Positions 1 to 64,000 of a DNA stretch of 64,000 bases are shown here, one piece after another. The position numbers and the translations under genes are program-made. This DNA is from Paracidovorax cattleyae. GTDB lineage: Bacteria; Pseudomonadota; Gammaproteobacteria; Burkholderiales; Burkholderiaceae_C. Within the stretch, counting starts at the first letter, position 1. Each line of letters opens with the position of its first letter. The DNA lies in the NCBI RefSeq assembly GCF_900104515.1, contig NZ_FNJL01000002.1, positions 186,001 through 250,000 of the forward strand, written 5' to 3'. The notes under the pieces are model-generated. The model was given only the letters and a program-made list of their open reading frames with translations. It had not been told where the DNA came from and ran no database searches.

Positions 1-218
1 AGCTGCGCGAGCGCAAGCGCAGCTTCGCCCGGCGCATCGAGGCCGTGGATCGCATCCAGCATGCCGCCAGCGGCCTCGTTGAGCGCATTGCCGAGATAGA
101 GCAGGCCGAGCAGGAACTCGCGCAACTGGAGACGCGCCTGCACGAGCTGACGGAGCAACTCGCCTCCCTGCCGGCGGAAAACGGCAAGCCCCAGCCCCGG
201 GCGCCGCTGTCCGCATGA
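1..218 (+). CDS. C-terminal end of a coiled-coil protein (possibly dynamin-family GTPase), partial
   Basis: The window opens inside this gene. Only the last 71 codons are present, in the frame that stops with TGA at 216-218. The visible tail is rich in Leu, Glu, Gln and Arg with heptad-like spacing (for example IAEIEQAEQELAQLETR), so it looks like a C-terminal coiled coil, followed by about 15 Pro/Ala-rich residues. Its stop overlaps the mutY start as ATGA, which suggests translational coupling. From memory, a dynamin-family protein often precedes mutY in Acidovorax relatives. No GTPase motif is in view, so that name is only a guess. Confidence 0.55.
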   Translation, partial: LRERKRSFARRIEAVDRIQHAASGLVERIAEIEQAEQELAQLETRLHELTEQLASLPAENGKPQPRAPLSA

Positions 219-1307
219 AGCGCGCGGTCCCCGACATCGCCACCGAGGTGGTGCGCTGGCAGGCCGTGCACGGCCGCAACCACCTGCCCTGGCAGCAGAC
301 GCGCGACCCCTACCGGGTCTGGCTGTCCGAAATCATGCTGCAGCAGACGCAGGTCAGCACGGTGCTGGACTACTACACCCGGTTCCTGGAACGGTTCCCC
401 GATGTGCGCGCCCTGGCCGCTGCGCCGGAGGACGACGTCATGGCCCTCTGGAGCGGCCTGGGCTACTACAGCCGCGCCCGCAACCTGCACCGATGCGCCA
501 AGGACGTCGTGGACCGGCACGGCGGGGCGTTCCCGCGCTCCGCCGAGGCGCTGGCCGGCCTGCCCGGCATCGGCCGTTCCACGGCCGGCGCGATCGCCTC
601 CTTCTGCTTCGCGGAGCGCGTGCCCATCCTGGACGCCAATGTCCGGCGGGTGCTTACGCGGGTGCTCGGCTTCGATGCCGACCTGGCCGTCGCCCGCAAC
701 GAGCGTGACCTGTGGGATCGCGCCAGCGAGTTGCTGCCGCACGACGACCTGCAGGAGGCGATGCCCCGCTACACGCAGGGACTGATGGACCTGGGCGCGA
801 GCCTCTGCACGCCGCGCAAGCCCGCCTGCATCCTCTGCCCCCTGCAGCCGCAATGCGCGGCGGCCGCGGCCGGCAATCCCGAGGATTATCCGGTCCGCAC
901 GCGCAAACTGCTGCGGCGGGCGCAGGCATGGTGGTTCCCCCTGCTGCACGACGGCGAAGGCCGCCTGTGGCTGCAGCGCAGGCCTTCCGAGGGCATCTGG
1001 GCCGGACTGCATTGCCCACCCATGTTCGACAGCCGGGAAGATGCGATGGACTGGCTGGCGCAGCGCGGCGTGGTCCGCACGCCGCGGGAGCTGGACGCCG
1101 TGTTCCATGTCCTCACGCACCGGGACCTGCACTTGCACCCGATGCTGGTGCACGGGCCGGAGCCTGCCGCACGCGGCCAGTCCGATACCGCGCAGGAGGG
1201 GGGGCTGGTACACCGCCCCGCAATGGAAGGCGCTGGGATTGCCGGCCCCCGTGCGCAAGCTGCTGGAGCAGTTGCAGCTGCCCGCCGCGGGAGCCGTGCA
1301 AGCCTGA
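215..1307 (+). pseudogene. mutY: A/G-specific adenine glycosylase MutY, frameshifted at a G7 tract
   Basis: MutY removes adenine mispaired with 8-oxoguanine. The catalytic N-terminal domain is intact: Glu39 in SEIMLQQTQV, the helix-hairpin-helix LPGIGRSTAG near 116-125, catalytic Asp140 in PILDANVRR, and the iron-sulfur cysteines 198, 205, 208 and 214 (C-x6-C-x2-C-x5-C). The frame breaks at about residue 329, at seven consecutive G (1198-1204). The expected C-terminal sequence GGWYTAPQWKALGLPAPVRK continues in the +1 frame to TGA at 1305-1307. With six G the gene would be continuous. As written, the first frame runs on to 2392 and adds about 395 residues antisense to rapZ. A sequencing error, a true mutation or a slippage-prone switch are all possible. 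Confidence 0.85.
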
Positions 1308-1333
1308 GCCGCGGTGCCCGGCAGGGCCGCCGC

Positions 1334-2206
1334 CTAGCGCCCGTCGAGTTCCCGGTGGCGCCGCAACGTCGTCCAGCGGTCCGAGAAGTCCTCGGCGAGT
1401 TTCTCGACGAGATACACGGACCGGTGCTGCCCCCCCGTGCAGCCGATCGCCACCGTGACGTAGCTGCGGTGGTTCTGGGCCAGCGGCTCCAGCCAGTGTC
1501 CCAGGAAGTGGGTGATGTGCTCGCGCATCTGCCGCACCTCCCGGGCCTGCTCCAGGTAATGCACCACGGGCTGGTCCTTGCCGGTGAGGTGGCGCAGGCC
1601 CGGTTCGTAGTGCGGGTTGGGCAGCATGCGCACGTCGAAGACGTAGTCCGCGTCCACCGGGACGCCGCGCTTGAACGCGAACGACTGGAACACCAGGGTC
1701 AGCTGCCCCGGCAGCGCGGGCATGAGGCTTTTCACGTAGCCCTGCAGTTGCGCGGCGCGGATGGCGCTGGTGTCGATGACATGCGACTGTTCGCGCAGGT
1801 CCGCGAGCAATTCACGCTCGAGTTCGATGGTTTCCAGCAGCGCGTGCGGCTCGCCATACCAGTCGTCGCGGGACAGCGGATGGCGGCGGCGGGTTTCCGA
1901 GAAGCGGCGCACCAGCGTGTCCGTCGTGGCATCCAGGAACAGCGAATGCACGGTCACGCCTTCCGCGCGCAGCCGGCGCAGCTGTTGCGGCACCAGGGGC
2001 AGTGCCGTGGCGCTGCGCACGTCCATGGCAATGGCCACCCGGTTGCCGTGGTGCTGGTGCTCCAGCGCCACGAAGGCCGCGAGCAGCTCCGGGGGCAGAT
2101 TGTCCACGCAGTAGTAGCCCGCGTCTTCCAGCGCATGCAGCGCCACGGACTTGCCGGAGCCCGACATGCCCGTGATCAGCACGATCTCCAGCGTTTCAGC
2201 CGTCAT
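1334..2206 (-). CDS. rapZ: RNase adapter protein RapZ
   Basis: RapZ is a nucleotide-binding protein; in enterobacteria it delivers the small RNA GlmZ to RNase E and so adjusts glucosamine-6-phosphate synthesis. The 290-residue product has the P-loop GMSGSGKS at residues 13-20 and the family segments [11 protein letters not shown] and the C-terminal [13 protein letters not shown] chose ATG 2204-2206, which overlaps the recN stop as ATGA; a longer reading has no conserved sequence upstream of it. It is the last gene of a nadK-recN-rapZ run and converges on mutY with a 26-base gap. Whether the GlmZ circuit exists in this organism cannot be judged here. Confidence 0.95.
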
Positions 2207-3876
2207 GGCCGGGCTCCCCTGGCTGCCGCGCGGCTGTTGTCCAGCATCTCTCGGGCGTGTGCGAGGGTGGCGGCCGAAGCACGCTCGCCGCCGAGCATGC
2301 GCGCCATTTCCTGGATGCGTCGCTCGCCTTCCGCAGCCGCCACGGTGCTGACCGTTCCCTGCTGGCGGGAGCGCTTGGACACGACCAGATGATGGTCCGC
2401 GCACGCGGCCACCTGCGGCAGGTGGGTCACCGCCAGCACCTGCCGGTCGCGGCCGAGCCGCTGCATCAGCTGGCCCACGGTTTCGGCGACGGAGCCGCCG
2501 ACGCCGGAATCGACCTCGTCGAAGATCAGCGTCGGCGCTTCGCCGAGGCGACTGGTGGTCACCGAGATCGCCAGCGAGATGCGCGACAGCTCGCCGCCCG
2601 AGGCCACCTTGCCGATCGGGCGCGGCGTCACCCCCTGGTGACCCGCCACCAGGAACGCCACGCTGTCCAATCCGTGCGGGCCCGGCTCGGCCTGCGCATC
2701 GAGCGCCACGTCGAAGCGTCCGCCCTTCATGCCCAGCCCCTGCATGGCCTGCGTGATGGCGCGCGCGAGCTGTGGAGCGGCCTTGGCGCGCTTCTGGGAA
2801 GTCTCCCGGGCGGCCTGCATGTAGGCGGCTTCGCTCCTGCGGGCCTGCTCAGCGAGGGCTTCCACGTCCGAGGCCCCGTCCAGGCGCGCGAGTTCTTCCT
2901 CCCAGCCGGTGAGCAGTGCGGGCAGGTCCTGCGGCTGGCGCTTGAAGCGCCGGGCCAGCGACATCCAGAGTCCCATGCGTGCATCCAGCGTTTCGAGCCG
3001 GTCGGGGTCCACGTCGGTGTGGCGCAGGTAGGCCTGGAGCGAATGGGCCACGTCCGATGCCTGGGCCAGGCAGGACGCCAGCACGTCCAGCATGGACTGG
3101 AACTGCGGGTCCAGCGACGCCTTCGCTTCGAGCAGGCCGCGGGCGCGCACCAGCGGGCCATGAGCGCCCGATTCATCGTCTTCCAGCGCCGACAGCGCGT
3201 CCTGGGCCGTGTCGATCAACGCCTGCGCATGCGAGAGGCGAGTGTGCTGTGCATTCAGCTCGTCCCACTCGCCATCGGCGGGTGCGAGCTTCTGCATTTC
3301 GGCGATCTGCCACTGCAGCCGGTCGCGTTCGTGCTGGATGTCGTTCTGGCCCGCGACGGCGGCATCCAGTGCCTTGCGGTCGTCGCGCCAGCTCGTCCAG
3401 AGGGGCTGCAGGCCTTCCGGGCGGATACCGCCGTACGCATCCAGCAGGCCGCGCACCGCGTCCGCGCGCGTGAGGCTCTGCCAGGCGTGCTGCCCATGGA
3501 TGTCGAGGAGGTGGGAGCCCAGGGTGCGCATCTGCGTCGCGGTCACCGGCACCCCGTTGATCCACGCCCGGCTCTTGCTCTGGGTGTCGATGGTGCGCCG
3601 CAGCAGCAGGCCTTCTTCCGGAGGAATGCCCGCCTCGTCCAGCCAGGCTGCGATGGCGGGCGTGCCGTCGAACTCCGCGCACAAGTCCGTGGACGCCGCG
3701 CCTTCGCGCACCACGCCCTGATCGGCGCGCGCGCCCAGCAGCAGCTGCAGCGCATCGATGAGGATGGACTTGCCGGCGCCGGTCTCGCCGGTCAGAACGG
3801 TGAATCCGGAATGGAGGTCGAGCTCGAGGGACTCGACGATCACGAAATCACGCAGCGCAATCCGCTTCAACGCCAT
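2203..3876 (-). CDS. recN: DNA repair protein RecN
   Basis: RecN is an SMC-like ATPase of double-strand-break repair. The 557-residue length is normal for the family. The N-terminal Walker A ([10 protein letters not shown]) follows the RecN opening [14 protein letters not shown]; the middle is a long coiled coil; the C-terminal half carries the ABC signature region ([14 protein letters not shown]) and Walker B ([12 protein letters not shown]). The start at 3874-3876 is two bases from the nadK stop, and the stop overlaps the rapZ start, so the three genes form one operon. No LexA-box-like palindrome was evident in the short divergent region upstream of nadK. Confidence 0.96.
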
Positions 3877-3878
3877 TC

Positions 3879-4775
3879 TCAGTAGCCTCCTTCGTTCCAG
3901 CGGAGTTTCTTGCGCAGCGTGGCGAAATAATTCCAGCCGCGCGGATGGAGAAAACGCGCCCGGTAGTCCGAGCGCTGTACCAGGATGCGGTCGCCGTGCT
4001 GCAGGGACGCAAGGGACTGCATGTCGAAATTCGCGCTGACATCGCGCCCGCTGACGACCTCCACGGCCACTTCCATGCTGTCCGACAGCACGATGGGCCG
4101 GTTCGACAGCGTGTGTGGCGCGATCGGCGCCAGCACCCAGCCGGGAATAGTCGGGTGCAGCATCGGCCCGCCCGCGGACAGGGCATAGGCGGTGGATCCC
4201 GTTGGGGAAGCGATGATGAGGCCGTCGGCGCGCTGGTTGGACACGAAATGGCCGCCCACCTCCACGCGCAGTTCGACCATCCCGGACGTGGATCCGCGGT
4301 TGACCACCACGTCGTTCATGGCCAGGGCCTCGAACACGCACTGGCCCTGGCGCATCACCCGGGCCCGCATGAGGGGGCGCAGGTCTTCCTCGTATTCGCC
4401 GCGCAGCATGGGCTTGAGGACCGTCGGGTACTCGCCCAGGGGGATGTCGGTGATGAAACCGAGCCGGCCCTGGTTGATGCCGATGAGCGGCGTGCGGTAT
4501 TGCGCGAGCTGCCGGCCAACGCCGAGCATCGTGCCGTCGCCGCCCACCACGAGGCAGAGATCGCAGTCCAGCCCGATGCGCTCCACGGAGAGCGCCGGGT
4601 AGTCGGTGAACCCTGTGTTCGCGGCGGTATCCGCCTCGAGGGCAATCTCGCATCCCTCGTTGGCCAGGAATCTGGCGATGCCGTCCACCGCGTCGCGCGA
4701 ACTGTCGGACATGCCTGCAGAAGTGGGCGCCTGGTATTTGCCGACGAGCGCCACGCGTTGGAACCTGAGCTTCAT
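3879..4775 (-). CDS. nadK: NAD kinase
   Basis: Phosphorylates NAD to NADP. The 298-residue protein has the family GGDG motif ([14 protein letters not shown]), the substrate-binding NDVVVNRG, and [16 protein letters not shown] chose the start at 4773-4775 ([15 protein letters not shown]). A start ten codons upstream is possible but adds non-conserved residues and overlaps the hrcA side of the divergent region. It heads the nadK-recN-rapZ operon; nadK and hrcA are transcribed away from each other with only 29 bases between them. Confidence 0.95.
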
Positions 4776-4804
4776 CGCGGAAATTAGATCATTAAAATGA
4801 TTCA
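4776..4804. promoter_or_regulatory. AT-rich divergent nadK/hrcA region with an inverted repeat
   Basis: The 29 bases between the two divergent starts are far more AT-rich than their surroundings and contain a perfect 6-base inverted repeat with a 2-base centre (ATCATT at 4788-4793, AATGAT at 4796-4801). It may be a core promoter or an operator shared by both genes. No CIRCE element (the usual HrcA target) is present. Confidence 0.35.
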
Positions 4805-5809
4805 ATGCTCGATGACCGTGCCAAGTTGTTGCTCAAAGCGCTGATCGAGCGCTACATCGCCGACGGCCAGCCGGTGGGATCGCGCACCCTGTCGAGGGCC
4901 TCCGGGCTGGATCTCTCGCCGGCGACCATCCGCAACGTCATGGCCGACCTGGAGGAGATCGGGCTGATCGCCAGCCCCCATACCTCCGCGGGGCGCATCC
5001 CCACGGCCAGAGGGTACCGTCTGTTCGTTGACACCATGTTGACGGTGCAGCGCGGCGAGCTGTGCTCCCCCGAACTCGCACCGGACCAGCCCCAGAAGGT
5101 CATCGCCAACGCGGCGCAGCTGCTGTCCAGCCTTTCGCAGTTCGTGGGCGTGGTGATGGCGCCGCGCCGGCAGTCCGTCTTCCGGCATATCGAGTTCCTG
5201 CGCCTCTCGGAGCGCCGCCTGCTCGTCATCATCGTCTCGCCGGACGGCGACGTGCAGAACCGCGTGATCTTCACCGAGGTGGATCACTCCCAGTCCCAAC
5301 TCGCAGAGGCCGCCAATTTCCTCAACAGCCATTACTCCGGCATGGGCATGGAAGAGGTGCGGGAGCGGCTCAAGACCGAGGTGGACCAGTTGCGCGGCGA
5401 GATCGCCTCCCTCATGCAGGCCGCGGTGAACGTCGGCTCCGAGGCCATGGCCGCCTCGCAGGAGGAGGTGGTCATCTCTGGCGAGCGCAACCTGCTGGCC
5501 CTGAGCGATTTCTCGAACGACATGGGCAACCTGCGCAAGGCTTTCGACCTCTTCGAGCAGAAGACCCAGATACTGCGCCTGCTGGACGTCTCCAACCGGG
5601 CCGAGGGCGTGCGGATCTTCATCGGAGGCGAAAGCCAGGTCGTTCCGTTCGAGGAGCTGTCGGTGGTCAGCGCCCCGTACGAGGTGGACGGGCAGGTCGT
5701 GGGCACCCTGGGCGTCATCGGCCCCACGCGCATGCCCTACGACCGCATGATCCAGATCGTAGATATCACCTCCAAGCTGGTGACCAACGCGCTGAGCCAT
5801 CGCCGCTAG
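4805..5809 (+). CDS. hrcA: Heat-inducible transcription repressor HrcA
   Basis: HrcA represses groE/dnaK-type chaperone operons by binding CIRCE elements. The 334-residue product has the N-terminal winged helix ([19 protein letters not shown], then [16 protein letters not shown]), the conserved [11 protein letters not shown] motif near residue 60, and the C-terminal GAF-like domain ending in the family signature [18 protein letters not shown]. The start ATG 4805 lies immediately behind the AT-rich divergent region. The chaperone operons it would control are outside this window. Confidence 0.96.
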
Positions 5810-5872
5810 GGCCCCCGGCCCGGATGGCGCGGCATGCGGCCATGGTGGCCCGGCAGGCAGCGTGCGGGCGGA

Positions 5873-6274
5873 TTACCGGCCGTCGCTCCATGTGCCCGCC
5901 TTGATCACGGCGGTCGAGGTCTCGCAGGCCTGGCGCTTCTGCTGGATGGCATCGGCCGGGAGGCCGTAATAGTAGGCATCGAGCGGCCGGCCCATCAGTC
6001 CCTTGCAGGCGCCGCTGGCAGGTCTCGGGCACTGGCGCATGAGTGTCACCTTTCCGGGCTTGCCGCCCAACCCGGCCGACGCCTGTGCGACCGCGTCGCA
6101 GCTGCTTTTGAGTTGCTCCGCCGTGACGTCGGACGAGAACTCCATGCAGTCTTTCACTGCCGTCCCGGAACCCGCGACGGAGATGGTTCCCTCGATCACG
6201 CAGGCGCGGTTGGCGGACCAGGCCATCGGCGCGGTGAGCAGTCCGATGGCAAGCAAGGGGGCGGCAATCCTCAT
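5873..6274 (-). CDS. Small secreted cysteine-containing protein of unknown function
   Basis: The 133-residue product starts with a typical Sec signal peptide (MRIAAPLLAIGLLTAPMAWSA, likely cleavage after ASA/WSA near residue 20). The mature part has six cysteines, suggesting periplasmic disulfides, and no family I can name. I chose the ATG at 6272-6274 because it places the signal peptide at the N-terminus; it follows a GGAGAA-like ribosome site. It stands alone, converging on hrcA. The 213 bases upstream to the next gene hold no further gene that I can support. Confidence 0.7.
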   Translation of the reverse strand: MRIAAPLLAIGLLTAPMAWSANRACVIEGTISVAGSGTAVKDCMEFSSDVTAEQLKSSCDAVAQASAGLGGKPGKVTLMRQCPRPASGACKGLMGRPLDAYYYGLPADAIQQKRQACETSTAVIKAGTWSDGR

Positions 6275-6487
6275 GTTTTCTCCTATCCGTGACGGCCTTG
6301 CGCAGACCGTCCATCCGTTCAGCTTCCATATAGGGGACATCCCACCCGGACCATGCGGTTCCGGCAGGGAACGCGGATTTATACGGGGCGGCCCTTCTGC
6401 CCAAACCCCTGCCATGGCGGGAATTGCGTAACCCCTTGTATCGCCTCGAGCTCGTTGAGCAGGGCTGCGCTGCGCCACGGGGGCGCG

Positions 6488-7177
6488 TCAAGATCCACTG
6501 ATCCGGACGCCGCGCAGCCGGGAGATCAGCTCTACGCGGTTGCTCACGCCAAGCTTCTGCAGGATGGCCGTCAGGTGTTCCTTCACCGTGTGCTCCGAGA
6601 GATGCAGCGTATTCGCGATGGGTTTGTTGGGCAGTCCCTCCAGAACCAGTGCGAGGATCTGGCCCTGGCGCGGGGTCAGGCCCAGATCGGCGGGAGCGAG
6701 ATAAATTTCGCGAGGTGTCGCGGCACCGAGGGCCGTGCCGGAGAGGGAGGCCGTGGCCTCCGATTCGAACCAGGCGGCTCCATCGAGCACGGCATTGACG
6801 GCGGCGTGGAAGGTCTCGGGCGATTCCCGCTTGTGGATGAATCCATGGGCACCGCTGGACCGGGCCTTGAGGACGATGGCCGGGTGGTGGTCCGCGCTCA
6901 CGATCAGCATGCGCGTGCTCGGGGGCATCGCGAAAAGGTTGTCGATGAACGACGTGGCGGCACCCTCCGAGAGCCAGAAATCCACAAGTGCCAGGACGGG
7001 GGAGCCATGCGAGGCAATGATGCGCAGGGCCTCGGACGTCTCGTGTGCGTGGCGGGCATCGTCCAGACGGGGATGGATGCGGAGAAACTCGGCCATGCCC
7101 CGTGCGACGAGCGGATGGTCATCGACGACAAGCGCGTAGCACGCCAGCGGAAGGCGGGAAAAGGCGGACAGTGGCAT
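6488..7177 (-). CDS. LuxR/NarL-family response regulator, orphan
   Basis: The 229-residue protein has an N-terminal receiver (VVDDHPLVARGMAEFL, phosphoacceptor Asp in ALVDFWLSEGA, Lys in GFIHKRESPE) and a C-terminal LuxR helix-turn-helix (LTPRQGQILALVLEGLPNKP, then LSEHTVKEHLTAILQKL). The residue after the phosphoacceptor region is less canonical than in most NarL proteins. No histidine kinase lies next to it, so its partner and targets are unknown. About 250 bases between its start and the tRNA downstream on the plus strand hold its promoter and the tRNA promoter. Confidence 0.9.
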   Translation of the reverse strand: MPLSAFSRLPLACYALVVDDHPLVARGMAEFLRIHPRLDDARHAHETSEALRIIASHGSPVLALVDFWLSEGAATSFIDNLFAMPPSTRMLIVSADHHPAIVLKARSSGAHGFIHKRESPETFHAAVNAVLDGAAWFESEATASLSGTALGAATPREIYLAPADLGLTPRQGQILALVLEGLPNKPIANTLHLSEHTVKEHLTAILQKLGVSNRVELISRLRGVRISGS

Positions 7178-7395
7178 ACGACGTTCTGGCGATGGGCCGG
7201 ATCATCAAAAGCAACTCGATCGTAACGATGAGGTTAAACCATGCTCGGGTGCCAGCGAGTTACAAAACCTCTTCCGAGGCGTCCGAGTGAAACGGCCTGC
7301 ACCGATACCAGGGGCATATCCCACATGCCGGGCTTTCCTGGCCTGTCCATGCCGCAGGCATGGGGCTCTTTCAGAAGCCGCCAACTCCTGCTTTT

Positions 7396-7424
7396 TTGCC
7401 GTGCCCAGTGGGCTATGCGACAAT
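7396..7424 (+). promoter_or_regulatory. Promoter of the split tRNA-Ile2 gene
   Basis: A -35-like TTGCCG (7396-7401) and a -10-like GACAAT (7419-7424) are separated by 17 bases. The -10 ends 10 bases before the first tRNA base at 7435, which fits a short leader. The -10 is weak by consensus. Confidence 0.5.
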
Positions 7425-7434
7425 CGAAGGCTGT

Positions 7435-7771
7435 GGGCCGTTAGCTCAGTTGGTTAGAGCAGAGGACTTGACGGGGAGGCTCCTGCCCCCAGGCGAACGC
7501 CCGGGAATGGAGCGGCACCCAATGGGTTGCTCAAGGTAAGTTCACTCTGCCTTGAAGTAGAACTTCTCAAATTCGGTGAACGCTACTGCGCGTCCGTGCG
7601 CGCTATGCCAACGCCGAGCGAAGCCCTCCACGAGGAGGGAACGTGTAGAGACTCGACGGGAAGGCCGAAAGGCAAGACAGAGTCCAGGCCACGAACCGGA
7701 AACGGGCGGCGAAAGCCGAAGTGGCACGCATAATCCTTTGGTCGCTGGTTCGAGCCCAGCACGGCCTACCA
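7435..7771 (+). tRNA. tRNA-Ile2(CAU, lysidine type) interrupted by a group I intron
   Basis: The two exons, 7435-7468 (34 nt) and 7729-7771 (43 nt), join into a complete 77-nt tRNA with encoded CCA. The acceptor stem GGGCCGT/ACGGCCT closes (G1-U72 wobble), the D arm is GCTCAGTTGGTTAGAGC, and the T arm is CTGGTTCGAGCCCAG. The rebuilt anticodon stem-loop has loop CTCATAA with anticodon CAT at 34-36. The GACTCATAATC anticodon context matches the minor isoleucine tRNA, whose C34 is changed to lysidine by TilS, better than elongator Met. The intron lies between U33 and C34. A tRNA finder with a short intron limit would miss this gene. Confidence 0.88.
7469..7728 (+). ncRNA. Group I self-splicing intron in the tRNA-Ile2 anticodon loop
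   Basis: The 260-nt intron has the full group I core in order: P3 CTTCT (7563-7567) with GGAAG (7659-7663); P4 TCGGTG (7573-7578) with CGCCGA (7612-7617); P6 CCCTCC (7624-7629) with GGAGGG (7634-7639); P7 GACTC (7650-7654) with GAGTC (7680-7684); P8 GCC-GAAA-GGC (7664-7673); P9 hairpins CCG-GAAA-CGG (7696-7705) and GGC-GAAA-GCC (7708-7717). The intron ends in G (7728). U33 at the 5' splice site can pair with G at 7478 or 7479, but the short P1 contains a mismatch, so the 5' boundary is the less certain end. It encodes no endonuclease. It resembles the small intron known in Azoarcus tRNA-Ile(CAU). Confidence 0.88.
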
Positions 7772-8089
7772 CGCACAGAAGATGGACGACGCGCACGGCA
7801 GGCGTGACGATCCACGCAGCACGGACCGTCCGAACAGGTGGCTGTGCTGGCCGACGATGCCCTTTGGGACCGCTCCACGCCCAGGTTGACCCTCCCGCCG
7901 CCCTTGCAACTGGTCCCGCGGCTCGGCCGATGGCCTGGATTCCTGGCTGCAGGAATGTCTCCGCCGTGACCTTGCGCCCACCTCAATGCGTTCGTTTCGT
8001 TTTGTTTGACTAGCGCGGGGGCGTGTTCGGGGAATGTTTAAATAATGTGGTCGGCCTGCCGGTTTTGAACGCGGCGAGTCGAAGTCCGA
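7772..8089. other. 318-base stretch without a convincing gene
   Basis: Between tRNA-Ile2 and the S24 repressor no reading frame has a start, ribosome site and recognisable product together. A stretch near 7932-8010 reads GLDSWLQECLRRDLAPTSMR in one frame, ending in TGA, and could be the tail of a decayed gene, but it has no start and a stop lies shortly upstream. Confidence 0.4.
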
Positions 8090-8767
8090 TCAGATCTTCC
8101 GTCCGTTCCAGATCCATATCACCTTGCCCAGGATCTCCACCGTGTGCTTGCCGTCCAGGACGTCCACCGTCTTCACGGTGGGGTTGTCGCTGCTGATCTC
8201 GTAGGCACCATCCAGCCGCTGGCGCACACGCTTGATGAAGAGGCGGCTCTGGGCCGCCAGCACATAGACCCCGTCGACCTCCAGGGTGCGCACGCCTGCG
8301 TCCACCAAAAGCACGTCGCCGTCGAGGAAGGTGGGCTCCATGGAGTCCCCGTAGGCATGGATGAAGCGGAGGTTCTCAGGCGTGCTCAGGCCGCGCAGTG
8401 TCTTGCCGATCCATGCCGGTGACAGGGTGAGGTGGCCGACCATGACATCTTCAGGGGCCATCTCGCTTCCTGCGCCCATGGACGCGGTGTTTGCCAATTG
8501 CGGCACCGACACGCCGCTTTCCTGTGAGGGGGCTCGGGCAGGTGCCTCCCCGCGCCTGGCTGGTGGCGCATCGCCCGCCAGCACCCAGGCGGCCGAGCAA
8601 CCGATGAGTTCCTCGGCCTTGAGTGCTCCCGCCTTGGAAACTCCTCGCACCTCCCAGTTCTTGAGGTTCTGCGGCGACTCCCCGAGCAGCCGGGCCACGG
8701 CGGACTGGCCCGAAACATCCTTGATTTCGGACGCAGCCTGGTAAAGACGGGCAGTACTCTCGTGCAT
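8090..8767 (-). CDS. S24-family (LexA/CI-like) transcriptional repressor
   Basis: The product has an N-terminal helix-turn-helix (SAVARLLGESPQNLKNWEVR) and a C-terminal S24 peptidase-like domain with the serine in YGDSMEPTFLDGD and the lysine in RLFIKRV, the dyad that lets LexA and phage CI proteins cleave themselves after DNA damage. I chose ATG 8765-8767 (MHESTARLYQ, 225 residues) because GAGG lies just upstream; an upstream TTG would add six residues. The gene faces a divergent gene across a symmetric operator, as in phage immunity regions, but no phage structural genes are nearby. Confidence 0.85.
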   Translation of the reverse strand: MHESTARLYQAASEIKDVSGQSAVARLLGESPQNLKNWEVRGVSKAGALKAEELIGCSAAWVLAGDAPPARRGEAPARAPSQESGVSVPQLANTASMGAGSEMAPEDVMVGHLTLSPAWIGKTLRGLSTPENLRFIHAYGDSMEPTFLDGDVLLVDAGVRTLEVDGVYVLAAQSRLFIKRVRQRLDGAYEISSDNPTVKTVDVLDGKHTVEILGKVIWIWNGRKI

Positions 8768-8787
8768 GGCCTCATTGTGCCCCAATT

Positions 8788-8807
8788 AAACAAATTGTTT
8801 TAAACAA
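8788..8807. promoter_or_regulatory. Triple half-site operator of the S24 repressor
   Basis: The sequence is AAACAA (8788-8793), A, TTGTTT (8795-8800), T, AAACAA (8802-8807): two perfect inverted repeats sharing their middle half-site, in the 75 bases between the divergent starts. A dimeric helix-turn-helix repressor would fit. I infer autoregulation and control of the plus-strand gene. Confidence 0.6.
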
Positions 8808-8842
8808 AAATTGGACTTTTGTGTAAACGTGATGTTTAATCA

Positions 8843-9469
8843 ATGAAGCAGGAATTCGGTGCGGCAGCGCGGCTGCTGCGAAGTTCGATAACCATGACTG
8901 CGAGGATGGCCATGTCTCCCAGCGATTTCCCTGTACTCGAAGAGGCGTACGGCACAGCCACCAGCGCTTCCGACCTGCGCTTCTGCGTCCGCGAAGGCTC
9001 GCCCCATACATCTGCCGACGTGCTGGTCGCGGCAGGTTGGAGCCGTTCGCGCACCGGCGGCGCTCTCCTGCGGCTGCGTGCGGAACATGATGCTGCAGCG
9101 CGCAAGGCCGACAGTGGCGGTGCACCAGGGCAGGTCTGCGGACACGCTCTGCTGCGGGCTCTGCCGCAGGTGCAGCGACAGCTTTCCGCGCAGGCGGCCC
9201 GATGGAACGTGGATTCTCCCGAGGTCGTGTCGGCCGCCGTACTCCTTTGGTGGCTGCAGCCTGCATGTTCCGAGTGTCTCGGCAGGAAGTTCCTGCCCAT
9301 GCCCGGCACGGGTCGGCTTTCCTCCAGAAGGTGCATTGCATGCGACGCCACCGGCTTGACCAGCGTGCCGCATGGCGAGCCTGGACGCCGCATTGCCAGC
9401 TTCATCGACGACTGCGTGCAGCGCGCGCTCCAATCCATCCATTCCCGTCTCGGTGGTCAGCGCACCTGA
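8843..9469 (+). CDS. Cys4 zinc-finger-like protein, phage-type, unknown function
   Basis: The 208-residue reading has a C-terminal C-x2-C-x18-C-x2-C cluster (CSECLGRKF, then CIACDATG), as in DnaJ-like and phage Q-antiterminator-like zinc modules, and an N-terminal helical part with SADVLVAAGWSRSRTGGALL. Its position opposite the S24 repressor is that of an early lytic or accessory phage gene. The ATG at 8843 lacks a good ribosome site; starts at about codons 18-23 are possible. The frame stays open after the TGA at 9467-9469 for 29 more codons to a TAG at 9557-9559. Confidence 0.6.
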   Translation: MKQEFGAAARLLRSSITMTARMAMSPSDFPVLEEAYGTATSASDLRFCVREGSPHTSADVLVAAGWSRSRTGGALLRLRAEHDAAARKADSGGAPGQVCGHALLRALPQVQRQLSAQAARWNVDSPEVVSAAVLLWWLQPACSECLGRKFLPMPGTGRLSSRRCIACDATGLTSVPHGEPGRRIASFIDDCVQRALQSIHSRLGGQRT

Positions 9470-9613
9470 CCGGAACTGCATCAGTTGATTGCAGAGGGTG
9501 CTGATCCTCTCGCGCGACGCCTCTTCGTCAAACGCCCGCAACGACAGCCTGGCCAGTAGGGCCTGTAGCGATTGCGGTAGCCCTCGAAGAAGAAGCTCGC
9601 CCGAAATTTTCCC

Positions 9614-9645
9614 AAGCCTGCAGGGCTCGCTCTGCAGGCTTTTTT
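9614..9645 (+). terminator. Rho-independent terminator after the Cys4 gene
   Basis: The stem AAGCCTGCAG (9614-9623) pairs with CTGCAGGCTT (9632-9641) around an 8-base loop and runs into six T (9640-9645). It ends the plus-strand unit that starts at 8843. Bases 9470-9613 hold only the short in-frame extension described under that gene. Confidence 0.8.
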
Positions 9646-9764
9646 CATTTATCCCCGGGCACTCGTGGCAATGGCCGCGCTACGTCCGGGCTCCGGGAGG
9701 CTGCGGGTTTGCCGGTGAGAGCCGCAACCCATGAGAACGCGCGCAGGCGCAACGAGGAGATGCC

Positions 9765-10076
9765 ATGAAGACCAAGACCGCCAGCACTGAAAAGCATTTG
9801 AAGTTCGACGCGACGATCAGCACGGGCACCATCTTCCAGTTGCTTGCATTCATCGGCTCGGTGATTCTGGCCTATGGCTCGTTCTGCGAAGAACGTGTCC
9901 GCCAGGACAGCCGCATCGCGCAGGCAGAGGCGATGGCCGGAAGGGACCGGGAGTCCGTGCGTGAAGCCATCCGGGAAGTCAGGGAGCGTGTGGATACCCT
10001 GGAGCGCAGCCATCAGAACGCCCGGGAGTCCCTGGTCACGCTGCAGTCGTGTGCCAGGGCCAGCTCTGCCAGATAG
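9765..10076 (+). CDS. Small single-pass membrane protein with coiled coil
   Basis: The 103-residue product has a hydrophilic N-terminus, one hydrophobic segment (FQLLAFIGSVILAYGSF, about residues 25-41) and a charged helical C-terminal half with heptad character (SVREAIREVRERVDTLERSH). GAGGAG lies just ahead of the ATG. The layout resembles small phage or holin-region membrane proteins, but I cannot name a family. It sits between the terminator at 9614 and tRNA-Arg. Confidence 0.65.
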   Translation: MKTKTASTEKHLKFDATISTGTIFQLLAFIGSVILAYGSFCEERVRQDSRIAQAEAMAGRDRESVREAIREVRERVDTLERSHQNARESLVTLQSCARASSAR

Positions 10077-10181
10077 AAAATTACCGAAGTCTTCAGGCGG
10101 GACGGATTTCTGTACTACAATGGCGTTCTGCTTCTGATGCGACGGACTTGATCCGAAAGGCTCAAAAAATCTCTCAGAAGT

Positions 10182-10210
10182 TTTTGAAGAGTGGCAAAAC
10201 ATGCTATAAT
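10182..10210 (+). promoter_or_regulatory. Promoter of tRNA-Arg
   Basis: A -35-like TTTTGA (10182-10187), a 17-base spacer and a perfect TATAAT (10205-10210) end 10 bases before the tRNA. This is one of the few consensus sigma-70 promoters in the window. Confidence 0.75.
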
Positions 10211-10220
10211 TCAAAGCTTG

Positions 10221-10297
10221 GCGGCTGTAGCTCAGCTGGATAGAGTACTTGGCTACGAACCAAGGGGTCGTGGGTTCGATTCCTGCCAGCCGCACCA
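10221..10297 (+). tRNA. tRNA-Arg(ACG)
   Basis: The 77 nt fold as a cloverleaf: acceptor GCGGCTG/CAGCCGC (7 perfect pairs), anticodon stem CTTGG/CCAAG with loop CTACGAA (anticodon ACG, A34 normally edited to inosine), T loop TTCGATT, and encoded CCA at 10295-10297. A strong promoter precedes it and a terminator follows. Confidence 0.96.
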
Positions 10298-10303
10298 AAT
10301 GGT

Positions 10304-10336
10304 AAGCCTCGTGATGTCAAAGTCACGAGGCTTTTT
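10304..10336 (+). terminator. Terminator of tRNA-Arg
   Basis: The 11-base stem AAGCCTCGTGA (10304-10314) and TCACGAGGCTT (10323-10333) is followed by T (10332-10336), seven bases after the tRNA CCA end. Confidence 0.85.
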
Positions 10337-10391
10337 CCATTTTCTGCCAGCTGCCGCTGGCGGTCGTCATCACCTGGAGCCGACCGATCCC

Positions 10392-10961
10392 ATGAGCAAG
10401 GCCTTCACCAAGGAAACGGATAACGCCCCCGACGACGATGCGGAGTTCCCATCCGCGCCGCCGTTGCCCGCCGGCAGCAAGAACTACATGACGCCGGCAG
10501 GCCATGCCCGTCTGCGGTCCGAACTGCTCGACCTGATGGACAACGAGCGGCCGAAGGTGGTGGAGGTCGTCCACTGGGCTGCCAGCAATGGCGACCGCTC
10601 CGAGAACGGCGATTACCTCTATGGCAAGAAGCGCCTGCGCGAGATCGATCGGCGCATCCGCTTCCTGACCAAGCGCCTGGACATCGCGGAGGTGGTCGAT
10701 CCCTCTCTGCACCACGGCAGCGACCAGGTGTTCTTCGGCGCCACCGTCACTTACATGGACGACCTGGACGTGGAGCGGACGGTGACCATCCTGGGGATCG
10801 ACGAGGTGGACAGCAGCCAGTCCCAGGTGAGCTGGGTGTCGCCCGTGGCGCGCGCGCTGCTGAAGGCGCGCGAAGGCGACCAGGTCCGGCTGGGCACGCC
10901 CGGCGGGCTGCGCACGCTGGAGATCCTGCGGGTCGAGTACCCCGCGCGAGCGCCTTCCTGA
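10392..10961 (+). CDS. greB: Transcript cleavage / elongation factor GreB
   Basis: GreB rescues backtracked RNA polymerase by stimulating transcript cleavage. The 189-residue protein has the Gre N-terminal coiled coil (YMTPAGHARLRSELLDLM, then AASNGDRSENGDYLYGKKRLREIDRRIRFL, carrying the acidic tip residues) and the C-terminal FKBP-like domain (VFFGATVTY, SWVSPVARALLKAREGD). About 30 hydrophilic residues precede the usual start of homology. I chose ATG 10392 because the longer open frame upstream reads through the tRNA and its terminator. The WVSPVARALL motif favours GreB over GreA. Confidence 0.93.
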   Translation: MSKAFTKETDNAPDDDAEFPSAPPLPAGSKNYMTPAGHARLRSELLDLMDNERPKVVEVVHWAASNGDRSENGDYLYGKKRLREIDRRIRFLTKRLDIAEVVDPSLHHGSDQVFFGATVTYMDDLDVERTVTILGIDEVDSSQSQVSWVSPVARALLKAREGDQVRLGTPGGLRTLEILRVEYPARAPS

Positions 10962-11015
10962 AACCCTTCCTGCGCCCATTGGGGGTGCGAAGGGACGCGG
11001 GTGTCCGGCTGGGGG

Positions 11016-13283
11016 CTAGGGCGACGGCAGGATGCGGAAGGCGCGCAGGACGGCCGTGGTGCGCCGCAGGTTGCGCAGCGCGGCTTCGACGTGCGCCTGG
11101 TCGCGCACGGCCACCACGAGGCGCAGGTCGGTCGTGTCCATGGCTTTTTCCTCGTCCATGTCCACATGCACGATGTCTGCCTCGGAGCTGGCGAGTTCCG
11201 CGGCGATGCGTGCCAGCACGCCCTTGCCGTTGGTGACCGTCACCACGATGCCGGTCTCGAACATGCGGGTCGGCTCGTCCGCCCAATCGACGGTGATGAA
11301 GCGCTCGCTGTCCTTGTGCTGGAGCTTCTTGGCCACACCGCATTGGGCGTTGTGGACGACGAGGCCTTCGCCGCGGCCCAGGTAGCCGACGATCGGGTCG
11401 CCCGGCACCGGCCTGCAGCAGCTGGCGTACTGCACGGAGGCGTTCTCGCTGCCGTCGAGCGTGACGCCGCCCTGTGACAGGTTCTCGTGCGAGGTATAGC
11501 GCTCCCGGGTGAGCAGCAGGGCGTCCGGCCGGTGGCCGTGTTCCGCCATCAGCACCATGAGCCGCTTGGCCACGATGCCGGCGATGCGCTTGCCCAGGCC
11601 GATGTCGGTCATGAGTTCGGTGCGCGAGCGGTTGCCGGTGAAGCGCAGCAGCTTGTCCCAGAGCGCGTGGTTCTCGTCCTCCGAGGGCAGGCGCTCCAGG
11701 CCCTCGGCCCGCAGTGCCTGGGTGAGCAGCTTTTCACCCAGGCCGGCGGACTCTGTGTGCGCCAGGGTCTTGAGGTAGTGGCGGATCTTGGAACGCGCGC
11801 GGCCGGTGCGCACGAAACCCAGCCATGCGGGGTTGGGGGTGGAGACGGGCGCGGTGATGATTTCCACCACGTCGCCGTTCTTCAGCTCGGTGCGCAGCGG
11901 GACCTGCTCGTTGTTGATCTTGGCGGCCGTGGCCCGGTCACCCACGTTGCTGTGGATGGCATAGGCGAAGTCCACGACGGTCGCGCCGCGGGGCAGGGCC
12001 ATGATCTGGCTCTTGGGTGTGAACACATAGACCGCGTCGGGGAACAGGTCCACCTTCACGTGGTCCCAGAATTCGGCGGCGTCGCGCGTCTCGTTCTGGA
12101 TGTCCAGCAGCGACTGCAGCCACTTGGTTCCCAGCCGCTCGGCCGTGCTGCCTTCGGCATTCTGGGCCTTGTAGAGCCAGTGGGCTGCGACGCCGGCCTC
12201 TGCCACCACGTGCATCTCCTCCGTGCGCATCTGGAACTCGATGTTGATGCCGGAGGGGCCCACGAGCGTGGTGTGCAGCGACTGGTAGCCGTTCAGCTTG
12301 GCGATGGCGATGTGGTCCTTGAACCGGCCGGGCACGGGCTTGTAGAGCTGGTGGAGGATGCCGAGCGCGGTGTAGCAGTCGGTCACGGAGGACACGATGA
12401 CCCGGAAGCCGTAGATGTCCGTCACCTGGGCGAAGCTCAGGTGCTTGGTGTCCATCTTCTGGTAGATGGCGTAGAGCGTTTTCTCGCGGCCGGCCAGCCG
12501 CGCCTTCATGCCGATGCGGGCGAAGGCCGCGTCCACTTCGGTCTGCACCTTCTGGATGATGTCCCGCCGGCGGTTGCGCGCCTTGTTCACCGCCTTGGAT
12601 AGCGTGGCGTAGCGCCAGGGGTGCAGGTGGCGAAAGGAGAGGTCCTGCAGTTCGCGGTAGGTCTGGTTCAGGCCCAGGCGGTGGGCGATGGGCGCGTAGA
12701 TCTCCAGGGTCTCGGAAGCGATGCGGCCCCACTTGGTGCGCGGCATGTCCGAGAGCGTGCGCATGTTGTGCGTGCGGTCGGCCAGCTTGATGAGGATGAC
12801 GCGCACGTCGCGCGCCATGGCCAGCAGCATCTTGCGGAAGGACTCGGCCTGGTTTTCCTCGCGGGTGTTGAATTGCAGCTTGTCGAGCTTGGTGAGGCCG
12901 TCGACCAGTTCGGCCACCTGCGGGCCGAAGCGTTCCAGCAGGTCCGACTTGGTGACGCCGCAGTCCTCCATCGCATCGTGGAGCAGCGCCGCCATCAGCG
13001 CCTGGGCGTCGAGCTTCCAGGTGGCGCATTGCGCGGCCACCGCGATGGGGTGGGTGATGTAGGGCTCGCCGCTGCTGCGCAACTGCCCGAGGTGGGCCTT
13101 GTCGGCGAACTTGTAGGCCTGCCGCACCTGCTCGATGCTCGCTGCATCGAGGTACTCGAGGTTTTCGGTGAGCGAGGCGAAACTGGCGGCGGCCGCGTTG
13201 GCGGCCGCGGCAGACGCGCCCGCCGCCGGGGCGTTGCCAGGGCGCGGCTCCGGGGCGGAAGGTTTGGTCAGTACCTCATTCAT
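11016..13283 (-). CDS. spoT: Bifunctional (p)ppGpp synthetase/hydrolase SpoT/RelA
   Basis: Controls the stringent-response alarmone (p)ppGpp. The 755-residue protein has the HD hydrolase domain with intact HDAMED, the synthetase domain (YGFRVIVSSVTDCYTALG, GRFKDHIAIAKLNGYQSLHT), a TGS domain (VYVFTPKSQIMALPRGATVVDFAYAIHSNVG) and a C-terminal ACT domain ending near TTDLRLVVAVRD. The intact HD motif supports hydrolase activity. It follows rpoZ on the same strand, but a rho-independent terminator lies between them. The first 35 residues are Ala/Pro-rich and poorly conserved, so the start is fairly but not fully secure. Confidence 0.95.
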   Translation of the reverse strand: MNEVLTKPSAPEPRPGNAPAAGASAAAANAAAASFASLTENLEYLDAASIEQVRQAYKFADKAHLGQLRSSGEPYITHPIAVAAQCATWKLDAQALMAALLHDAMEDCGVTKSDLLERFGPQVAELVDGLTKLDKLQFNTREENQAESFRKMLLAMARDVRVILIKLADRTHNMRTLSDMPRTKWGRIASETLEIYAPIAHRLGLNQTYRELQDLSFRHLHPWRYATLSKAVNKARNRRRDIIQKVQTEVDAAFARIGMKARLAGREKTLYAIYQKMDTKHLSFAQVTDIYGFRVIVSSVTDCYTALGILHQLYKPVPGRFKDHIAIAKLNGYQSLHTTLVGPSGINIEFQMRTEEMHVVAEAGVAAHWLYKAQNAEGSTAERLGTKWLQSLLDIQNETRDAAEFWDHVKVDLFPDAVYVFTPKSQIMALPRGATVVDFAYAIHSNVGDRATAAKINNEQVPLRTELKNGDVVEIITAPVSTPNPAWLGFVRTGRARSKIRHYLKTLAHTESAGLGEKLLTQALRAEGLERLPSEDENHALWDKLLRFTGNRSRTELMTDIGLGKRIAGIVAKRLMVLMAEHGHRPDALLLTRERYTSHENLSQGGVTLDGSENASVQYASCCRPVPGDPIVGYLGRGEGLVVHNAQCGVAKKLQHKDSERFITVDWADEPTRMFETGIVVTVTNGKGVLARIAAELASSEADIVHVDMDEEKAMDTTDLRLVVAVRDQAHVEAALRNLRRTTAVLRAFRILPSP

Positions 13284-13323
13284 ACCCTGAAATGTAGCGT
13301 GCCCGTGCCCCGCCGGCCGAAGG

Positions 13324-13350
13324 CAAAAAAAAGCACCGCCTGGCGGTGCT
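13324..13350 (-). terminator. Terminator or attenuator between rpoZ and spoT
   Basis: Read on the minus strand, the stem AGCACCGCC/GGCGGTGCT (13332-13350) is followed by eight U (13325-13332). It lies 25 bases after the rpoZ stop and about 40 before the spoT start, so it should end or attenuate the gmk-rpoZ transcript. Confidence 0.82.
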
Positions 13351-13375
13351 GTTGATCGGTGCGCGACCGACAGGG

Positions 13376-13579
13376 TCAGCCGGGCACCTTCTTGAGCATC
13401 TCCAGACCGATCTTGCCTTCGGCGATTTCGCGCAGGGCCGTCACGGCGGGCTTGTTGCGGCTCTCGATCTTCGGGGCGTGGCCCTGGCTCAGCATGCGCG
13501 CGCGGTACGTGGCTGCCAGGACGAGCTGGAAACGGTTCGGGATGTGCTCGAGGCAGTCTTCAACGGTGATGCGTGCCAT
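13376..13579 (-). CDS. rpoZ: RNA polymerase omega subunit
   Basis: The 67-residue product matches the omega family from end to end ([57 protein letters not shown]). Omega helps assemble RNA polymerase and forms part of a ppGpp site in proteobacteria, which fits its place beside spoT. It lies 18 bases downstream of gmk on the same strand and is followed by a terminator. Confidence 0.97.
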
Positions 13580-13597
13580 GCGGATTCTCCTGGCGGT

Positions 13598-14218
13598 CTA
13601 GACGATATTGAGGGATTCGAAGGTGTCGGCACGTGCCCGGCGCTGGGCTGCGTACTTGAGCCGCTGGGCATGAACGACGGTTTTCATGTCGAAAAGCGCC
13701 CGTTCGAAAAGCTCGTTGATTATAACGAAGTCGAATTTCTCGGCCTGCGCCATCTCGATGGCCGCATTCTTGAGCCGCAGCTCGATCACGTCCGGGGCGT
13801 CCTCGCCGCGGCGCTCCAGCCGCGAGCGCAGCTCTTCCCAGCTCGGCGGCAGGATGAAGATGAGCACGGCGTTGGAGAAGGCTTCCTTCACCTGCATGGC
13901 TCCCTGGAAGTCGATCTCGAGGATGACATCCGCGCCCTGGCCGATGCGTTCCTCGATGCTTTTGCGGGACGTGCCGTAGCGGCGGCCGTGGACGTGCGCC
14001 CACTCGATGAAGCCGTTGGCGGCCACCATCGCATCGAACTCCTGCTCGGAGGTAAAGAAGTATTCGCGCCCGTGCCGCTCCTGGCCGCGCGGAGGCCGCG
14101 TGGTGTGGGATACGGAGGGCTGCACGTGGGAGTCGAGCTCGAGCAGGGCCTTTACCAGGCTCGACTTGCCTGCGCCGCTCGGCGCCGCCACTACGAAAAG
14201 ATTACCGGGATAGTCCAT
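13598..14218 (-). CDS. gmk: Guanylate kinase
   Basis: Converts GMP to GDP. The 206-residue protein has the P-loop [15 protein letters not shown] at 12-26, the GMP-binding segment [19 protein letters not shown], and [10 protein letters not shown] in the CORE/lid region. Length and motifs are normal. It heads a gmk-rpoZ unit; yicC lies 43 bases upstream on the same strand. Confidence 0.97.
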
Positions 14219-14261
14219 ACGGGATGTGCGCGGGCTGCTATCAAATCAGGAGGATTATCGC

Positions 14262-15173
14262 TCACTCGATGTTCTGGACCTGCTCGCGCATCTGCTCGAT
14301 GAGGACCTTCATGTCCACGCTGATGCGGGTCAGGTCCATGGCGGCGGACTTGGAGCCGAGGGTGTTGGCCTCGCGGTGCAGTTCCTGGATGAGGAAGTCC
14401 AGGCGCTTGCCGATCTCCCCGCCCTTCTTCAGCAGGCGCTCGATCTCGTCGAGGTGGGATTCGAGGCGTGTGATCTCTTCCGCGACGTCGATGCGGATGG
14501 CGAAGGCGGTGGCTTCCGCCAGGGCGCGGTCCTGCGCCGCCTCGGGCACCGGCACGCCTTCGGCGAGCGCCATGGCTTCCTTCCAGCGCTCGAGGAAGCG
14601 CTGGCGCTGCTGGTCCACCAGCTGGGGCACCAGGGGGCCGGCCTGGCGGGCGAGGGCGCGCAACTGCTTCAGGCGGTCCTGCAGCATGGCCGAGAGCCGC
14701 TTGCCCTCGCGCTCGCGCGCCGCCACGAGGTCTTCCAGCGCCCCCTGGGCCAGGGCCTGGAGGTCTTCCGCGTTCCAGGAGGCTGAAGACGCCGCGGAGC
14801 CCGCGCACAGGCGCAGTGCGTCGGCCACGGACAGCGGCGCGGCGGACGGCAGCCAGGCGCGGACCGAGTCCTGCGCCGAATTGAGCTGCTGCAGCATGCG
14901 CGCCGAGGGCGGGGCGATGAGGCCCTGGGACTCCGACTCGATGGAGGCGCGCACCTCCACCTTGCCACGCTTGAGCTGCTGGGTGACCAGGGCGCGCAGG
15001 CCCGGTTCCTGGGCCCGGAGCTCGTCGGGCAGCCGGAAGGAGAGATCCAGGAAGCGGCTGTTGACGGAGCGGATCTCGATCCCCAGGCGGGCGGGATGGG
15101 CACCGCTGTCGGCATCGGTGGCGGAGGCTTCGAGCTGGGCGCTCGCGTAGCCGGTCATGCTGTAAACTGCCAT
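14262..15173 (-). CDS. yicC: YicC-family endoribonuclease
   Basis: YicC proteins are RNA-degrading enzymes first seen as stress-induced proteins. The 303-residue product has the N-terminal signature MAVYSMTGYASAQ, the EIRSVNSRFLDLSFRLP block and the C-terminal DUF1732 part (FLIQELHREANTLGSKS). I chose the ATG at 15171-15173 since MxxYSMTG is where the family begins. It is transcribed away from the kinase gene, with an 86-base gap, and toward gmk. Confidence 0.93.
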   Translation of the reverse strand: MAVYSMTGYASAQLEASATDADSGAHPARLGIEIRSVNSRFLDLSFRLPDELRAQEPGLRALVTQQLKRGKVEVRASIESESQGLIAPPSARMLQQLNSAQDSVRAWLPSAAPLSVADALRLCAGSAASSASWNAEDLQALAQGALEDLVAAREREGKRLSAMLQDRLKQLRALARQAGPLVPQLVDQQRQRFLERWKEAMALAEGVPVPEAAQDRALAEATAFAIRIDVAEEITRLESHLDEIERLLKKGGEIGKRLDFLIQELHREANTLGSKSAAMDLTRISVDMKVLIEQMREQVQNIE

Positions 15174-15259
15174 CGGACTTTTTCGGTGATTGCTTGCGAT
15201 CCGGCGATTATCCGGGTTCCTTTTCCCGATCGGGACGCGTCCAGGTTTTCTTCGCGAAT

Positions 15260-16282
15260 ATGTCAAAAATCAAGCCGGCCCCCTTGCCGCCCGACACCAT
15301 GCTGGGCGGCTACCGCGTGGTACGCCGGCTCTCCTCCGGCGGCTTCGGCGTGGTGTACCTGGCCGTCGATGCCGAAGGCCAGCAGGTTGCCATCAAGGAG
15401 TACCTGCCTTCCTCCCTCGCCACGCGCTCGCCGGGCGAGTTGCTGCCCAAGGTGCCGCCCGAGAAGCTGTCGCTCTACCGCCTCGGGCTCAAGAGCTTCT
15501 TCGAGGAAGGCCGCGCCCTGGCCCAGATATCCCATGCCTCGGTGGTCAGCGTGCTCAATTTCTTCCGGGAGAACGAGACCGTCTACATGGTGATGAACTA
15601 CCTGGAAGGCGCCACGCTGCAGGATTTCATCATCACCGCGCGCGACCTGAAGACGCAGAAGGTGTTCCGTGAATCGACGATCCGCTCGCTGTTCGACGAG
15701 GTGCTGCGGGGCCTGCGCATCGTGCACCAGCACAAGATGCTGCACCTTGACATCAAGCCGGCCAACATCTTCATCACCGACGACAACAAGGCGGTGATGA
15801 TCGACTTCGGCGCGGCGCGCGAGGTGCTGTCGAAGGAGGGCAACTTCATCCGGCCCATGTATACGCCGGGCTTCGCGGCGCCCGAGATGTACCGCCGCGA
15901 TTCCTCCATGGGACCGTGGACCGACATCTACGCCATCGGCGCATGCATCTATGCCTGCATGCAGGGCTTCCCACCGAACGAGGCACCGCAGCGCGCCGAG
16001 AAGGACCGGCTGTCGCTCGCCCTGAGCAAGCTCCGGGGCGTCTATTCCGACAACCTCATCGAGGTGGTGGAATGGTGCATGGCGCTCGATCCGCTCTCGC
16101 GCCCGCAGTCCGTCTTCGCGCTGCAGAAGGAGCTGAGCCGCGAAGGCGAGCGCCGCTATACCAAGCTGTCCGTCGGCGAGAAGATGCGGCTGCAGCTCGA
16201 TACGCTGGTGTCGGATACCAAGAAGAACGTGCAGAAGGTGGGCGAGGCCACGCGCCTCGGCGGAGGGGCGAAGCAGAAATGA
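15260..16282 (+). CDS. Soluble Hanks-type serine/threonine protein kinase
   Basis: The 340-residue protein has a complete kinase domain: glycine loop SSGGFGVVYLA, Lys46 in VAIKEYLP, the catalytic loop HLDIKPAN (Asp164, Lys166, Asn169), Asp182 in IDFGAAR and the APEM segment. The loop reads HLD rather than HRD, so it is a non-RD kinase, often constitutively active. There is no membrane span or PASTA repeat. The ATG at 15260 is preceded by TCGCGAAT; an upstream ATG adds unlikely residues. Its stop overlaps the phosphatase start (ATGA), so the two are made as a writer-eraser pair. Substrates are unknown. Confidence 0.93.
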   Translation: MSKIKPAPLPPDTMLGGYRVVRRLSSGGFGVVYLAVDAEGQQVAIKEYLPSSLATRSPGELLPKVPPEKLSLYRLGLKSFFEEGRALAQISHASVVSVLNFFRENETVYMVMNYLEGATLQDFIITARDLKTQKVFRESTIRSLFDEVLRGLRIVHQHKMLHLDIKPANIFITDDNKAVMIDFGAAREVLSKEGNFIRPMYTPGFAAPEMYRRDSSMGPWTDIYAIGACIYACMQGFPPNEAPQRAEKDRLSLALSKLRGVYSDNLIEVVEWCMALDPLSRPQSVFALQKELSREGERRYTKLSVGEKMRLQLDTLVSDTKKNVQKVGEATRLGGGAKQK

Positions 16283-17193
16283 AATTCTCGGTCTTTCAGG
16301 TGAGCCGCCGCGGCGGCCGCGAGATCAACGAGGACCGGATGGGCTATTGTTATACCCGGGAGTCCAGCCTCTTCGTGCTGGCCGACGGGATGGGCGGGCA
16401 TCCGGATGGCGAGGTGGCCGCGCAGATCGCGGTGCAGACGGTTTCCGCCGCGTTCCAGCGCCAGGCCAAGCCCGTGCTGCCCTCGGTGGATGCCTTCCTG
16501 GCCGAGTCCCTGCTGGCCGCGCACCACCAGATCCTGCGTTACGCCAGCGACCGGGGCATGCTGGACACGCCCCGCACCACGCTCGTCGCGGCGGTGGTGC
16601 AGGCGGGCAGCGCGAGCTGGGTGCATTGCGGGGATTCCCGCCTCTATATGGTCCGCTCCGGCGAACTGCTTACGCGCACCCGCGACCACTCCTACATGGA
16701 ACTGCGCAATGCGTCGCTGCCCGGTATGGACCGCATGAACCGCAACGTGCTGTTCACCTGCCTGGGGTCTCCGACCAAGCCCATCTACGACATCACGGGC
16801 CCGGTCGCGCTGGAGCAGGGCGACCGGCTGCTGCTCTGTTCCGACGGCCTGTGGGGCGCGCTGGACGATGCCTCCATTGCGCGCCAGCTCGGGAGGCTGC
16901 CGGTGTCCCAGGCGGTGCCGGAGCTGGTGGAAGATGCCCTGCGCAGGGCGGGGGATAGCAGCGACAACGTCACGGTGGTGGCGATGGAGTGGGAAACTCC
17001 CGACACCTTCGAATCCACCCAGGGTATATCGACACACAGCATCGCAGACGACGGCTTCGCTTCCACGATCCAGGCCGAACCGTTCGAGGCCGGAGCGGCC
17101 GACGAACTGGACGATCTCGACGACGAGGCGATCGAGCGCTCCATCGCCGAGATCAACGAGGCCATCCGTCGCTCCGCCGCGCGCAAGACCTGA
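16279..17193 (+). CDS. PP2C-family serine/threonine phosphatase
   Basis: The likely antagonist of the adjacent kinase. The 304-residue protein has the metal-binding aspartates of PP2C: Asp19 in REINEDRMG, Asp36 in LADGMGGHPDGE, the LLLCSDGLW segment and the C-terminal SSDNVTVV. After the catalytic domain come about 60 acidic residues (DELDDLDDEAIERSIAEINE) that look helical or disordered. The start overlaps the kinase stop (16279-16282). Confidence 0.93.
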   Translation: MKFSVFQVSRRGGREINEDRMGYCYTRESSLFVLADGMGGHPDGEVAAQIAVQTVSAAFQRQAKPVLPSVDAFLAESLLAAHHQILRYASDRGMLDTPRTTLVAAVVQAGSASWVHCGDSRLYMVRSGELLTRTRDHSYMELRNASLPGMDRMNRNVLFTCLGSPTKPIYDITGPVALEQGDRLLLCSDGLWGALDDASIARQLGRLPVSQAVPELVEDALRRAGDSSDNVTVVAMEWETPDTFESTQGISTHSIADDGFASTIQAEPFEAGAADELDDLDDEAIERSIAEINEAIRRSAARKT

Positions 17194-17322
17194 CGCTGCG
17201 GCGCAGGCTGTGCCGGGCGCGCAGGACCACAGGCGCAGCCCTGGCGGGCGCGGACCGTGCGCTTTCCGCGCCGGCCGCAGCCGGGTGGCTATTCATTCCC
17301 TTTCACACGCGGTTGCATCCCC

Positions 17323-18084
17323 ATGCCTTCCTCCTCCCTTTCCGTCCCTTTCGAACGCAGCGCCGGCCGCGCCGTCGATGCCCTGCGCCCTGTGCGCATC
17401 ACCCGCCGCTACACGATGCACGCGGAAGGCTCGGTGCTGGTCGAGTTCGGGCATACGAAGGTGCTGTGCACGGCTTCGGTCGAGGAGCGGGTGCCGCCGC
17501 ACAAGCGCGGCAGCGGCGAAGGCTGGGTGACGGCCGAATACGGCATGCTGCCGCGCGCGACACACACCCGCAGCGACCGCGAGGCCGCACGCGGCAAGCA
17601 GAGCGGCCGCACGCAGGAAATCCAGCGCCTGATCGGCCGCAGCCTGCGGGCGGTGTTCGACCTGCGCGCGCTGGGCGAGCGCACCATCCAGTTCGATTGC
17701 GACGTGCTGCAGGCCGACGGCGGCACGCGCACGGCCGCGATCACCGGCGCCTGGGTCGCCGCACACGATGCCGTGTCGGCCCTGCTGGCGGGCGGGAAGA
17801 TCTCCGCATCCCCCATCACGGCGCCGCTGGCGGCCGTGTCGGTGGGCATTGTGCAGGGCACGCCGCTGCTCGACCTGGAGTACACCGAGGATGTGCAGTG
17901 CGACACCGACATGAACGTCGTCATGATGGACGGCGGCCGGTTCGTCGAAGTGCAGGGGACGGCGGAAGGCGTCGCGTTCACGCGCAGCGAGATGGACCGG
18001 CTGCTCGACTTGGCCGCGCAGGGCGTGGACGCGCTCATCGCCCTGCAGCGGCAGGCGTTGTCGGTGCCGGCGTCCGGCGTCTGA
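17323..18084 (+). CDS. rph: Ribonuclease PH
   Basis: Phosphorolytic 3' trimming of tRNA precursors. The 253-residue protein has the family core: [59 protein letters not shown] and [10 protein letters not shown] chose ATG 17323 because the open frame upstream is not conserved. It is followed 26 bases later by rdgB and then hemW on the same strand. Confidence 0.97.
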
Positions 18085-18110
18085 GTCCTTTTCCCGAAAG
18101 CATTCCCACC

Positions 18111-18710
18111 ATGAAACTCGTCCTCGCATCCAACAACCGCGGCAAGCTGGCCGAACTGCAGAGCATGTTCTCTCCCCTCGGCGTGGAGCTGGTGCGGCAG
18201 GCCGACCTCGGCGTGGGTGAGGCGGACGAGCCCTTCCATACCTTCGTCGAGAATGCCCTGGCCAAGGCGCGCTTCGCGGCGAAGCACACCGGACTGCCGG
18301 CGCTGGCCGACGATGCGGGCCTGTGCGTGGATGCCTTCGGTGGCCAGCCGGGCGTGCAGACCGCCTACTACGCCACCCGTTTCGGCTACGAGAAAGGTGA
18401 CGCGAACAACGTGCGTGCTTTGCTGGAGCAGATGCAGGGCGTCGCTTCGCGGCATGCAGCGATGGTGAGCACGCTCGTGGCCGTGCGCAGTCCCGACGAT
18501 CCCGAGCCCCTCATCGCCGTGGGCCGGGTGGCCGGAGAGATCGCCACGGAGCCGCGCGGCAACGGGGGCTTCGGCTTCGATCCGGTGATGTTCATCCCGG
18601 AGTTCGGCAAGACGTTCGCGGAGCTGCCCGTGGAGGTGAAGAATGCGCACAGCCACCGGGGGCGGTCCGCGCAGCAGATGCTCGCGCTCATGCGCGAGCG
18701 CTGGTTCTGA
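18111..18710 (+). CDS. rdgB: XTP/dITP pyrophosphatase (RdgB/HAM1)
   Basis: Hydrolyses ITP, dITP and XTP to keep deaminated purines out of nucleic acids. The 199-residue protein has the opening LVLASNNRGKLAELQSM, the catalytic ADDAGLCVDAFGGQPGV, GNGGFGFDPVMF and SHRGRSAQQM near the C-terminus. It is part of the rph-rdgB-hemW run. Confidence 0.97.
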   Translation: MKLVLASNNRGKLAELQSMFSPLGVELVRQADLGVGEADEPFHTFVENALAKARFAAKHTGLPALADDAGLCVDAFGGQPGVQTAYYATRFGYEKGDANNVRALLEQMQGVASRHAAMVSTLVAVRSPDDPEPLIAVGRVAGEIATEPRGNGGFGFDPVMFIPEFGKTFAELPVEVKNAHSHRGRSAQQMLALMRERWF

Positions 18711-18780
18711 CCCACACCGGCGCTTTGGCCCGAACGCCTTTTCCCCTCCGGCATCCCCGTCTTCCAACGTTTCCCTTCCC

Positions 18781-20031
18781 GTGTCCATTCCCATCGTTCC
18801 TGCCGCCCCTCCGGGCGCCGAAGAGGCGCCCGCTCCGCTGCGCGACGTGCGGCATTCGATGCGGCCCGGTGTCTTGAGCCTGGGTTCCCCGCCGCCGCTG
18901 TCGTTGTACGTGCATCTGCCCTGGTGCCTGAAGAAGTGCCCATACTGCGACTTCAATTCGCACGAGGCGCGCGGCGGTGCGGGCGCACTGCAGGAGCAGC
19001 GCTATCTGGATGCGCTCATGGCGGACCTGGAAGCCGCCTTGCCACTCGTCTGGGGACGCACGGTGCACAGCGTGTTCATCGGCGGGGGAACGCCCAGCCT
19101 GTTCTCGCCGGAAGCGATCGACCGGCTGATCGGCGGAGTGCGGGCGCGGCTGCGGCTCGAGGCGGACGCCGAAATCACGCTCGAAGCCAATCCCGGGACC
19201 TTCGAGAAGGACCGTTTCCGTGCCTACCGCGCGGCCGGTGTGACGCGGCTGTCCGTCGGCGTGCAGAGTTTCGACGACCGCTTCCTGCGGGCGCTGGGGC
19301 GGGTGCATGACCGGGCCCAGGCCCTGGCTGCAGTGCAGGAGGCCGCGCAGGCGTTCGATACGTTCAACCTCGACATCATGTACGCGCTGCCCGGGCAGAG
19401 CCTGGAGGACCTGGGACGGGACGTGGCGCTGGCGCTGTCGCTCCAGCCGCCGCACCTGTCCATCTACCACCTGACCATCGAGCCCAACACCTATTTCGCC
19501 AAGTTTCCCCCAGTGGTGCCTGAAGACGATCTGGCCTATGCCATGCTGGACCGGATCACCGAGATGACGGAGGCGGTGGGGCTGCACCGCTACGAGATTT
19601 CCGCTTATGCCCGTCCTGGGCACCAGTGCGTGCACAACACGAACTACTGGCAGTTCGGGGACTATCTCGGCATCGGCGCGGGGGCGCACGGCAAGCTCAG
19701 CTTCGCTCACCGCGTGGCGCGGCAGGTGCGGTTCCGCGATCCGCAGCGCTACATGGAGCAGGCACTGGCCGGCAACGCCGTGGCGCAGGACCACGAAGTG
19801 CGCAGGGCGGATCTGCCGTTCGAGTTCATGCTCAATGCGCTGCGCCTGCGCGAGGGGTTCGCCCTGCAGGATTTCGCGGATCGCACGGGACTGCCGCTGA
19901 GCGCCATCGCGGATGCGCTGGACGAGGCCGAGCGCAAGGGTCTGGTCGTGCGGAATGCCGCGCGCGTGCGCCCGACGGAGCGCGGGTTCGACTTCCTCAG
20001 CGACCTGCAGGAACTCTTCCTGGCAGATTGA
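18781..20031 (+). CDS. hemW: Heme chaperone HemW (radical SAM)
   Basis: The 416-residue radical SAM protein has CLKKCPYC (C-x3-C-x2-C) after SLYVHLPW, then GGGTPSLF, LEANPGTF, GVQSFDDRFLRALGR and the C-terminal HemN_C region (EFMLNALRLREGFALQDF). HemW-type proteins are now regarded as heme chaperones rather than coproporphyrinogen dehydrogenases. I chose GTG 18781 (VSIPIVPAAPP) as the likely start; ATG 18859 would give a shorter, still complete radical SAM domain. The gene follows rdgB by 70 bases. Confidence 0.9.
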   Translation: MSIPIVPAAPPGAEEAPAPLRDVRHSMRPGVLSLGSPPPLSLYVHLPWCLKKCPYCDFNSHEARGGAGALQEQRYLDALMADLEAALPLVWGRTVHSVFIGGGTPSLFSPEAIDRLIGGVRARLRLEADAEITLEANPGTFEKDRFRAYRAAGVTRLSVGVQSFDDRFLRALGRVHDRAQALAAVQEAAQAFDTFNLDIMYALPGQSLEDLGRDVALALSLQPPHLSIYHLTIEPNTYFAKFPPVVPEDDLAYAMLDRITEMTEAVGLHRYEISAYARPGHQCVHNTNYWQFGDYLGIGAGAHGKLSFAHRVARQVRFRDPQRYMEQALAGNAVAQDHEVRRADLPFEFMLNALRLREGFALQDFADRTGLPLSAIADALDEAERKGLVVRNAARVRPTERGFDFLSDLQELFLAD

Positions 20032-20071
20032 GGCGGATCGCGGTGCGCGCCCGGGCCCGACGGGCTGCGGA

Positions 20072-20407
20072 TCAGCCGCAGCGGGCCGCGGTGATGCGGC
20101 CGGACGCATCCACCTCGAGATTCAGGCGCTGCGGGTCGTATTCCTTGGTGACGATCTGCCCGGGCCGCAGCAGCCGCGCCAGTTGGGACCCGGACCGCAC
20201 GCGCGCATCCTCGACCACTCTTGCGGTGCTGTTCTGGCCGATGAGGGCCTGGGCGGGCTGGGCGTTGCAGGTGCCGCCCATGGGGGCGCCGGTCGGGCCG
20301 ACCGGCGCCGGCGCGGATTGTCCGCTCCAGGGCATGTTCGCCGTACTGCAGCCACTGGCGAGGAGTGCGAGAGTGGCGGTGGCGAGAAGGCAGGCAGTGG
20401 TGCGCAT
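20072..20407 (-). CDS. Peptidase inhibitor I78-like lipoprotein
   Basis: The 111-residue product has a lipoprotein signal peptide with lipobox LASGC near residue 20, then a domain with the I78 features: CNAQPAQALIGQ, AARVVEDARVRSGSQLARLL-like spacing and the terminal EYDPQRLNLEVDASGRI followed by a Cys near the end. I78 proteins are small serine-protease inhibitors of the elastase/chymotrypsin inhibitor type. I chose ATG 20405-20407, with GGAG upstream; longer readings would bury the signal peptide. It converges on hemW. Confidence 0.78.
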   Translation of the reverse strand: MRTTACLLATATLALLASGCSTANMPWSGQSAPAPVGPTGAPMGGTCNAQPAQALIGQNSTARVVEDARVRSGSQLARLLRPGQIVTKEYDPQRLNLEVDASGRITAARCG

Positions 20408-20554
20408 GGATGGAGGCTCCGTCATCAGGAAAAGAGGGGCTGGGAGGGTGGTGCCGGTATGGCGCGGTATGCCGGCCTGGCCGACCGACCTTAGCGCAGC
20501 CGGTCGCGCGGGGGGCGTCACGAGCAGTAACACGAAACCACGGCAGAGGTGCCA

Positions 20555-21847
20555 TCACGGGCGCTGCGCAGCCGCGGCCGAGGTTTCCAGTCCGAGCGCC
20601 CGGATACGAGCGGCCGCGGCATTGGCTTGCGACGTGGAAGTGAAGGGGCCTGCGCGTACCCGCAGCAGTTCGCGGCCGTCTGCCGCGGTGACCGGTTGCG
20701 TGGCCGCCGGAATGCCGGCCCCGCGCAGCATGCCGTGCGCGCGTTGCGCATTCGCGGGCTCGGCGAAGAGGCCGACGTTGATGTAGAGCCTGCGTGCGGG
20801 CGACGCGATGGTGTCGGTACGGTCCGCCGCTGCGGACGCCGCTGGTCGGGAGGCCGGTGAAGGGGCGGAGGGGGCGGTGCGGCGAGAGGCGGCACTGGCC
20901 GGCGCCTGTGGCTGTATCTGTGCCGGCCGTGTCGATGCGGAGGCAGCCGCCGAAGCCGGCAGCGCGCGCGCAGGGGCTGCGGCCGGTGCGGTGGAGGACG
21001 CTGTGGGCGCGGGCGGCAAGGCCGGAGAGGCGGCAGATGCCGCCAGGGAGGCGCCTGCCACGCCGGCCGTCTCGACAGGTGCGGGTACCGAGGCCGGAGC
21101 GGCGGGGGAGGTGGCGTCGGGCGCGGGGGCCGCGCTGGCGGACGCCGAGGCGGCCTCGGGCGGGCCGGAGGGCATTTCAGAGGCCGTTTCGGAGGCCGGT
21201 GCCTGCGCTGTGGACGCAGCTGTCCGCGGGGCCTCTGCGGCCGTCGCGGGCGGGTGGAAGGCTGCGGAAGGGTCCATGGCGGACCATCCCGGCTGCAACA
21301 GCAGCAACGCCGCCAGCAGCAGGGCCAGCACGGCGTTGGCTGCGCCGATCCACACGAGCCGGCGCTGTGTCGGCGCATGCTCCTGCAGCCGTTCCTGGGC
21401 CTGCGTCAGCGTCGCGGAGGCGGCCAGCGCCCTGGTGATCCGCTTGCGGATTTCGCCATGGACGATGGCGTTGCCGTAGAGCCCGGGAATCACGGTGGCG
21501 GCAAGCAGCACCGCCAGGCCCAGGCCGGCGAGCACGGGAAGCGGCCAGGTGCCGGTGTAGCGGCCCACCGCGACGGCCAGGAGCGCCAGGCCCTCGAGTG
21601 CGGCCACATAGACGAGCGCAGCGCTCCACAGCTGCCGGAACACCATCCAGTTGAGCGTGCACAGCGCCGCCGCCCAGTTCCAGCCGGGCAGCGTACGGCC
21701 GGCCTCGTCGAAGCGCTCGAAGGCGGGCAGGTACCGCGCCACGCCGATCGGGCCCAGAGCGGCGCGGTACAGCGCGGCCATGGTGCTTTCCGTGGAGCGT
21801 CGGGCGGTGGTGGCGGCTGTGACCGCGTAGGCCGATGGTGCGGACAT
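20555..21847 (-). CDS. DUF2628-like membrane protein with Ala/Pro linker and SPOR domain
   Basis: The 430-residue protein has an N-terminal DUF2628-like part (AALYRAALGPIGVARYLP) with hydrophobic segments around residues 50-120 (WSAALVYVAALEGLALLAV; LAGLGLAVLLAATVIPG), another membrane segment at about 165-180, then roughly 170 residues of low-complexity Ala/Pro/Ser linker and a C-terminal SPOR domain (YINVGLFAEPANAQRAHGML, ELLRVRAGPFTS). SPOR domains bind denuded septal peptidoglycan, so a cell-wall location is likely. The start MSAPSAYAV at 21845-21847 is the best of several. Function is not otherwise known. Confidence 0.78.
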   Translation of the reverse strand: MSAPSAYAVTAATTARRSTESTMAALYRAALGPIGVARYLPAFERFDEAGRTLPGWNWAAALCTLNWMVFRQLWSAALVYVAALEGLALLAVAVGRYTGTWPLPVLAGLGLAVLLAATVIPGLYGNAIVHGEIRKRITRALAASATLTQAQERLQEHAPTQRRLVWIGAANAVLALLLAALLLLQPGWSAMDPSAAFHPPATAAEAPRTAASTAQAPASETASEMPSGPPEAASASASAAPAPDATSPAAPASVPAPVETAGVAGASLAASAASPALPPAPTASSTAPAAAPARALPASAAASASTRPAQIQPQAPASAASRRTAPSAPSPASRPAASAAADRTDTIASPARRLYINVGLFAEPANAQRAHGMLRGAGIPAATQPVTAADGRELLRVRAGPFTSTSQANAAAARIRALGLETSAAAAQRP

Positions 21848-22081
21848 GGCCCGGATTCTGGCACGGGCTGCTCGCGGCCCGGCCGACCGTCCGGCATGGA
21901 AAAGCGCGGTTTTATCGCCGGCCGGTGCGGGGCGGTGTCCGACAGGCGAGCGCCGCAGGGGCTTCCACCATGGTGTGCACGGAGGCGCCCGCAATGCTCC
22001 TGCCCGCCCGTCCTGCGCAGACGGCGGCAGGCGGCGCGGGCGCCGCGCCTTTCATACAGCTGATCGGAAAGAGGTCTCGCC

Positions 22082-22888
22082 ATGGAATCCATCGAAGGCA
22101 ACACGGAAACCACTCGGCCGCTAGCGGTGGTTACCGGAGCGTCGTCCGGCATCGGGCTGGAGCTGGCTCGGTGTGCCGCCCGAGGGGGGTACAACCTCGT
22201 GCTGGCAGCGGACACGCCGCTCAACGGAGCGGCCGAGGCGTTGTGCGCCGAAGGCGCCGAGGTCGAGTTCATCCAGTTGGACCTGGCCACGGCCGAGGGG
22301 TTGGAAAAGCTCTGGGCGGTCATCGGCGACCGCATGGTGCATGCGCTCATGGCCAATGCGGGCCACGGCCTGGGCGGGGCCTTCCTGGACCAGCCGTTTG
22401 CCGACGTGCGCCACGTGATCGATACCAACGTGACCGGCACCGTATGGCTGGTGCAGCGCGTGGCCCAGCGCATGTGCGCGGCCGGCCGGGGGCGCATCCT
22501 CATCACTGGATCGATCGCCGGCTTCCTGCCCGGCAGCTTCCAGGCCGTGTACAACGGCACCAAGGCATTCGTCGATTCGTTCGCGGCCGCGCTGCGCGAT
22601 GAACTGCAGGATTGCGGGGTGACGGTGACCTGCCTCATGCCGGGTGTGACCGACACCGCGTTCTTCGAGCGGGCGGGCATGCTGGACACGAAGTTCGGCA
22701 CCCAGTCCGGCAAGTCCGATCCGGCCGAGGTGGCACGCACGGGCTACGCCGCGATGGAGGCCGGTGAGGCGGATGTGGTGGTGGGGCTGGGCAACAAGCT
22801 GCAGGTGGCCCTGGCGAAGATGGCCCCTTCCCAGTTGGTCGCGGCGCAGCACCGGAAGATGGCCGAGCCCGGCACGGCCGACCGCTGA
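22082..22888 (+). CDS. Short-chain dehydrogenase/reductase
   Basis: The 268-residue protein has the classical SDR features: VVTGASSGIG at 16-25 for NAD(P), NAG in MANAGHGLGG, the catalytic serine in ILITGSIAGF and YNGTK for Tyr and Lys. GAAAGAGG lies upstream of the ATG. Substrate cannot be inferred. It sits next to, but on the other strand from, the lipid-modifying operon at 22.9-26.4 kb and lacks the ECF-type promoter motif. The 234 bases upstream hold no other gene I can support. Confidence 0.88.
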   Translation: MESIEGNTETTRPLAVVTGASSGIGLELARCAARGGYNLVLAADTPLNGAAEALCAEGAEVEFIQLDLATAEGLEKLWAVIGDRMVHALMANAGHGLGGAFLDQPFADVRHVIDTNVTGTVWLVQRVAQRMCAAGRGRILITGSIAGFLPGSFQAVYNGTKAFVDSFAAALRDELQDCGVTVTCLMPGVTDTAFFERAGMLDTKFGTQSGKSDPAEVARTGYAAMEAGEADVVVGLGNKLQVALAKMAPSQLVAAQHRKMAEPGTADR

Positions 22889-22934
22889 CGCCCGCGGCAG
22901 GGCGGTGCGGAGTACCGTTGCCCTGGCAGACTGC

Positions 22935-24218
22935 TCAACGGTCGGTGTGCTCGAGGGTATAGAGGCCCACGTCGATGTGCCCCGTGCGGAAGCCGGCTTC
23001 GCAATAGCACAGGTAGTACTCCCAGAGCCTGCGGAACGGCTCGTCGAAGCCCAGCGGCTCGATGGACGGCCAGGCGGACTGGAAGCGCTGGCGCCATTGG
23101 GCCAGGGTGGTGGCGTAGTCGGGGCCGAAGGTCTCGCTGGAGCGGATGCGCAGGCCCGCGCCCGCGGCCTGGCTGGCGAGCACCGCAGGCGAGGGCAGCA
23201 TGCCGCCGGGGAAGATGTACCGCTGGATGAAGTCGGCCCCCGAGCGGTAGTGCTCGAAGTGGCGGTCCGCTATGGTGATCACCTGGAGCACCGCGCGCCC
23301 ACCCGGCCGCAGGCGGTCGCGCAGGGTGGCGAAGTAGGTGGGCCAGAAGGATTCGCCGACGGCTTCCAGCATCTCGATGGAGACGATGTGGTCGAAGGTG
23401 CCGGGCACGTCCCGGTAGTCCTGCAGGCGCAGTTCCACGGTGTCCTGCAGCCCCGCCTGCCGCATGCGCTCCTGGGCGAAGCGCAGTTGCTCCGAAGACA
23501 GCGTGATGCCCGTCACCCGGGCGCCCCGCCGGGCCATGTCCTGTGCCAGCGCGCCCCAGCCGCAGCCGATTTCCAGCACCTCTTCGCCGGGTTGCAGGGC
23601 CAGGCGCTCGGCGATGCGTTCCAGCTTGACGGCCTGGGCTGCCTCGAGCGATTCCGATCCCGTGGGATAGATCGCGCTGGAGTAGAGCATCGACGCGTCC
23701 AGCCACTGCGCATAGAAATCGTTGCCCATGTCGTAGTGGAAGGCAATGTTGCGCCGGCTTCCGCCGCGCGTGTTGGCGCGCAGGAGGTGGCGCAGCCGAC
23801 CCGCCCAGCGGGCCAGCCAGCCGCCGCCGATGCCCCGGCTCCAGGGGGCTTCGTTGCGGCTGCCGCACTCCAGCAGGGCCGTGAGGTCCGGGGTGGACCA
23901 TTCGCCCCGGCGGTATCCTTCCGCCAGCCCGAGGTCGCCTCCGGCAAGCAGCCGCCACACGGGCTTCCAGACGTGCAGGACCATGGCGGCCTGCGGGCCG
24001 GGTGCCGCGCCGGCACCATGCAGGACCCCGCCATCCGGCAAGTGTACCGATAGCGATCCGCAGGCCATGCTGGCGAGCAGCCGGCGCAGCAGGCGCTCCA
24101 GGGGGCGGTGCAGCCAGGGCCTGCCGGGGGAGCGACGCGCATGCGGCAGGTGGTGGCCGGAGGATTCCTCGGACAGGCCGCTCGCGGCCTTCGTGGGCGA
24201 GGTGGGGGAGGGCGTCAT
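22935..24218 (-). CDS. Cyclopropane-fatty-acid synthase-like SAM methyltransferase
   Basis: The 427-residue protein methylates or cyclopropanates unsaturated phospholipid acyl chains by family analogy. It has the SAM motif EIGCGWGALAQDMARRG, the family HYDMGNDFYAQWLD upstream of it, the DHIVSIEMLEAVGE segment and the C-terminal FRTGHIDVGLYTLEHTDR. The N-terminal 45 residues are hydrophilic. The start at 24216-24218 overlaps the DUF1365 stop (ATGA). It is the third gene of the flavoprotein-DUF1365-methyltransferase operon driven by the ECF-like promoter at 26440-26468. Confidence 0.92.
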   Translation of the reverse strand: MTPSPTSPTKAASGLSEESSGHHLPHARRSPGRPWLHRPLERLLRRLLASMACGSLSVHLPDGGVLHGAGAAPGPQAAMVLHVWKPVWRLLAGGDLGLAEGYRRGEWSTPDLTALLECGSRNEAPWSRGIGGGWLARWAGRLRHLLRANTRGGSRRNIAFHYDMGNDFYAQWLDASMLYSSAIYPTGSESLEAAQAVKLERIAERLALQPGEEVLEIGCGWGALAQDMARRGARVTGITLSSEQLRFAQERMRQAGLQDTVELRLQDYRDVPGTFDHIVSIEMLEAVGESFWPTYFATLRDRLRPGGRAVLQVITIADRHFEHYRSGADFIQRYIFPGGMLPSPAVLASQAAGAGLRIRSSETFGPDYATTLAQWRQRFQSAWPSIEPLGFDEPFRRLWEYYLCYCEAGFRTGHIDVGLYTLEHTDR

Positions 24219-25030
24219 GTTTCTTCGGGGCGAATGATGGTGAGGTGCCGCTCGGGGGCCGGCGGCTTGGTGTGGACCTTCACGCCCTTGAGCCAGATCT
24301 GCAGCGCTTCCCAATGGATGGCGCCCATCACCTTCAGCGTGAGCAGGGGATGCGTGAAGAAGGCGCGAACGAGCGCTCCGTCGGTCAGGGGGCGCATGCG
24401 CAGCCGCCATGCGGCGTGGAGCACGGGACCGGCGGCGTCGCCAGCCGTCACGCCGAGCGCCAGTCCATCGCCTGGAACCTGCGGGCGCCGCAGGTCGAAC
24501 GCGTAGCGCAGGGACAGTGGCAGGAAGGGCGATACATGGAAGGACTTGTCGCATCCATGGCGCTGCCGCGGGTCGTGCGCCTGCGCACCAGGCACCGCGA
24601 CCAGGTAGCTGTGGCGTTCTCCGAAGGTGTTGTTCACTTCGTAGAGCACCGCGAGCAGGCCGCCGTCGGGCCGGTGGCAGGCATATACCGTGATCGGGTT
24701 GAACGCGTAGCCCAGGATGCGCGGCATGGTCAGCATGCGGATGGGGCCTGCTCCGGTCGGAATACCCGCCGCGGCGAGCTGGCGCTCCACGTGGCTGCGC
24801 AGGGCCTCGCCCGTGCCCGGTCCGTAGTCCCGCTCGTGCAGGCTGAACAGGTTGAACCGGTTGAGGGAGAAGAACCGCAGCCGGCGTGCCAGCTCCTGCA
24901 GTTCGTCCACGTCCAGCCAGAGCGCATGGACGCGGTAGCGCAGGCGATGGCGTGCAGGGCGGTGGCGCTGGTGCGTGACTTCCCCGATGCACAGGGCGCT
25001 GCCCGGCACCGGCACGGTGGCGGGAATCAT
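24215..25030 (-). CDS. DUF1365 family protein
   Basis: The 271-residue protein shows the DUF1365 pattern: IGEVTHQRHRPARHRLRYRV at the N-terminus, FFSLNRFNLFS, RILGYAFNPITVYACHR, YEVNNTFGERHSYL and KSFHVSPFLPL. DUF1365 genes regularly sit between an FAD amine-oxidase-like gene and a cyclopropane synthase gene, as here, and members of such clusters take part in furan fatty acid formation in alphaproteobacteria. An oxygen-inserting role here is an inference only. It overlaps both neighbours by ATGA. Confidence 0.9.
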   Translation of the reverse strand: MIPATVPVPGSALCIGEVTHQRHRPARHRLRYRVHALWLDVDELQELARRLRFFSLNRFNLFSLHERDYGPGTGEALRSHVERQLAAAGIPTGAGPIRMLTMPRILGYAFNPITVYACHRPDGGLLAVLYEVNNTFGERHSYLVAVPGAQAHDPRQRHGCDKSFHVSPFLPLSLRYAFDLRRPQVPGDGLALGVTAGDAAGPVLHAAWRLRMRPLTDGALVRAFFTHPLLTLKVMGAIHWEALQIWLKGVKVHTKPPAPERHLTIIRPEET

Positions 25031-26415
25031 CCCGGGGCCCCTGGCGCATGCGCCGGCGTGCAGTGGATGCGGCCCGATTCGTTCGGCACCGACCAGGGGC
25101 GCCGCACGCCGCCCAGGGCCTCGGCCACGGCAAGGCCGGCCTGCAGCCCATCCTCATGGAAGCCTGCGCCGAAGTAGGCGCCGCAGAACCAGGTGCGCCG
25201 CTCGCCCTGCAGGCTCCACAGCTGCCGCTGGGCGCGCAGCGCGTCGCCGTCGAAAATGGGGTGTTCGTAGGTTTGCGCGTGCAGTACGTGGCGCGGGTCG
25301 GGCTCGCGTACCGGGTTCAGGGTCACGAACAGGGGCAGGTCGTCCGGCAGGTGCTGGAGCCGGTTCATCCAGTAGGTGACGCTCAGGCCGTCGGCGAGGC
25401 TGCGGTCGCTGGCGTAGTTCCAGCTGGACCAGACCGCGCGTCGGCGCGGCATCAGTGCCGGGTCGCTGTGCAGCACGGTGCGGTTGCGGCTGTAGCCGAA
25501 GGCGCCCAGCCAGCGCGACTCCTCCGGCGTGGCATCGGGCAGCAGGCGCAGCGCCTGGTCGGCATGGGTCGCGATCACCACATGGTCGTGGCGGCGCGAT
25601 TCGCGCGCATCGGCGGTGCGGACGTGGATGCCGCCTTCCGTGCGGCGCACTTCCACGGCGGGCCGTGCGAGCGACAGGCCGTCCTGCCCCAGGGCGGCCA
25701 CGAGTTTTTCCACGTAGCGCCGGCTGCCGCCACGGACCGTGCGCCATGCCGGCCGGTGGCCCAGGTGGAGCAACTGGTGGTTCTCGCAGAACCGGACGAA
25801 GGATTCCGTGGGGTACTCGCCGATGCGCGCGGCGGGGGTGGACCAGATGGCCGCCGCCATGGGGTAGAGGTGGTCTTCGCGGAAGGCGCGGCCGAAGCCG
25901 CGGCGGTCGAGGTATTCGTCCAGGGGCAGCAGCCCCATTTCCTGCGCGTCGCCCGGCGCGAGGCGGTAGAAGCGCACGAGATCCCGGAGCATGGACCAGA
26001 AGCGCGGGCGCAGCAGGTTGGCGCGTTGCGCGAACAGGCCGGACAGGCCCGATCCGGAGTATTCCAGCGCCCCTGCGTCCATGCTCACCCCGAACGACAT
26101 GTCGGTGGGGACCGTTTCCACGCCGAGGTGGGCGAACAGGGCGGTGAGGTTGGGGTATGCCGATTCGTTGTAGACGATGAAGCCGGTATCGACGGCCACG
26201 GTGCCCGAAGGGCCCTGCACGTCCACGGTATGGCTGTGGCCGCCGGGCCGCGCGTCGGCTTCGTACACGGTCACCCGGTGGCGGCCGGCCAGCAGCCAGG
26301 CCGCGGCCAGGCCCGAGATCCCGCTGCCGATGACGGCGATATCGAGCGGGCCGTTGCGCGATGCTCCGCCCGCGGAGCCGCCGCCGGGGGCGGACATGTC
26401 TGGTGTCGTTCTCAT
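25027..26415 (-). CDS. FAD-dependent amine-oxidase-like oxidoreductase
   Basis: The 462-residue protein has a Rossmann FAD motif (IAVIGSGISGLAAAWLL, followed by VYEADARPGGHSHTV), family segments VDTGFIVYNESAYPNL and MAAAIWSTP, and the C-terminal FAD half WFCGAYFGAGFHEDGLQAGL. Relatives in ChrR-linked clusters are flavoproteins acting on phospholipid acyl chains (desaturase type). I chose the ATG at 26413-26415, with GAGG seven bases upstream; MSAPGG at 26397 is an alternative. It is the first gene after the ECF-like promoter, whose predicted start site is about 18 bases before this ATG. Confidence 0.9.
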   Translation of the reverse strand: MRTTPDMSAPGGGSAGGASRNGPLDIAVIGSGISGLAAAWLLAGRHRVTVYEADARPGGHSHTVDVQGPSGTVAVDTGFIVYNESAYPNLTALFAHLGVETVPTDMSFGVSMDAGALEYSGSGLSGLFAQRANLLRPRFWSMLRDLVRFYRLAPGDAQEMGLLPLDEYLDRRGFGRAFREDHLYPMAAAIWSTPAARIGEYPTESFVRFCENHQLLHLGHRPAWRTVRGGSRRYVEKLVAALGQDGLSLARPAVEVRRTEGGIHVRTADARESRRHDHVVIATHADQALRLLPDATPEESRWLGAFGYSRNRTVLHSDPALMPRRRAVWSSWNYASDRSLADGLSVTYWMNRLQHLPDDLPLFVTLNPVREPDPRHVLHAQTYEHPIFDGDALRAQRQLWSLQGERRTWFCGAYFGAGFHEDGLQAGLAVAEALGGVRRPWSVPNESGRIHCTPAHAPGAPG

Positions 26416-26439
26416 TGGAGTCCTCGGATGCTGCCGTCC

Positions 26440-26468
26440 TATACGCATCTGCCGGGCTCTTGGATTCC
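26440..26468 (-). promoter_or_regulatory. ECF-type promoter of the flavoprotein-DUF1365-methyltransferase operon
   Basis: On the minus strand, GGAATC (26468-26463), a 17-base spacer and CGTATA (26445-26440) lie just ahead of the operon. The same bases recur upstream of the second methyltransferase operon (GCAATC, 17 bases, CGTACA), with flanking CCAA after the -35 and GG after the -10 also shared. I infer recognition by the sigma factor encoded next door. Confidence 0.62.
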
Positions 26469-26482
26469 GATGTCGCGGGGCG

Positions 26483-26510
26483 TGATCTAATCCGCCCATC
26501 GCTGCGTAAT
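26483..26510 (+). promoter_or_regulatory. ECF-type promoter of the sigma-chrR operon
   Basis: TGATCT (26483-26488), 16 bases, then CGTAAT (26505-26510) and GG. The spacing equals that of the two minus-strand promoters when GATCT is aligned with AATCC. TGATC resembles the -35 known for Rhodobacter RpoE. The predicted start site is only a few bases before the ATG at 26520, so either the mRNA is nearly leaderless or translation starts later. Confidence 0.52.
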
Positions 26511-26519
26511 GGCAGCACC

Positions 26520-27185
26520 ATGACCATCGTCCGCAAGCCCCTGGCAGAGCAGCCTCCCCCGAGGACCGCCTCCGCTCTGCCTCCCTACCTGTCGATTGTG
26601 TCGAAGTATCACACCGAAGGACTGCCTTCATCGCCTTCGTCGGAAGCGTGGATCGCGCTGGTGCGCGCCGTGGCCGATCACGGGGACCGGCAGGCCTTCG
26701 CGGCGCTGTTCAAGCATTTCGCCCCGCGCGTGAAGGCCTACCTGATGCGCCTGGGCCTGGCGGAGGGGGTGGCGGAAGACCTCGCGCAGGAAGCGATGGT
26801 CAATCTCTGGCGCAGGGCGGCCACCTTCGATCCGGCACATGCCGGCGTCTCGACCTGGGTGTTCACCATCGCGCGCAACCTGCGCATCGACCATCTGCGC
26901 CGCAAATCCAACCAGCTGTGCGACAGCGACGAAGGACTCGACATCGCCGTGGACGGCGACGGCCCCGAGGAACTGACCTACGCCGCCCAGTGCGAAAACG
27001 ACGTGCGGCGGGCGATGGAGTCGCTCGCTCCCGAACAGGCGCAGGTGCTGCGCCGCTCCTTCTTCGAGGACCAGCCCCATGCCCGGATCGCCGAGGATCT
27101 CGGCATCCCGCTGGGGACCGTGAAATCCCGCGTGCGCCTGGCCGTACGCCACCTGCACCGCCTGCTCGGCGCCCATGCGCCATGA
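26520..27185 (+). CDS. ECF RNA polymerase sigma factor (ChrR-partnered, RpoE-like)
   Basis: The 221-residue protein has sigma region 2 (FAALFKHFAPRVKAYLMRLG, AEDLAQEAMVNLWRRAATFD, STWVFTIARNLRIDHLRRK) and region 4 (MESLAPEQAQVLRRSFFEDQ, IAEDLGIPLGTVKSRVRLAV). The stop overlaps the chrR start (ATGA), the usual sigma/anti-sigma arrangement. The first 45 residues precede conserved region 2 and may not all be translated: GTG 26598 is an alternative start that would leave room for a leader after the proposed promoter. I infer release by singlet oxygen or organic peroxides from the ChrR partner. Confidence 0.9.
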   Translation: MTIVRKPLAEQPPPRTASALPPYLSIVSKYHTEGLPSSPSSEAWIALVRAVADHGDRQAFAALFKHFAPRVKAYLMRLGLAEGVAEDLAQEAMVNLWRRAATFDPAHAGVSTWVFTIARNLRIDHLRRKSNQLCDSDEGLDIAVDGDGPEELTYAAQCENDVRRAMESLAPEQAQVLRRSFFEDQPHARIAEDLGIPLGTVKSRVRLAVRHLHRLLGAHAP

Positions 27186-27853
27186 CGATACGCCACCACC
27201 CTGGAGATGGCCTGCTGCTCGACCTGGCCGCGGGACGGCTGTCGCCGGGGCCGGCGCTGCTGGCCGCGGTGCATGCAGAGATGTGCCCGCAGTGCGGGCA
27301 GCGCCTGAGGGTCCTGGAGGCTGTCGGCGGCGTGTTGCTGGAATCCCTGCCGGCCGAAACGCTGAGGCCCGACGCCCTGTCCGGCGTACTGGAGGCCATC
27401 GATGCCCTGTCCGTGGACGGAACGCGCCCGCCAGTCGGGGCTACCGCACCCGTGCGCGGCGGCCCCGACTGGCCTGCGGGCGCACCATGGCCGCAGGCGC
27501 TGGACGGCATGGCGTTCTCGCCCTGGAAATGGATCGCCCCGGGCATGCGCTGGAGCCGGCCCCTCTCCCCGCCGGCGGGCGACGTGAACGTGTTCCTGCT
27601 GCGCATCGGCCCCGGACGCAGCCTGCCCGCCCATACCCACGGCGGGCTCGAGTGGACGCAGGTCATGCACGGCGCTTTCCATGACGGACATGCACTCTTC
27701 GGCGCGGGCGATTTCGATGCTGCCGACGACAGCGTGCACCACCAGCCGGTGGTGCAGGGGCCGGGAGACTGCATCTGCCTGGCGGCCGTCGATGGGCGCC
27801 TGCGCTTCGACGGGATGCTGGCGCGGCTGGCGGGAAGCCTGGTGGGAATGTAG
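27182..27853 (+). CDS. chrR: ChrR-type zinc anti-sigma factor with cupin domain
   Basis: Holds the sigma factor inactive until oxidative stress. In the 223-residue protein the anti-sigma domain has His6, His31, Cys35 and Cys38 (HAEMCPQC), the same positions I recall for the zinc ligands of Rhodobacter ChrR. The C-terminal cupin-like domain has H151-T-H153-x3-E157 and a later His near 187, matching the second metal site needed for the singlet-oxygen response. Between the two domains lies a Pro/Gly-rich linker of about 40 residues. It overlaps the sigma gene by four bases. Confidence 0.9.
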   Translation: MTIRHHPGDGLLLDLAAGRLSPGPALLAAVHAEMCPQCGQRLRVLEAVGGVLLESLPAETLRPDALSGVLEAIDALSVDGTRPPVGATAPVRGGPDWPAGAPWPQALDGMAFSPWKWIAPGMRWSRPLSPPAGDVNVFLLRIGPGRSLPAHTHGGLEWTQVMHGAFHDGHALFGAGDFDAADDSVHHQPVVQGPGDCICLAAVDGRLRFDGMLARLAGSLVGM

Positions 27854-27885
27854 GGCCGGTGCCGAAATGGCGCGGCCCTGGACGG

Positions 27886-28305
27886 TCAGGCCGATGCAGG
27901 AGGGAACCACCGCAGGATCACCTCGCAGGCGATCGCGCTGGCAGCTCCGGTGGCCACCGTTCCCCAGGCCATGTCCATGGCCGTGACATGCCAGGGCCAG
28001 TCGCGCAACACCGCCTGGTTGGTGAGCCCGAAGGTGGCATAGGCCATCAGCCCGAGCGCCGCGCCCAGGCCCAGGGCCTGCTGCCAGCTTTGCTTTTCCA
28101 TGCCTGGAACGACGGCGAAGAAGACCATGCCGGCCACATACAACAGGTAGAACAGCACCGCGGGGGCGATGGAGACACCGTCCTGCATGAGGTGCCCGAT
28201 GTTGGGCCGGTACAGGCGCTGGGCCATGGTGCCGAGCCATACGGAATCCAGAGCGAGGAAGGCGAGGGCGGTGGCGGCGTAGGCGATGGCGTAGGTGCGT
28301 GGCAT
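27886..28305 (-). CDS. DUF2177 family membrane protein
   Basis: The 139-residue protein has four predicted membrane helices (AIAYAATALAFLALDSVWLG; VLFYLLYVAGMVFFAVV; ALGLGAALGLMAYATFGL; MAWGTVATGAASAIACEVIL) and the DUF2177 motif LDSVWLG...LYRPNIGHLM. Members are common in ChrR-linked gene clusters. It is the last gene of the second lipid operon, 63 bases after the preceding gene, and converges on chrR. Activity unknown. Confidence 0.88.
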   Translation of the reverse strand: MPRTYAIAYAATALAFLALDSVWLGTMAQRLYRPNIGHLMQDGVSIAPAVLFYLLYVAGMVFFAVVPGMEKQSWQQALGLGAALGLMAYATFGLTNQAVLRDWPWHVTAMDMAWGTVATGAASAIACEVILRWFPPASA

Positions 28306-28368
28306 GGGCGGCTTTCGGAAGAGTGGGGATGGCGGGGAATGCGGTGGTGCGGCGGGAGTGCGATGCCG

Positions 28369-28989
28369 TCATGGAAGCCGGTAGCTGAGCTTGCGTCCGC
28401 CGCGCACGGTGGAATCCAGCCCCACCCACTCCCCGGTGTCGGCGGCATACCAGACGTCGATGGGGCTGCGGGCGCCCGCGATGCGCCAGCGTGTCGCCGG
28501 CCGGGGCTGGCCGCGCACGGTGACCGAGCCGTCCTCCTCGCGCGATATCTGCACCGGTTCGAGCTTCCCGCTCTGCGGGTCCAACAGCTGCCGCGAGGCC
28601 AGGATGGCCGGATTCCAATAGGCGAAGCTGCGGGTGCAGGGAGCGTCCGGCGCGAATTCCTGGCGCACCGTGCTGCGTTCACCGTCGTCGTCGGTGTCGG
28701 CCGCGATGCGCCTCAGGCAGTCGCCACGCCATTGCTCCCGGGCTTCATGCCGGTAACGGTACACCGCGATGCCCAGCACTTTCACCGTGAAGCGGGCCGA
28801 GCTTTCCAACTGGCGGTTGCCGCCCTCCTGGGCGCCCAGCCGGAACCGGTGTTCGCCAATCGGGCTGCCGTCCAGCGACACGGTGAAGTTCCACTGCTGC
28901 TCCGTCGCGTACTGCGCCTGGGCGTTTGCCGCTGCCGTGGCCAGCAGCAGCCCGGGCAGCAGCCTGCGTGCCCGCGCGGCGGCGTGCAT
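28369..28989 (-). CDS. Secreted DUF6134-like protein
   Basis: The 206-residue product has a signal peptide (cleavage near ANAQAQ, about residue 25) and a beta-rich mature domain reading FTVSLDGSPIGEHRFRL, then FTVKVLGIAVYRYRHEA, and ending with DVWYAADTGEWVGLDSTVRG. This pattern fits the DUF6134 group, periplasmic proteins that may bind a lipid-like ligand; that role is a guess. The start at 28987-28989 places the signal peptide correctly. It lies between the DUF1295 and DUF2177 genes. Confidence 0.75.
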   Translation of the reverse strand: MHAAARARRLLPGLLLATAAANAQAQYATEQQWNFTVSLDGSPIGEHRFRLGAQEGGNRQLESSARFTVKVLGIAVYRYRHEAREQWRGDCLRRIAADTDDDGERSTVRQEFAPDAPCTRSFAYWNPAILASRQLLDPQSGKLEPVQISREEDGSVTVRGQPRPATRWRIAGARSPIDVWYAADTGEWVGLDSTVRGGRKLSYRLP

Positions 28990-29012
28990 GCGACCGGGAT
29001 GCGCGGGCTCCT

Positions 29013-29834
29013 TCACGAGGGCCTCCCGGACCGCGGCGGCATCGGTATGAAGGCGCTCGTGCGGCGCTGGTATTCGCGGTAGGCGGGCCTGCGCGAATGC
29101 ATGTCCTTTTCGAGCAGCGCCACGCCCGAGACCCGCAGGAGCAGCGTGGTCATGAGCAGGGGCGAGACGATGCTCCAGACCGCCGGCATGCCAGCCACGC
29201 CCAGGGCCGCCAGCCACAGGCCCCACCATACGCAGGCCTCGCCGAAGTAGTTGGGATGCCGGGTATAGCGCCACAGGCCCTGGTCCATCACGCGGTCCCC
29301 GCGGTCGCCCTGGCGCTTGAACCGGGCCATCTGCGCATCCCCCACGGTTTCGAACACCAGGCCGAAGACGGCCAGGGCCAGGCCGGGAAGGGTCTGCCAG
29401 GCATGGTCCGGGCGGAGGAACACCACCGCGGCGAAGAGGGGGGCCGACACCACCCACGCCAGCACGGCCTGCAGGCCGAAGACCAGGTACAGGCTCCTGA
29501 TCCCGAAGCGCTCGCCGTGGCGCTCCCGCATGGCCTGGTAGCGGCGGTCCTCGCCATGGCCCCAGTTGCGCAGCGTGATGAAGACGGCGAGCCGGGCCGC
29601 CCAGGCGGCCGCCACGGCGACAGTCCACCACGCCGCACTGCCCTGCCATGCCGGGCTCAGCCGCAGGGCATACACCACGCCGGCCCCGGCGATCATCGGG
29701 CCCCAGATCCGGTCCACCAGGCTCGCATCGCGGCGGGCCAGGCTGACGGTCCAGGTGGCCAGCGCCACGGCGGCGGTCCATGCCAGGCCGCCCAGCGCGG
29801 CCTGCCAGGCGTCAGTGCCGAAGAAGTCCGCCAT
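29013..29834 (-). CDS. DUF1295 (steroid-reductase-like) membrane protein
   Basis: The 273-residue integral membrane protein has about six hydrophobic segments and the C-terminal DUF1295/isoprenylcysteine-methyltransferase-like motif GLWRYTRHPNYFGEACVWWG, ending LLEKDMHSRRPAYREYQRR. The family is related to 5-alpha steroid reductases and lipid methyltransferases. In this operon, 17 bases after the methyltransferase gene, a role in reducing or modifying acyl chains is plausible but unproven. Confidence 0.9.
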   Translation of the reverse strand: MADFFGTDAWQAALGGLAWTAAVALATWTVSLARRDASLVDRIWGPMIAGAGVVYALRLSPAWQGSAAWWTVAVAAAWAARLAVFITLRNWGHGEDRRYQAMRERHGERFGIRSLYLVFGLQAVLAWVVSAPLFAAVVFLRPDHAWQTLPGLALAVFGLVFETVGDAQMARFKRQGDRGDRVMDQGLWRYTRHPNYFGEACVWWGLWLAALGVAGMPAVWSIVSPLLMTTLLLRVSGVALLEKDMHSRRPAYREYQRRTSAFIPMPPRSGRPS

Positions 29835-29851
29835 GTCGGTCTCCCGTCCTG

Positions 29852-30910
29852 TCAGGCCGCTCCGTGCGCGGGCCGCTTGTCGAACAGGTAGTGGCTGACC
29901 CACCACTGCTGGCCGTCGCCGTAGGCGAAGAGTTCCTCCACCGCCAGGAAGAAGAGCCGCCAGCGCGTCCACCAGGTGTCCGCGTCGCGGCCGTACACCT
30001 GCTGGAACAGCGGCTGGAGTTCCGCGTGGTGCGCGTCCATGTTGTCCAGCCAGGCCCGTGATGTCTTCGCGTAGTGGGTGCCTTCCCATCGCCAGCGCCG
30101 CGCGACGCGCAGGTCGTCCTGGCAGTGCAGGGCCAGGTCGTCGCTGGGCATCATGCCGCCCGAGAAGAAATGCTCGCTCATCCAGTCGCTGGCATCGCGG
30201 GCCACGAACGGGTAGGGGGCCTCGCGGTGGGTGAACACGTGCATGAAGAAGCGGCCGTCGTCGGCCAGCCAGCGTGCCACGTGCGAGAAGGCGCGGGGCC
30301 AGTTGCGCAGGTGCTCGAACATTTCCACCGACACGATCCGGTCGAATCGCTCCGGGGTATCGAAGACGTTGAAGTCGCAGGTCTGCACGCGCACGTTGCG
30401 CAGGCCCCGGCGCGCGGCTTCGGCCTCGATGTACTGGCGCTGGGAGTGCGAATTGGAAATGGCCGTGATCGTGCTGGCCGGATACCGCGCGGCCATCCAC
30501 AGCGTCAGCGAGCCCCAGCCGCAGCCCAGCTCCAGGATGCGCTGGCCGTCCTGCAGGCCGGCATGCTCGCAGGTCTCGGCGAGGGCGTTCTCTTCGGCCT
30601 GCTCCAGGGTCGTGGTGCCGTCCGGCCAGAGGCAGCAGCTGTACTTGCGGTGGGGGCCGAGCACCTTGCCGAAGAATTCGGCAGGCACCTCGTAATGCTG
30701 CGCATTGGCCTTTTCCGGAACCAGTGCCAGCGGGGCCGAACGGATGCGCTCCAGGAACGCCTGGGTCTGCTCCGCCGCGGACACCCCGTCGCCGCTGCGC
30801 AATTCGGCGAGCCGGTCTTTCAGCAGGCGGCGTATGCCGTGCCGTATGAGCCGGTCGGGCAGCAGGCCCCGTTCGACGAGGCGGATGGCGGTGGCGGTGT
30901 TCTGCAGCAT
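29852..30910 (-). CDS. Second cyclopropane-synthase-like SAM methyltransferase
   Basis: The 352-residue protein belongs to the CFA-synthase superfamily but is distinct from the copy at 22.9 kb. It has ANAQHYEVPAEFFGKVLGPH, the SAM motif ILELGCGWGSLTLWMAARYP, FDRIVSVEMFEHLRNWPRAF and a C-terminal RWRLFFLAVEELFAYGDGQQ. No cyclopropane-synthase C-terminal tail of the first type is present, so it may methylate a different lipid (for example a furan ring or an alkene). The start is at 30908-30910. It is the first gene of a four-gene operon, about 44 bases after a predicted ECF start site. Confidence 0.9.
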   Translation of the reverse strand: MLQNTATAIRLVERGLLPDRLIRHGIRRLLKDRLAELRSGDGVSAAEQTQAFLERIRSAPLALVPEKANAQHYEVPAEFFGKVLGPHRKYSCCLWPDGTTTLEQAEENALAETCEHAGLQDGQRILELGCGWGSLTLWMAARYPASTITAISNSHSQRQYIEAEAARRGLRNVRVQTCDFNVFDTPERFDRIVSVEMFEHLRNWPRAFSHVARWLADDGRFFMHVFTHREAPYPFVARDASDWMSEHFFSGGMMPSDDLALHCQDDLRVARRWRWEGTHYAKTSRAWLDNMDAHHAELQPLFQQVYGRDADTWWTRWRLFFLAVEELFAYGDGQQWWVSHYLFDKRPAHGAA

Positions 30911-30960
30911 GCGTGGAGCTCCGGCGGGCGGCGTGCCGGATGGCCCGCCTGGTTCCGGCC

Positions 30961-30989
30961 TGTACGCGGCGGCTCGCTTTTTGGATTGC
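30961..30989 (-). promoter_or_regulatory. ECF-type promoter of the second methyltransferase operon
   Basis: On the minus strand, GCAATC (30989-30984), 17 bases, CGTACA (30966-30961). Aligned with the promoter at 26440-26468 it shares AATCCAA after a G and GCGTA-AGG at the -10, at identical spacing. This links the two minus-strand operons to one regulator. Confidence 0.6.
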
Positions 30990-31031
30990 AGGGCACCGGC
31001 GTGCCGGCGCCCGGCGGCTGCCACCGCCGGT

Positions 31032-32666
31032 TCAGGTCTTGGTGCCGGTGGCGCCGTCGAGCACCATGCGCACGCGCCGCGCGAGGTCCGCCAGGCGGTA
31101 GGGCTTCTTCAGGATCTCGAACTCGCTGGGCGCGACATTGGCAAGGCTGCCCATGTCGCGGTCGAAGCCGGTGGTCAGCAGGATATGGATGCCCGCCACC
31201 GTCTTGCGCATCTCGCGGGCCAGTTCGTAGCCGTTCAGGCCTCCGGGCATCACCACGTCGGTGAAGAGCAGGTGCGGCAGCGCGGACGGCTCCAGGGATC
31301 GCACGAGCTTGAGGGCCGCGTGCGCGCTGTGCGCCACGTGGACCGTGTACCCCAGCCCTTCGAGCATGGCCTGCGCGAGGTCGGCCACCTCGACGCGGTC
31401 GTCCACCACCAGCACGGTTTCCGCGCCGCCGCGCGCGTGCGGAGCAAGCGATTCCACCAGTTCCGGGTGCGTGCGGCCGTGCACGGCAGGGAAGTACATG
31501 CGCACCGTGGTGCCCACGCCGACTTCGGAATAGATGGTGACGGCACCGCCCGATTGCTTGGCGAACCCGTACACCATGGACAGGCCCAGGCCCGTGCCCT
31601 TGCCTTCCTCCTTGGTGGTGAAGAACGGATCCATCACGCGCGGCACCATGTCGGCCGGGATGCCCGCGCCGGTGTCGGTCACCGACAGGGTGGCATAGGG
31701 GCCTGGCGGCAGGCCGGAGAAGGCATGGCCATCCTGCGCGTGCAGTTCGATGCCGCGGGTCTCGACCCCGATGCGGCCGCCGTTGGGCATGGCATCACGG
31801 GAGTTGAGCAGCAGGTTGAGCACCGCGACCTCCAGCTGCGTGGTGTCCAGTTCGCAGTTGGGTACGTCGTCTCCGAGCGCGTAGTCGATCTGGATCGCTT
31901 CGCCGAGCGTGCGTTCGGCCAGCGAGGCCATGCCGGTGGCCAGCGCATTCAGGCTGACGACCCGGCCCTGGAGCTTCTGCTTGCGCGAGAACGCCAGCAA
32001 CTGCTGCGTGAGCGTGGAGGCCTTGCTGACGGCGCTGCGGATGCTGTCGACGGAGCGGTCGATGTCCTCCCGGGTGAGCTTCTGGCTGCGGTTGCGCACG
32101 CGCATCACGTCCAGATGGCCGGACATGACCTGCAGCAGGTTGTTGAAATCGTGCGAGATGCCACCGGTCAGCTGGCCGAGGGCCTCCATCTTCTGCGCCT
32201 GCGACAGCGCTTCCTCGGCGTCGCGGCGCCGGCTCACGTCGAGCTGGGATGCGAAGAAATAGACGAGTTCTCCGCGGGAGTTGTAGACGGGCGAGATGAA
32301 CAGCGCATTCCAGAACGTGGAGCCGTCCTTGCGGTAGTTGAGCAGTTCGAGCGAGATCTCGCGCCGCTGCTCGATCGCTTCGCGCAGGGCCGCGACGGTG
32401 TTGCGATCGGTGGCGGGACCCTGCAGGAAGCGGCAGTTGTGCCCGAGGATGTCCTGCGGCTGGTAGCCCGTCATCGAAATGAAGGCACGGTTGCAGAAAA
32501 CGATGGGGTTGTCGGGCTGGCGCGGATCGGTGACCAGCATGGGCATCCGCGTGGTTTCGATGGCCGCGAAAAAGATGTCGTCCTTGTGATCGGCGACTTC
32601 GGTGGGGGCGCCTTCCGCGACGAAGGGGCGCGCCTGGCCGGTGATGGGGGGCTTCTCGCTGCTCAT
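31032..32666 (-). CDS. LOV-domain (blue-light) hybrid histidine kinase
   Basis: The 544-residue protein starts with a LOV-type PAS domain carrying the flavin-binding signature GHNCRFLQ, with the photoreactive cysteine at residue 78, preceded by FCNRAFISMTGY. A linker leads to a HisKA domain (His172 in GGISHDFNNLLQ), a HATPase domain (LLNSRDAMPNGG, GAGIPADMVPRVMDPFFTTK, GTGLGLSMVYGF) and a C-terminal receiver with Asp470 in LLFTDVVMPGG. It has no membrane span. LOV histidine kinases are activated by blue light through a flavin-cysteine adduct. It sits beside the ChrR regulon but carries no matching promoter; its output partner is not in view. Confidence 0.93.
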   Translation of the reverse strand: MSSEKPPITGQARPFVAEGAPTEVADHKDDIFFAAIETTRMPMLVTDPRQPDNPIVFCNRAFISMTGYQPQDILGHNCRFLQGPATDRNTVAALREAIEQRREISLELLNYRKDGSTFWNALFISPVYNSRGELVYFFASQLDVSRRRDAEEALSQAQKMEALGQLTGGISHDFNNLLQVMSGHLDVMRVRNRSQKLTREDIDRSVDSIRSAVSKASTLTQQLLAFSRKQKLQGRVVSLNALATGMASLAERTLGEAIQIDYALGDDVPNCELDTTQLEVAVLNLLLNSRDAMPNGGRIGVETRGIELHAQDGHAFSGLPPGPYATLSVTDTGAGIPADMVPRVMDPFFTTKEEGKGTGLGLSMVYGFAKQSGGAVTIYSEVGVGTTVRMYFPAVHGRTHPELVESLAPHARGGAETVLVVDDRVEVADLAQAMLEGLGYTVHVAHSAHAALKLVRSLEPSALPHLLFTDVVMPGGLNGYELAREMRKTVAGIHILLTTGFDRDMGSLANVAPSEFEILKKPYRLADLARRVRMVLDGATGTKT

Positions 32667-32679
32667 CAGGCGGACTATA

Positions 32680-32697
32680 CGGACAAAGCGGACAAAG
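32680..32697. repeat. Tandem 9-base repeat upstream of the LOV kinase
   Basis: CGGACAAAG occurs twice head to tail (32680-32688, 32689-32697), with a partial third copy (CGGACTA) at 32671-32677. It lies 13-31 bases upstream of the kinase start, where a regulator could bind. No function is shown. Confidence 0.4.
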
Positions 32698-32851
32698 CGC
32701 CGTGCTGGACATTTCCCCCGATCGGCCCGGCCTGTAGGCGCACGCGCCGTCCACCACAGGTGGCGGCTGCGTCCTACGCGGCGTGGCTCGGCCGGCGCAT
32801 GGAGGCCGGTGGCTTCCTTGCCAGGATCGCGGCCAAGGAGGATCCAAGCCC

Positions 32852-33235
32852 ATGTGGAATCTCGAAGTGGAATGGCCGGAACGGGTGCTGCGCGGCGTGC
32901 TCGTCTATCTTGCGCTGTTGTGCATGCTCCGGATTTCCGGCAAGCGGACGGTGGGGCAGTTCACGCCCTTCGATCTGCTGGTGTGCGGGGTGCTGATGGC
33001 GCTGAATGCGACCGCGGGCTTCCTGAGCGCATGCAGCCGCATGGTGGAGGCCGTGCTCGTGGCGCGCGATGGCCATGTTTTCCGAGATGCGCTGCGCCGC
33101 CACCGGGTGTCGCGCAGCGACTGGGACAAGGCGCTGCGCGAGGCCGATTGCGACGAGTCCGCGATACGGCTGGCTTTCCTGGAGGCGGACGGCAGCATCG
33201 TCATCCAGAAGGCCCCGCGCGCGCAGGCGGAGTGA
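32852..33235 (+). CDS. DUF421 (YetF-like) membrane protein with internal deletion
   Basis: The 127-residue reading begins like DUF421 proteins (RVLRGVLVYLALLCMLRISGKRTVGQFTPFDLLV is the first membrane unit) and ends like their C-terminal domain (VSRSDWDKALREADCDESAI, AFLEADGSIVI). The middle, where relatives have further membrane helices and the start of the soluble domain, is missing: NATAGFL passes almost directly to SRMVEAVLVARDGHVF. The frame is open, so a short protein may be made, but I suspect an in-frame deletion. The start ATG 32852 follows AAGGAGGATC. Confidence 0.65.
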   Translation: MWNLEVEWPERVLRGVLVYLALLCMLRISGKRTVGQFTPFDLLVCGVLMALNATAGFLSACSRMVEAVLVARDGHVFRDALRRHRVSRSDWDKALREADCDESAIRLAFLEADGSIVIQKAPRAQAE

Positions 33236-33404
33236 CCGGGCGCACGGCAACGCGCGGCACCGGCCCATACGCCACGGCCCGTACAGAAGCGCGCCGGATT
33301 CGGAGGTTCCCTGCGGCACAGGTCGGTGGAGGCGGGAAGTTCTTGGGGGGTATCTTCATTGCCCGGTACCTGCCACCCGTGTCCTCCGCCGCCTCGCCTC
33401 GCCA

Positions 33405-33824
33405 AACCCGCCTGCCGCGCATGCGACGCTGCAACTGCGGGAGCGGCTGGCAAGCCGCCGTGTGCCGGTGATCTATGCCAACGACAACTACGGCACGTGG
33501 CACAGCGAATTCAGCGACCTGCTCGCGGCCTGCGGGGAATGGCCAGGAAAGCGCGGCGAACTGTCCCGGCTCATGGCGCCCCGCCCACGCGACCTGACCC
33601 TGCTGCACCTGCTGCTGTAGATGGGGACGCGGCGCATCATCGTCGCGGGCCTGGCAGCGGAGATGTGCGTGATGCTGAGCGCCACCGACGCCCGCATGCT
33701 CGGCTACGACGTCTGGGTGCCGGAGGACTGCACCGCCGCCGAGAGCCCGGCGCGCAAGCGCAACGCCCTGAGGCAATTGGAAGAGGCCTTCCAGTGCGAT
33801 GTGCGGCCCGGAAACCTGCTGTGA
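33405..33824 (+). pseudogene. Isochorismatase-family cysteine hydrolase, degraded
   Basis: In one frame the sequence reads HATLQLRERLASRRVPVIYA, then GTWHSEFSDLLAACGEWPG, then a TAG at 33618-33620, then MGTRRIIVAGLAAEMCVMLS (with the active-site Cys) and the C-terminal part. The N-terminal strand that should carry the catalytic Asp is absent, and about a dozen residues expected between DLT and LLL are missing. The stop replaces what is normally a Gln codon before MGT. One nonsense change plus at least two deletions make a functional enzyme unlikely. Confidence 0.78.
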
Positions 33825-33921
33825 CAGTTCCAGCATGGACGGCGGGGCTTGTCCTACGCCCGGGCCGCAGCGGGCCGCCCAGCATGGATGCATCGCACAT
33901 GCATTGCATAGGAGCATTTTC

Positions 33922-34116
33922 GTGGCAGACGACAAAACCAAGGTGGGTGGCGCGGACCGGCGGCTCATCAACCTCTCGGAAGACTACGAAGTGCGCGACT
34001 GGGCCTCCGTGCTCCATTGCGACGAATACGAACTGCGCAGGGCCGTTCAGACCGTCGGCAATTCGGCGGAGGCCGTGCGCAGCTATCTCGCGCAGAACCG
34101 CGAGCGCGCGCAATGA
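33922..34116 (+). CDS. DUF3606 small protein
   Basis: The 64-residue product VADDKTKVGGADRRLINLSE matches the DUF3606 pattern (D-x-Ser/Thr-K, then DR..IN..E.YEV..W...L, then L..AV..VG). These short proteins are common in rhizobia and Comamonadaceae and have no known function. I chose GTG 33922, behind AGGAGCATTTTC. It appears intact although both flanking regions are degraded; the next gene follows after 26 bases. Confidence 0.8.
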   Translation: MADDKTKVGGADRRLINLSEDYEVRDWASVLHCDEYELRRAVQTVGNSAEAVRSYLAQNRERAQ

Positions 34117-34142
34117 CAGCCCAACACATCGGAGGACACCCC

Positions 34143-34559
34143 ATGAAGCCTGACGACACAGCCACTCCAGCGCAGCCTGACACATCCCGCGAAGCCATCG
34201 CGGCTTCCGGCCAGGAGCGCCGGCGCGACACCGGCCACCATGACCAGTACGGCATGCGCGACGATCCCCGTCCCGCCGCCACCCCCGCCGGCGCGGAGAA
34301 CCTCGCCACCGGCGAAGGCGCGCGCCGTTTCGGTGCCGGCGGCGACGAGAGCACCTATGGCAACCGCGAGCGCCAGCGCCCCGGCGACCGGCATTCGGAC
34401 CGGCTGCGGACCGGGCCGATCGCGTCGGTCGATTCCTCCGGCTCGGCACGGGGCCTGGGGCTCGACTACGGTGGCGGCCAGCCCGAAGGCCCGATGCCGT
34501 CCTCCCGCCAGGGGGCGGCCCTGATCGGCGAGACGCGCGACCGCGGCCGCCAGCACTGA
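34143..34559 (+). CDS. Hydrophilic disordered protein of unknown function
   Basis: The 138-residue product is almost entirely polar (Gly, Asp, Arg, Ser, Gln) with no hydrophobic segment, for example TGHHDQYGMRDDPRPAATPA, and is probably disordered. GGAGGACACCCC precedes the ATG, so it looks translated. I recognise no family. With the DUF3606 gene it forms a small plus-strand unit that may be stress-related, as such hydrophilic proteins often are; that is only analogy. Confidence 0.62.
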   Translation: MKPDDTATPAQPDTSREAIAASGQERRRDTGHHDQYGMRDDPRPAATPAGAENLATGEGARRFGAGGDESTYGNRERQRPGDRHSDRLRTGPIASVDSSGSARGLGLDYGGGQPEGPMPSSRQGAALIGETRDRGRQH

Positions 34560-34580
34560 CCGGCATGCCCGGTCCGCACG

Positions 34581-34965
34581 ATGGCTGAGGACACCTTGTC
34601 GCAAGGCCGCAGCCTGCACCCGCTGGCCTGGGCTGGCGGCTGCACCAGGTACTGCAATGGCACCACCTGCTGAGCCGCGTGCGTTCCCCCCGCTGGCGGA
34701 CGGGCGGTTCCACACCCTGATGTACGTCATCGCGGCCGTCGGGCTGTGGCGGCTCTGGAAAGCGCGCAGCGTGCTCGCCGCATCCGAAGCCGATCATCGT
34801 CTGGCCGGCAGTGCCTTGCCCGGCTTCGGGCTCTGGCACCTGCTGGATGCCCCGTGCCGTCGCACTGGCTGCTCTGGGCCTGCACCGCGTGCGCGACGCG
34901 GCGGAGATACCGCTGCTGTGGCGCATCGGCTGGCTCCTGCTGAACGCCATCTCCGGTGGCCGCGG
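34581..34965 (+). pseudogene. DUF2243 membrane protein, broken by several frameshifts
   Basis: Pieces of one DUF2243 protein occur in order but in different frames: RSLHPLAWAG, LHQVLQWHHLLSRV, then LADGRFHTLMYVIAAVGLWR, LPGFGLWHLLDA, PSHWLL, and GLHRVRDAAEIPLLWRIGWL. The glycine-rich stretch expected after the first piece is missing. At least three frame changes and one deletion separate the pieces. No single reading could give a working protein. Confidence 0.75.
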
Positions 34966-35046
34966 AAACGGCCCGGGCGCCGTGGCCGTGGCTGGCCCGC
35001 TACCGGTCCCGTTGCGCAGACGGCCGCGCGGGGCTCCAGCCCCGGT

Positions 35047-35349
35047 GTGGCGGGCCGCTGGCTGGCCGCCGTGCTGCTGGTGGGTGGAGCGGCGCTCGCC
35101 TGCCTGTGGCCGCAGGGCGACCGGGGCGGCGATGTGATGGTGCTGTTCCGCCCGGGGATTTCCGCGGCCGACGCCATGGGGCGTCTTTCCGCTGCCGATG
35201 CGCGCGTAGTCTGGGCGGACCGGTCCGGTGCGCTGGGGATGCCTGTCCTGGATGGGCGCCGGGCCTTCCGCGTGAGCGCGGTCATTCCTTGCAGTTTCCC
35301 TTTCATCACTGCAGGAAGGAGTATTCCATGGACCACCGCCAACTGGTGA
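35047..35349 (+). pseudogene. Remnant of a small single-pass membrane protein
   Basis: From GTG 35047 the frame reads one hydrophobic segment (WLAAVLLVGGAALACLW) and a domain DVMVLFRPGISAADAMGRLS, then ARVVWADRSGALG, after which the sequence loses coherence and runs through the start of the next gene. It looks like the N-terminal two thirds of a small sensor-like protein often found beside DUF2243. Whether it is expressed is doubtful. Confidence 0.38.
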
Positions 35350-35614
35350 TTTCCGCCTCCGTCGTCCTGGAAGGACAGGCGTCGCGCCTGACGCGGGCGG
35401 ACAAGTCCTTCCGGGACGATGCTGCCCACAATGGCCATGCCGAGGTCAGGAGCAGCCAGCTCGCGCTGCAGAAGGCCCGGAACCCCAAGGTGCGTGCCTT
35501 CGCGCAGCAGATGGTGGACGACCACACCCAGGCCAACCAGCAACTGGCCGCGCTGGCAGCCGGGAAGAACATGCGCCGCAGGCCGGTGTCGGTGTGCGTA
35601 GGAAGTGCGGCGGT
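35328..35614 (+). pseudogene. DUF4142 protein, truncated at both ends
   Basis: A good ribosome site (AAGGAG) and ATG 35328 start a frame with the DUF4142 core: RADKSFRDDAAHNGHAEV, SSQLALQKARNPKVRAFAQQ, MVDDHTQANQQLAALAAGK. The signal peptide normally found in this family is cut short (MDHRQLVISASVVL runs straight into EGQASRL). The C-terminal half of the domain is gone: after about codon 83 the frame continues as nonsense to 35777, antisense to the end of ribD. A deletion probably joined this gene to the ribD 3' flank. Confidence 0.72.
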
Positions 35615-36745
35615 TCAGGCCATGGATTCCCGGCTGGCCACCCTCGCGCACACCCGCAGGTCCGGCCCGACCTGGGCGACCGAGCGGATGGTGAGGCCGA
35701 GCGCCTGCCCCAGGTCCGGAAGCGGGCCGAACGGCGCAATGCCTCTTCCTTGTCCCAGGAGCTTGGGGGCGAGGTAGAGCAGCACCTCGTCCACCAGACC
35801 GGCCGCGCACAGCGCTCCGCTGGCGATGGCGCCTGCTTCCACATGCACCTCGTTGGCTTCCCGTGCCGCGAGGTCCGCCATGACGTCGTGCAACGCCACC
35901 CGACCGTCGGGGCCGGGCAGGTGCACGACCGTCGCGCCCGAGGCGCGCAGTGCGCTCTCCTTCGATTCGTCCCTGATCGCGCAATAGATCACCACGCTGC
36001 GCTCCCGCGCACGCAGCAGTGCCGCATCCGGCGGGGTGCGCAGCCGGCTGTCGAGCACCGCGACCCAGGGCTGGCGTTCGGTGGGCACCTCGCGCACATC
36101 CAGGCGCGGATCGTCCGCGAGCACGGTGCCCACGCCCGTGAGGACCACGCAGGCCCGCGCGCGCCAGGCATGCGCGTCGGCGCGCGCCGCGGCGGAGGTG
36201 ATCCACTGGCTTTGCCCGTCCGGCAGCGCCGTGATTCCGTCCAGGGACGCTGCGGACTTCAGCCGCACCCAGGGCAAGCGCCGCACCATGCGGCTGAGAA
36301 AGCCGATGTTCAGCTCCCGTGAGGCCTCTGCGCCCGGGCCGACTTCCACTTCGACCCCCGCAGCGCGCAGGCGCGCGAACCCCTGGCCCGCCACCCGGGG
36401 GTTGGGGTCGCCTACCGAAGCGACCACGCGGGCGATGCCTGCTTCCACCAGGGCGTCGCAACAGGGGCCCGTGCGTCCGTGATGGGAGCAGGGCTCCAGG
36501 GTGACGTAGGCGGTGGCGCCTCGGGTGGCGTGGCCCCGGGCCCGGGCATCGCGCAGCGCCATGATCTCGGCGTGGGGGCCTCCGGCGCGCTGGGTCGATC
36601 CCTGGCCAATGACCTGCTGGTCGGCGTTGACCAGCACGCACCCCACGCGGGGATTGGGTGAGGTCCTGTAGAGCCCGTCTTCCGCCAGCTGGAGCGCACG
36701 CTGCATGAAATCGATGGGGAATGCGGAGGCGTAGGGCACGGACAT
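35615..36745 (-). CDS. ribD: Bifunctional riboflavin biosynthesis deaminase/reductase RibD
   Basis: Second and third steps of riboflavin synthesis. The 376-residue protein has the zinc deaminase motif (GGPHAEIMAL with HAE; LEPCSHHGRTGPCCDALVEA) in the N-terminal 150 residues and the reductase domain after it (RLKSAASLDGITAL, WITSAAARADAHAWR, DDPRLDVR, VHVEAGAIASGALC). The start at 36743-36745 (MSVPYASAF) fits the family; a longer reading upstream is not conserved. Its 3' end abuts the truncated DUF4142 gene. No FMN riboswitch was recognised upstream. Confidence 0.94.
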   Translation of the reverse strand: MSVPYASAFPIDFMQRALQLAEDGLYRTSPNPRVGCVLVNADQQVIGQGSTQRAGGPHAEIMALRDARARGHATRGATAYVTLEPCSHHGRTGPCCDALVEAGIARVVASVGDPNPRVAGQGFARLRAAGVEVEVGPGAEASRELNIGFLSRMVRRLPWVRLKSAASLDGITALPDGQSQWITSAAARADAHAWRARACVVLTGVGTVLADDPRLDVREVPTERQPWVAVLDSRLRTPPDAALLRARERSVVIYCAIRDESKESALRASGATVVHLPGPDGRVALHDVMADLAAREANEVHVEAGAIASGALCAAGLVDEVLLYLAPKLLGQGRGIAPFGPLPDLGQALGLTIRSVAQVGPDLRVCARVASRESMA

Positions 36746-36825
36746 CCGGGTATTTTGCGCTGACTGGTCGGATTGGCCCGCCAAACGGCATCGCCAGAGG
36801 CATGCCGCCGACCTAAGATTCCGGC

Positions 36826-37500
36826 ATGGACAATAACAGTTTGTTGTACTCCTTACGTTCGTGGCGGCCAGCGGGAGATGCATCTCCACGGCATCGGGAA
36901 TCGGGGTTTACCCTGGTGGAAGTGCTGGTGTCGATCGTGGTGCTCTCGTTCGGCATCCTGGGGCTGGTCGGAGTGCAGGCCTTTGCGCTGCAATCGACCC
37001 GGGAGGCCCGCCTGCAGGCCCAGGCGGCCAACCTGGCGCGGGAGATGGCGGAGATGATGCGGGGTAACAACCAGATCGGCATCAAGAGCGATGCCAGCTT
37101 GAATCCGTATCTCGTCAGTCTGCAAAGCCCGTTGGCCCCGGCGACCGCCGGCTATTGCCTGGGTGTGGCCTCGTCGTCCGCCTGCGCGGATGGGACGGCT
37201 GTGGCCCGTGCAGAACTGACTGATTGGCTCACGCGGCTGGATGCCGCCCTGCCTGGCGCGCGGGTGGTCATCTGCTTCGACAAGGCGCCCTACGACAGCA
37301 ACGGCATGCCGCAATGGAACTGCACTGCTGGAACTGCCGGCGTGGATGAAATCGCGGTCATCAAGATCGGCTGGACCCGCAAATCCACGCTCCGTGCATC
37401 GGAGTCCGCCGGCATCGAGACCGCTGCGGCCAGCACCAGCTACCCCTATGTGGTCTTCCCCGTCACGAGCGGCAACCCGATGGGAGCGCCCTCGCTATGA
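36826..37500 (+). CDS. pilV: Type IV pilus minor pilin PilV
   Basis: The 224-residue prepilin has a 26-residue leader and the cleavage/methylation signature ESG-FTLVEVLVSIVVLSFG (Glu5 present), followed by GLVGVQAFALQSTREARLQA and a disulfide-capable C-terminal region (YCLGVASSSACADG). It opens the minor-pilin operon; the stop overlaps the pilW start by ATGA. A plain ribosome site is not obvious. The 80 bases upstream separate it from the divergent ribD. Confidence 0.93.
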   Translation: MDNNSLLYSLRSWRPAGDASPRHRESGFTLVEVLVSIVVLSFGILGLVGVQAFALQSTREARLQAQAANLAREMAEMMRGNNQIGIKSDASLNPYLVSLQSPLAPATAGYCLGVASSSACADGTAVARAELTDWLTRLDAALPGARVVICFDKAPYDSNGMPQWNCTAGTAGVDEIAVIKIGWTRKSTLRASESAGIETAAASTSYPYVVFPVTSGNPMGAPSL

Positions 37501-38540
37501 GTCGCTTTTCCAAAGCCGCCGGCCGCAGGGGCCGGCAGAGGGGCCTGACTCTGGTGGAACTGATGGTCGCGATGGTCATCAGCCTGCTGATCGTATTGGC
37601 TGCGACCGTGGCCCTGGTGGTTGCCCGGCAGGGCTTCAACAACGTCGATGCGGCATCGCAGCTGCGCGACAACGCCCGCTTCGTGGAAGACATGGTTCAG
37701 CGCCTGGGCGTGCAGGCGGGCTACCGCGACCTGTTCCATGCGGCCTATGACGAGAGCGCCAGCACCAGCGGGCTCGATCCGTCCGCGGTCCCCAATACCT
37801 TCGTCTATGGCTTCAACAACAAGGCACGTACCGGTTCGGACAACTGGTACCAGGCCAGCACGGCCCGTACGTCGGGCAGCGTGGGATATGGCAGCGACGT
37901 GCTCGTCCTGCGCTTCCAGCCCGCGACATCCAACAGCGATGCCACCAAGACGGACAATGCAATGATCGACTGCTCGGGTTATGCGCCCGCCGTGAGTGCC
38001 AAGGACCGCTACGACCGGGTGGCGAGCGTGCTCCACATGGACGTGAGCAATGATGGCGAGCCGGCACTGATGTGTACGCGCTGGTACCTCGACAGCACGA
38101 ATACGCTGCAGACGGATACCGGGCCGCTGATCTCCGGGGTCGAGGACTTCCAGGTGCTCTATGGCGTGGACGGCATTCCTGCCAACAACGCCACGATGCC
38201 TGCCGCTTCCACGGTGGACAGCGTGCAGGACCGATTCCTGCGTGCCGACCAGATCACGGTCTCCGATCCGCTGGTGTCTGCCGCGAACTGGCGCCGCGTG
38301 CGCAGCATCCGGATCGGCATGGTGTTGCGGGGCGCGCCGAACTCGGCCGTAGACCGCACCTCGCAGACCTACTACCCCCTGGGCACCGCGAAGGGATCGA
38401 GCGGCGGTGCCATCGGCAGCATGTTCGCCGATGACACGAACGATCCAGGAGCCGTGTTCACGCCGACCGCCGACGGCCGGCTGCGGCAGGTGGTCACCTT
38501 CACCGTGCATTTGCGCAACAACCAGCGGGAGCCTGGATGA
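37497..38540 (+). CDS. pilW: Type IV pilus minor pilin PilW
   Basis: The 347-residue prepilin has the signature QRG-LTLVELMVAMVISLLI (Leu at +1, Glu5 present), then the PilW pattern QLRDNARFVEDMVQRLGVQA and a long globular domain ending in the family VVTFTVHLRNNQREP. PilW helps prime pilus assembly with PilV, PilX and FimT. It overlaps pilV and pilX by four bases each. Confidence 0.93.
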   Translation: MSRFSKAAGRRGRQRGLTLVELMVAMVISLLIVLAATVALVVARQGFNNVDAASQLRDNARFVEDMVQRLGVQAGYRDLFHAAYDESASTSGLDPSAVPNTFVYGFNNKARTGSDNWYQASTARTSGSVGYGSDVLVLRFQPATSNSDATKTDNAMIDCSGYAPAVSAKDRYDRVASVLHMDVSNDGEPALMCTRWYLDSTNTLQTDTGPLISGVEDFQVLYGVDGIPANNATMPAASTVDSVQDRFLRADQITVSDPLVSAANWRRVRSIRIGMVLRGAPNSAVDRTSQTYYPLGTAKGSSGGAIGSMFADDTNDPGAVFTPTADGRLRQVVTFTVHLRNNQREPG

Positions 38541-39184
38541 TGTCCCGTACTCGAACCGATCACTGCGTACGACGCTCGGTGCTTAGTGTCCGGACAGAGG
38601 CCGGCATGTCGCTGATCGTCGTGCTGCTGATCCTGGTCGTGGTGTCCATCCTGGGCGTGGCGGGCATCCAGATCTCGATGATGGGCGAGCGCTCGACCCG
38701 CAACGACCGCGACAAGCAGGTGGCGTGGCAGTCCGCCGAGGCGGCGCTCATCGATGCGGAATTGGACATCCTCGGCAAACCCGATGCCGCCACCGTCACC
38801 AAGCGCGGAGAGGTCTTCAAGCGGGGCAGCACGGATGTCTCGAAGTTCCTCCCGGGTTGCGGCAGCGATCAACGCGCCAAGAACCTGGGCTTGTGCTACT
38901 CCCTGCCCGGCGTGGCGCCTGCATGGCTGACGGTGGACCTGGCATCGTCCACCAACCCCCAGTCCGTGACCTTCGGCACCTTCACCGGGCGTGTGTTTCC
39001 GTCGGGCCAGGTGGGACTCCAGCCCGCCGCGCCGCCGCGCTACGTGATCGAACTGGTGGAAGACCCCGAGGGCGCCCGCCCCACCGCTCCCAAGGACCGC
39101 AAATACATCTACCGCGTGACTGCCATGGGATTCGGCCCCAGTGCCTCCACCCAGGGCGTCCTGCAGATCGTCTACAGAAACTGA
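38537..39184 (+). CDS. pilX: Type IV pilus assembly protein PilX
   Basis: The 215-residue protein has the prepilin-like segment EAG-MSLIVVLLILVVVSILG after a 23-residue leader; position 5 is not Glu, as often seen in PilX/GspK-type minor pilins at the tip. It continues ERSTRNDRDKQVAWQSAEAALIDAE, a typical PilX block, and ends in a domain with APKDRKYIYRVTAMGFG. The start overlaps the pilW stop. Confidence 0.9.
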   Translation: MMSRTRTDHCVRRSVLSVRTEAGMSLIVVLLILVVVSILGVAGIQISMMGERSTRNDRDKQVAWQSAEAALIDAELDILGKPDAATVTKRGEVFKRGSTDVSKFLPGCGSDQRAKNLGLCYSLPGVAPAWLTVDLASSTNPQSVTFGTFTGRVFPSGQVGLQPAAPPRYVIELVEDPEGARPTAPKDRKYIYRVTAMGFGPSASTQGVLQIVYRN

Positions 39185-39191
39185 GCCCGCC

Positions 39192-42100
39192 ATGAACGCC
39201 CAGAGTCCATCCTACCGGCCCTCCCTGCGCCAGCGGGGCTTCATCAGCAAGCCGTTCCTCGGGGCCGTGGCCATCCTGGCGGGCCTCGTCGCGTTCGGGA
39301 CGTCTTTCCTGGCGATCGGCGCCGGCTCGCCCGTCACCACGCCGCCGATCAATCTGTCCAGCGACCCGCTGTACGCGGTGAACGTGAAGGACAAACCCAC
39401 CATGGCCCTGGCCCTGTCGGTGGAATATCCCACCGTGGGTGCCCAGTACGTCAACGTGCCCAACACGAACACCGACGATTCGTACGCCAACACCAATGAA
39501 TACCTCGGCTACTACGACGCGGAAAGCTGCTACCGGTACAACGACGCGCCGACCGAGACGCCGGAAAGCGGAAGGACAGCCGCTGATTACAAGCGCTTCG
39601 ATCCCATCGGAAGAGCCACGAACCGCAAATGCAACGATGCCTTCAGCGGAAACTTCCTGAACTGGGCCACCAATTCCGCCGTGGACATGCTGCGCCTTGC
39701 GCTCTCCGGTGGCGACCGCTATGTCGATACCTCGACGCTGACCATCCTGCAGCGGGCCGTGCTGCCGAACGGCGATCCCATCTGCATGTGGAATTCGAAC
39801 AACTTTCCGGCGAAGCGGCTGGCGAAGGATGGGGGCGGAGCGAACTCCTATTGGGGTGCCGTGCCGAATGCCATGGTGACCGGCGCCAACGGCAACGACA
39901 TCTGGGTGGCCAACACGCTGAACCGGGTGTACTTCCGGGCGGGGGCGTCTGCCGCGGGATCCTGCACGGATAGCAGCGGATATATGCTCGGTGCGCCCAC
40001 GACGACGCAGAGCCGTGGCACGACCACCTACCAGAACAATGTAGCTTTGCCGAACGATGCCGTGCTGTGCACGGCAGAAAACGCCATGTGCAACTTCACC
40101 GGCGTGCGCGAGGTGTGGTTCGGCGTTCCGCCGTCCTTCCTTTTCCCGCGCCAGAACTGGGCCGTCGTGCCCGCCTCGAATGGCATCAATTGCAACTACC
40201 AGGTGATCGGTGATCCTGCCCCCGGCCAGGGCAAGAATTGCTATACGCGCCCCTACACGGGTACATGGCAGCCCCCGCAAAGCACGGCGCTCAATTCCGA
40301 CGGTTTCTTCTATTCGCGCGTGCAGGTCTGCAACAAGACCGGCGACCTGCTGCAGGATATCCGTGACTACGGCCTGTGTACCCAATACCCGAGTGGCAAC
40401 TACAAGCCCGTGGGCGTGATCCAGAAGTATTCCGACCAGCTCAGGCTGGCGGCATTCGGCTACCTGATGGACCAGACGGCAAGCTACAACAATGGCCGCT
40501 ATGGTGGCGTACTGCGTGCGCCCATGAAGTACGTCGGGCAGAAAACCTTCGATGTGCTGGGTCGTGAGGAAACCACGACGAATGCGAAGGCCGAGTGGAA
40601 TATCAACACGGGCATTTTCAACAAGAATCCCGAGTCCGACACTGTCTTCGGGATCAGCGGGGTGATCAATTACCTGAACCAGTTCGGCCGGACCGGGCCC
40701 GTGCCGGGGCGCTACAAGATATACGACCCGGTCGGAGAACTGTATTACCAATCACTGCGGTACATGCAGGGCCTGGCGCCCACCGGGGATGCGATTTCCG
40801 GCCTGGGTACCCCTTCCACCGGCAGCGCGCTGTACGACGGCTATCCGGTCTATACCGACTGGACCAATATCGATCCCTACGGTGGCTCTCGTTCTCCTTC
40901 GGAGAACTATTCGTGCGTCCGCAGCAATATCGTGGTGATCGGGGACATCAATACCCACGACGGCAATTGGCGCAACATCCCCACCTCCGATGATCCGGCC
41001 AACAATGCCACGAACTTCCGCACGTGGCACCAGGTGGTACAGGCGTTCGAGAAAGGCACGTCCATGGCCTATGTGGACGGCCAGGGCGTCAACCGCACGA
41101 CGTCCAATCCCAACACGCCCAATCCGAACGTTCCTTCCAATAGCCAGACCAGCCAGATCATGGGGTACGCGTACTGGGCGCATACCCAGGACATCCGCGG
41201 AACCCGATGGACTGCGGCCACCGCGAAGCAGCGCCCGGGATTGCGTGTGAAGACATTCCTGTTCGACGTGAACGAATACGCGGCCCAGAACGATGTCACT
41301 ACCCGGCAGACCCGCAACCAGTTCTTCATGGCCGCCAAGTACGGGGGCTTCAACTCGACCTCATCGACATCGTCGTCCTCTAACGCTTCGGTGGATCCTT
41401 ACAATGCCTACGGCAATCCGTTCCGGAACCAGGCCACCAACACAAACGACAACAACGTCTGGCAGAAGCCGAGTTCCCCCGGCGAAGCGTCGACTTACTA
41501 TCTGCAGAGCGATGCACGGGGGGTGCTGGCCGCGTTCAAGGCCATCTTCGAGAGTTCGATCGGCAGCGCGCGCAGTATCGCTGGCAGCGCTTCTGCCTCC
41601 CGCGTGCAGGCAAGTGCGGACAACTTCCTGTATTCCGCGAAGTTCGACGTGGCTTCGTGGACGGGTGACGTGATCGCAGAGCAGATCACGCGATCGGGGT
41701 CAGGGGCGTCGGCCGGCCTTTCCGTGTCGTCCAACCCGGTGTGGAGTGCCGCTGCCCGCCTGAAGGCCAAGAATGCTTCCGATCGGAAGATCTTCGCCGG
41801 TCATGGCAGCCGGCAGGCTGCTACGGAGTTCACGTGGAGCGGTATCAGCGGCAAGCCGATGCAGACGTCCCTGAGCAAGGCGTCTCCGAGCGCGGCGGCG
41901 GATTCCCTGGGGCCCGACCGTCTGGACTACTTGCGCGGGGTGCGAACCAATGAGGGCGCAGGTGCCCAGTTCCGTGTGCGAACGGAACTCCTGGGAGACA
42001 TCGTGAACTCCGGTGTCACGTTTTCCGGTCCGCCCCCAGCGGCATTCACCGGGAACAGCTATGCCCTGTTCAGCGCCAGCAGTGCGAATGGAAGCCGTTC

Positions 42101-43703
42101 CCCCGTGGTGTTCGCGGGAGCGAACGATGGCATGCTGCACGCCTTCGCCGCCCAGACGGACACTGGCAAGGGCATCACCGCAGGGGACGAGTTGTTTGCC
42201 TATGTTCCCAGTTGGATGGGCCCGAAGCTCTCGGCCTTGACTTCGCCGACCTATGTCAACAACCACCAGGCCTATGTCGACGCCCCATCTGCCGTGGGAG
42301 AGGCCCAGGTCGCTTTCACGTCGGGCGCAGGCAGTGCCACCGACTGGAAGACCGTGCTCGTTTCCGGCACCGGCGCCGGCGGCCGGGGTGTGTTCGCGCT
42401 CGATGTCTCCAAGCCGGAAACCTTTGCAGTCGGCAATGCGATGTGGGAATTCACCGGTGCCGACGATTCGGACATGGGCTTCGTGATCGGGCGCCCGCAG
42501 ATCCTCAAATTCCGGACCGGGGCGGATACCTATCGCTGGTTCGCCGTCGTGGCCAGCGGGGCGGACAATTACTCCAGCACCTTCGACAGTGGGGGCGGCG
42601 GGGGCCGTCCGGCGCTCTTCCTGCTCGCGCTGGACAAGGCTTCGGGGGATGCCTGGGTCGAAGGGACCAACTACTTCAAGCTGATCTTCCCCGTGGACGC
42701 GACCCTCGCTGCCACCGTGGCCACGGGCATGGCGAATTTCACGCCTCTCTACGCCCGCGGTGGGGAGGTCACGCAGATCTATGCCGGAGACCTGCATGGC
42801 AAATTGTGGAAACTGGATTTCACCTGCGCCACGTCCACTGCTGCCGGCTCTTCCTGCACATATGGCTACAAGGCCACCAGCAGCTGGACGGTGGCCGGCC
42901 TGAGCAGTTTCGGCTCGGGCGGAACCCCGTACCCCTTCTTCATTGCCAAGGATGCTTCGGGCAACGCGCAGCCGATCACTTCGGCGCCGCAACTTTTCAC
43001 CGGTCCGATCGTGAACAGCCAGGAGACGTTCTACGTACTGATCGGAACCGGCAAGTACCTGGAATCGTCTGACCGGACTTCCACCAGCACGCAGAGCGTG
43101 TACGCCCTCTACGACAACGGCTCATCCACGGCCGACTCTTCCACTCCCGCTGCGGCCATCTCCGGACGGAGCCGGATGGCCCCGGGAACGGTGAGCACCA
43201 CGGCACAGACGGTGAGTGTCGCCAGCTTCAAGTGGGGCCGCCCCCAGAGCGATGGCGACACCACCCAGCGCGCCGGCTGGTACATCGATCTGCCGAGTTC
43301 CGGCGAGCGGTCCATCAGCGGCTTCACCGACCTCGGCGGACTGACGGTGGCGTTCAGCACGGTCATCCCGGGAGATGTCACCTCTGCAGGAGCTTGTAAC
43401 GCCAATCCAGGTTCAGGACGCCAATACACGGTGGATGTCGCCGCGGGCACGGGCAGCACGGCGGAGTCCCAGGTAGGGCTGCTGAGCGCATTCGTGGTGA
43501 TCGAGGACACCGCCAGTTCCACGGTGACCAATTACGATAGCACCGGCCAAGCCGTGCGCACGATCATGAAGCGCAGCCTGCAGACCGGCTCCTCGGGCGT
43601 CACCGAAGGCAAGAGCACCCCGGTGCAGGAGGTGGTCGGCCGGCTCAGCTGGCGGCAGATCTACGATTACCGGCAACTCCGCAAGGACGCGACAACCCCA
43701 TGA
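39192..43703 (+). CDS. pilY1: Type IV pilus tip adhesin PilY1
   Basis: The 1503-residue protein has an N-terminal hydrophobic segment (FLGAVAILAGLVAFGTSFLA) and a C-terminal PilC-type beta-propeller (VVFAGANDGMLHAFAAQTD, DELFAYVPSWMGPKLSALTS, VYAGDLHGKLWKLDF-like block IYAGDLHGKLWKLDF). Before that last block, where many PilY1 proteins have a DxNxD calcium loop, the sequence reads ARGGEVTQ, so no canonical site is seen there. The N-terminal half is rich in Asn, Ser, Thr and Tyr, as in adhesins. The start is at 39192; the stop overlaps pilE. Confidence 0.93.
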   Translation: MNAQSPSYRPSLRQRGFISKPFLGAVAILAGLVAFGTSFLAIGAGSPVTTPPINLSSDPLYAVNVKDKPTMALALSVEYPTVGAQYVNVPNTNTDDSYANTNEYLGYYDAESCYRYNDAPTETPESGRTAADYKRFDPIGRATNRKCNDAFSGNFLNWATNSAVDMLRLALSGGDRYVDTSTLTILQRAVLPNGDPICMWNSNNFPAKRLAKDGGGANSYWGAVPNAMVTGANGNDIWVANTLNRVYFRAGASAAGSCTDSSGYMLGAPTTTQSRGTTTYQNNVALPNDAVLCTAENAMCNFTGVREVWFGVPPSFLFPRQNWAVVPASNGINCNYQVIGDPAPGQGKNCYTRPYTGTWQPPQSTALNSDGFFYSRVQVCNKTGDLLQDIRDYGLCTQYPSGNYKPVGVIQKYSDQLRLAAFGYLMDQTASYNNGRYGGVLRAPMKYVGQKTFDVLGREETTTNAKAEWNINTGIFNKNPESDTVFGISGVINYLNQFGRTGPVPGRYKIYDPVGELYYQSLRYMQGLAPTGDAISGLGTPSTGSALYDGYPVYTDWTNIDPYGGSRSPSENYSCVRSNIVVIGDINTHDGNWRNIPTSDDPANNATNFRTWHQVVQAFEKGTSMAYVDGQGVNRTTSNPNTPNPNVPSNSQTSQIMGYAYWAHTQDIRGTRWTAATAKQRPGLRVKTFLFDVNEYAAQNDVTTRQTRNQFFMAAKYGGFNSTSSTSSSSNASVDPYNAYGNPFRNQATNTNDNNVWQKPSSPGEASTYYLQSDARGVLAAFKAIFESSIGSARSIAGSASASRVQASADNFLYSAKFDVASWTGDVIAEQITRSGSGASAGLSVSSNPVWSAAARLKAKNASDRKIFAGHGSRQAATEFTWSGISGKPMQTSLSKASPSAAADSLGPDRLDYLRGVRTNEGAGAQFRVRTELLGDIVNSGVTFSGPPPAAFTGNSYALFSASSANGSRSPVVFAGANDGMLHAFAAQTDTGKGITAGDELFAYVPSWMGPKLSALTSPTYVNNHQAYVDAPSAVGEAQVAFTSGAGSATDWKTVLVSGTGAGGRGVFALDVSKPETFAVGNAMWEFTGADDSDMGFVIGRPQILKFRTGADTYRWFAVVASGADNYSSTFDSGGGGGRPALFLLALDKASGDAWVEGTNYFKLIFPVDATLAATVATGMANFTPLYARGGEVTQIYAGDLHGKLWKLDFTCATSTAAGSSCTYGYKATSSWTVAGLSSFGSGGTPYPFFIAKDASGNAQPITSAPQLFTGPIVNSQETFYVLIGTGKYLESSDRTSTSTQSVYALYDNGSSTADSSTPAAAISGRSRMAPGTVSTTAQTVSVASFKWGRPQSDGDTTQRAGWYIDLPSSGERSISGFTDLGGLTVAFSTVIPGDVTSAGACNANPGSGRQYTVDVAAGTGSTAESQVGLLSAFVVIEDTASSTVTNYDSTGQAVRTIMKRSLQTGSSGVTEGKSTPVQEVVGRLSWRQIYDYRQLRKDATTP

Positions 43704-44194
43704 CACAACCTCTTTCCAACCGTGGTTTCACTCTGCTGGAGCTGATGATCGTCGTGGCGGTGATCGGTATCCTGGCAGCGGTGGCCTACCCTGCCTATAC
43801 CGACTCCGTACTCAAGGGCAGGCGCGCCCAGGCTCGCACGGCCCTGGCGGAACTGATGCAGCAGCAGGAGCGTTTCATGACGCAGCGCAATTGCTACCTC
43901 GGGTTCAGCAACAGCGGGGGCAGTGCCACCGCCACGGCGAACACGAACTGCGGCATTGCTACCTCCTTCACCGTGCCTTTCAAGACGTATGCGGGCGAGA
44001 ATCCCGGCTCGGCCACCTACCAGTTGTCGGCCACGACCTGCAACAGCAGCCTGACACTGTCGGACTGTGTCAAGGTCGTGGCCAGCCCGGTCAAGTCCGA
44101 CCCCGCCGTGGGCGATCTCTCCCTGACCAGCATGGGCGTCAAAGCATGTACCGGCACGGCCAGCACTACCAATCCGAAACTGTGCTGGCCATGA
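43700..44194 (+). CDS. pilE: Type IV pilin PilE
   Basis: The 164-residue pilin has the short leader and signature NRG-FTLLELMIVVAVIGILA, then AYPAYTDSVLKGRRAQARTA and LAELMQQQERFMTQRN, the PilE family block. Cysteines near residues 72 and 83 and near the C-terminus can form the D-region loop. The position in the minor-pilin operon argues for a PilE-type minor pilin rather than the major pilin. It overlaps pilY1 and fimT by ATGA. Confidence 0.93.
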   Translation: MTQPLSNRGFTLLELMIVVAVIGILAAVAYPAYTDSVLKGRRAQARTALAELMQQQERFMTQRNCYLGFSNSGGSATATANTNCGIATSFTVPFKTYAGENPGSATYQLSATTCNSSLTLSDCVKVVASPVKSDPAVGDLSLTSMGVKACTGTASTTNPKLCWP

Positions 44195-44796
44195 CGACGG
44201 ATGCGCGCCATGGGCCGCAGGCCCTCCGAAGCAGCGTGGCCGCCAGGCGGCCCCGGGGCTTCACCCTGATCGAACTCATGGTGGTGATGGTGCTGGTGGC
44301 AGTGCTTCTGCGCATCGGCATCCCGAGCTTCGTGAGCTTCCAGCGCAATTCCGAACTGACCTCCGCTGCCAACGGGCTGCTTTCGAGCATCAATTCGGCC
44401 CGCACGGAGGCCATGAAGCGCAACATGAATGCCACGGTGTATCCCACCGATGGCCGTTCCTGGGCCGCCGGGTGGACCGTGTATGTGGACGTGGATGGCA
44501 CCGGCTCGTTCAATGCCGCCAACGACCTGGTCGTATCCGCGCAGCCTGCACTGGCTTCGTATTTTTCCGTGAGCGGCACGGGCACGGCGGCGGGTACGAC
44601 GCCCTTCGTCACATTCAACTCTTCGGGGTACGTGAAGGATTTCGGCAACGTCACCCTGGAAATCGCGCGCAACGATCTTTCCGATGCGGCGCTGTTGCAA
44701 CAGACGCGGCGGGTCATCATCTCCAAGACGGGCCGCGTGCGCGTCTGCAAGCCGGCGTCCGCGACAGACGCCACCTGCTCGAGCGGCGGGAACTGA
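44191..44796 (+). CDS. fimT: GspH/FimT-family minor pilin
   Basis: The 201-residue prepilin has a leader of about 25 residues (a longer one than in PilE) and the signature RPRG-FTLIELMVVMVLVAVLL, then IPSFVSFQRNSELTSAANGL and SSINSARTEAMKRN, the GspH/FimT block. It ends in a Ser/Cys-rich tail (KTGRVRVCKPA). It is the last gene of the pil operon. No terminator hairpin was seen in the 36 bases before the convergent cheB. Confidence 0.9.
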   Translation: MTTDARHGPQALRSSVAARRPRGFTLIELMVVMVLVAVLLRIGIPSFVSFQRNSELTSAANGLLSSINSARTEAMKRNMNATVYPTDGRSWAAGWTVYVDVDGTGSFNAANDLVVSAQPALASYFSVSGTGTAAGTTPFVTFNSSGYVKDFGNVTLEIARNDLSDAALLQQTRRVIISKTGRVRVCKPASATDATCSSGGN

Positions 44797-44832
44797 CGGT
44801 CCGCTGCCTGGCGCCGGGTGGAGAGACTCGCC

Positions 44833-45897
44833 CTAAGCCCCCCCGATCTCCCTCCAGATCGCCGACAGCGGCAGGACCTTGTCCACTCCCCCGCGCTTGA
44901 TCGCCTCCTTCGGCATGCCGAAGACCACGCAGCTCTCTTCGTCCTGGGCGGTGGTGCGGGCACCGGCCTGGTGCATCTCCAGCAGGCCGGCGGCGCCGTC
45001 GTCGCCCATGCCGGTCATGATGATGCCGTGGGCATTGGCGCCCGCGCTCTTGGCCACGGAGCGGAACAGCACGTCCACCGAGGGGCGGTGGCGGTTCACC
45101 AGGGGGCCGTCCAGCACCTCGACGTGGTATTGCGCACCACTGCGCCGCAGCAGCATGTGCCTGCCCCCCGGGGCGATCAGCGCGCGGCCGGGAACGACGC
45201 GGTCGTTGTTTTCCGCCTCCTTGACGGCGATGTGGCACAGGCCGTCCAGGCGGCTGGCGAAGGCGGCGGTGAATTTTTCCGGCATGTGCTGCACGATGAC
45301 GATGCCGGGGCACACGCGGGGCAGGGCGGTGAGCACTTCTTCCAGCGCCTGCGTGCCGCCGGTGGAGGTGCCGATGGCCACCACGCGCTCCGTGGTCTGG
45401 GCCATCGCCCGGCCCGCGCCGGGCGGCAGGATGGCGTCGGCAGTGTGCTTGCCGGTGGGCGCCAGCGGCACGGCCGGGCGGGCCAGGCGCCGCACGTTGG
45501 CGCGCGCTGCGGCGCGCACGGTGGCGACCAGTTCGTCCGCGCTCTCGGTCAGGAAGGACTTGAGGCCGAGCCGGGGTTTGGTCACGATGGATACCGCGCC
45601 TGCGGCGAGCGCCTCCATCGTGGTCCTGGCGCCCTTTTCCGTGAGGGTGGAGCAGATCACGACGGGCGTGGGACGCTCGGCCATGATCTTGCGCAGGAAG
45701 GTGATGCCGTCCATGCGGGGCATCTCGACGTCCAGCAGGATCACGTCCGGCCATTGCTGCTTCATGCGCTCCATGGCCAGCAGCGGGTCGGCTGCCGCAT
45801 ACAGCACCTCGATGCCGGGCGCCTCTCCGAGCAGGCCGGTAAGTACCTGGCGCACGACGGCGGAATCGTCCACGACGATGACTTGGATGGGTTTCAT
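44833..45897 (-). CDS. cheB: Chemotaxis response regulator protein-glutamate methylesterase CheB
   Basis: Removes methyl groups from chemoreceptors and deamidates their glutamines. The 354-residue protein has an N-terminal receiver ([17 protein letters not shown], Asp in [19 protein letters not shown], Lys in IVTKPRLGL) and a C-terminal methylesterase ([15 protein letters not shown] with the active Ser, [34 protein letters not shown]). The start is at 45895-45897. It is the last gene of the chemotaxis operon and converges on the pil operon. Confidence 0.96.
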
Positions 45898-45937
45898 GGG
45901 TTGTTGCGTCTGCTGTAAAGCGCTGTGGTGAGACCGG

Positions 45938-46441
45938 CTATGGCTGCCGCAGTGCGGCCGGCGGGATCTGCCGGACCCAGACCGCGCCGCTGGCGACGTC
46001 GAAAACCACCTGCCGGTGGCCGTCGCCGAAGAGGTGTTCGCTGCGCACCGCGATGCCCCGGCCGGCCAGCAGTTGCCGCGCGGCGTGGCCATTGCGGGTG
46101 CCGACGGTGTCCATCACGGACTCCGGCCGGGTGGGGAACATGTTGCCGCCACCGAAGACCTTGGCCTCGCATTCGGCGGTGGGCACCCGCTCGCGCCGCA
46201 GGCCGCGCACCATCAGTTCCAGTGCCTCTTCGCCGTAGCGGCCGTCCAGTTCGCCGGGCCGGGCAGGGCGGCCGCGGTCGGCCAGCAGGAAATGCGACAT
46301 GGCGCCGATGCGGCGCGCGGGATGCCACAGCGTGATCGCCACGCAGGAGCCCAGCATGGTGCGCAGCCGCATGGTGTCGTCACCCACGAAGTATTCCCCC
46401 GGCTGGAGGAAAACGTCCATGGGCCTGGAAGGCGTCGGCAC
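45938..46441 (-). CDS. cheD: Chemoreceptor glutamine deamidase CheD
   Basis: The 167-residue protein has the CheD core: [20 protein letters not shown] with the catalytic Cys, [17 protein letters not shown] and a terminal [16 protein letters not shown] chose GTG 46439-46441 because GGAG lies at the right distance; ATG at 46420 is possible. It sits between cheR and cheB. Confidence 0.94.
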
Positions 46442-46456
46442 GTGCGGCTCCGGGCA

Positions 46457-47260
46457 TCATGGCTTGCGATAAACCGAGGGCGCGATCTGCACCATGGCGG
46501 AGTCGATGCCGTGCAGGCTCTCCGAATGGCCGATGTAGAGATACCCGCCCGGCCGGATGAACGAGATCACGCGGGCCACCACGTCGCGCTTGGTTTCGCC
46601 GTTGAAGTAGATCATCACGTTGCGCAGGAACACGACGTCGAAGCTGCCCAGGTCGGGGAGCTTTGTGTTCAGGTTGGCGTGGAGGAAGCGGACCTTCTGG
46701 CGCAACTCGCGCGCCACCAGCAGCGTTCCTGCCTGCGGCCCCTGGCCCTTCAGGCAGAACCGCCGCAGGTAGGGCTGGGGGATCTGGCGGGCGCGCTGCT
46801 CCGGATAGTGGCCGGTGCGGGCCTTGTCCAGCATGCGCGTGCTGATGTCGGTGCCTACCACCTCGAAGGACTGGCCGCCGCGGCAGTCCGCCAGGACCAT
46901 GGCGATGCTGTAGGCCTCTTCGCCGCTGGAACTGGCGGCGCTCCACACGCGGAACGGCGAGGTGGCGCCGGGCTGCTGCGCGGCGCTGCGCAGCAGATCG
47001 AAATGCCGCGATTCGCGGAAGAAATAGGTTTCGTTGGTGGTGAGCAGATCGACCGCCATCTGCACTTCGGCGGGATCCTGGCCGCTTTGCAGCAGTGCGA
47101 AGTATTCCGCGTACCCCGCCATCTGCGTCGCGTGCAGGCGCTTGGCCAGGCGTCCGCAGACGAGGGCTTTCTTCGCCGGGGACAGTGTGATGCCGGCCGC
47201 GTCGAAGATGAAGCGCTGGAAGTGCCCGAACTCGAGATCGGAGATGGTTCTGGATGGCAT
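46457..47260 (-). CDS. cheR: Chemotaxis protein methyltransferase CheR
   Basis: Methylates receptor glutamates with SAM. The 267-residue protein has the N-terminal helical domain (FIFDAAGITLSPAKKALVCG), LTTNETYFFRE, the SAM segment WSAASSSGEEAYSIAMVL and VFLRNVMIYFN, and ends GYLYIGHSESL. It follows the EAL gene by 10 bases and precedes cheD by 15. Confidence 0.96.
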   Translation of the reverse strand: MPSRTISDLEFGHFQRFIFDAAGITLSPAKKALVCGRLAKRLHATQMAGYAEYFALLQSGQDPAEVQMAVDLLTTNETYFFRESRHFDLLRSAAQQPGATSPFRVWSAASSSGEEAYSIAMVLADCRGGQSFEVVGTDISTRMLDKARTGHYPEQRARQIPQPYLRRFCLKGQGPQAGTLLVARELRQKVRFLHANLNTKLPDLGSFDVVFLRNVMIYFNGETKRDVVARVISFIRPGGYLYIGHSESLHGIDSAMVQIAPSVYRKP

Positions 47261-47270
47261 GGGGTGGTGG

Positions 47271-48530
47271 TCAGGGAAGCCGCAGATCGTCCAGGCGCGT
47301 TCGGTGGGAGCGGTTCCAGGCGGGCAGGTCTTCCCCGGGCATCGCCCTGGAGATCAGCCATCCCTGGGCGCTGGTGCAGCCGAAGTCCTGGAGCAGCCGC
47401 CAGTCCTCCAGGTGTTCCACACCCTCGGCCACCGTGGAGAGGTTGAGCCGGCGCGCCAGGTCCAGCGCCGACTCGAGGATCACGCGCAGGCTCTTGCGGC
47501 GGTGGGCGCCGTGGACGAACGAGCGGTCTATCTTGAGCTCGGTGAAGGGAATGCGCGACAGCTGCTGCAGCGAGGAAAACCCGGTGCCGTAGTCGTCGAT
47601 GGACAAACCGAACCCCTTGAGCCGCAGGCGCACCAGCGCCGCGTGCGCGGCGCTGCAGGTCTCCACCATCGACCCTTCGGTCACTTCCAGCATCAGCTGC
47701 GAGGGCGCCAGGCCGTACCGCAGCTGCCGCGCGCATATCTCGTTCACGATGTCCGGAGAGGCCAGCAGTTGCGGAGACAAGTTGATGGCCAGCGTGAGCC
47801 GCATGCCGCGCGATTGCCAGGCGGCGCACTGCAGGAAGCTGCGCTCCATCATGGACAGCGTCAGCGCGTGGATGAGTCCCACGCGTTCGGCCAGCGGAAT
47901 GAATTCGTCCGGCGGCACCATGCCCAGGACCGGATGGTTCCAGCGCGCCAGGGCCTCCACCCCGCGGAGCATGCCGGTCCGGGTGTCCGCTTTCGGCTGG
48001 AAGTGGGGCGTGATGCCTCCCTCCCGGATGGCCTGATCGAGCATGGCTGCGTCGATCGGCATGCGGGGCGCACGGCGCCGCTCGGGGAGGGGCGCCGACG
48101 GCGACAGGACTTGCTCGAGGACCGACTGCAGATCGCCGCTTTTCAGCGGCTTGTGCAGCCCGCGCACGACCGACGTGCCCAGCGACTGGACCGAGTCCAG
48201 CAGGGCGTCCCCGTGTCCCGACAGCAGGACGATGGGGATGCGCAGGCCCTGCTGCTGCAGGGCTTCGATGAGTTCGATGCCGTCCATCTCGGGCATCTCC
48301 AGATCCACGATGGCCAGGCTGGGCTGCGGGACCATCGCCGCGATCATCTCCAGGGCCTGGCGGCCATCGCAGGCCTCCAGCACCTGTGCGATGCCCAGGT
48401 GGTGGCAGAGCTGCACGGCATGCTGCCGCTGCGTCCGGCTGTCATCGACGATGAGGACCGAACAGGCGGCCGCAGGTGGCGACCCCCGGGGTGCGGCCGC
48501 GCTCGGCGGGAACAGGTCAGGTGCGGTCAT
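47271..48530 (-). CDS. Receiver-EAL protein (cyclic di-GMP phosphodiesterase)
   Basis: The 419-residue protein has a receiver at about 22-140 (VLIVDDSRTQRQHAVQL, Asp in LAIVDLEMPEMDGIELI, Lys in GLHKPLKSG) and an EAL domain at about 155-410 with the catalytic residues present: EAL in GVEALARWNHP, NLSPQ, EVTEGSM, DDYGTGFSSL, KIDRSFV and AEGVE. It should hydrolyse cyclic di-GMP when phosphorylated. Its place between cheW and cheR suggests that this chemosensory system feeds a second-messenger output. Confidence 0.93.
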   Translation of the reverse strand: MTAPDLFPPSAAAPRGSPPAAACSVLIVDDSRTQRQHAVQLCHHLGIAQVLEACDGRQALEMIAAMVPQPSLAIVDLEMPEMDGIELIEALQQQGLRIPIVLLSGHGDALLDSVQSLGTSVVRGLHKPLKSGDLQSVLEQVLSPSAPLPERRRAPRMPIDAAMLDQAIREGGITPHFQPKADTRTGMLRGVEALARWNHPVLGMVPPDEFIPLAERVGLIHALTLSMMERSFLQCAAWQSRGMRLTLAINLSPQLLASPDIVNEICARQLRYGLAPSQLMLEVTEGSMVETCSAAHAALVRLRLKGFGLSIDDYGTGFSSLQQLSRIPFTELKIDRSFVHGAHRRKSLRVILESALDLARRLNLSTVAEGVEHLEDWRLLQDFGCTSAQGWLISRAMPGEDLPAWNRSHRTRLDDLRLP

Positions 48531-48560
48531 TCCGTGGCGGGCGGTCGGGCGGCGGGAGTC

Positions 48561-49118
48561 TCAACGGGGCTCGGCCGTGTCCGCCGGCAGCAGGGCCAGC
48601 CCAGCCAGGGCCTGCGTGGAGAAGGCCCGGTCCAGGTTCAGCAGGACCACCAGGCGGTCGCGCACCTTGCCCATGCCCTGGATGAAGTCCGCCTGGATGC
48701 GGGCACCGAAGGGGGGCGGCGGCTCGATGTCGGCAGGGGCGATGTCGATGACTTCGTTGACGGCATCCACCACGACGCCGATCACCTGCCGCTCCTGGTC
48801 CGCGCCGACCTCGACGATTACGATGCAGGTGCGCTTGCCCACGGCCGCGGGCTCGCCGCCGAAGTGCGCCTGCAGGTCGATGACGGGAACCACGGCGCCC
48901 CGGAGGTTGATGACGCCGCGCACGGAGCGCGGCATCATCGGCACCGTGGTCGGATCGCCATACTCGATGATCTCTTTGATGGCAAGGATGCCGATGGCGA
49001 ACATCTCGCGCCCGAGCTGGAACGTGAGGTACTGCGCCGCATCAGCGGCGGCCCCGTCGGAGGGGTCCGTGGCGGGGGAATGCTTGGCGTTGGGCATGCG
49101 GGCGTCCTGGGCAGCCAT
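48561..49118 (-). CDS. cheW: Chemotaxis coupling protein CheW
   Basis: Couples receptors to CheA. The 185-residue protein has the CheW core: YLTFQLGREMFAIGILAIKE, VRGVINLRGAVVPVIDLQ, VIGVVVDAVNEVIDI and DFIQGMGKVRDRLVVLLNLD. The start at 49116-49118 ([14 protein letters not shown]) overlaps the receptor stop as ATGA. MPNAKHS at 49097 has a better ribosome site (AGGACG) and is a real alternative. A short Ala-rich N-terminal extension and a C-terminal tail of about 25 residues lie outside the core. Confidence 0.93.
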   Translation of the reverse strand: MAAQDARMPNAKHSPATDPSDGAAADAAQYLTFQLGREMFAIGILAIKEIIEYGDPTTVPMMPRSVRGVINLRGAVVPVIDLQAHFGGEPAAVGKRTCIVIVEVGADQERQVIGVVVDAVNEVIDIAPADIEPPPPFGARIQADFIQGMGKVRDRLVVLLNLDRAFSTQALAGLALLPADTAEPR

Positions 49119-50770
49119 CAATAGCGGGTGAATTGGGATTCGTCGATCCCGTCCGCACCCGCGGCGCCCGCGAAGGCGAGGCTGGGGCCGGGCCTGCGGG
49201 ACTGCGCGGGTTTTCTCGCCGCAGCGTTCCGGAGCGCACCGGAGGGCGCCCTGGCCGGCACGCTGCCCGCCAGCTTGAAGAAGCCCATGGTCTGCTGCAG
49301 CTGCTCCGCCTGGCTGCTCATTTCCTCGGCGGTGGCGGCGAGTTCCTCGGAGCTCGATGCGTTCTGCTGCGTGGTCTGGCTGAGCTGGCCGACGGCGGCA
49401 TTGATCTGGCCGACGCCCGACGACTGTTCCTCGCTCGCGGCGGTGATCTCCTGCACGAGGTCGGAGGTCTTGCGGATGCTGGGCACCATCTCGCCCAGCA
49501 GGGTGCCGGCGCGCTCGGCCAGTTCGACGCTGGAGCTGGCCACGTCGCCGATTTCCTGGGCGGCGACCTGGCTGCGCTCGGCGAGCTTGCGCACCTCGGC
49601 CGCGACGACCGCGAAGCCCTTGCCGTGCTCGCCGGCGCGTGCGGCCTCGATGGCGGCGTTCAGGGCCAGCAGGTTGGTCTGGTAGGCGATGTCGTCGATG
49701 ATGTTGATCTTCTGGGCGATCTGCTTCATGGCCGCGACGGTGGCCTTGACGGCTTCGCCGCCCTCGGTGGCCTCGGAGGCGGCCTTGGTGGCCATGCTGT
49801 CGGTGAGCTTGGCGTTCTCGGTGTTCTGTGAGATGGAGGCGGTCATCTGCTCGAGCGACGCGCTGGTCTCCTCCACGCCGGCGGCCTGCTCGCTGGCGGC
49901 CTGGCTGAGCGACTGCGCCGTGGCGCTCACCTCTTCGGACGCACCCGCCAGGGATTCCGCGCCGCTGTTGACGTCGGTCACCACGCGCGAGAGCTTGTCC
50001 ACCATGTTCTTCATCGCGGCCAGCACGCTGGTGGTGTCCCCGCTGCGCGTGGCCACCTGGATCGTCAAATCGCCGTTGGACACGCTGTTGGCGATTTCGG
50101 CCACGTAGACAGGCTCGCCTCCCAGTTGCTTGATGAGGTTGCGCGCGATCAGGATGCCGATCAGAGTCACCAGGACCAGGGTAGTGGCAGCCACCGCCAT
50201 GGAACTCATGAAAGCGGATTGCCTGGTGGCGTCCGCGCGGGCTGCCCCTTCCTTGGAGAGCTTTTCGTTGTAGGCCTGGATATCGCCTACCGCTTTCCAC
50301 AACTGATCCACCTTGGCCAGTTCCTTTTCGTTCAGCGTTATTGCTTCTTCACCTTTGTTAGCCAAACCCAACTCTTCAAGACGGCTACGCAGTCCCTGAT
50401 AATTTGCCCACGAGGACTTGACTTCCGCCAACAGCGCACGGTCCGTGTCGTCGCTGATATTGTTGGCTTCGTATTTTTTCAGCGACGCATCGACCTTTGG
50501 CAACTGCTCCTTGATGGCAGCGCTGTAGCGCTTCATTCGATCGACATCGGTATCCGCGACAGTTTTCCAAGTCTCCAGTTGAGCGTTCATCATGGCATTG
50601 CTGAACTCCGCGATGTTGACCAGCGAAGGCACGCTGTTTTCCGTCGCGTAGCTGGCAGCCTTGAAGACCTGCCCCATTTGGACGAAGCTTGATCCCGCCA
50701 AGGTGAGGATCCCGGCCAAGGCGAGCAAGATCAGAACCAGGAATTTCTGGGTGACCGTGAGTTTGTTCAT
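49118..50770 (-). CDS. Methyl-accepting chemotaxis protein with a periplasmic sensor domain
   Basis: The 550-residue receptor has a first membrane segment ([20 protein letters not shown]), a helical periplasmic part with [20 protein letters not shown], a second segment ([19 protein letters not shown]), a HAMP-like stretch and the signalling tip ([40 protein letters not shown]). The C-terminus ends DESQFTRY. The part encoding residues about 25-190 is clearly AT-richer than the rest. AAGGAG precedes the ATG. It lies 130 bases after cheA. Confidence 0.94.
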
Positions 50771-50900
50771 GAGAACTCCTTAAAACATCGTTGGAATAGG
50801 TTGCTCAAGTGCCTTTTGGGGCTGTTTTACAAAGGTGAGCGCGTTCATCAGTGACGTGGGCGGCATCGATCAGCAACAGGTGGCCGGGTAAAAGCCGTCA

Positions 50901-53081
50901 TTACGGCGCGGCGGCCACGGTGTCGGAGACGGGGCGCTGGGCGGCCATGGCCTTCGCGGCGAGCGCCGGAATGTCCAGGATCAGCGCCACCTCGCCGGTG
51001 CCCAGGATGCTGGAGCCGCTGATGCCCTGGAGGTGGGCGAACATCTGCGCCAGCGGCTTGATCACCGCCTGGGCCTCGCCCAGCAGGCGGTCCACGATCA
51101 GGCCGAAACGCTGCGAGCCTTCCCGCACCACCACGATGCTCTGGCGGGAACCGGCCGGGTCCGGCACGTGGAAGAGTGCGCGCAGCCGGATGAACGGCAG
51201 CACGCGCCCGCGCAGCTCGGTGTAATCGTGGCCGCTGTCTTCGCGGAACTCGATGCATTCCTCGATGGCCTCGAGCGGCAGCACGAAGACCGAACGCCCC
51301 ACGGCGACCTGGAAGCCGTTGATGATGGCCAGCGTCAGCGGCAGCCGCACGGTGGTCTTCGTGCCCAGGCCCGGGCGGCTGTCGAGGGACACCGTGCCCC
51401 GCAGCGCGGCGATGTTGCGCTTGACCACGTCCATGCCGACGCCCCGGCCCGAAAGGTTCGTGACCTGGTCGGCCGTCGAGAAGCCGGGCTCGAAGATCAG
51501 GTTGTAGATGTCTTCGTCCGCCAGCGCCTTGCCCGCATCGACCAGGCCGCGCTCGACGGCCTTGGCCAGGATGCGGTCGCGCGACAGGCCGCCGCCGTCG
51601 TCGCCCACCTCGATCACGATGCTTCCCGAGTCGTGGTAGGCGTTGAGCGACACGGTTCCCCATGCGGGCTTGCCGCGCTCGATGCGCAGGGCGACCGGCT
51701 CGATGCCGTGGTCCATGCTGTTGCGCACCAGGTGCGTCAGCGGGTCGGCGATCTTCTCGACCACGGTCTTGTCCAGTTCGGTGTCTTCGCCGCGCACCTG
51801 CAGCACGATGTCCTTGCCAATCTCGCGCGAGACGTCGTGCACCATGCGCTGGAACCGGTTGAACGTCGCGCCGATGCGGACCATGCGCAGCTGCAGTGCG
51901 CTGTCGCGGATCTCCTGCACCAGGCCGTTGAGCGTGGAATGCGACTCCTGCAGGGCCGCGTTCTGCACGTGGCGGCCCGCCTGCGTGGCCGTGGCCGTGG
52001 CCGTGATGAGCTCTCCCACCAGGTCCACGAGGCGGTCGAGCTTTTCTGCATCGACCCGCACGGACTGGTGCTCGGCGGAGCGGCTTTCCTTGATCTGCTT
52101 CTGGCGCACCAGAGCGGCTTCCACGATCGGCTGCTGCACGCGGCGCTGCTCCACCAGCAACTGGCCGAGAGGTTCGCTCGCGCCGTGGTGCTGCAGCTGC
52201 AGCGCTTCGTCGAGCTCCCGGCGCGTCAGGCTGCCGCAGTGCACGAGGATCTCGCCCAGGCGCAGGGAGGCATCCTGCCCGTGCGGCCCCATGGTGCCGA
52301 TCAGGTCGATGTAGCGGGAGATCTCGCTGTCCGGCGGAAGGATGTGCACCACGCAGTCGTCGAGCACGAACTCGAAGGCACCTTCGATGTCGGCCTTGCT
52401 GGCGCTGCTGCGCAGCGCGATCTCGAAGCCGAGGTAGCAGGACTCCGCATCCATGTCCGTCAGCGCGGGCAGATCGTCGGGCAGCGTGGCGATGCCCGTG
52501 ATCGTTCCGAGCTTGTTGAGGTAGCGCAGGAACGACAGGGGATCCATGCCGTTGCGCAGCACGTCCCGGCCGAAGCGCAGGGAGATGTGCCAGTGGTCCG
52601 GCGCGCGGCCTCCGGTCGCGGCCGGTGCCGGGGGCGCGAGGCCTTCTGCCGGGCGGGCGGGCTGCTCGGTGCGCGGCGCGGCGCCGGCATTCTCCAGCAG
52701 CCGGTTCAGGCCATCCAGCAGCGGCTGCGCATCGGCCTGCAACTGCTCGTCGGCCTGGGTGTGGCCGGCCGCCGCGGCCGCCACGAGGCGGCCGGTGTGG
52801 TCGCCGCAGGCGAGCAGCAGCGACACGACCGATTCGTCGAGGGCGATGGCGCCGTCGCGCACCTTGTCCAGCACGCTCTCGGCGACGTGGGTGAAATCCA
52901 CGATGAAGTCCAGGCCGAACAGGCCCGCGGATCCCTTGATGGTGTGCGCCGCACGGAAGATCGCGTTCACCGAGTCGGACGGGTCCTCCTCCTGCAGCAC
53001 CCCCAGGAGGGCCTGCTCCATGTCCTCCAGCAACTCGCCGCTCTCGGCGATGAAGGCCTGCAATGCCTGTTCCATGTTCAT
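50901..53081 (-). CDS. cheA: Chemotaxis histidine kinase CheA
   Basis: The 726-residue kinase has an HPt domain with phosphoacceptor His46 (FRAAHTIKGSAGLFG), a variable part at about 130-270, dimerisation and ATPase domains (LVRNSMDHGIEPVALRIERG, GDDGGGLSRDRIL, GRGVGMDVVKRNIAALRGTV) and a CheW-like C-terminus (AIINGFQVAVGRSVFVLPLE). At 273-328 two tandem units (LRLGEILVHCGSLTRRELDE; EPLGQLLVEQRRVQQPIVEA) resemble the N-terminal repeat of type II/IV secretion ATPases. This is not standard in E. coli-type CheA. It overlaps the STAS gene by ATGA. Confidence 0.95.
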   Translation of the reverse strand: MNMEQALQAFIAESGELLEDMEQALLGVLQEEDPSDSVNAIFRAAHTIKGSAGLFGLDFIVDFTHVAESVLDKVRDGAIALDESVVSLLLACGDHTGRLVAAAAAGHTQADEQLQADAQPLLDGLNRLLENAGAAPRTEQPARPAEGLAPPAPAATGGRAPDHWHISLRFGRDVLRNGMDPLSFLRYLNKLGTITGIATLPDDLPALTDMDAESCYLGFEIALRSSASKADIEGAFEFVLDDCVVHILPPDSEISRYIDLIGTMGPHGQDASLRLGEILVHCGSLTRRELDEALQLQHHGASEPLGQLLVEQRRVQQPIVEAALVRQKQIKESRSAEHQSVRVDAEKLDRLVDLVGELITATATATQAGRHVQNAALQESHSTLNGLVQEIRDSALQLRMVRIGATFNRFQRMVHDVSREIGKDIVLQVRGEDTELDKTVVEKIADPLTHLVRNSMDHGIEPVALRIERGKPAWGTVSLNAYHDSGSIVIEVGDDGGGLSRDRILAKAVERGLVDAGKALADEDIYNLIFEPGFSTADQVTNLSGRGVGMDVVKRNIAALRGTVSLDSRPGLGTKTTVRLPLTLAIINGFQVAVGRSVFVLPLEAIEECIEFREDSGHDYTELRGRVLPFIRLRALFHVPDPAGSRQSIVVVREGSQRFGLIVDRLLGEAQAVIKPLAQMFAHLQGISGSSILGTGEVALILDIPALAAKAMAAQRPVSDTVAAAP

Positions 53082-53395
53082 GAAGCGTCTCCCTCGGGCG
53101 GTGTGCCGGCGGCGAGGGTCTCGCCGAAGAATGCGGACAGGTCAAACAGCGCGAAGACGTCCGACACCGGCGCATTGCAGCCGGTGAAGCGCAGCCACTG
53201 GCCCCTGGCCTGCGCATCGCGGCGGGCTGCCATGAGCAACTGCACGCCTGCGCTGTCGATCTCGGTCACGCCCGCGAGGTCGATCTCCAGCCCGTCGGGG
53301 CTGTCGGAGAGGGCTGCAAGCAGGCCCGTGCGCGTTTCCGCAGCCCGGTAGATGGTGAGCTCGCCGTCGAGCGCCAGCGTGGTGATGGAGGTCAT
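53078..53395 (-). CDS. STAS-domain protein
   Basis: The 105-residue protein is a single STAS domain: LDGELTIYRAAETRTGLLAA, IDLAGVTEIDSAGVQLLMAA (with the DSAG motif whose Ser is phosphorylated in anti-sigma antagonists), and WLRFTGCNAPVSDVF. STAS proteins occur in many chemosensory operons of beta- and gammaproteobacteria. It overlaps cheY and cheA by four bases on each side, so the three are tightly coupled. Confidence 0.92.
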   Translation of the reverse strand: MTSITTLALDGELTIYRAAETRTGLLAALSDSPDGLEIDLAGVTEIDSAGVQLLMAARRDAQARGQWLRFTGCNAPVSDVFALFDLSAFFGETLAAGTPPEGDAS

Positions 53396-53760
53396 GGCAG
53401 CACCAGCTTTTCCACGGCCGACAGCAGGGTGGGCGGCTGGAACGGCTTGGTCACCCAGGCCTTGGCGCCGGCCATCTGGCCCTCGCGCTTCTTCGCCTCC
53501 TGGCTCTCCGTGGTAAGCATGATCACGGGGGTGAAGCGGTAGGCCGGCATGGCTTTCACGCTCTTGAGGAAGGTGATGCCGTCCATGTTCGGCATGTTCA
53601 CGTCGCTGATGATCAGGTGCACCTTCTGGCCGGTGAGCCGGCGCAGCGCGTCGATGCCGTCGCAGCCTTCGATGACGTCGTAGCCCGCGCCCCTGAGTGC
53701 GATGCCCACGACCGACCGCACGGAAGCGGAGTCATCCACGATCAGAATGGTCTTTGCCAT
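53392..53760 (-). CDS. cheY: CheY-type response regulator
   Basis: The 122-residue single-domain receiver has DD in ILIVDDSASVRSVVGIAL, the phosphoacceptor Asp in LIISDVNMPNMDGITFLKSV, Thr in VIMLTTESQ and Lys in AWVTKPFQPPTL. It could signal to the flagellar motor or act within the array. It lies 12 bases after the upstream receptor-like gene. Confidence 0.94.
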   Translation of the reverse strand: MAKTILIVDDSASVRSVVGIALRGAGYDVIEGCDGIDALRRLTGQKVHLIISDVNMPNMDGITFLKSVKAMPAYRFTPVIMLTTESQEAKKREGQMAGAKAWVTKPFQPPTLLSAVEKLVLP

Positions 53761-53772
53761 AAAGAAGGTCCT

Positions 53773-54933
53773 TCAGAAAAATGTGATCTCTTCGTGCTGC
53801 GCAGGCGCGGGCGCAGGAGCGCCTGCCTTCGCCGAGCCGGCGCGGTGCACGGAACGCTCGCTCGCCATCGCATAGGTGGCCTCGAGTTCCTGCAGCAGTT
53901 CGCCGGCATCCAGGGGACGCAGCGCACCCTCGCTGGCGCACTGGGCGTGGTGGCTCTGGACGACCGCGGGCATGCGGCCGATGTTGTCGCGCACGTGGCT
54001 GAGCACCTGGCTGACCCGGTCCTGGAACTGCAGTTGCACCAGCGAGTCGTTCACTTCCAGCTGGATCTGGCGGCTCTCCTGGCGCAGCAGGTCCGCCGAC
54101 TGCGCCAGGTGGTCCGTCAGGTGCCGGAACTGTTCCAGCACCTGGCCGATGCGGCTCTCGGAATCCGCCATGACGCGGTGCTCCTGGTTCTGGGACAGCT
54201 GTGCCGCGGCACGGGTTTCGTTGATCGCCGAATGGATGGCATTGATGGCCGCGATGATCCGGCGCCCGGTGTCCCCGGACATCTGCGACAGCGAGCGGAC
54301 TTCCTGCGCCACTTGCGCGAAGCCGCGGCCGCGCTCCCCTGCGTGGGCCGCTTCGATGGTCGCGTTGATCGCCAGCAGGTTGGTCTGCTGGGCGATGCGG
54401 GAGACCGCTTCGGCCATGTCCTGCAGCTCTCCCACGAAGCGTTGCAGGTCTTCGATCTTGGCCAGCATCTGTGCCTTGCCCTGCATGGCGTCCCGCAACG
54501 ATCCGACAAGCTCCTGCAGTTGCGCCTGGCTGCGGGCGTACACGGCTTCCGCATCCCCCGGGCCCGCGCCGTCGCGCGCCGACTGGTCCAGCGTGCGCGA
54601 CAGCTGCTGCACGATGTTGGCGAACCGGGCGCTGAGCTGCGCGATCGCGTCTTCCATCTGGCCGCGCGACGATTCGATCTGCCCGGACCAGACGGGGGCC
54701 ATGGCTGCGCTGAAGGCCTCGAACTCCGCGAGAAGCCGGAGGAGCTCATCGGGTACGGTGTGCCGGGGGCGCCAGGCAATCCAGCCTCCCAGCGCACCGC
54801 AGGCCACGAGTGCCGCGGCACATGCCATGCCCGCCAGGCTCGCGCCGGACAACCCGAGCGCCGCGACCGCACCGAGCAATCCGGTGCATGGTGCGATCAG
54901 GCTTTTCCAGGCCTTTTCCCTATCTCCGTTCAT
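53773..54933 (-). CDS. Methyl-accepting chemotaxis protein-like transducer
   Basis: The 386-residue protein has two hydrophobic segments close together at the N-terminus ([39 protein letters not shown]), so little or no periplasmic part, and a C-terminal signalling region with the tip [40 protein letters not shown]. It ends with an aromatic tail (EEITFF). I chose ATG 54931-54933. It is the first gene of the chemotaxis operon. The upstream 214 bases to the divergent AraC gene are AT-rich and likely hold both promoters. Confidence 0.9.
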
Positions 54934-55147
54934 ATGGCAACGCCCCCCGTGAAGGCAGCCATGGCCGGAGATATGGGCCACTGTCTGCCGATAGGACAAC
55001 CTTAAATCTCAGGCTGCTCGAGCATGGGGACCGAATTGACAAGAATGCGGTACCCATTCGGCCAATTGTAGGTGTATTTGATAAATTCCGCACCTGAAAA
55101 TGCTGTGTTGCAATGTTTTTTGCGGAAAGTGTGAAAATTGAGAGAAC

Positions 55148-56230
55148 ATGCAGAAAACAACATCGAAACCCGGCGCCGCCCGGAACGGGCACCACGCGGA
55201 CCTCTCCCCGCTGTTCGTGCGCCTGCTGGTTTCCAGAGCCTGGACCCGCGGCCTGACTGCCGAGCGGCTGACGCGCGGGCTGGGCCTGGAGCCGCTCGCC
55301 CTGGACGCTCCCGGGCTGCAGGTGTCATACCGCCAGAGCCTGGAGGTCGCCCGCCGTTTCTGGAACGCGGTGCCGGGCGTCGAGCAGGGGCTGCGATTCG
55401 GTGGCCAGGCGAACATCGTCGCGCTGGGTGCGCTGGGGCTGGGCATGATGGCGTGCGCGAACATCCACGACATGCTGCAGTTCCTCATCGAGTTCCAGCG
55501 CGCCGGAGGCTGCCTGCTGAGCGTGTACAGCGAACGGACGGAACAGCATTTCCATGTGGTGGTGGAGCCCCGTTTCGATGATCCGGAAGTCGAACCCTTC
55601 CTGACCGTGTACACGCTGGCATCCATCACCGCCATGGTGCGGCAGGTGCTGGGCACGGAATTCCATCCCCTCTGCGTGCAGTTCGCACTGCCGCGGCCGG
55701 CGGACATATCGGAATTCGAGCAGGCCTTCGGCTGCCGGGTCGAATTCGAATCGGGTGCCCATCTGCTGAGCCTGTCGCCGCAGGCCACCGCGCTCAGGAC
55801 GGCCGAGGCCGGCGTGGTGGAGCGGATGCGGGCACTGCTGCTGGAAGCCTGGCCGCCGGAGCCGGGGACGGACCTCGGCGCCGCCGTCGTGGAGATCCTC
55901 CGGCGCAGCCAGACGCTCGCGCCGCCGCTGTCGCACATCGCGGCTGCGCTGGACCTTGGCGAGCGCACCCTGCGCCGCAGGCTGGCCGAGGAAGGGCTGA
56001 CCTACCGCGGCCTGGTGACGGAGGAGCGCCGCCGCCGCACGCTCACGATCGTGTGCCGATCCACCCAGTCGATGGAAGACGTGGCGGTGAAGACGGGCTA
56101 CTCCAGCGCGCGCAGCCTGCGCCGCGCCGTGCAGCGCTGGACGGGCAGCGGCCCGTCGCTCGTCCGCGCGGCGGCCCGGGCGGAGTCCGGCGCCCCCGGG
56201 GCGGAGCAGGACCCTGGCGCAACGGACTGA
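55148..56230 (+). CDS. AraC-family transcriptional regulator
   Basis: The 360-residue protein has the long N-terminal ligand-binding domain of the arabinose-binding type (VSYRQSLEVARRFWNAVPGV, ALGALGLGMMACANIHDMLQ, then LGTEFHPLCVQFALPRP) and a C-terminal AraC helix-turn-helix pair (IAAALDLGERTLRRRLAEEG, VAVKTGYSSARSLRRAVQRW). It diverges from the chemotaxis operon and precedes a GNAT gene by 18 bases on the same strand. The ligand is unknown. Confidence 0.92.
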   Translation: MQKTTSKPGAARNGHHADLSPLFVRLLVSRAWTRGLTAERLTRGLGLEPLALDAPGLQVSYRQSLEVARRFWNAVPGVEQGLRFGGQANIVALGALGLGMMACANIHDMLQFLIEFQRAGGCLLSVYSERTEQHFHVVVEPRFDDPEVEPFLTVYTLASITAMVRQVLGTEFHPLCVQFALPRPADISEFEQAFGCRVEFESGAHLLSLSPQATALRTAEAGVVERMRALLLEAWPPEPGTDLGAAVVEILRRSQTLAPPLSHIAAALDLGERTLRRRLAEEGLTYRGLVTEERRRRTLTIVCRSTQSMEDVAVKTGYSSARSLRRAVQRWTGSGPSLVRAAARAESGAPGAEQDPGATD

Positions 56231-56248
56231 GGGGCAATCATCGGCTCC

Positions 56249-56725
56249 ATGACTTTTTCCGTCCGGAATGCTCTGCCCGGCGACGTCGCCGCCGTGTTCC
56301 ATGTCCGCACCTCCGTCACCGAAAACGCCCTGACTCGTCCGGAGCTCGAGGCGATGGGCATCACCGAAGCCTCCGTGGCCGCGATGCTGTCCGCGGACTT
56401 GCCCTGCGCCTGGGTGGCCTGCCACGGCGGGCGGGTGGTCGGCTTCGCCATCGCGGACCTGGAGGCCGGCGCGCTGTTCGCGGCCTTCGTGCTGCCATCG
56501 CATGAAGGGCGGGGCATCGGCCGGCGGCTGGTGCAGGAGGCCGAGCAGGCCCTGTTCAGCCACCATGCGGTGGCGTGGCTGGAGACCGGGCGGGAGACCC
56601 GGGCCGCGGGGTTCTACCGCAGGTTGGGGTGGGGCGGTGCGCGGGATGTGGGGGCGGGGGATATCCGTCTGGAAAAGCAGCGGCCGGTGGGGCCGGGGCC
56701 TGTGGTGGCACTCGCAAGCGGCTGA
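56249..56725 (+). CDS. GNAT-family N-acetyltransferase
   Basis: The 158-residue protein has the GNAT fold features: NALPGDVAAVFHVRTSVTEN at the N-terminus, AWVACHGGRVVGFAIADLEA, the acetyl-CoA loop HEGRGIGRRLVQEAEQAL and ETGRETRAAGFYRRLGW. Substrate unknown. It follows the AraC gene closely, so the two may be co-transcribed. Confidence 0.88.
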   Translation: MTFSVRNALPGDVAAVFHVRTSVTENALTRPELEAMGITEASVAAMLSADLPCAWVACHGGRVVGFAIADLEAGALFAAFVLPSHEGRGIGRRLVQEAEQALFSHHAVAWLETGRETRAAGFYRRLGWGGARDVGAGDIRLEKQRPVGPGPVVALASG

Positions 56726-56859
56726 CGGGGCGCTGCGGCGCTGGACACTCGGCCATTTGCTGCTGACAAAGATGAAATCAGGGGGTATAACTTCTTCGAC
56801 TTGCGGCAACGGCCCCGTTGAATTCAAAGATGACCGACGCGAGCAGGAGAGGGGGAATC

Positions 56860-58107
56860 ATGGAAATCGGCCACCGGCTTTCTATTCTTGTCGCCGTATC
56901 TGTTCTCGTTGCGGGATGTGCCACGCAGCACCAGCCGTCGGACGCCCCTGTGGTGTCCGCTCCTCCGGCTCCCGCAGTGCCACTGCCCCCTTCAGCGCCA
57001 CCGCCGCCGGTTCCCGCAACGGCTCCTCCTGCTCCTCCCTCGGCCATCGATGTGCCGAGCCTGCCACCTCTCCCCAGCACGTCGACAGGACTCGAAAAGC
57101 CTCCGGGCATGGCGGTGACGTTGTGGTACGGAACGAACCGGAAACCATCGGTTCCATTCCGGGAGTCCCATCCTTACGGATCCGAGCGTGACTCCAGGCT
57201 GAATTACGGCACGGCTGAAGTCTGGGTACCTAAAAGCCGTCCGCGCGGCTCGATGGGAAGCGAAGATCTCTTCGATCCCAGGAAAAGCACGAAAATAACC
57301 TTCGAGTTTGCCCGCGAGTTGAAGGAGACGGCCTATTGGGAGAATCTGAGGAGCAAGCTTCACAGTGCCCAGGGCAACGAAAAAGTCGTACTCGTCTTCA
57401 TCCATGGATACAACACCAGTTTTGTCGAGGCGGCCCGCCGAACGGCACAGTTATGGGCAGATCTCCGGCTGACGGGCATCCCCGCATTCTTCAGCTGGCC
57501 ATCCAAGGCAAGGGTTTTCTCGTACACAGTGGATGAAGCCACCGTGGACTACAGTGAAAAGTACCTACGGGAGTTCCTGACGCGACTGCGCCAGGAGGTT
57601 GGCGATACCCAGCCCATTCACCTCATCGCCCACAGCATGGGCAATCGCGCCCTGCTGCGGGTGGCGGAGACATTGCAGGGGAAGCTGCGCTTCGGACAGA
57701 TCATTCTGGCCGCCCCCGATGTAGATGCGGATCTTTTCCAGGACATGGCCCAGGTCTATCCCAAGATATCGGAACGCACCACGCTGTATGTTTCCAAGGC
57801 GGACAAGCCTGTGAATTTTTCCAGGCACCTTCATGACGTGGGCCGCGTAGGGGCTCCTCCAAAATTCGCCAGGGTCCAGGGAATCGACACGGTCGAAGTC
57901 GTCGCCAAAACCGGCCTTCTGCAAATGGGTCATAGCTATTTTGCCGAATTCAACGATCTGCTCGATGACATGGAACTTCTTCTGAAGAAAAATCCGGCAA
58001 CGCGCCATACCGTATTTGGCCGCCGGCTGGACAGGCGTGCGCAATGTGCGTCTGTGGGAGAGGGTGCCACGAGGGAGAGTTGCTGGCGCCTGGTCGCAGA
58101 CAAGTGA
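56860..58107 (+). CDS. Lipoprotein alpha/beta hydrolase (DUF900)
   Basis: The 415-residue protein has a lipoprotein signal with lipobox LVAGC (residues about 17-21), then about 65 Pro/Ala-rich residues (PPSAPPPPVPATAPPAPPSA) as a spacer, and a DUF900-type hydrolase: LWYGTNRKPS, VVLVFIHGYNTSF, PAFFSWPSKA and the nucleophile motif AHSMGNRALL, with a C-terminal His region GHSYFAEFND. I chose ATG 56860, behind AGGAGAGGGGG. An outer-membrane or periplasmic esterase is likely. Codon use is more AT-rich than in its neighbours. Confidence 0.88.
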   Translation: MEIGHRLSILVAVSVLVAGCATQHQPSDAPVVSAPPAPAVPLPPSAPPPPVPATAPPAPPSAIDVPSLPPLPSTSTGLEKPPGMAVTLWYGTNRKPSVPFRESHPYGSERDSRLNYGTAEVWVPKSRPRGSMGSEDLFDPRKSTKITFEFARELKETAYWENLRSKLHSAQGNEKVVLVFIHGYNTSFVEAARRTAQLWADLRLTGIPAFFSWPSKARVFSYTVDEATVDYSEKYLREFLTRLRQEVGDTQPIHLIAHSMGNRALLRVAETLQGKLRFGQIILAAPDVDADLFQDMAQVYPKISERTTLYVSKADKPVNFSRHLHDVGRVGAPPKFARVQGIDTVEVVAKTGLLQMGHSYFAEFNDLLDDMELLLKKNPATRHTVFGRRLDRRAQCASVGEGATRESCWRLVADK

Positions 58108-58192
58108 ATACCATCGGTGGTGTGTTCCGTGGCGTGTTTCCATGCATGGATTCAGCTATGCGGCGAATGGACGGATCTTCTGCAGACCATGT

Positions 58193-58849
58193 TCACGGCG
58201 CATGCATCTGCATGGTCGCAATGCTCGGGTTTTGATCGAAAACGGGCCAGCAGGTCCTGGCGACTCTCAGCTCCTGAAAGAACTTCGCTGTGTCAGCCGT
58301 GTTCCACGTCCACTGCGCGAGGTTTCTGCTGGCCACCCTCAGAAGGGGGATGCCCTTGCATCGGAACAGCATGCTTTTGCTGAAATCGTAGCCTTGGTAC
58401 GGGTATTTTCCGTGGTGCGGCCCATCGATTTCCAGGCCTGCGATTATATTGCCTGCAGTATTGCATACCAGCACATCTACGGCTTTTCTGCCGATCTGAC
58501 CGCGCAGGGCGGCAAGTGCGGATCGGCGGATGGCCTTGCGATTCGCCTTGAAAAGATTGCCTCCAGTCCAGTGCGGCTTGATCTTGTATGACTGCAGGAA
58601 GGCCTTGATGTCGATGGAGAATATGTCTGCGAGAGGTACGTTGGGAATGAAATGGTATTTCCGGCCCAGAACGGAATGCATGAGCGCTCTCAGCGCAGGT
58701 TCTTCGTATGGCGAGGCCGGATTCACCCTCCATGTCAAAGGGAGAGGGCATGGCGGGTGCGTCCAGTCCAATTTCACGAGGGCCGGCGTGATGTTCTCCG
58801 GCGACGCATAGCGCCTGCGCGTCATCGTTCCCAACGGATCGAAACCCAT
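58193..58849 (-). CDS. DUF2726-like protein with a PD-(D/E)XK-type motif
   Basis: The 218-residue product has a C-terminal segment VDVLVCNTAGNIIAGLEIDG, then PHHGKYPYQGYDFSKSMLFR and KGIPLLRVA, matching the DUF2726 pattern (D...E-x-D-G-x-H...D..K...GIPLLR) that resembles the Vsr/PD-(D/E)XK nuclease fold. The N-terminal 80 residues are unknown to me. Base composition is well below the local GC level, suggesting transfer. The start at 58849 is uncertain; MTRRR nine codons later is an alternative. Confidence 0.65.
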   Translation of the reverse strand: MGFDPLGTMTRRRYASPENITPALVKLDWTHPPCPLPLTWRVNPASPYEEPALRALMHSVLGRKYHFIPNVPLADIFSIDIKAFLQSYKIKPHWTGGNLFKANRKAIRRSALAALRGQIGRKAVDVLVCNTAGNIIAGLEIDGPHHGKYPYQGYDFSKSMLFRCKGIPLLRVASRNLAQWTWNTADTAKFFQELRVARTCWPVFDQNPSIATMQMHAP

Positions 58850-59155
58850 CGTTCTTCCTTGTAGTTTTCCACGAGGATATCAGGGCGGAGAAAATCCGAC
58901 TGGAATTGCAAGGCGGCAATACCGGCACCGCGACCATCTGCGGAGTGAACGCGCGCTTCGTTTTCCGTGGCAATGGCCGCTGCTCAGGCGGCCTTCGCAT
59001 ATGCACATGCGGAAAGCGCGGTTCACGCCGGGGAAGACGTTGACTAGGCTCATGGTTCCCTGCGCGGTCGTGCAGGGGAGCGACCGGCCGTTGCCGCCCG
59101 TCGCGGATCCCCCGTTCCTTCCAACGCCGGCTGCCGCGACAGCCGCCTGCCTGCA
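58850..59155. other. 306-base intergenic stretch before the hydantoinase operon
   Basis: I see no gene here. It is the divergent region of the DUF2726 gene and hyuA and must hold promoters for both. A short palindrome GCATATGC lies near 58997, and no clear sigma-70 or ECF box was found. Confidence 0.4.
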
Positions 59156-61333
59156 ATGTCCCTTCCTTCCCCCGTTTCCGCTTCCTCTTCGCCGCGCGCT
59201 GCGGCAACCGGTACCCGCTTGCGCCTGGCCGTCGATGTGGGCGGCACCTTTACCGATATCGTTCTGCTGCGCGGCGATGCCCGGTTCACCGCCAAGGTGC
59301 TGACCACCCCCGGTGCGCCCGAACTGGCGGTGCTGGGCGGCATCGACGAGGTCCTGCAGCAGGCCGCGCTGGGCTGGGCCGATGTGGACCTGCTGATCCT
59401 GGGCACCACGCTCGCAACGAATGCGCTGATCGAACGCAAGGGCGCACGCACTGCGCTGATCACCACGGAAGGCTTCCGGGACCTGGTGGAGATCGGCCTC
59501 GAAGACCGCTTCGCCCAGTACGACGTGTTCCTGGAAAAGCCCGCTCCCCTGGTTCCGCGCCACTGGCGCCATGGCGTCAAAGAACGCGTGGATGCCGCCG
59601 GCCAGGTGCTCACGCCGCTGGAGGAGGCCCAGGTCATCGCGCTGGCCGGGCAACTGCAGGCCGACGGCATCGAGAGCGTGGCGGTGTGCTTCCTGCACGG
59701 CTATGCCAACCCCGTGCACGAGCGCCGGGTGCGCGAGTTGCTCCTGGCCCATGCCCCCGGCCTGTGGGTGTCCCTGGCATCCGACGTGTGCCCCGAGATC
59801 CGCGAGTACGAGCGCCTGTCCACCATCAGCGCGAATGCCTATGTGCAGCCCCAGGTGGCGGGGTACCTCTCGCGCCTGCACGAGGGTGCGAAGGCGCGCG
59901 GCCTGCGCGGCGAGCCTTTCCTCATGACGTCGGGCGGAGCCATCACCACGTTGCAGACCGGCATCGACGAACCCGTGCGCCTGGTCGAGTCCGGGCCCGC
60001 AGGGGGCGCCGTGCTGGCACGCCAGGTGGCCGAGCAGATCGGCGCGTCGCGCGCCCTGTCCTTCGACATGGGGGGCACCACGGCGAAGATCTGCTTCATC
60101 GACGATTACCAGCCGCAGGTCAGCCGCAGCTTCGAGTTCGGGCGTGTGCACCGGCATCTCAAGGGCTCGGGCCTGCCGATCCGCATCCCCGTCATCGAGA
60201 TGGTGGAGATCGGGGCGGGTGGCGGCTCCATCGCCCGGGTCAACCACCTGGGCGTGGTCCAGGTCGGTCCCGACAGCGCGGGGTCCAGTCCCGGCCCGGC
60301 GGCCTATGGCCTCGGCGGCGAGCAGCCGACGGTGACCGATGCGCATGCGGCACTGGGCACCGTGGACCCCGCGCGCTTCGCCGTGGGCAAGGTGCGGCTG
60401 GAGCCGCAGCGCGCACGCGACGCCCTGGTGCAGGGGCTCACAGCGCAAACTGGCCTGGAGGTGGAGGCCGCGGCCCAGGCCGTGATCGACATCGTGACCG
60501 AGAACATGGCCAATGCCGCACGCGTCCACGCCTCCGAACTGGGCAAGTCCGCCGATGAAAGCACACTGATCGCCTTCGGCGGCGCGGCCCCCTTGCACGC
60601 AGCCCTGCTGGCGCGCAAGCTCGGCATCGCGCGTCTGGTCGTCCCGGGCTCGGCCGGCGTGGGCTCGGCGCTGGGATTTCTCTGGGCGCCCGTGGCCTAC
60701 CAGACGGTGCGCAGCCTGCACCAGCGCATCCTCCAGGCCGACCACGCCGCCGTCGAGGCGCTGCTGGCGGAGCTCACCGCCCATGCCGACGACGTGGTGC
60801 TGCGCGCCGCGCCGGGTGCGCGCCTTGCGCGCCAGCGCACGGTCTATATGCGTTACGCCGGCCAGGGCCACGAGATCCCGGTCGATTTGCCGGAAGGCCC
60901 GTTCGATGCCGCGGCGGCCCGGGCCCTGCATGCGCGCTTCGAGGCCCGCTACGCCGCCCTCTACGGACGCAGCCTGCCCCACATCGCGACCGAGGCCGTG
61001 AGCTGGTCCGTGGCCGTGGAGGCCGGCGGCCGCGCGGCGCCCGAGCCGGATGCCGTACCCGCCGATGTCGGCCCTGCCATTCCCCACGGCACGCGCCGTG
61101 TCTATGACGCGGATGCTGCCGCGTGGCGCGACATTGCCGTCTACGAACGCACCGGGCTGCAGCCAGGCCAGTGGCTGGCCGGCCCGGCCCTGGTGGTGGA
61201 AGACGAAACCACCACCTACGTGATCGCGGGCTTCGAGCTGCGCATCTCCCGACTGGGCGCCCTGGTGCTGACCGACACCGCGGCCCTGGCGGCGCAGGTG
61301 CAGGCCGATGCGGAAAGCGCGGTGGCCGCATGA
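59156..61333 (+). CDS. hyuA: Hydantoinase/oxoprolinase subunit A
   Basis: ATP-dependent ring-opening of hydantoins, 5-oxoproline or related cyclic amides, by family. The 725-residue protein has the N-terminal ASKHA ATPase motif LAVDVGGTFTDIVLL at about 23-37, LGTTLATNALIERKG, the core DMGGTTAKICFID, GAGGGSIARV and a C-terminal segment RRVYDADAAAWRDIAV. The first 20 residues are Ser/Ala-rich and lie outside the family core; there is no strong ribosome site, so the start is not certain. The stop overlaps hyuB by ATGA. Confidence 0.93.
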   Translation: MSLPSPVSASSSPRAAATGTRLRLAVDVGGTFTDIVLLRGDARFTAKVLTTPGAPELAVLGGIDEVLQQAALGWADVDLLILGTTLATNALIERKGARTALITTEGFRDLVEIGLEDRFAQYDVFLEKPAPLVPRHWRHGVKERVDAAGQVLTPLEEAQVIALAGQLQADGIESVAVCFLHGYANPVHERRVRELLLAHAPGLWVSLASDVCPEIREYERLSTISANAYVQPQVAGYLSRLHEGAKARGLRGEPFLMTSGGAITTLQTGIDEPVRLVESGPAGGAVLARQVAEQIGASRALSFDMGGTTAKICFIDDYQPQVSRSFEFGRVHRHLKGSGLPIRIPVIEMVEIGAGGGSIARVNHLGVVQVGPDSAGSSPGPAAYGLGGEQPTVTDAHAALGTVDPARFAVGKVRLEPQRARDALVQGLTAQTGLEVEAAAQAVIDIVTENMANAARVHASELGKSADESTLIAFGGAAPLHAALLARKLGIARLVVPGSAGVGSALGFLWAPVAYQTVRSLHQRILQADHAAVEALLAELTAHADDVVLRAAPGARLARQRTVYMRYAGQGHEIPVDLPEGPFDAAAARALHARFEARYAALYGRSLPHIATEAVSWSVAVEAGGRAAPEPDAVPADVGPAIPHGTRRVYDADAAAWRDIAVYERTGLQPGQWLAGPALVVEDETTTYVIAGFELRISRLGALVLTDTAALAAQVQADAESAVAA

Positions 61334-63033
61334 GTGCCGCTGCCTCTTCCAGCCGCCACACCATTCGCCAGCAGCTGGTCTGGAATCGCCTGCTGGCCGT
61401 GGTCGAGGAGCAGGCCCAGGCGCTGATCCGCACGGCGTTCGGCACGCCGACGCGCGAGGCGGGGGACCTGTCGGCCGGCGTGTTCCTGCCGGACGGGCGC
61501 ATGGTGGCCCAGGCCGTCACGGGTACGCCCGGCCACGTGAATTCCATGGCCGATTCGGTGCTGCACTTCCTGCGCACATTCCCTGCGGACACCATGCAGG
61601 ACGGCGATGTCTTCCTCACCAACGACCCCTGGAAGGGCACGGGCCATCTCTACGACGTGGTCATGGTCACGCCCGTGTTCCACGGGGGCAGGCTGGTGGC
61701 CCTGTTCGCATCCACGGTGCATGTGGTGGACATCGGCGGCCTGGGCGCCGGCCCGGACGCGCTGGAGATCTTCCACGAAGGCCTGTTCCTGCCCATCCTG
61801 CGCTTCGTCACCCGCGGCGTGATGGAAGAGGCGGTGCTGGACATCGTGCGCGCCAATGTGCGGGAGCCCGAGCAGGTGGAGGGCGACCTCCATGCCCTGG
61901 TGGCCTGCAATGCCGTGGGCGCGCGCCGCCTGCGGCAACTGCTGCACGAGTTCGGCCTGGCCGACCTGCAGGCCCAGGGCGACTACATCATCGAGCGCAG
62001 CGCCCTGGCCATGCGCGAGGCGCTCAAGGACTGGCCCAGGGGCACCTGGCGCCACCACATGACGGTGGACGGCTACGACACGCCCGTGCAGTTGCACGCG
62101 GCCGTGACCATCAGCGACACGGAAATCCTGGTGGACTTCGCCGGCACCTCCGGCACGGTGGCGCGCGGCATCAACGTGCCCAAGGCGTACACCCATGCCT
62201 ACACCTCGTTCGGCATCCGCTGCCTGGTGGGCGCCGACGTGCCCAACAACACGGGCTCCCTCGCGCCCATCCGCGTGGTCGCGCCCGAAGGGTGCATCGT
62301 CCACGCGCTGCCGCCCTGCGCCGTGGCCGCGCGTGCCGCCATCGGCCAGATGCTGCCCGATCTGGTGTTCGGCGCGCTGCGCCAGGCGCGGCCCGACCGC
62401 GTGCCGGCCGAAGGGTCCTCGTCGCTGTGGAACATCCGCCTCGCGGGCGGCCAGCCCATCGCGGGCGGACCGAACGACCAGCTCATCCGGGGGCGGCGTT
62501 TCGGCATCGTGAGCTTCACCACCGGCGGCACGGGGGCCCGGCCCGGGTGGGACGGGCTCTCCGCCACGGCCTATCCGAGCGGCGTGCGCAATGTGTCGCT
62601 GGAGATTCTGGAGACGCAGGCACCCCTGACCTTCCGGCGCAAGGAGTACCGCGCCGACTCGGGCGGTGCCGGCACCACGCGCGGCGGCCTGGGCCAGACC
62701 ATCGCCATCGAGCACGCCCTGGGCGAGCCCATGGTGCTGGCCGCCACCTGGGACCGCGTGATCTACCCGCCCCGCGGGGCGCTGGGCGGTCTCGACGGCG
62801 CGCCCGGCCGTGCCTACCTGCAAAAGAGCGGCGCCGTCCTGCGCGGCAAGGGCCGCCAGCTGGTGCCCGCGGGCGAGGTGCTGGTGGTGCAGACGCCCGG
62901 CGGTGCCGGGCTCGGCGATCCGGCCGGGCGCGATCCGGCGCTGATCGAACGGGATCTGCAGGCGGGCTTCATCACCGGCGAGGCGGCCCGCGCGCAGTAC
63001 GGCGTGGAACAGGCCGGCGAGGTGGCGGCATGA
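61330..63033 (+). CDS. hyuB: Hydantoinase/oxoprolinase subunit B (first copy)
   Basis: The 567-residue protein has the HyuB pattern: RTAFGTPTREAGDLSAGVFL, GHVNSMADSVLHFLRTFP, FLTNDPWKGTGHLYDVVMV, TVHVVDIGG and DFAGTSGTVARGINVPKAYT, with a C-terminal GGAGLGDPAGRDPALIERDL. It pairs with HyuA. The substrate is unknown. It overlaps both neighbours by four bases. Confidence 0.93.
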   Translation: MSAAASSSRHTIRQQLVWNRLLAVVEEQAQALIRTAFGTPTREAGDLSAGVFLPDGRMVAQAVTGTPGHVNSMADSVLHFLRTFPADTMQDGDVFLTNDPWKGTGHLYDVVMVTPVFHGGRLVALFASTVHVVDIGGLGAGPDALEIFHEGLFLPILRFVTRGVMEEAVLDIVRANVREPEQVEGDLHALVACNAVGARRLRQLLHEFGLADLQAQGDYIIERSALAMREALKDWPRGTWRHHMTVDGYDTPVQLHAAVTISDTEILVDFAGTSGTVARGINVPKAYTHAYTSFGIRCLVGADVPNNTGSLAPIRVVAPEGCIVHALPPCAVAARAAIGQMLPDLVFGALRQARPDRVPAEGSSSLWNIRLAGGQPIAGGPNDQLIRGRRFGIVSFTTGGTGARPGWDGLSATAYPSGVRNVSLEILETQAPLTFRRKEYRADSGGAGTTRGGLGQTIAIEHALGEPMVLAATWDRVIYPPRGALGGLDGAPGRAYLQKSGAVLRGKGRQLVPAGEVLVVQTPGGAGLGDPAGRDPALIERDLQAGFITGEAARAQYGVEQAGEVAA

Positions 63034-64000
63034 GCAGGGCGCAACCCACCCGCACGGCCATCCGCCACCAGCTCGCCTGGGCACGCCTGCTGTCCGTGGT
63101 CGAGGAGCAGGCGCAGACCCTGATCCGCACCGCCTTCGGCACGCCGACCCGCGAGGCGGGGGACCTGTCGGCCGGCGTGTTCCTGCCGGACGGGCGCATG
63201 GTGGCCCAGGCCGTCACGGGCACGCCCGGCCACGTGAATTCCATGGCCGAGTCGGTCCGGCATTTCCTGGCGCGTTTTCCTGCCGCCACCATGCAGGACG
63301 GCGATGTGTTCCTGACCAACGACCCGTGGAAGGGCACGGGCCACCTCTACGACATGACCATGGTCACGCCCGTGTTCCATGGCGGCAGGATGGTGGCGCT
63401 GTTCGCTGCCACGGTGCACGTGATCGACATCGGCGGCATCGGCTCCAGCCCCGACGGGCTGGAGATCTACCACGAAGGCCTGTTCCTGCCCATCCTGCGC
63501 TTCATCCGCCAGGGAGCGGTGGACCCGGCGGTGCGGGCCATCATCCATGCCAACGTGCGCGACCCGGCCCAGGTCGAAGGCGACCTTTTCGCCCTGGTGG
63601 CCTGCAACGACGTGGGCGCGCGCCGCCTGCGCTCCCTGCTGCGCGAGTTCGGCCTGGCCGATCTGGAGGCGCTGGGCGCCTATGCCATCGACCGTTCGGC
63701 CGAGGCCATGCGCGCGGCGCTGCGGCACTGGCCGCACGGCACCTGGCACCACACGCTGGTGGCCGATGGCTACGACGCGCCCATCACGCTGCAGGCCGCC
63801 GTCACCATCGACGGGAGCGGCGTGCACGTGGACTTCGCCGGCACCTCGGGCACGGTGGCGCGCGGCATCAACGTGCCCAAGGCGTACACCGATGCCTACA
63901 CCTCGTTCGGCATCCGCTGCCTGATCGGCGAGGATGTGCCCAACAACGCGGGTTCGCTGGCCGCCATCCGCGTGAGCGCGCCCGCAGGCTGCATCCTCAA
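63030..64000 (+). CDS. hyuB: Hydantoinase/oxoprolinase subunit B (second copy), partial
   Basis: The first 323 codons of a second B subunit, cut by the window end. It repeats the same motifs in the same order (RTAFGTPTREAGDLSAGVFL, NDPWKGTGHLYDMTMV, HVIDIGGIG, FAGTSGTVARGINVPKAYT). Protein identity with the first copy is high but patchy. It starts by ATGA overlap with the first copy, so a tandem duplication followed by divergence is likely. Two B subunits for one A may mean two substrate-specific complexes. Confidence 0.92.
   Translation, partial: MSRAQPTRTAIRHQLAWARLLSVVEEQAQTLIRTAFGTPTREAGDLSAGVFLPDGRMVAQAVTGTPGHVNSMAESVRHFLARFPAATMQDGDVFLTNDPWKGTGHLYDMTMVTPVFHGGRMVALFAATVHVIDIGGIGSSPDGLEIYHEGLFLPILRFIRQGAVDPAVRAIIHANVRDPAQVEGDLFALVACNDVGARRLRSLLREFGLADLEALGAYAIDRSAEAMRAALRHWPHGTWHHTLVADGYDAPITLQAAVTIDGSGVHVDFAGTSGTVARGINVPKAYTDAYTSFGIRCLIGEDVPNNAGSLAAIRVSAPAGCIL
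63110..63256 (+). repeat. Near-identical block shared by the two hyuB copies
   Basis: Bases 63110-63256 match 61413-61559 with only a few differences, much closer than the codons on either side. A second such block is around 62136-62222 and 63836-63922. Recent local gene conversion between tandem copies is a reasonable explanation. Confidence 0.5.

Follow-up and report, generated by a model that had tools for sequence, protein, structure and literature searches.

A tRNA-Ile2(CAU) gene of Paracidovorax cattleyae split by a group I intron at U33/C34, and the distribution of related introns

How does a bacterium decode AUA when a gene required for that codon seems to be present only in a form interrupted by a ribozyme? 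The question is raised by a locus of Paracidovorax cattleyae, located in a window of 64,000 nucleotides (NZ_FNJL01000002.1, positions 186,001 to 250,000, forward strand) that is the whole stretch of DNA analysed and to whose positions all coordinates of the locus refer. Judged from its sequence and that of its relatives, the segment 7435-7771 is very likely a functional single-copy tRNA-Ile2(CAU) gene with a group I intron at U33/C34 and no recognisable intron-borne protein gene.

Boundaries and detection of the split gene

The original prediction, that a group I intron interrupts a CAU tRNA gene at U33/C34, is borne out by exact coordinates, empty alleles in relatives, an ARAGORN intron call and covarying helices (Table 1). 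The joined exons form a 77-nt tRNA with the anticodon CAU and an encoded CCA, in which the spliced-exon junction reads ...GGACU/CAUAAUCC... and which ARAGORN folds into a cloverleaf with a CAU anticodon, the first acceptor pair being G-U. The exons had been expected to rebuild a complete tRNA-Ile2(CAU), and they do so, with an isotype that is well supported by similarity.

Table 1. Features of the split tRNA-Ile2(CAU) gene, in window positions (A1, alignment of 66 introns)
Feature	Position	Strand	Evidence
5' exon of tRNA-Ile2(CAU), ending at U33	7435-7468	+	Abuts 3' exon in intronless relatives; ARAGORN cloverleaf from joined exons
Group I intron, 260 nt	7469-7728	+	RF00028, 24.3 bits; covariation over 66 introns; empty-site comparison
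P1 5' strand: exon GACU and intron base 1	7465-7469	+	Base 1 is T in 59 of 66, C in 7 of 66
AUG able to pair with 3'-exon CAU (P10)	7522-7524	+	Heptamer 7522-7528 in 42 of 78 introns (5.9% of shuffled)
Internal guide GGGUU, P1 3' strand	7524-7528	+	GGGUUG in 73 of 78 introns (7.3% of shuffled)
P2 hairpin	7531-7555 (7531-7536 with 7550-7555)	+	Window sequence; partial alignment support
P3	5' strand 7563-7568 with 7658-7663	+	100% paired; 4 of 6 pairs changed on both sides
P4	7573-7578 with 7612-7617	+	99.7% of cells paired
P5	7582-7583 with 7607-7608	+	100% of cells paired
P6	7618-7620 with 7642-7644	+	99.5% of cells paired
P6a	7624-7629 with 7634-7639	+	85.6% of cells paired
P7	7650-7654 with 7680-7684	+	Alignment A1
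P8	7664-7666 with 7671-7673	+	99.5% of cells paired
P9, with GAAA-capped hairpins 7696-7705 and 7708-7717	7689-7724 (7689-7692 with 7721-7724)	+	Alignment A1
Terminal guanosine	7728	+	Sequence; G in 66 of 66 of A1, required by the scan pattern
3' exon, C34 to A76, anticodon CAU and encoded CCA	7729-7771	+	Comparison with intronless relatives; ARAGORN

ARAGORN with its intron option calls a tRNA(cat), labelled Met, and places an intron of 260 nt at base 35. The default ARAGORN run misses the split gene and finds a tRNA-Arg at 10221 as the sole tRNA of the whole window, and Rfam at gathering thresholds likewise reports this tRNA-Arg alone in the window, as had been foreseen for standard annotation. 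Genomes of this kind thus look devoid of tRNA-Ile2 because default annotation tools miss the ribozyme-interrupted gene. A lax Rfam scan of 7300-7900 gave a single match, to the group I model RF00028 at 7510-7709 (E 4.8e-4), so that the proposed search with this model does detect the intron, but at 24.3 bits against a gathering score of 50, a threshold that is a database convention and not a biological definition. The Azoarcus-type intron L197 is likewise below the gathering score for RF00028 (49.1 bits). The free-energy fold of the split gene alone was not significant (z -1.54, with 6 of 100 shuffles as low) and was discounted as evidence. No sigma-70 promoter was found by a promoter scan at the split gene; a hexamer pair upstream (TTGCCG/17/GACAAT, 7396-7424) was noted by eye only, and the only terminator-like site is inside the intron on the minus strand.

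The split gene was sought in 21 genomes, comprising its own and 20 relatives, 12 of these of the same genus. Besides the own genome, full-length matches (97-98%) were found in the same-genus genomes G008 and G009, and the remaining ten same-genus genomes have exon-only matches at loci uninterrupted at U33/C34, which read ...GAGGACTCATAATCCTTTGG... (in two, ...GGGGACTCATAATCCCTTGG...). Uninterrupted ...GGACTCATAATCC... alleles thereby span the proposed junction in ten same-genus genomes, and the junction is unambiguous because the first base of the intron is T, against C in the empty allele, and its last base is G, against T in the exon. Of 17 genomes of the genus, 5 contain a pattern taken from the start of the intron. 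The intron of P. citrulli is 96.9% identical to that of the window.

Intron structure, guide and covariation

Related loci were collected with a pattern consisting of the P7 motif followed by the terminal G and CATAATC, which fixed in advance the 5' letters of P7, two letters of the 3' strand of P3 and the terminal G, and left the guide free. The pattern was found at 78 loci in genome contigs and 12 in viral contigs. Both cloverleaf exons were assembled in 84 of these 90 loci, which together with the window yielded 78 distinct introns; among the six others, two are chance-like (L074, L143), three lie near the end of the locus (L075, L112, L126) and one has no recognisable 5' exon (L113). Alignment A1 was restricted to introns of up to 350 nt with GGGTTG within the first 180 bases, by which 69 of the 77 introns besides that of the window were kept and 8 dropped, and it comprises 66 rows after further removal of L084, L090, L096 and L146.

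Because A1 was filtered on GGGTTG, the invariance of the guide within it (66 of 66) carries no weight, and it is the count over all 78 distinct introns that does; there, GGGUUG is missing from four planctomycete introns and from viral L152. The heptamer that can base-pair with the joined exons GACU^CAU is AUGGGUU in 41 introns and GUGGGUU in one; the window has AUGGGUU, which pairs on both sides of the exon junction. U33 faces G7525 in a U-G wobble at the 5' splice site, which is shared among the relatives, since both T and C at intron base 1 pair with guide G1. T1 is itself capable of a wobble with G1, so the 5' splice site might be sought one base later, after T1, leaving an anticodon loop of eight bases; as base 1 is C in seven relatives and the extra T is absent from intronless alleles, this site was rejected and is hardly credible.

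Over P1-P9 of A1, 95.4% of 3425 cells are standard pairs, compared with 83.8% when shuffled and 31-50% with slid 3' partners, and both-side changes occur in 27 of 52 pairs versus 20.8 in shuffles (covariation score 0.332 versus 0.143); relatedness is left in by the shuffles and also retained by the slide control. The predicted 260-nt insert with P3, P4, P6, P7, P8, GAAA-capped P9 hairpins and a terminal G is present in the window, as are P1 and P5, and most helices covary over the 66 introns. P7, like P3, is paired in 100% of cells, and P3, P4, P6, P7 and P8 each contain at least one pair changed on both sides, so that the group I core of P3, P4-P6, P7 and P8 covaries. The last pair of P7 switches among A-U, C-G and G-C, and its other four pairs are invariant, with 5' letters set by the search pattern. 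P2 is a weak helix, its outer three pairs being paired in 58% of cells. By eye, the core of the window intron resembles those of Azoarcus-type and tRNA-Leu introns. Open reading frames that overlap the window intron are short, the longer ones extending beyond it, and no HNH-like motif was seen in them by eye.

Transcription of such a gene would allow the following pathway. The guide GGGUU would pair with exon GACU and intron base 1, placing U33 in the U-G wobble, and an external guanosine bound by P7 would cut after U33. The 3' splice site would be aligned by the terminal G together with pairing of the exon CAU to the AUG that overlaps the guide, and ligation of the exons would give the 77-nt tRNA, in which TilS could turn C34 into lysidine, enabling the spliced tRNA to read AUA.

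Isotype, copy number and AUA decoding

The best E. coli match of the split gene is a CAU gene annotated as tRNA-Ile (87.0%), compared with 73.4% identity to the E. coli elongator tRNA-Met, and the split gene is therefore closer to tRNA-Ile2 than to tRNA-Met. With an Azoarcus-type tRNA-Ile the split gene shares 82.7% identity, and L014, the elongator-type CAU gene of the same genome, 70.9%. Some E. coli CAU genes annotated as tRNA-Ile also resemble L014 (80.5-82.1%) more closely than E. coli tRNA-Met does; searched against E. coli, L014 gave matches in 215 of 5426 genomes, and five among the matches listed are all annotated as tRNA-Ile. Because of these matches of L014, the tRNA-Ile2 isotype of the split gene is well supported, short of proven. 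The isotypes could be the reverse, the split gene being elongator tRNA-Met and L014 being tRNA-Ile2, with the intron biology unchanged: both genes carry CAU, L014 has the E. coli resemblance just described, and ARAGORN names the split gene Met, as it does other CAU tRNAs here. The E. coli and Azoarcus-type identities of the split gene speak against such a swap, as does the assignment of Acidovorax split genes to Ile2 by the authors of tRNAscan-SE 2.0 in the available text of their paper (PMC8450103), and we consider the swap improbable. Under such a swap, there would be no elongator tRNA-Met gene besides the split gene, whose product would be made by splicing.

With the split gene taken as tRNA-Ile2, the next matter is whether an intact copy exists elsewhere. 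The own genome (G000) is a draft of 5.6 Mb in 93 contigs, listed as 100% complete, in which 41 tRNAs score above the Rfam cut-off and one further match falls short of it. Typing of all 41 gave two CAU genes, the initiator L021 and the elongator-type L014, and a list without tRNAs for Tyr, Gly-UCC and Thr-GGU, which means that either the draft or the tRNA search is incomplete. These absences probably reflect an assembly gap, since G008, a single contig, has 11 more tRNAs over the cut-off (52), and, judged from the draft alone, an intact tRNA-Ile2 copy may lie in such a gap. A pattern for the anticodon arm was applied, with up to 3 mismatches, to five intron-bearing genomes of the genus and four intronless controls. 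An intact arm was found in none of the five intron-bearing genomes (G000, G008, G009, G583, G596) and, as an exact match, in all four intronless controls (G002, G006, G007, G010); the 3-mismatch match present in each intron-bearing genome reads CTT and in G000 is tRNA-Lys(CTT). L014 is single and identical in 5 of 5 same-genus genomes searched, whether intron-bearing or intronless, and so is a separate gene.

The gene tilS is present. Given this and the outcome of the arm search (0 of 5 versus 4 of 4 controls), AUA decoding very probably depends on splicing of the intron, and tRNA-Ile2 here probably exists only after the intron has excised itself. A silent split copy or a dead intron, with AUA read by another tRNA, would agree with the blank promoter scan and with the rarity of AUA (ATA accounts for 3 of the 105 isoleucine codons counted in five window reading frames). 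Such disuse is nevertheless very improbable, as no intact Ile2-like gene was found in the five intron-bearing genomes of the genus, the core is conserved and covarying, and the joined exons fold as a cloverleaf. In a search with the joined exons the best match was inspected in 30 of 33 intron-bearing genomes, which describes those matches and does not tell how many of the genomes lack an intact copy. In one of the 30, Stutzerimonas (L161, G047:C21), the split gene and a complete uninterrupted CAU gene are found on one contig, approximately 20 kb apart.

Insertion sites, distribution and phage-like contigs

The intron of Azoarcus pre-tRNA-Ile(CAU) was reportedly described by Reinhold-Hurek and Shub in 1992, and its guide for CAU is GUG. 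For comparison, RF00028 was searched in a sample of 150 genomes from the family of G027 (the Rhodocyclales MAG that contains L078), giving 20 places in 18 genomes whose sites were sorted by eye. The intron follows CAU of tRNA-Ile2 in five places (L192, L195, L197, L198, L199) and lies at U33/C34 of tRNA-Ile2 in another five (L203-L206, L208); five are in tRNA-Leu-like genes (L200, L201, L207, L210, L211), two in tRNA-Ser-like genes (L196, L202) and one in another tRNA (L194), and two are without the sought motif (L193, L209). L197, which we take to be of the Azoarcus type from its agreement with the Azoarcus ribozyme sequence, is split at U36/A37. The original prediction was thus right in stating that the Azoarcus intron follows CAU and in placing the window intron three bases earlier.

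As far as the available text of the source goes, the Azoarcus intron is likewise of group I and interrupts the anticodon loop of the same tRNA (PMC6274277), and by eye the P3, P4 and P7 core sequences are alike, but it sits at U36/A37, whereas the window intron, with its guide GGGUU, sits at U33/C34. The sampled family contains both sites, and two insertion sites with different guides in one anticodon loop constitute a natural test of group I site choice. The bacterial tRNA-Leu intron is also a group I intron in an anticodon loop, but of a different tRNA, which it splits after U34. A second group I intron of the own genome is in tRNA-Leu(UAA) (L051, approximately 2242-2551, G000:C75), split after GGGACTT; it scores 32.8 bits with RF00028, below gathering, the gene is missed by default ARAGORN, and a truncated tRNA-Leu-like 5' piece lies immediately upstream. 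Cyanobacterial initiator tRNA-fMet introns, according to partial sources, are group I introns in a CAU tRNA, as here, but that tRNA is the initiator, and the Synechocystis intron encodes I-Ssp6803I, whereas the window intron has no recognised nuclease.

The tRNAscan-SE 2.0 paper of 2021 is reportedly by Chan et al., and Paracidovorax is presumably the former Acidovorax. The novelty of the present intron is limited, as that paper already reports tRNA-Ile2 genes of Acidovorax and Burkholderia that contain group I introns (PMC8450103), which share tRNA, intron class and lineage with the window, but in its available text their insertion position, structure, guide and distribution are not given. 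The U33/C34 site and its spread, including phage-like sequences, are less documented, and no published description of the insertion, guide or spread was found in the accessible text of the literature searched.

The U33/C34 site is widespread and not peculiar to this genome. Judged by their record titles, the 78 genome loci are mostly of Betaproteobacteria, with others in Planctomycetota, Acidobacteriota and several unplaced Proteobacteria MAGs, and the gammaproteobacterial loci are those of Halotalea, Dokdonella, Hydrocarboniphaga, Perlucidibaca and Stutzerimonas, that of Pseudoxanthomonas (L113) being unconfirmed. Within the family of the window the pattern is present in at least 7 of 399 genomes, a minimum given the strictness of the scan pattern. 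Over 203 nt, the intron of Halotalea is 94.1% identical to that of the window. In a tree of 77 of the 78 distinct introns (L152 left out), which has several long branches and is based on a core of approximately 200 nt, gammaproteobacterial rows are found in both proteobacterial halves. Clade tests were based on 62 of the 78 introns, 16 phage, planctomycete, acidobacterial and long-branch rows having been left out. A single clade of all five gammaproteobacterial rows was rejected (p-AU 4.9e-49), and a clade of the three in the half of the window, a subset picked post hoc from the tree, was compatible (p-AU 0.207). Horizontal movement of U33/C34 introns would be the simplest reading of these sequences; transfer of whole tRNA genes may be an alternative.

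BLAST of the window intron against phages gave one distant match of 52 bases (86.5%), and against plasmids it gave 1250 records of 60-80% identity, those listed being at 66-67%, with hardly any of them bearing an annotated feature. The phage status of the viral contigs identified by the pattern rests on IMG/VR and a few PHROG matches, those of L152 being to families of unknown function only. Two viral loci (L146, L148) have exons identical to those of the window and are probably proviral stretches adjoining a bacterial gene. L147, with its intron-split tRNA-Ile2 at 7379-7691, adjoins genes for a phage DNA polymerase (phrog_262, 1039.8 bits) and for a UvsX-like recombinase; eight tRNA genes near the split gene on this contig are listed by ARAGORN, which misses the split gene itself. 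L153 is located among phage-type family genes, and L149-L151 and L154-L157 have a common 5' exon, and their 3' exons are alike apart from a single base in L149.

The introns of L107 (an Acidobacteriota MAG) and of viral L152 and L153 are 639-751 nt long, and each has an antisense open frame that matches PHROG HNH endonucleases (phrog_2255; E 6.9e-21, 1.5e-33 and 1.5e-21, respectively); Pfam gave sub-threshold matches for the frames of L107 and L153 and none for that of L152. The window intron may be an endonuclease-free descendant within a mobile lineage, homing to U33/C34 of tRNA-Ile2, that crosses classes, phyla and phages, some members having antisense HNH frames, and on whose splicing AUA decoding has now come to depend, an account that we hold tentatively and that falls a little short of being probable. 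Split tRNA-Ile2 genes on phage-like contigs, some with HNH frames, offer a testable route for the spread of bacterial tRNA introns. According to the available text of a 2014 review, all phage introns observed by then were in protein-coding genes, despite the many tRNA genes of phages (PMC3984707), and no later report of phage tRNA introns was recognised among the matches listed in a search mostly outside subscription journals. If the mobile-lineage account were true, phage tRNA genes would serve introns as hosts and also as vectors, contrary to the 2014 statement that confines phage introns to protein-coding genes.

Other observations concern the surroundings of tRNA-Ile2. Approximately 2.4 kb (7772-10220) separate tRNA-Ile2 from tRNA-Arg in the window, compared with approximately 146-340 bases in five intronless relatives, and in this interval lie the gene of an S24/CI-like repressor (8090-8785, minus strand) and a pair of open reading frames without family matches. 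Partial copies that cross U33/C34 without an intron were found as 3' halves of tRNA-Ile2 in G010 and G006 (L055 and L056) and as 5' pieces (L179, L181); all four look like attachment sites of integrative elements that use tRNA-Ile2. A CRISPR spacer of G008 (L052, 2873-2905, in an array with 49 repeat ends) matches at 33 of 33 bases the tRNA-Ile2 intron of its own genome, from P6a to P7, and differs from the window intron by 2 mismatches; the 5' flank in the intron is GCC, unlike the TTC flank of type I-C CRISPR systems.
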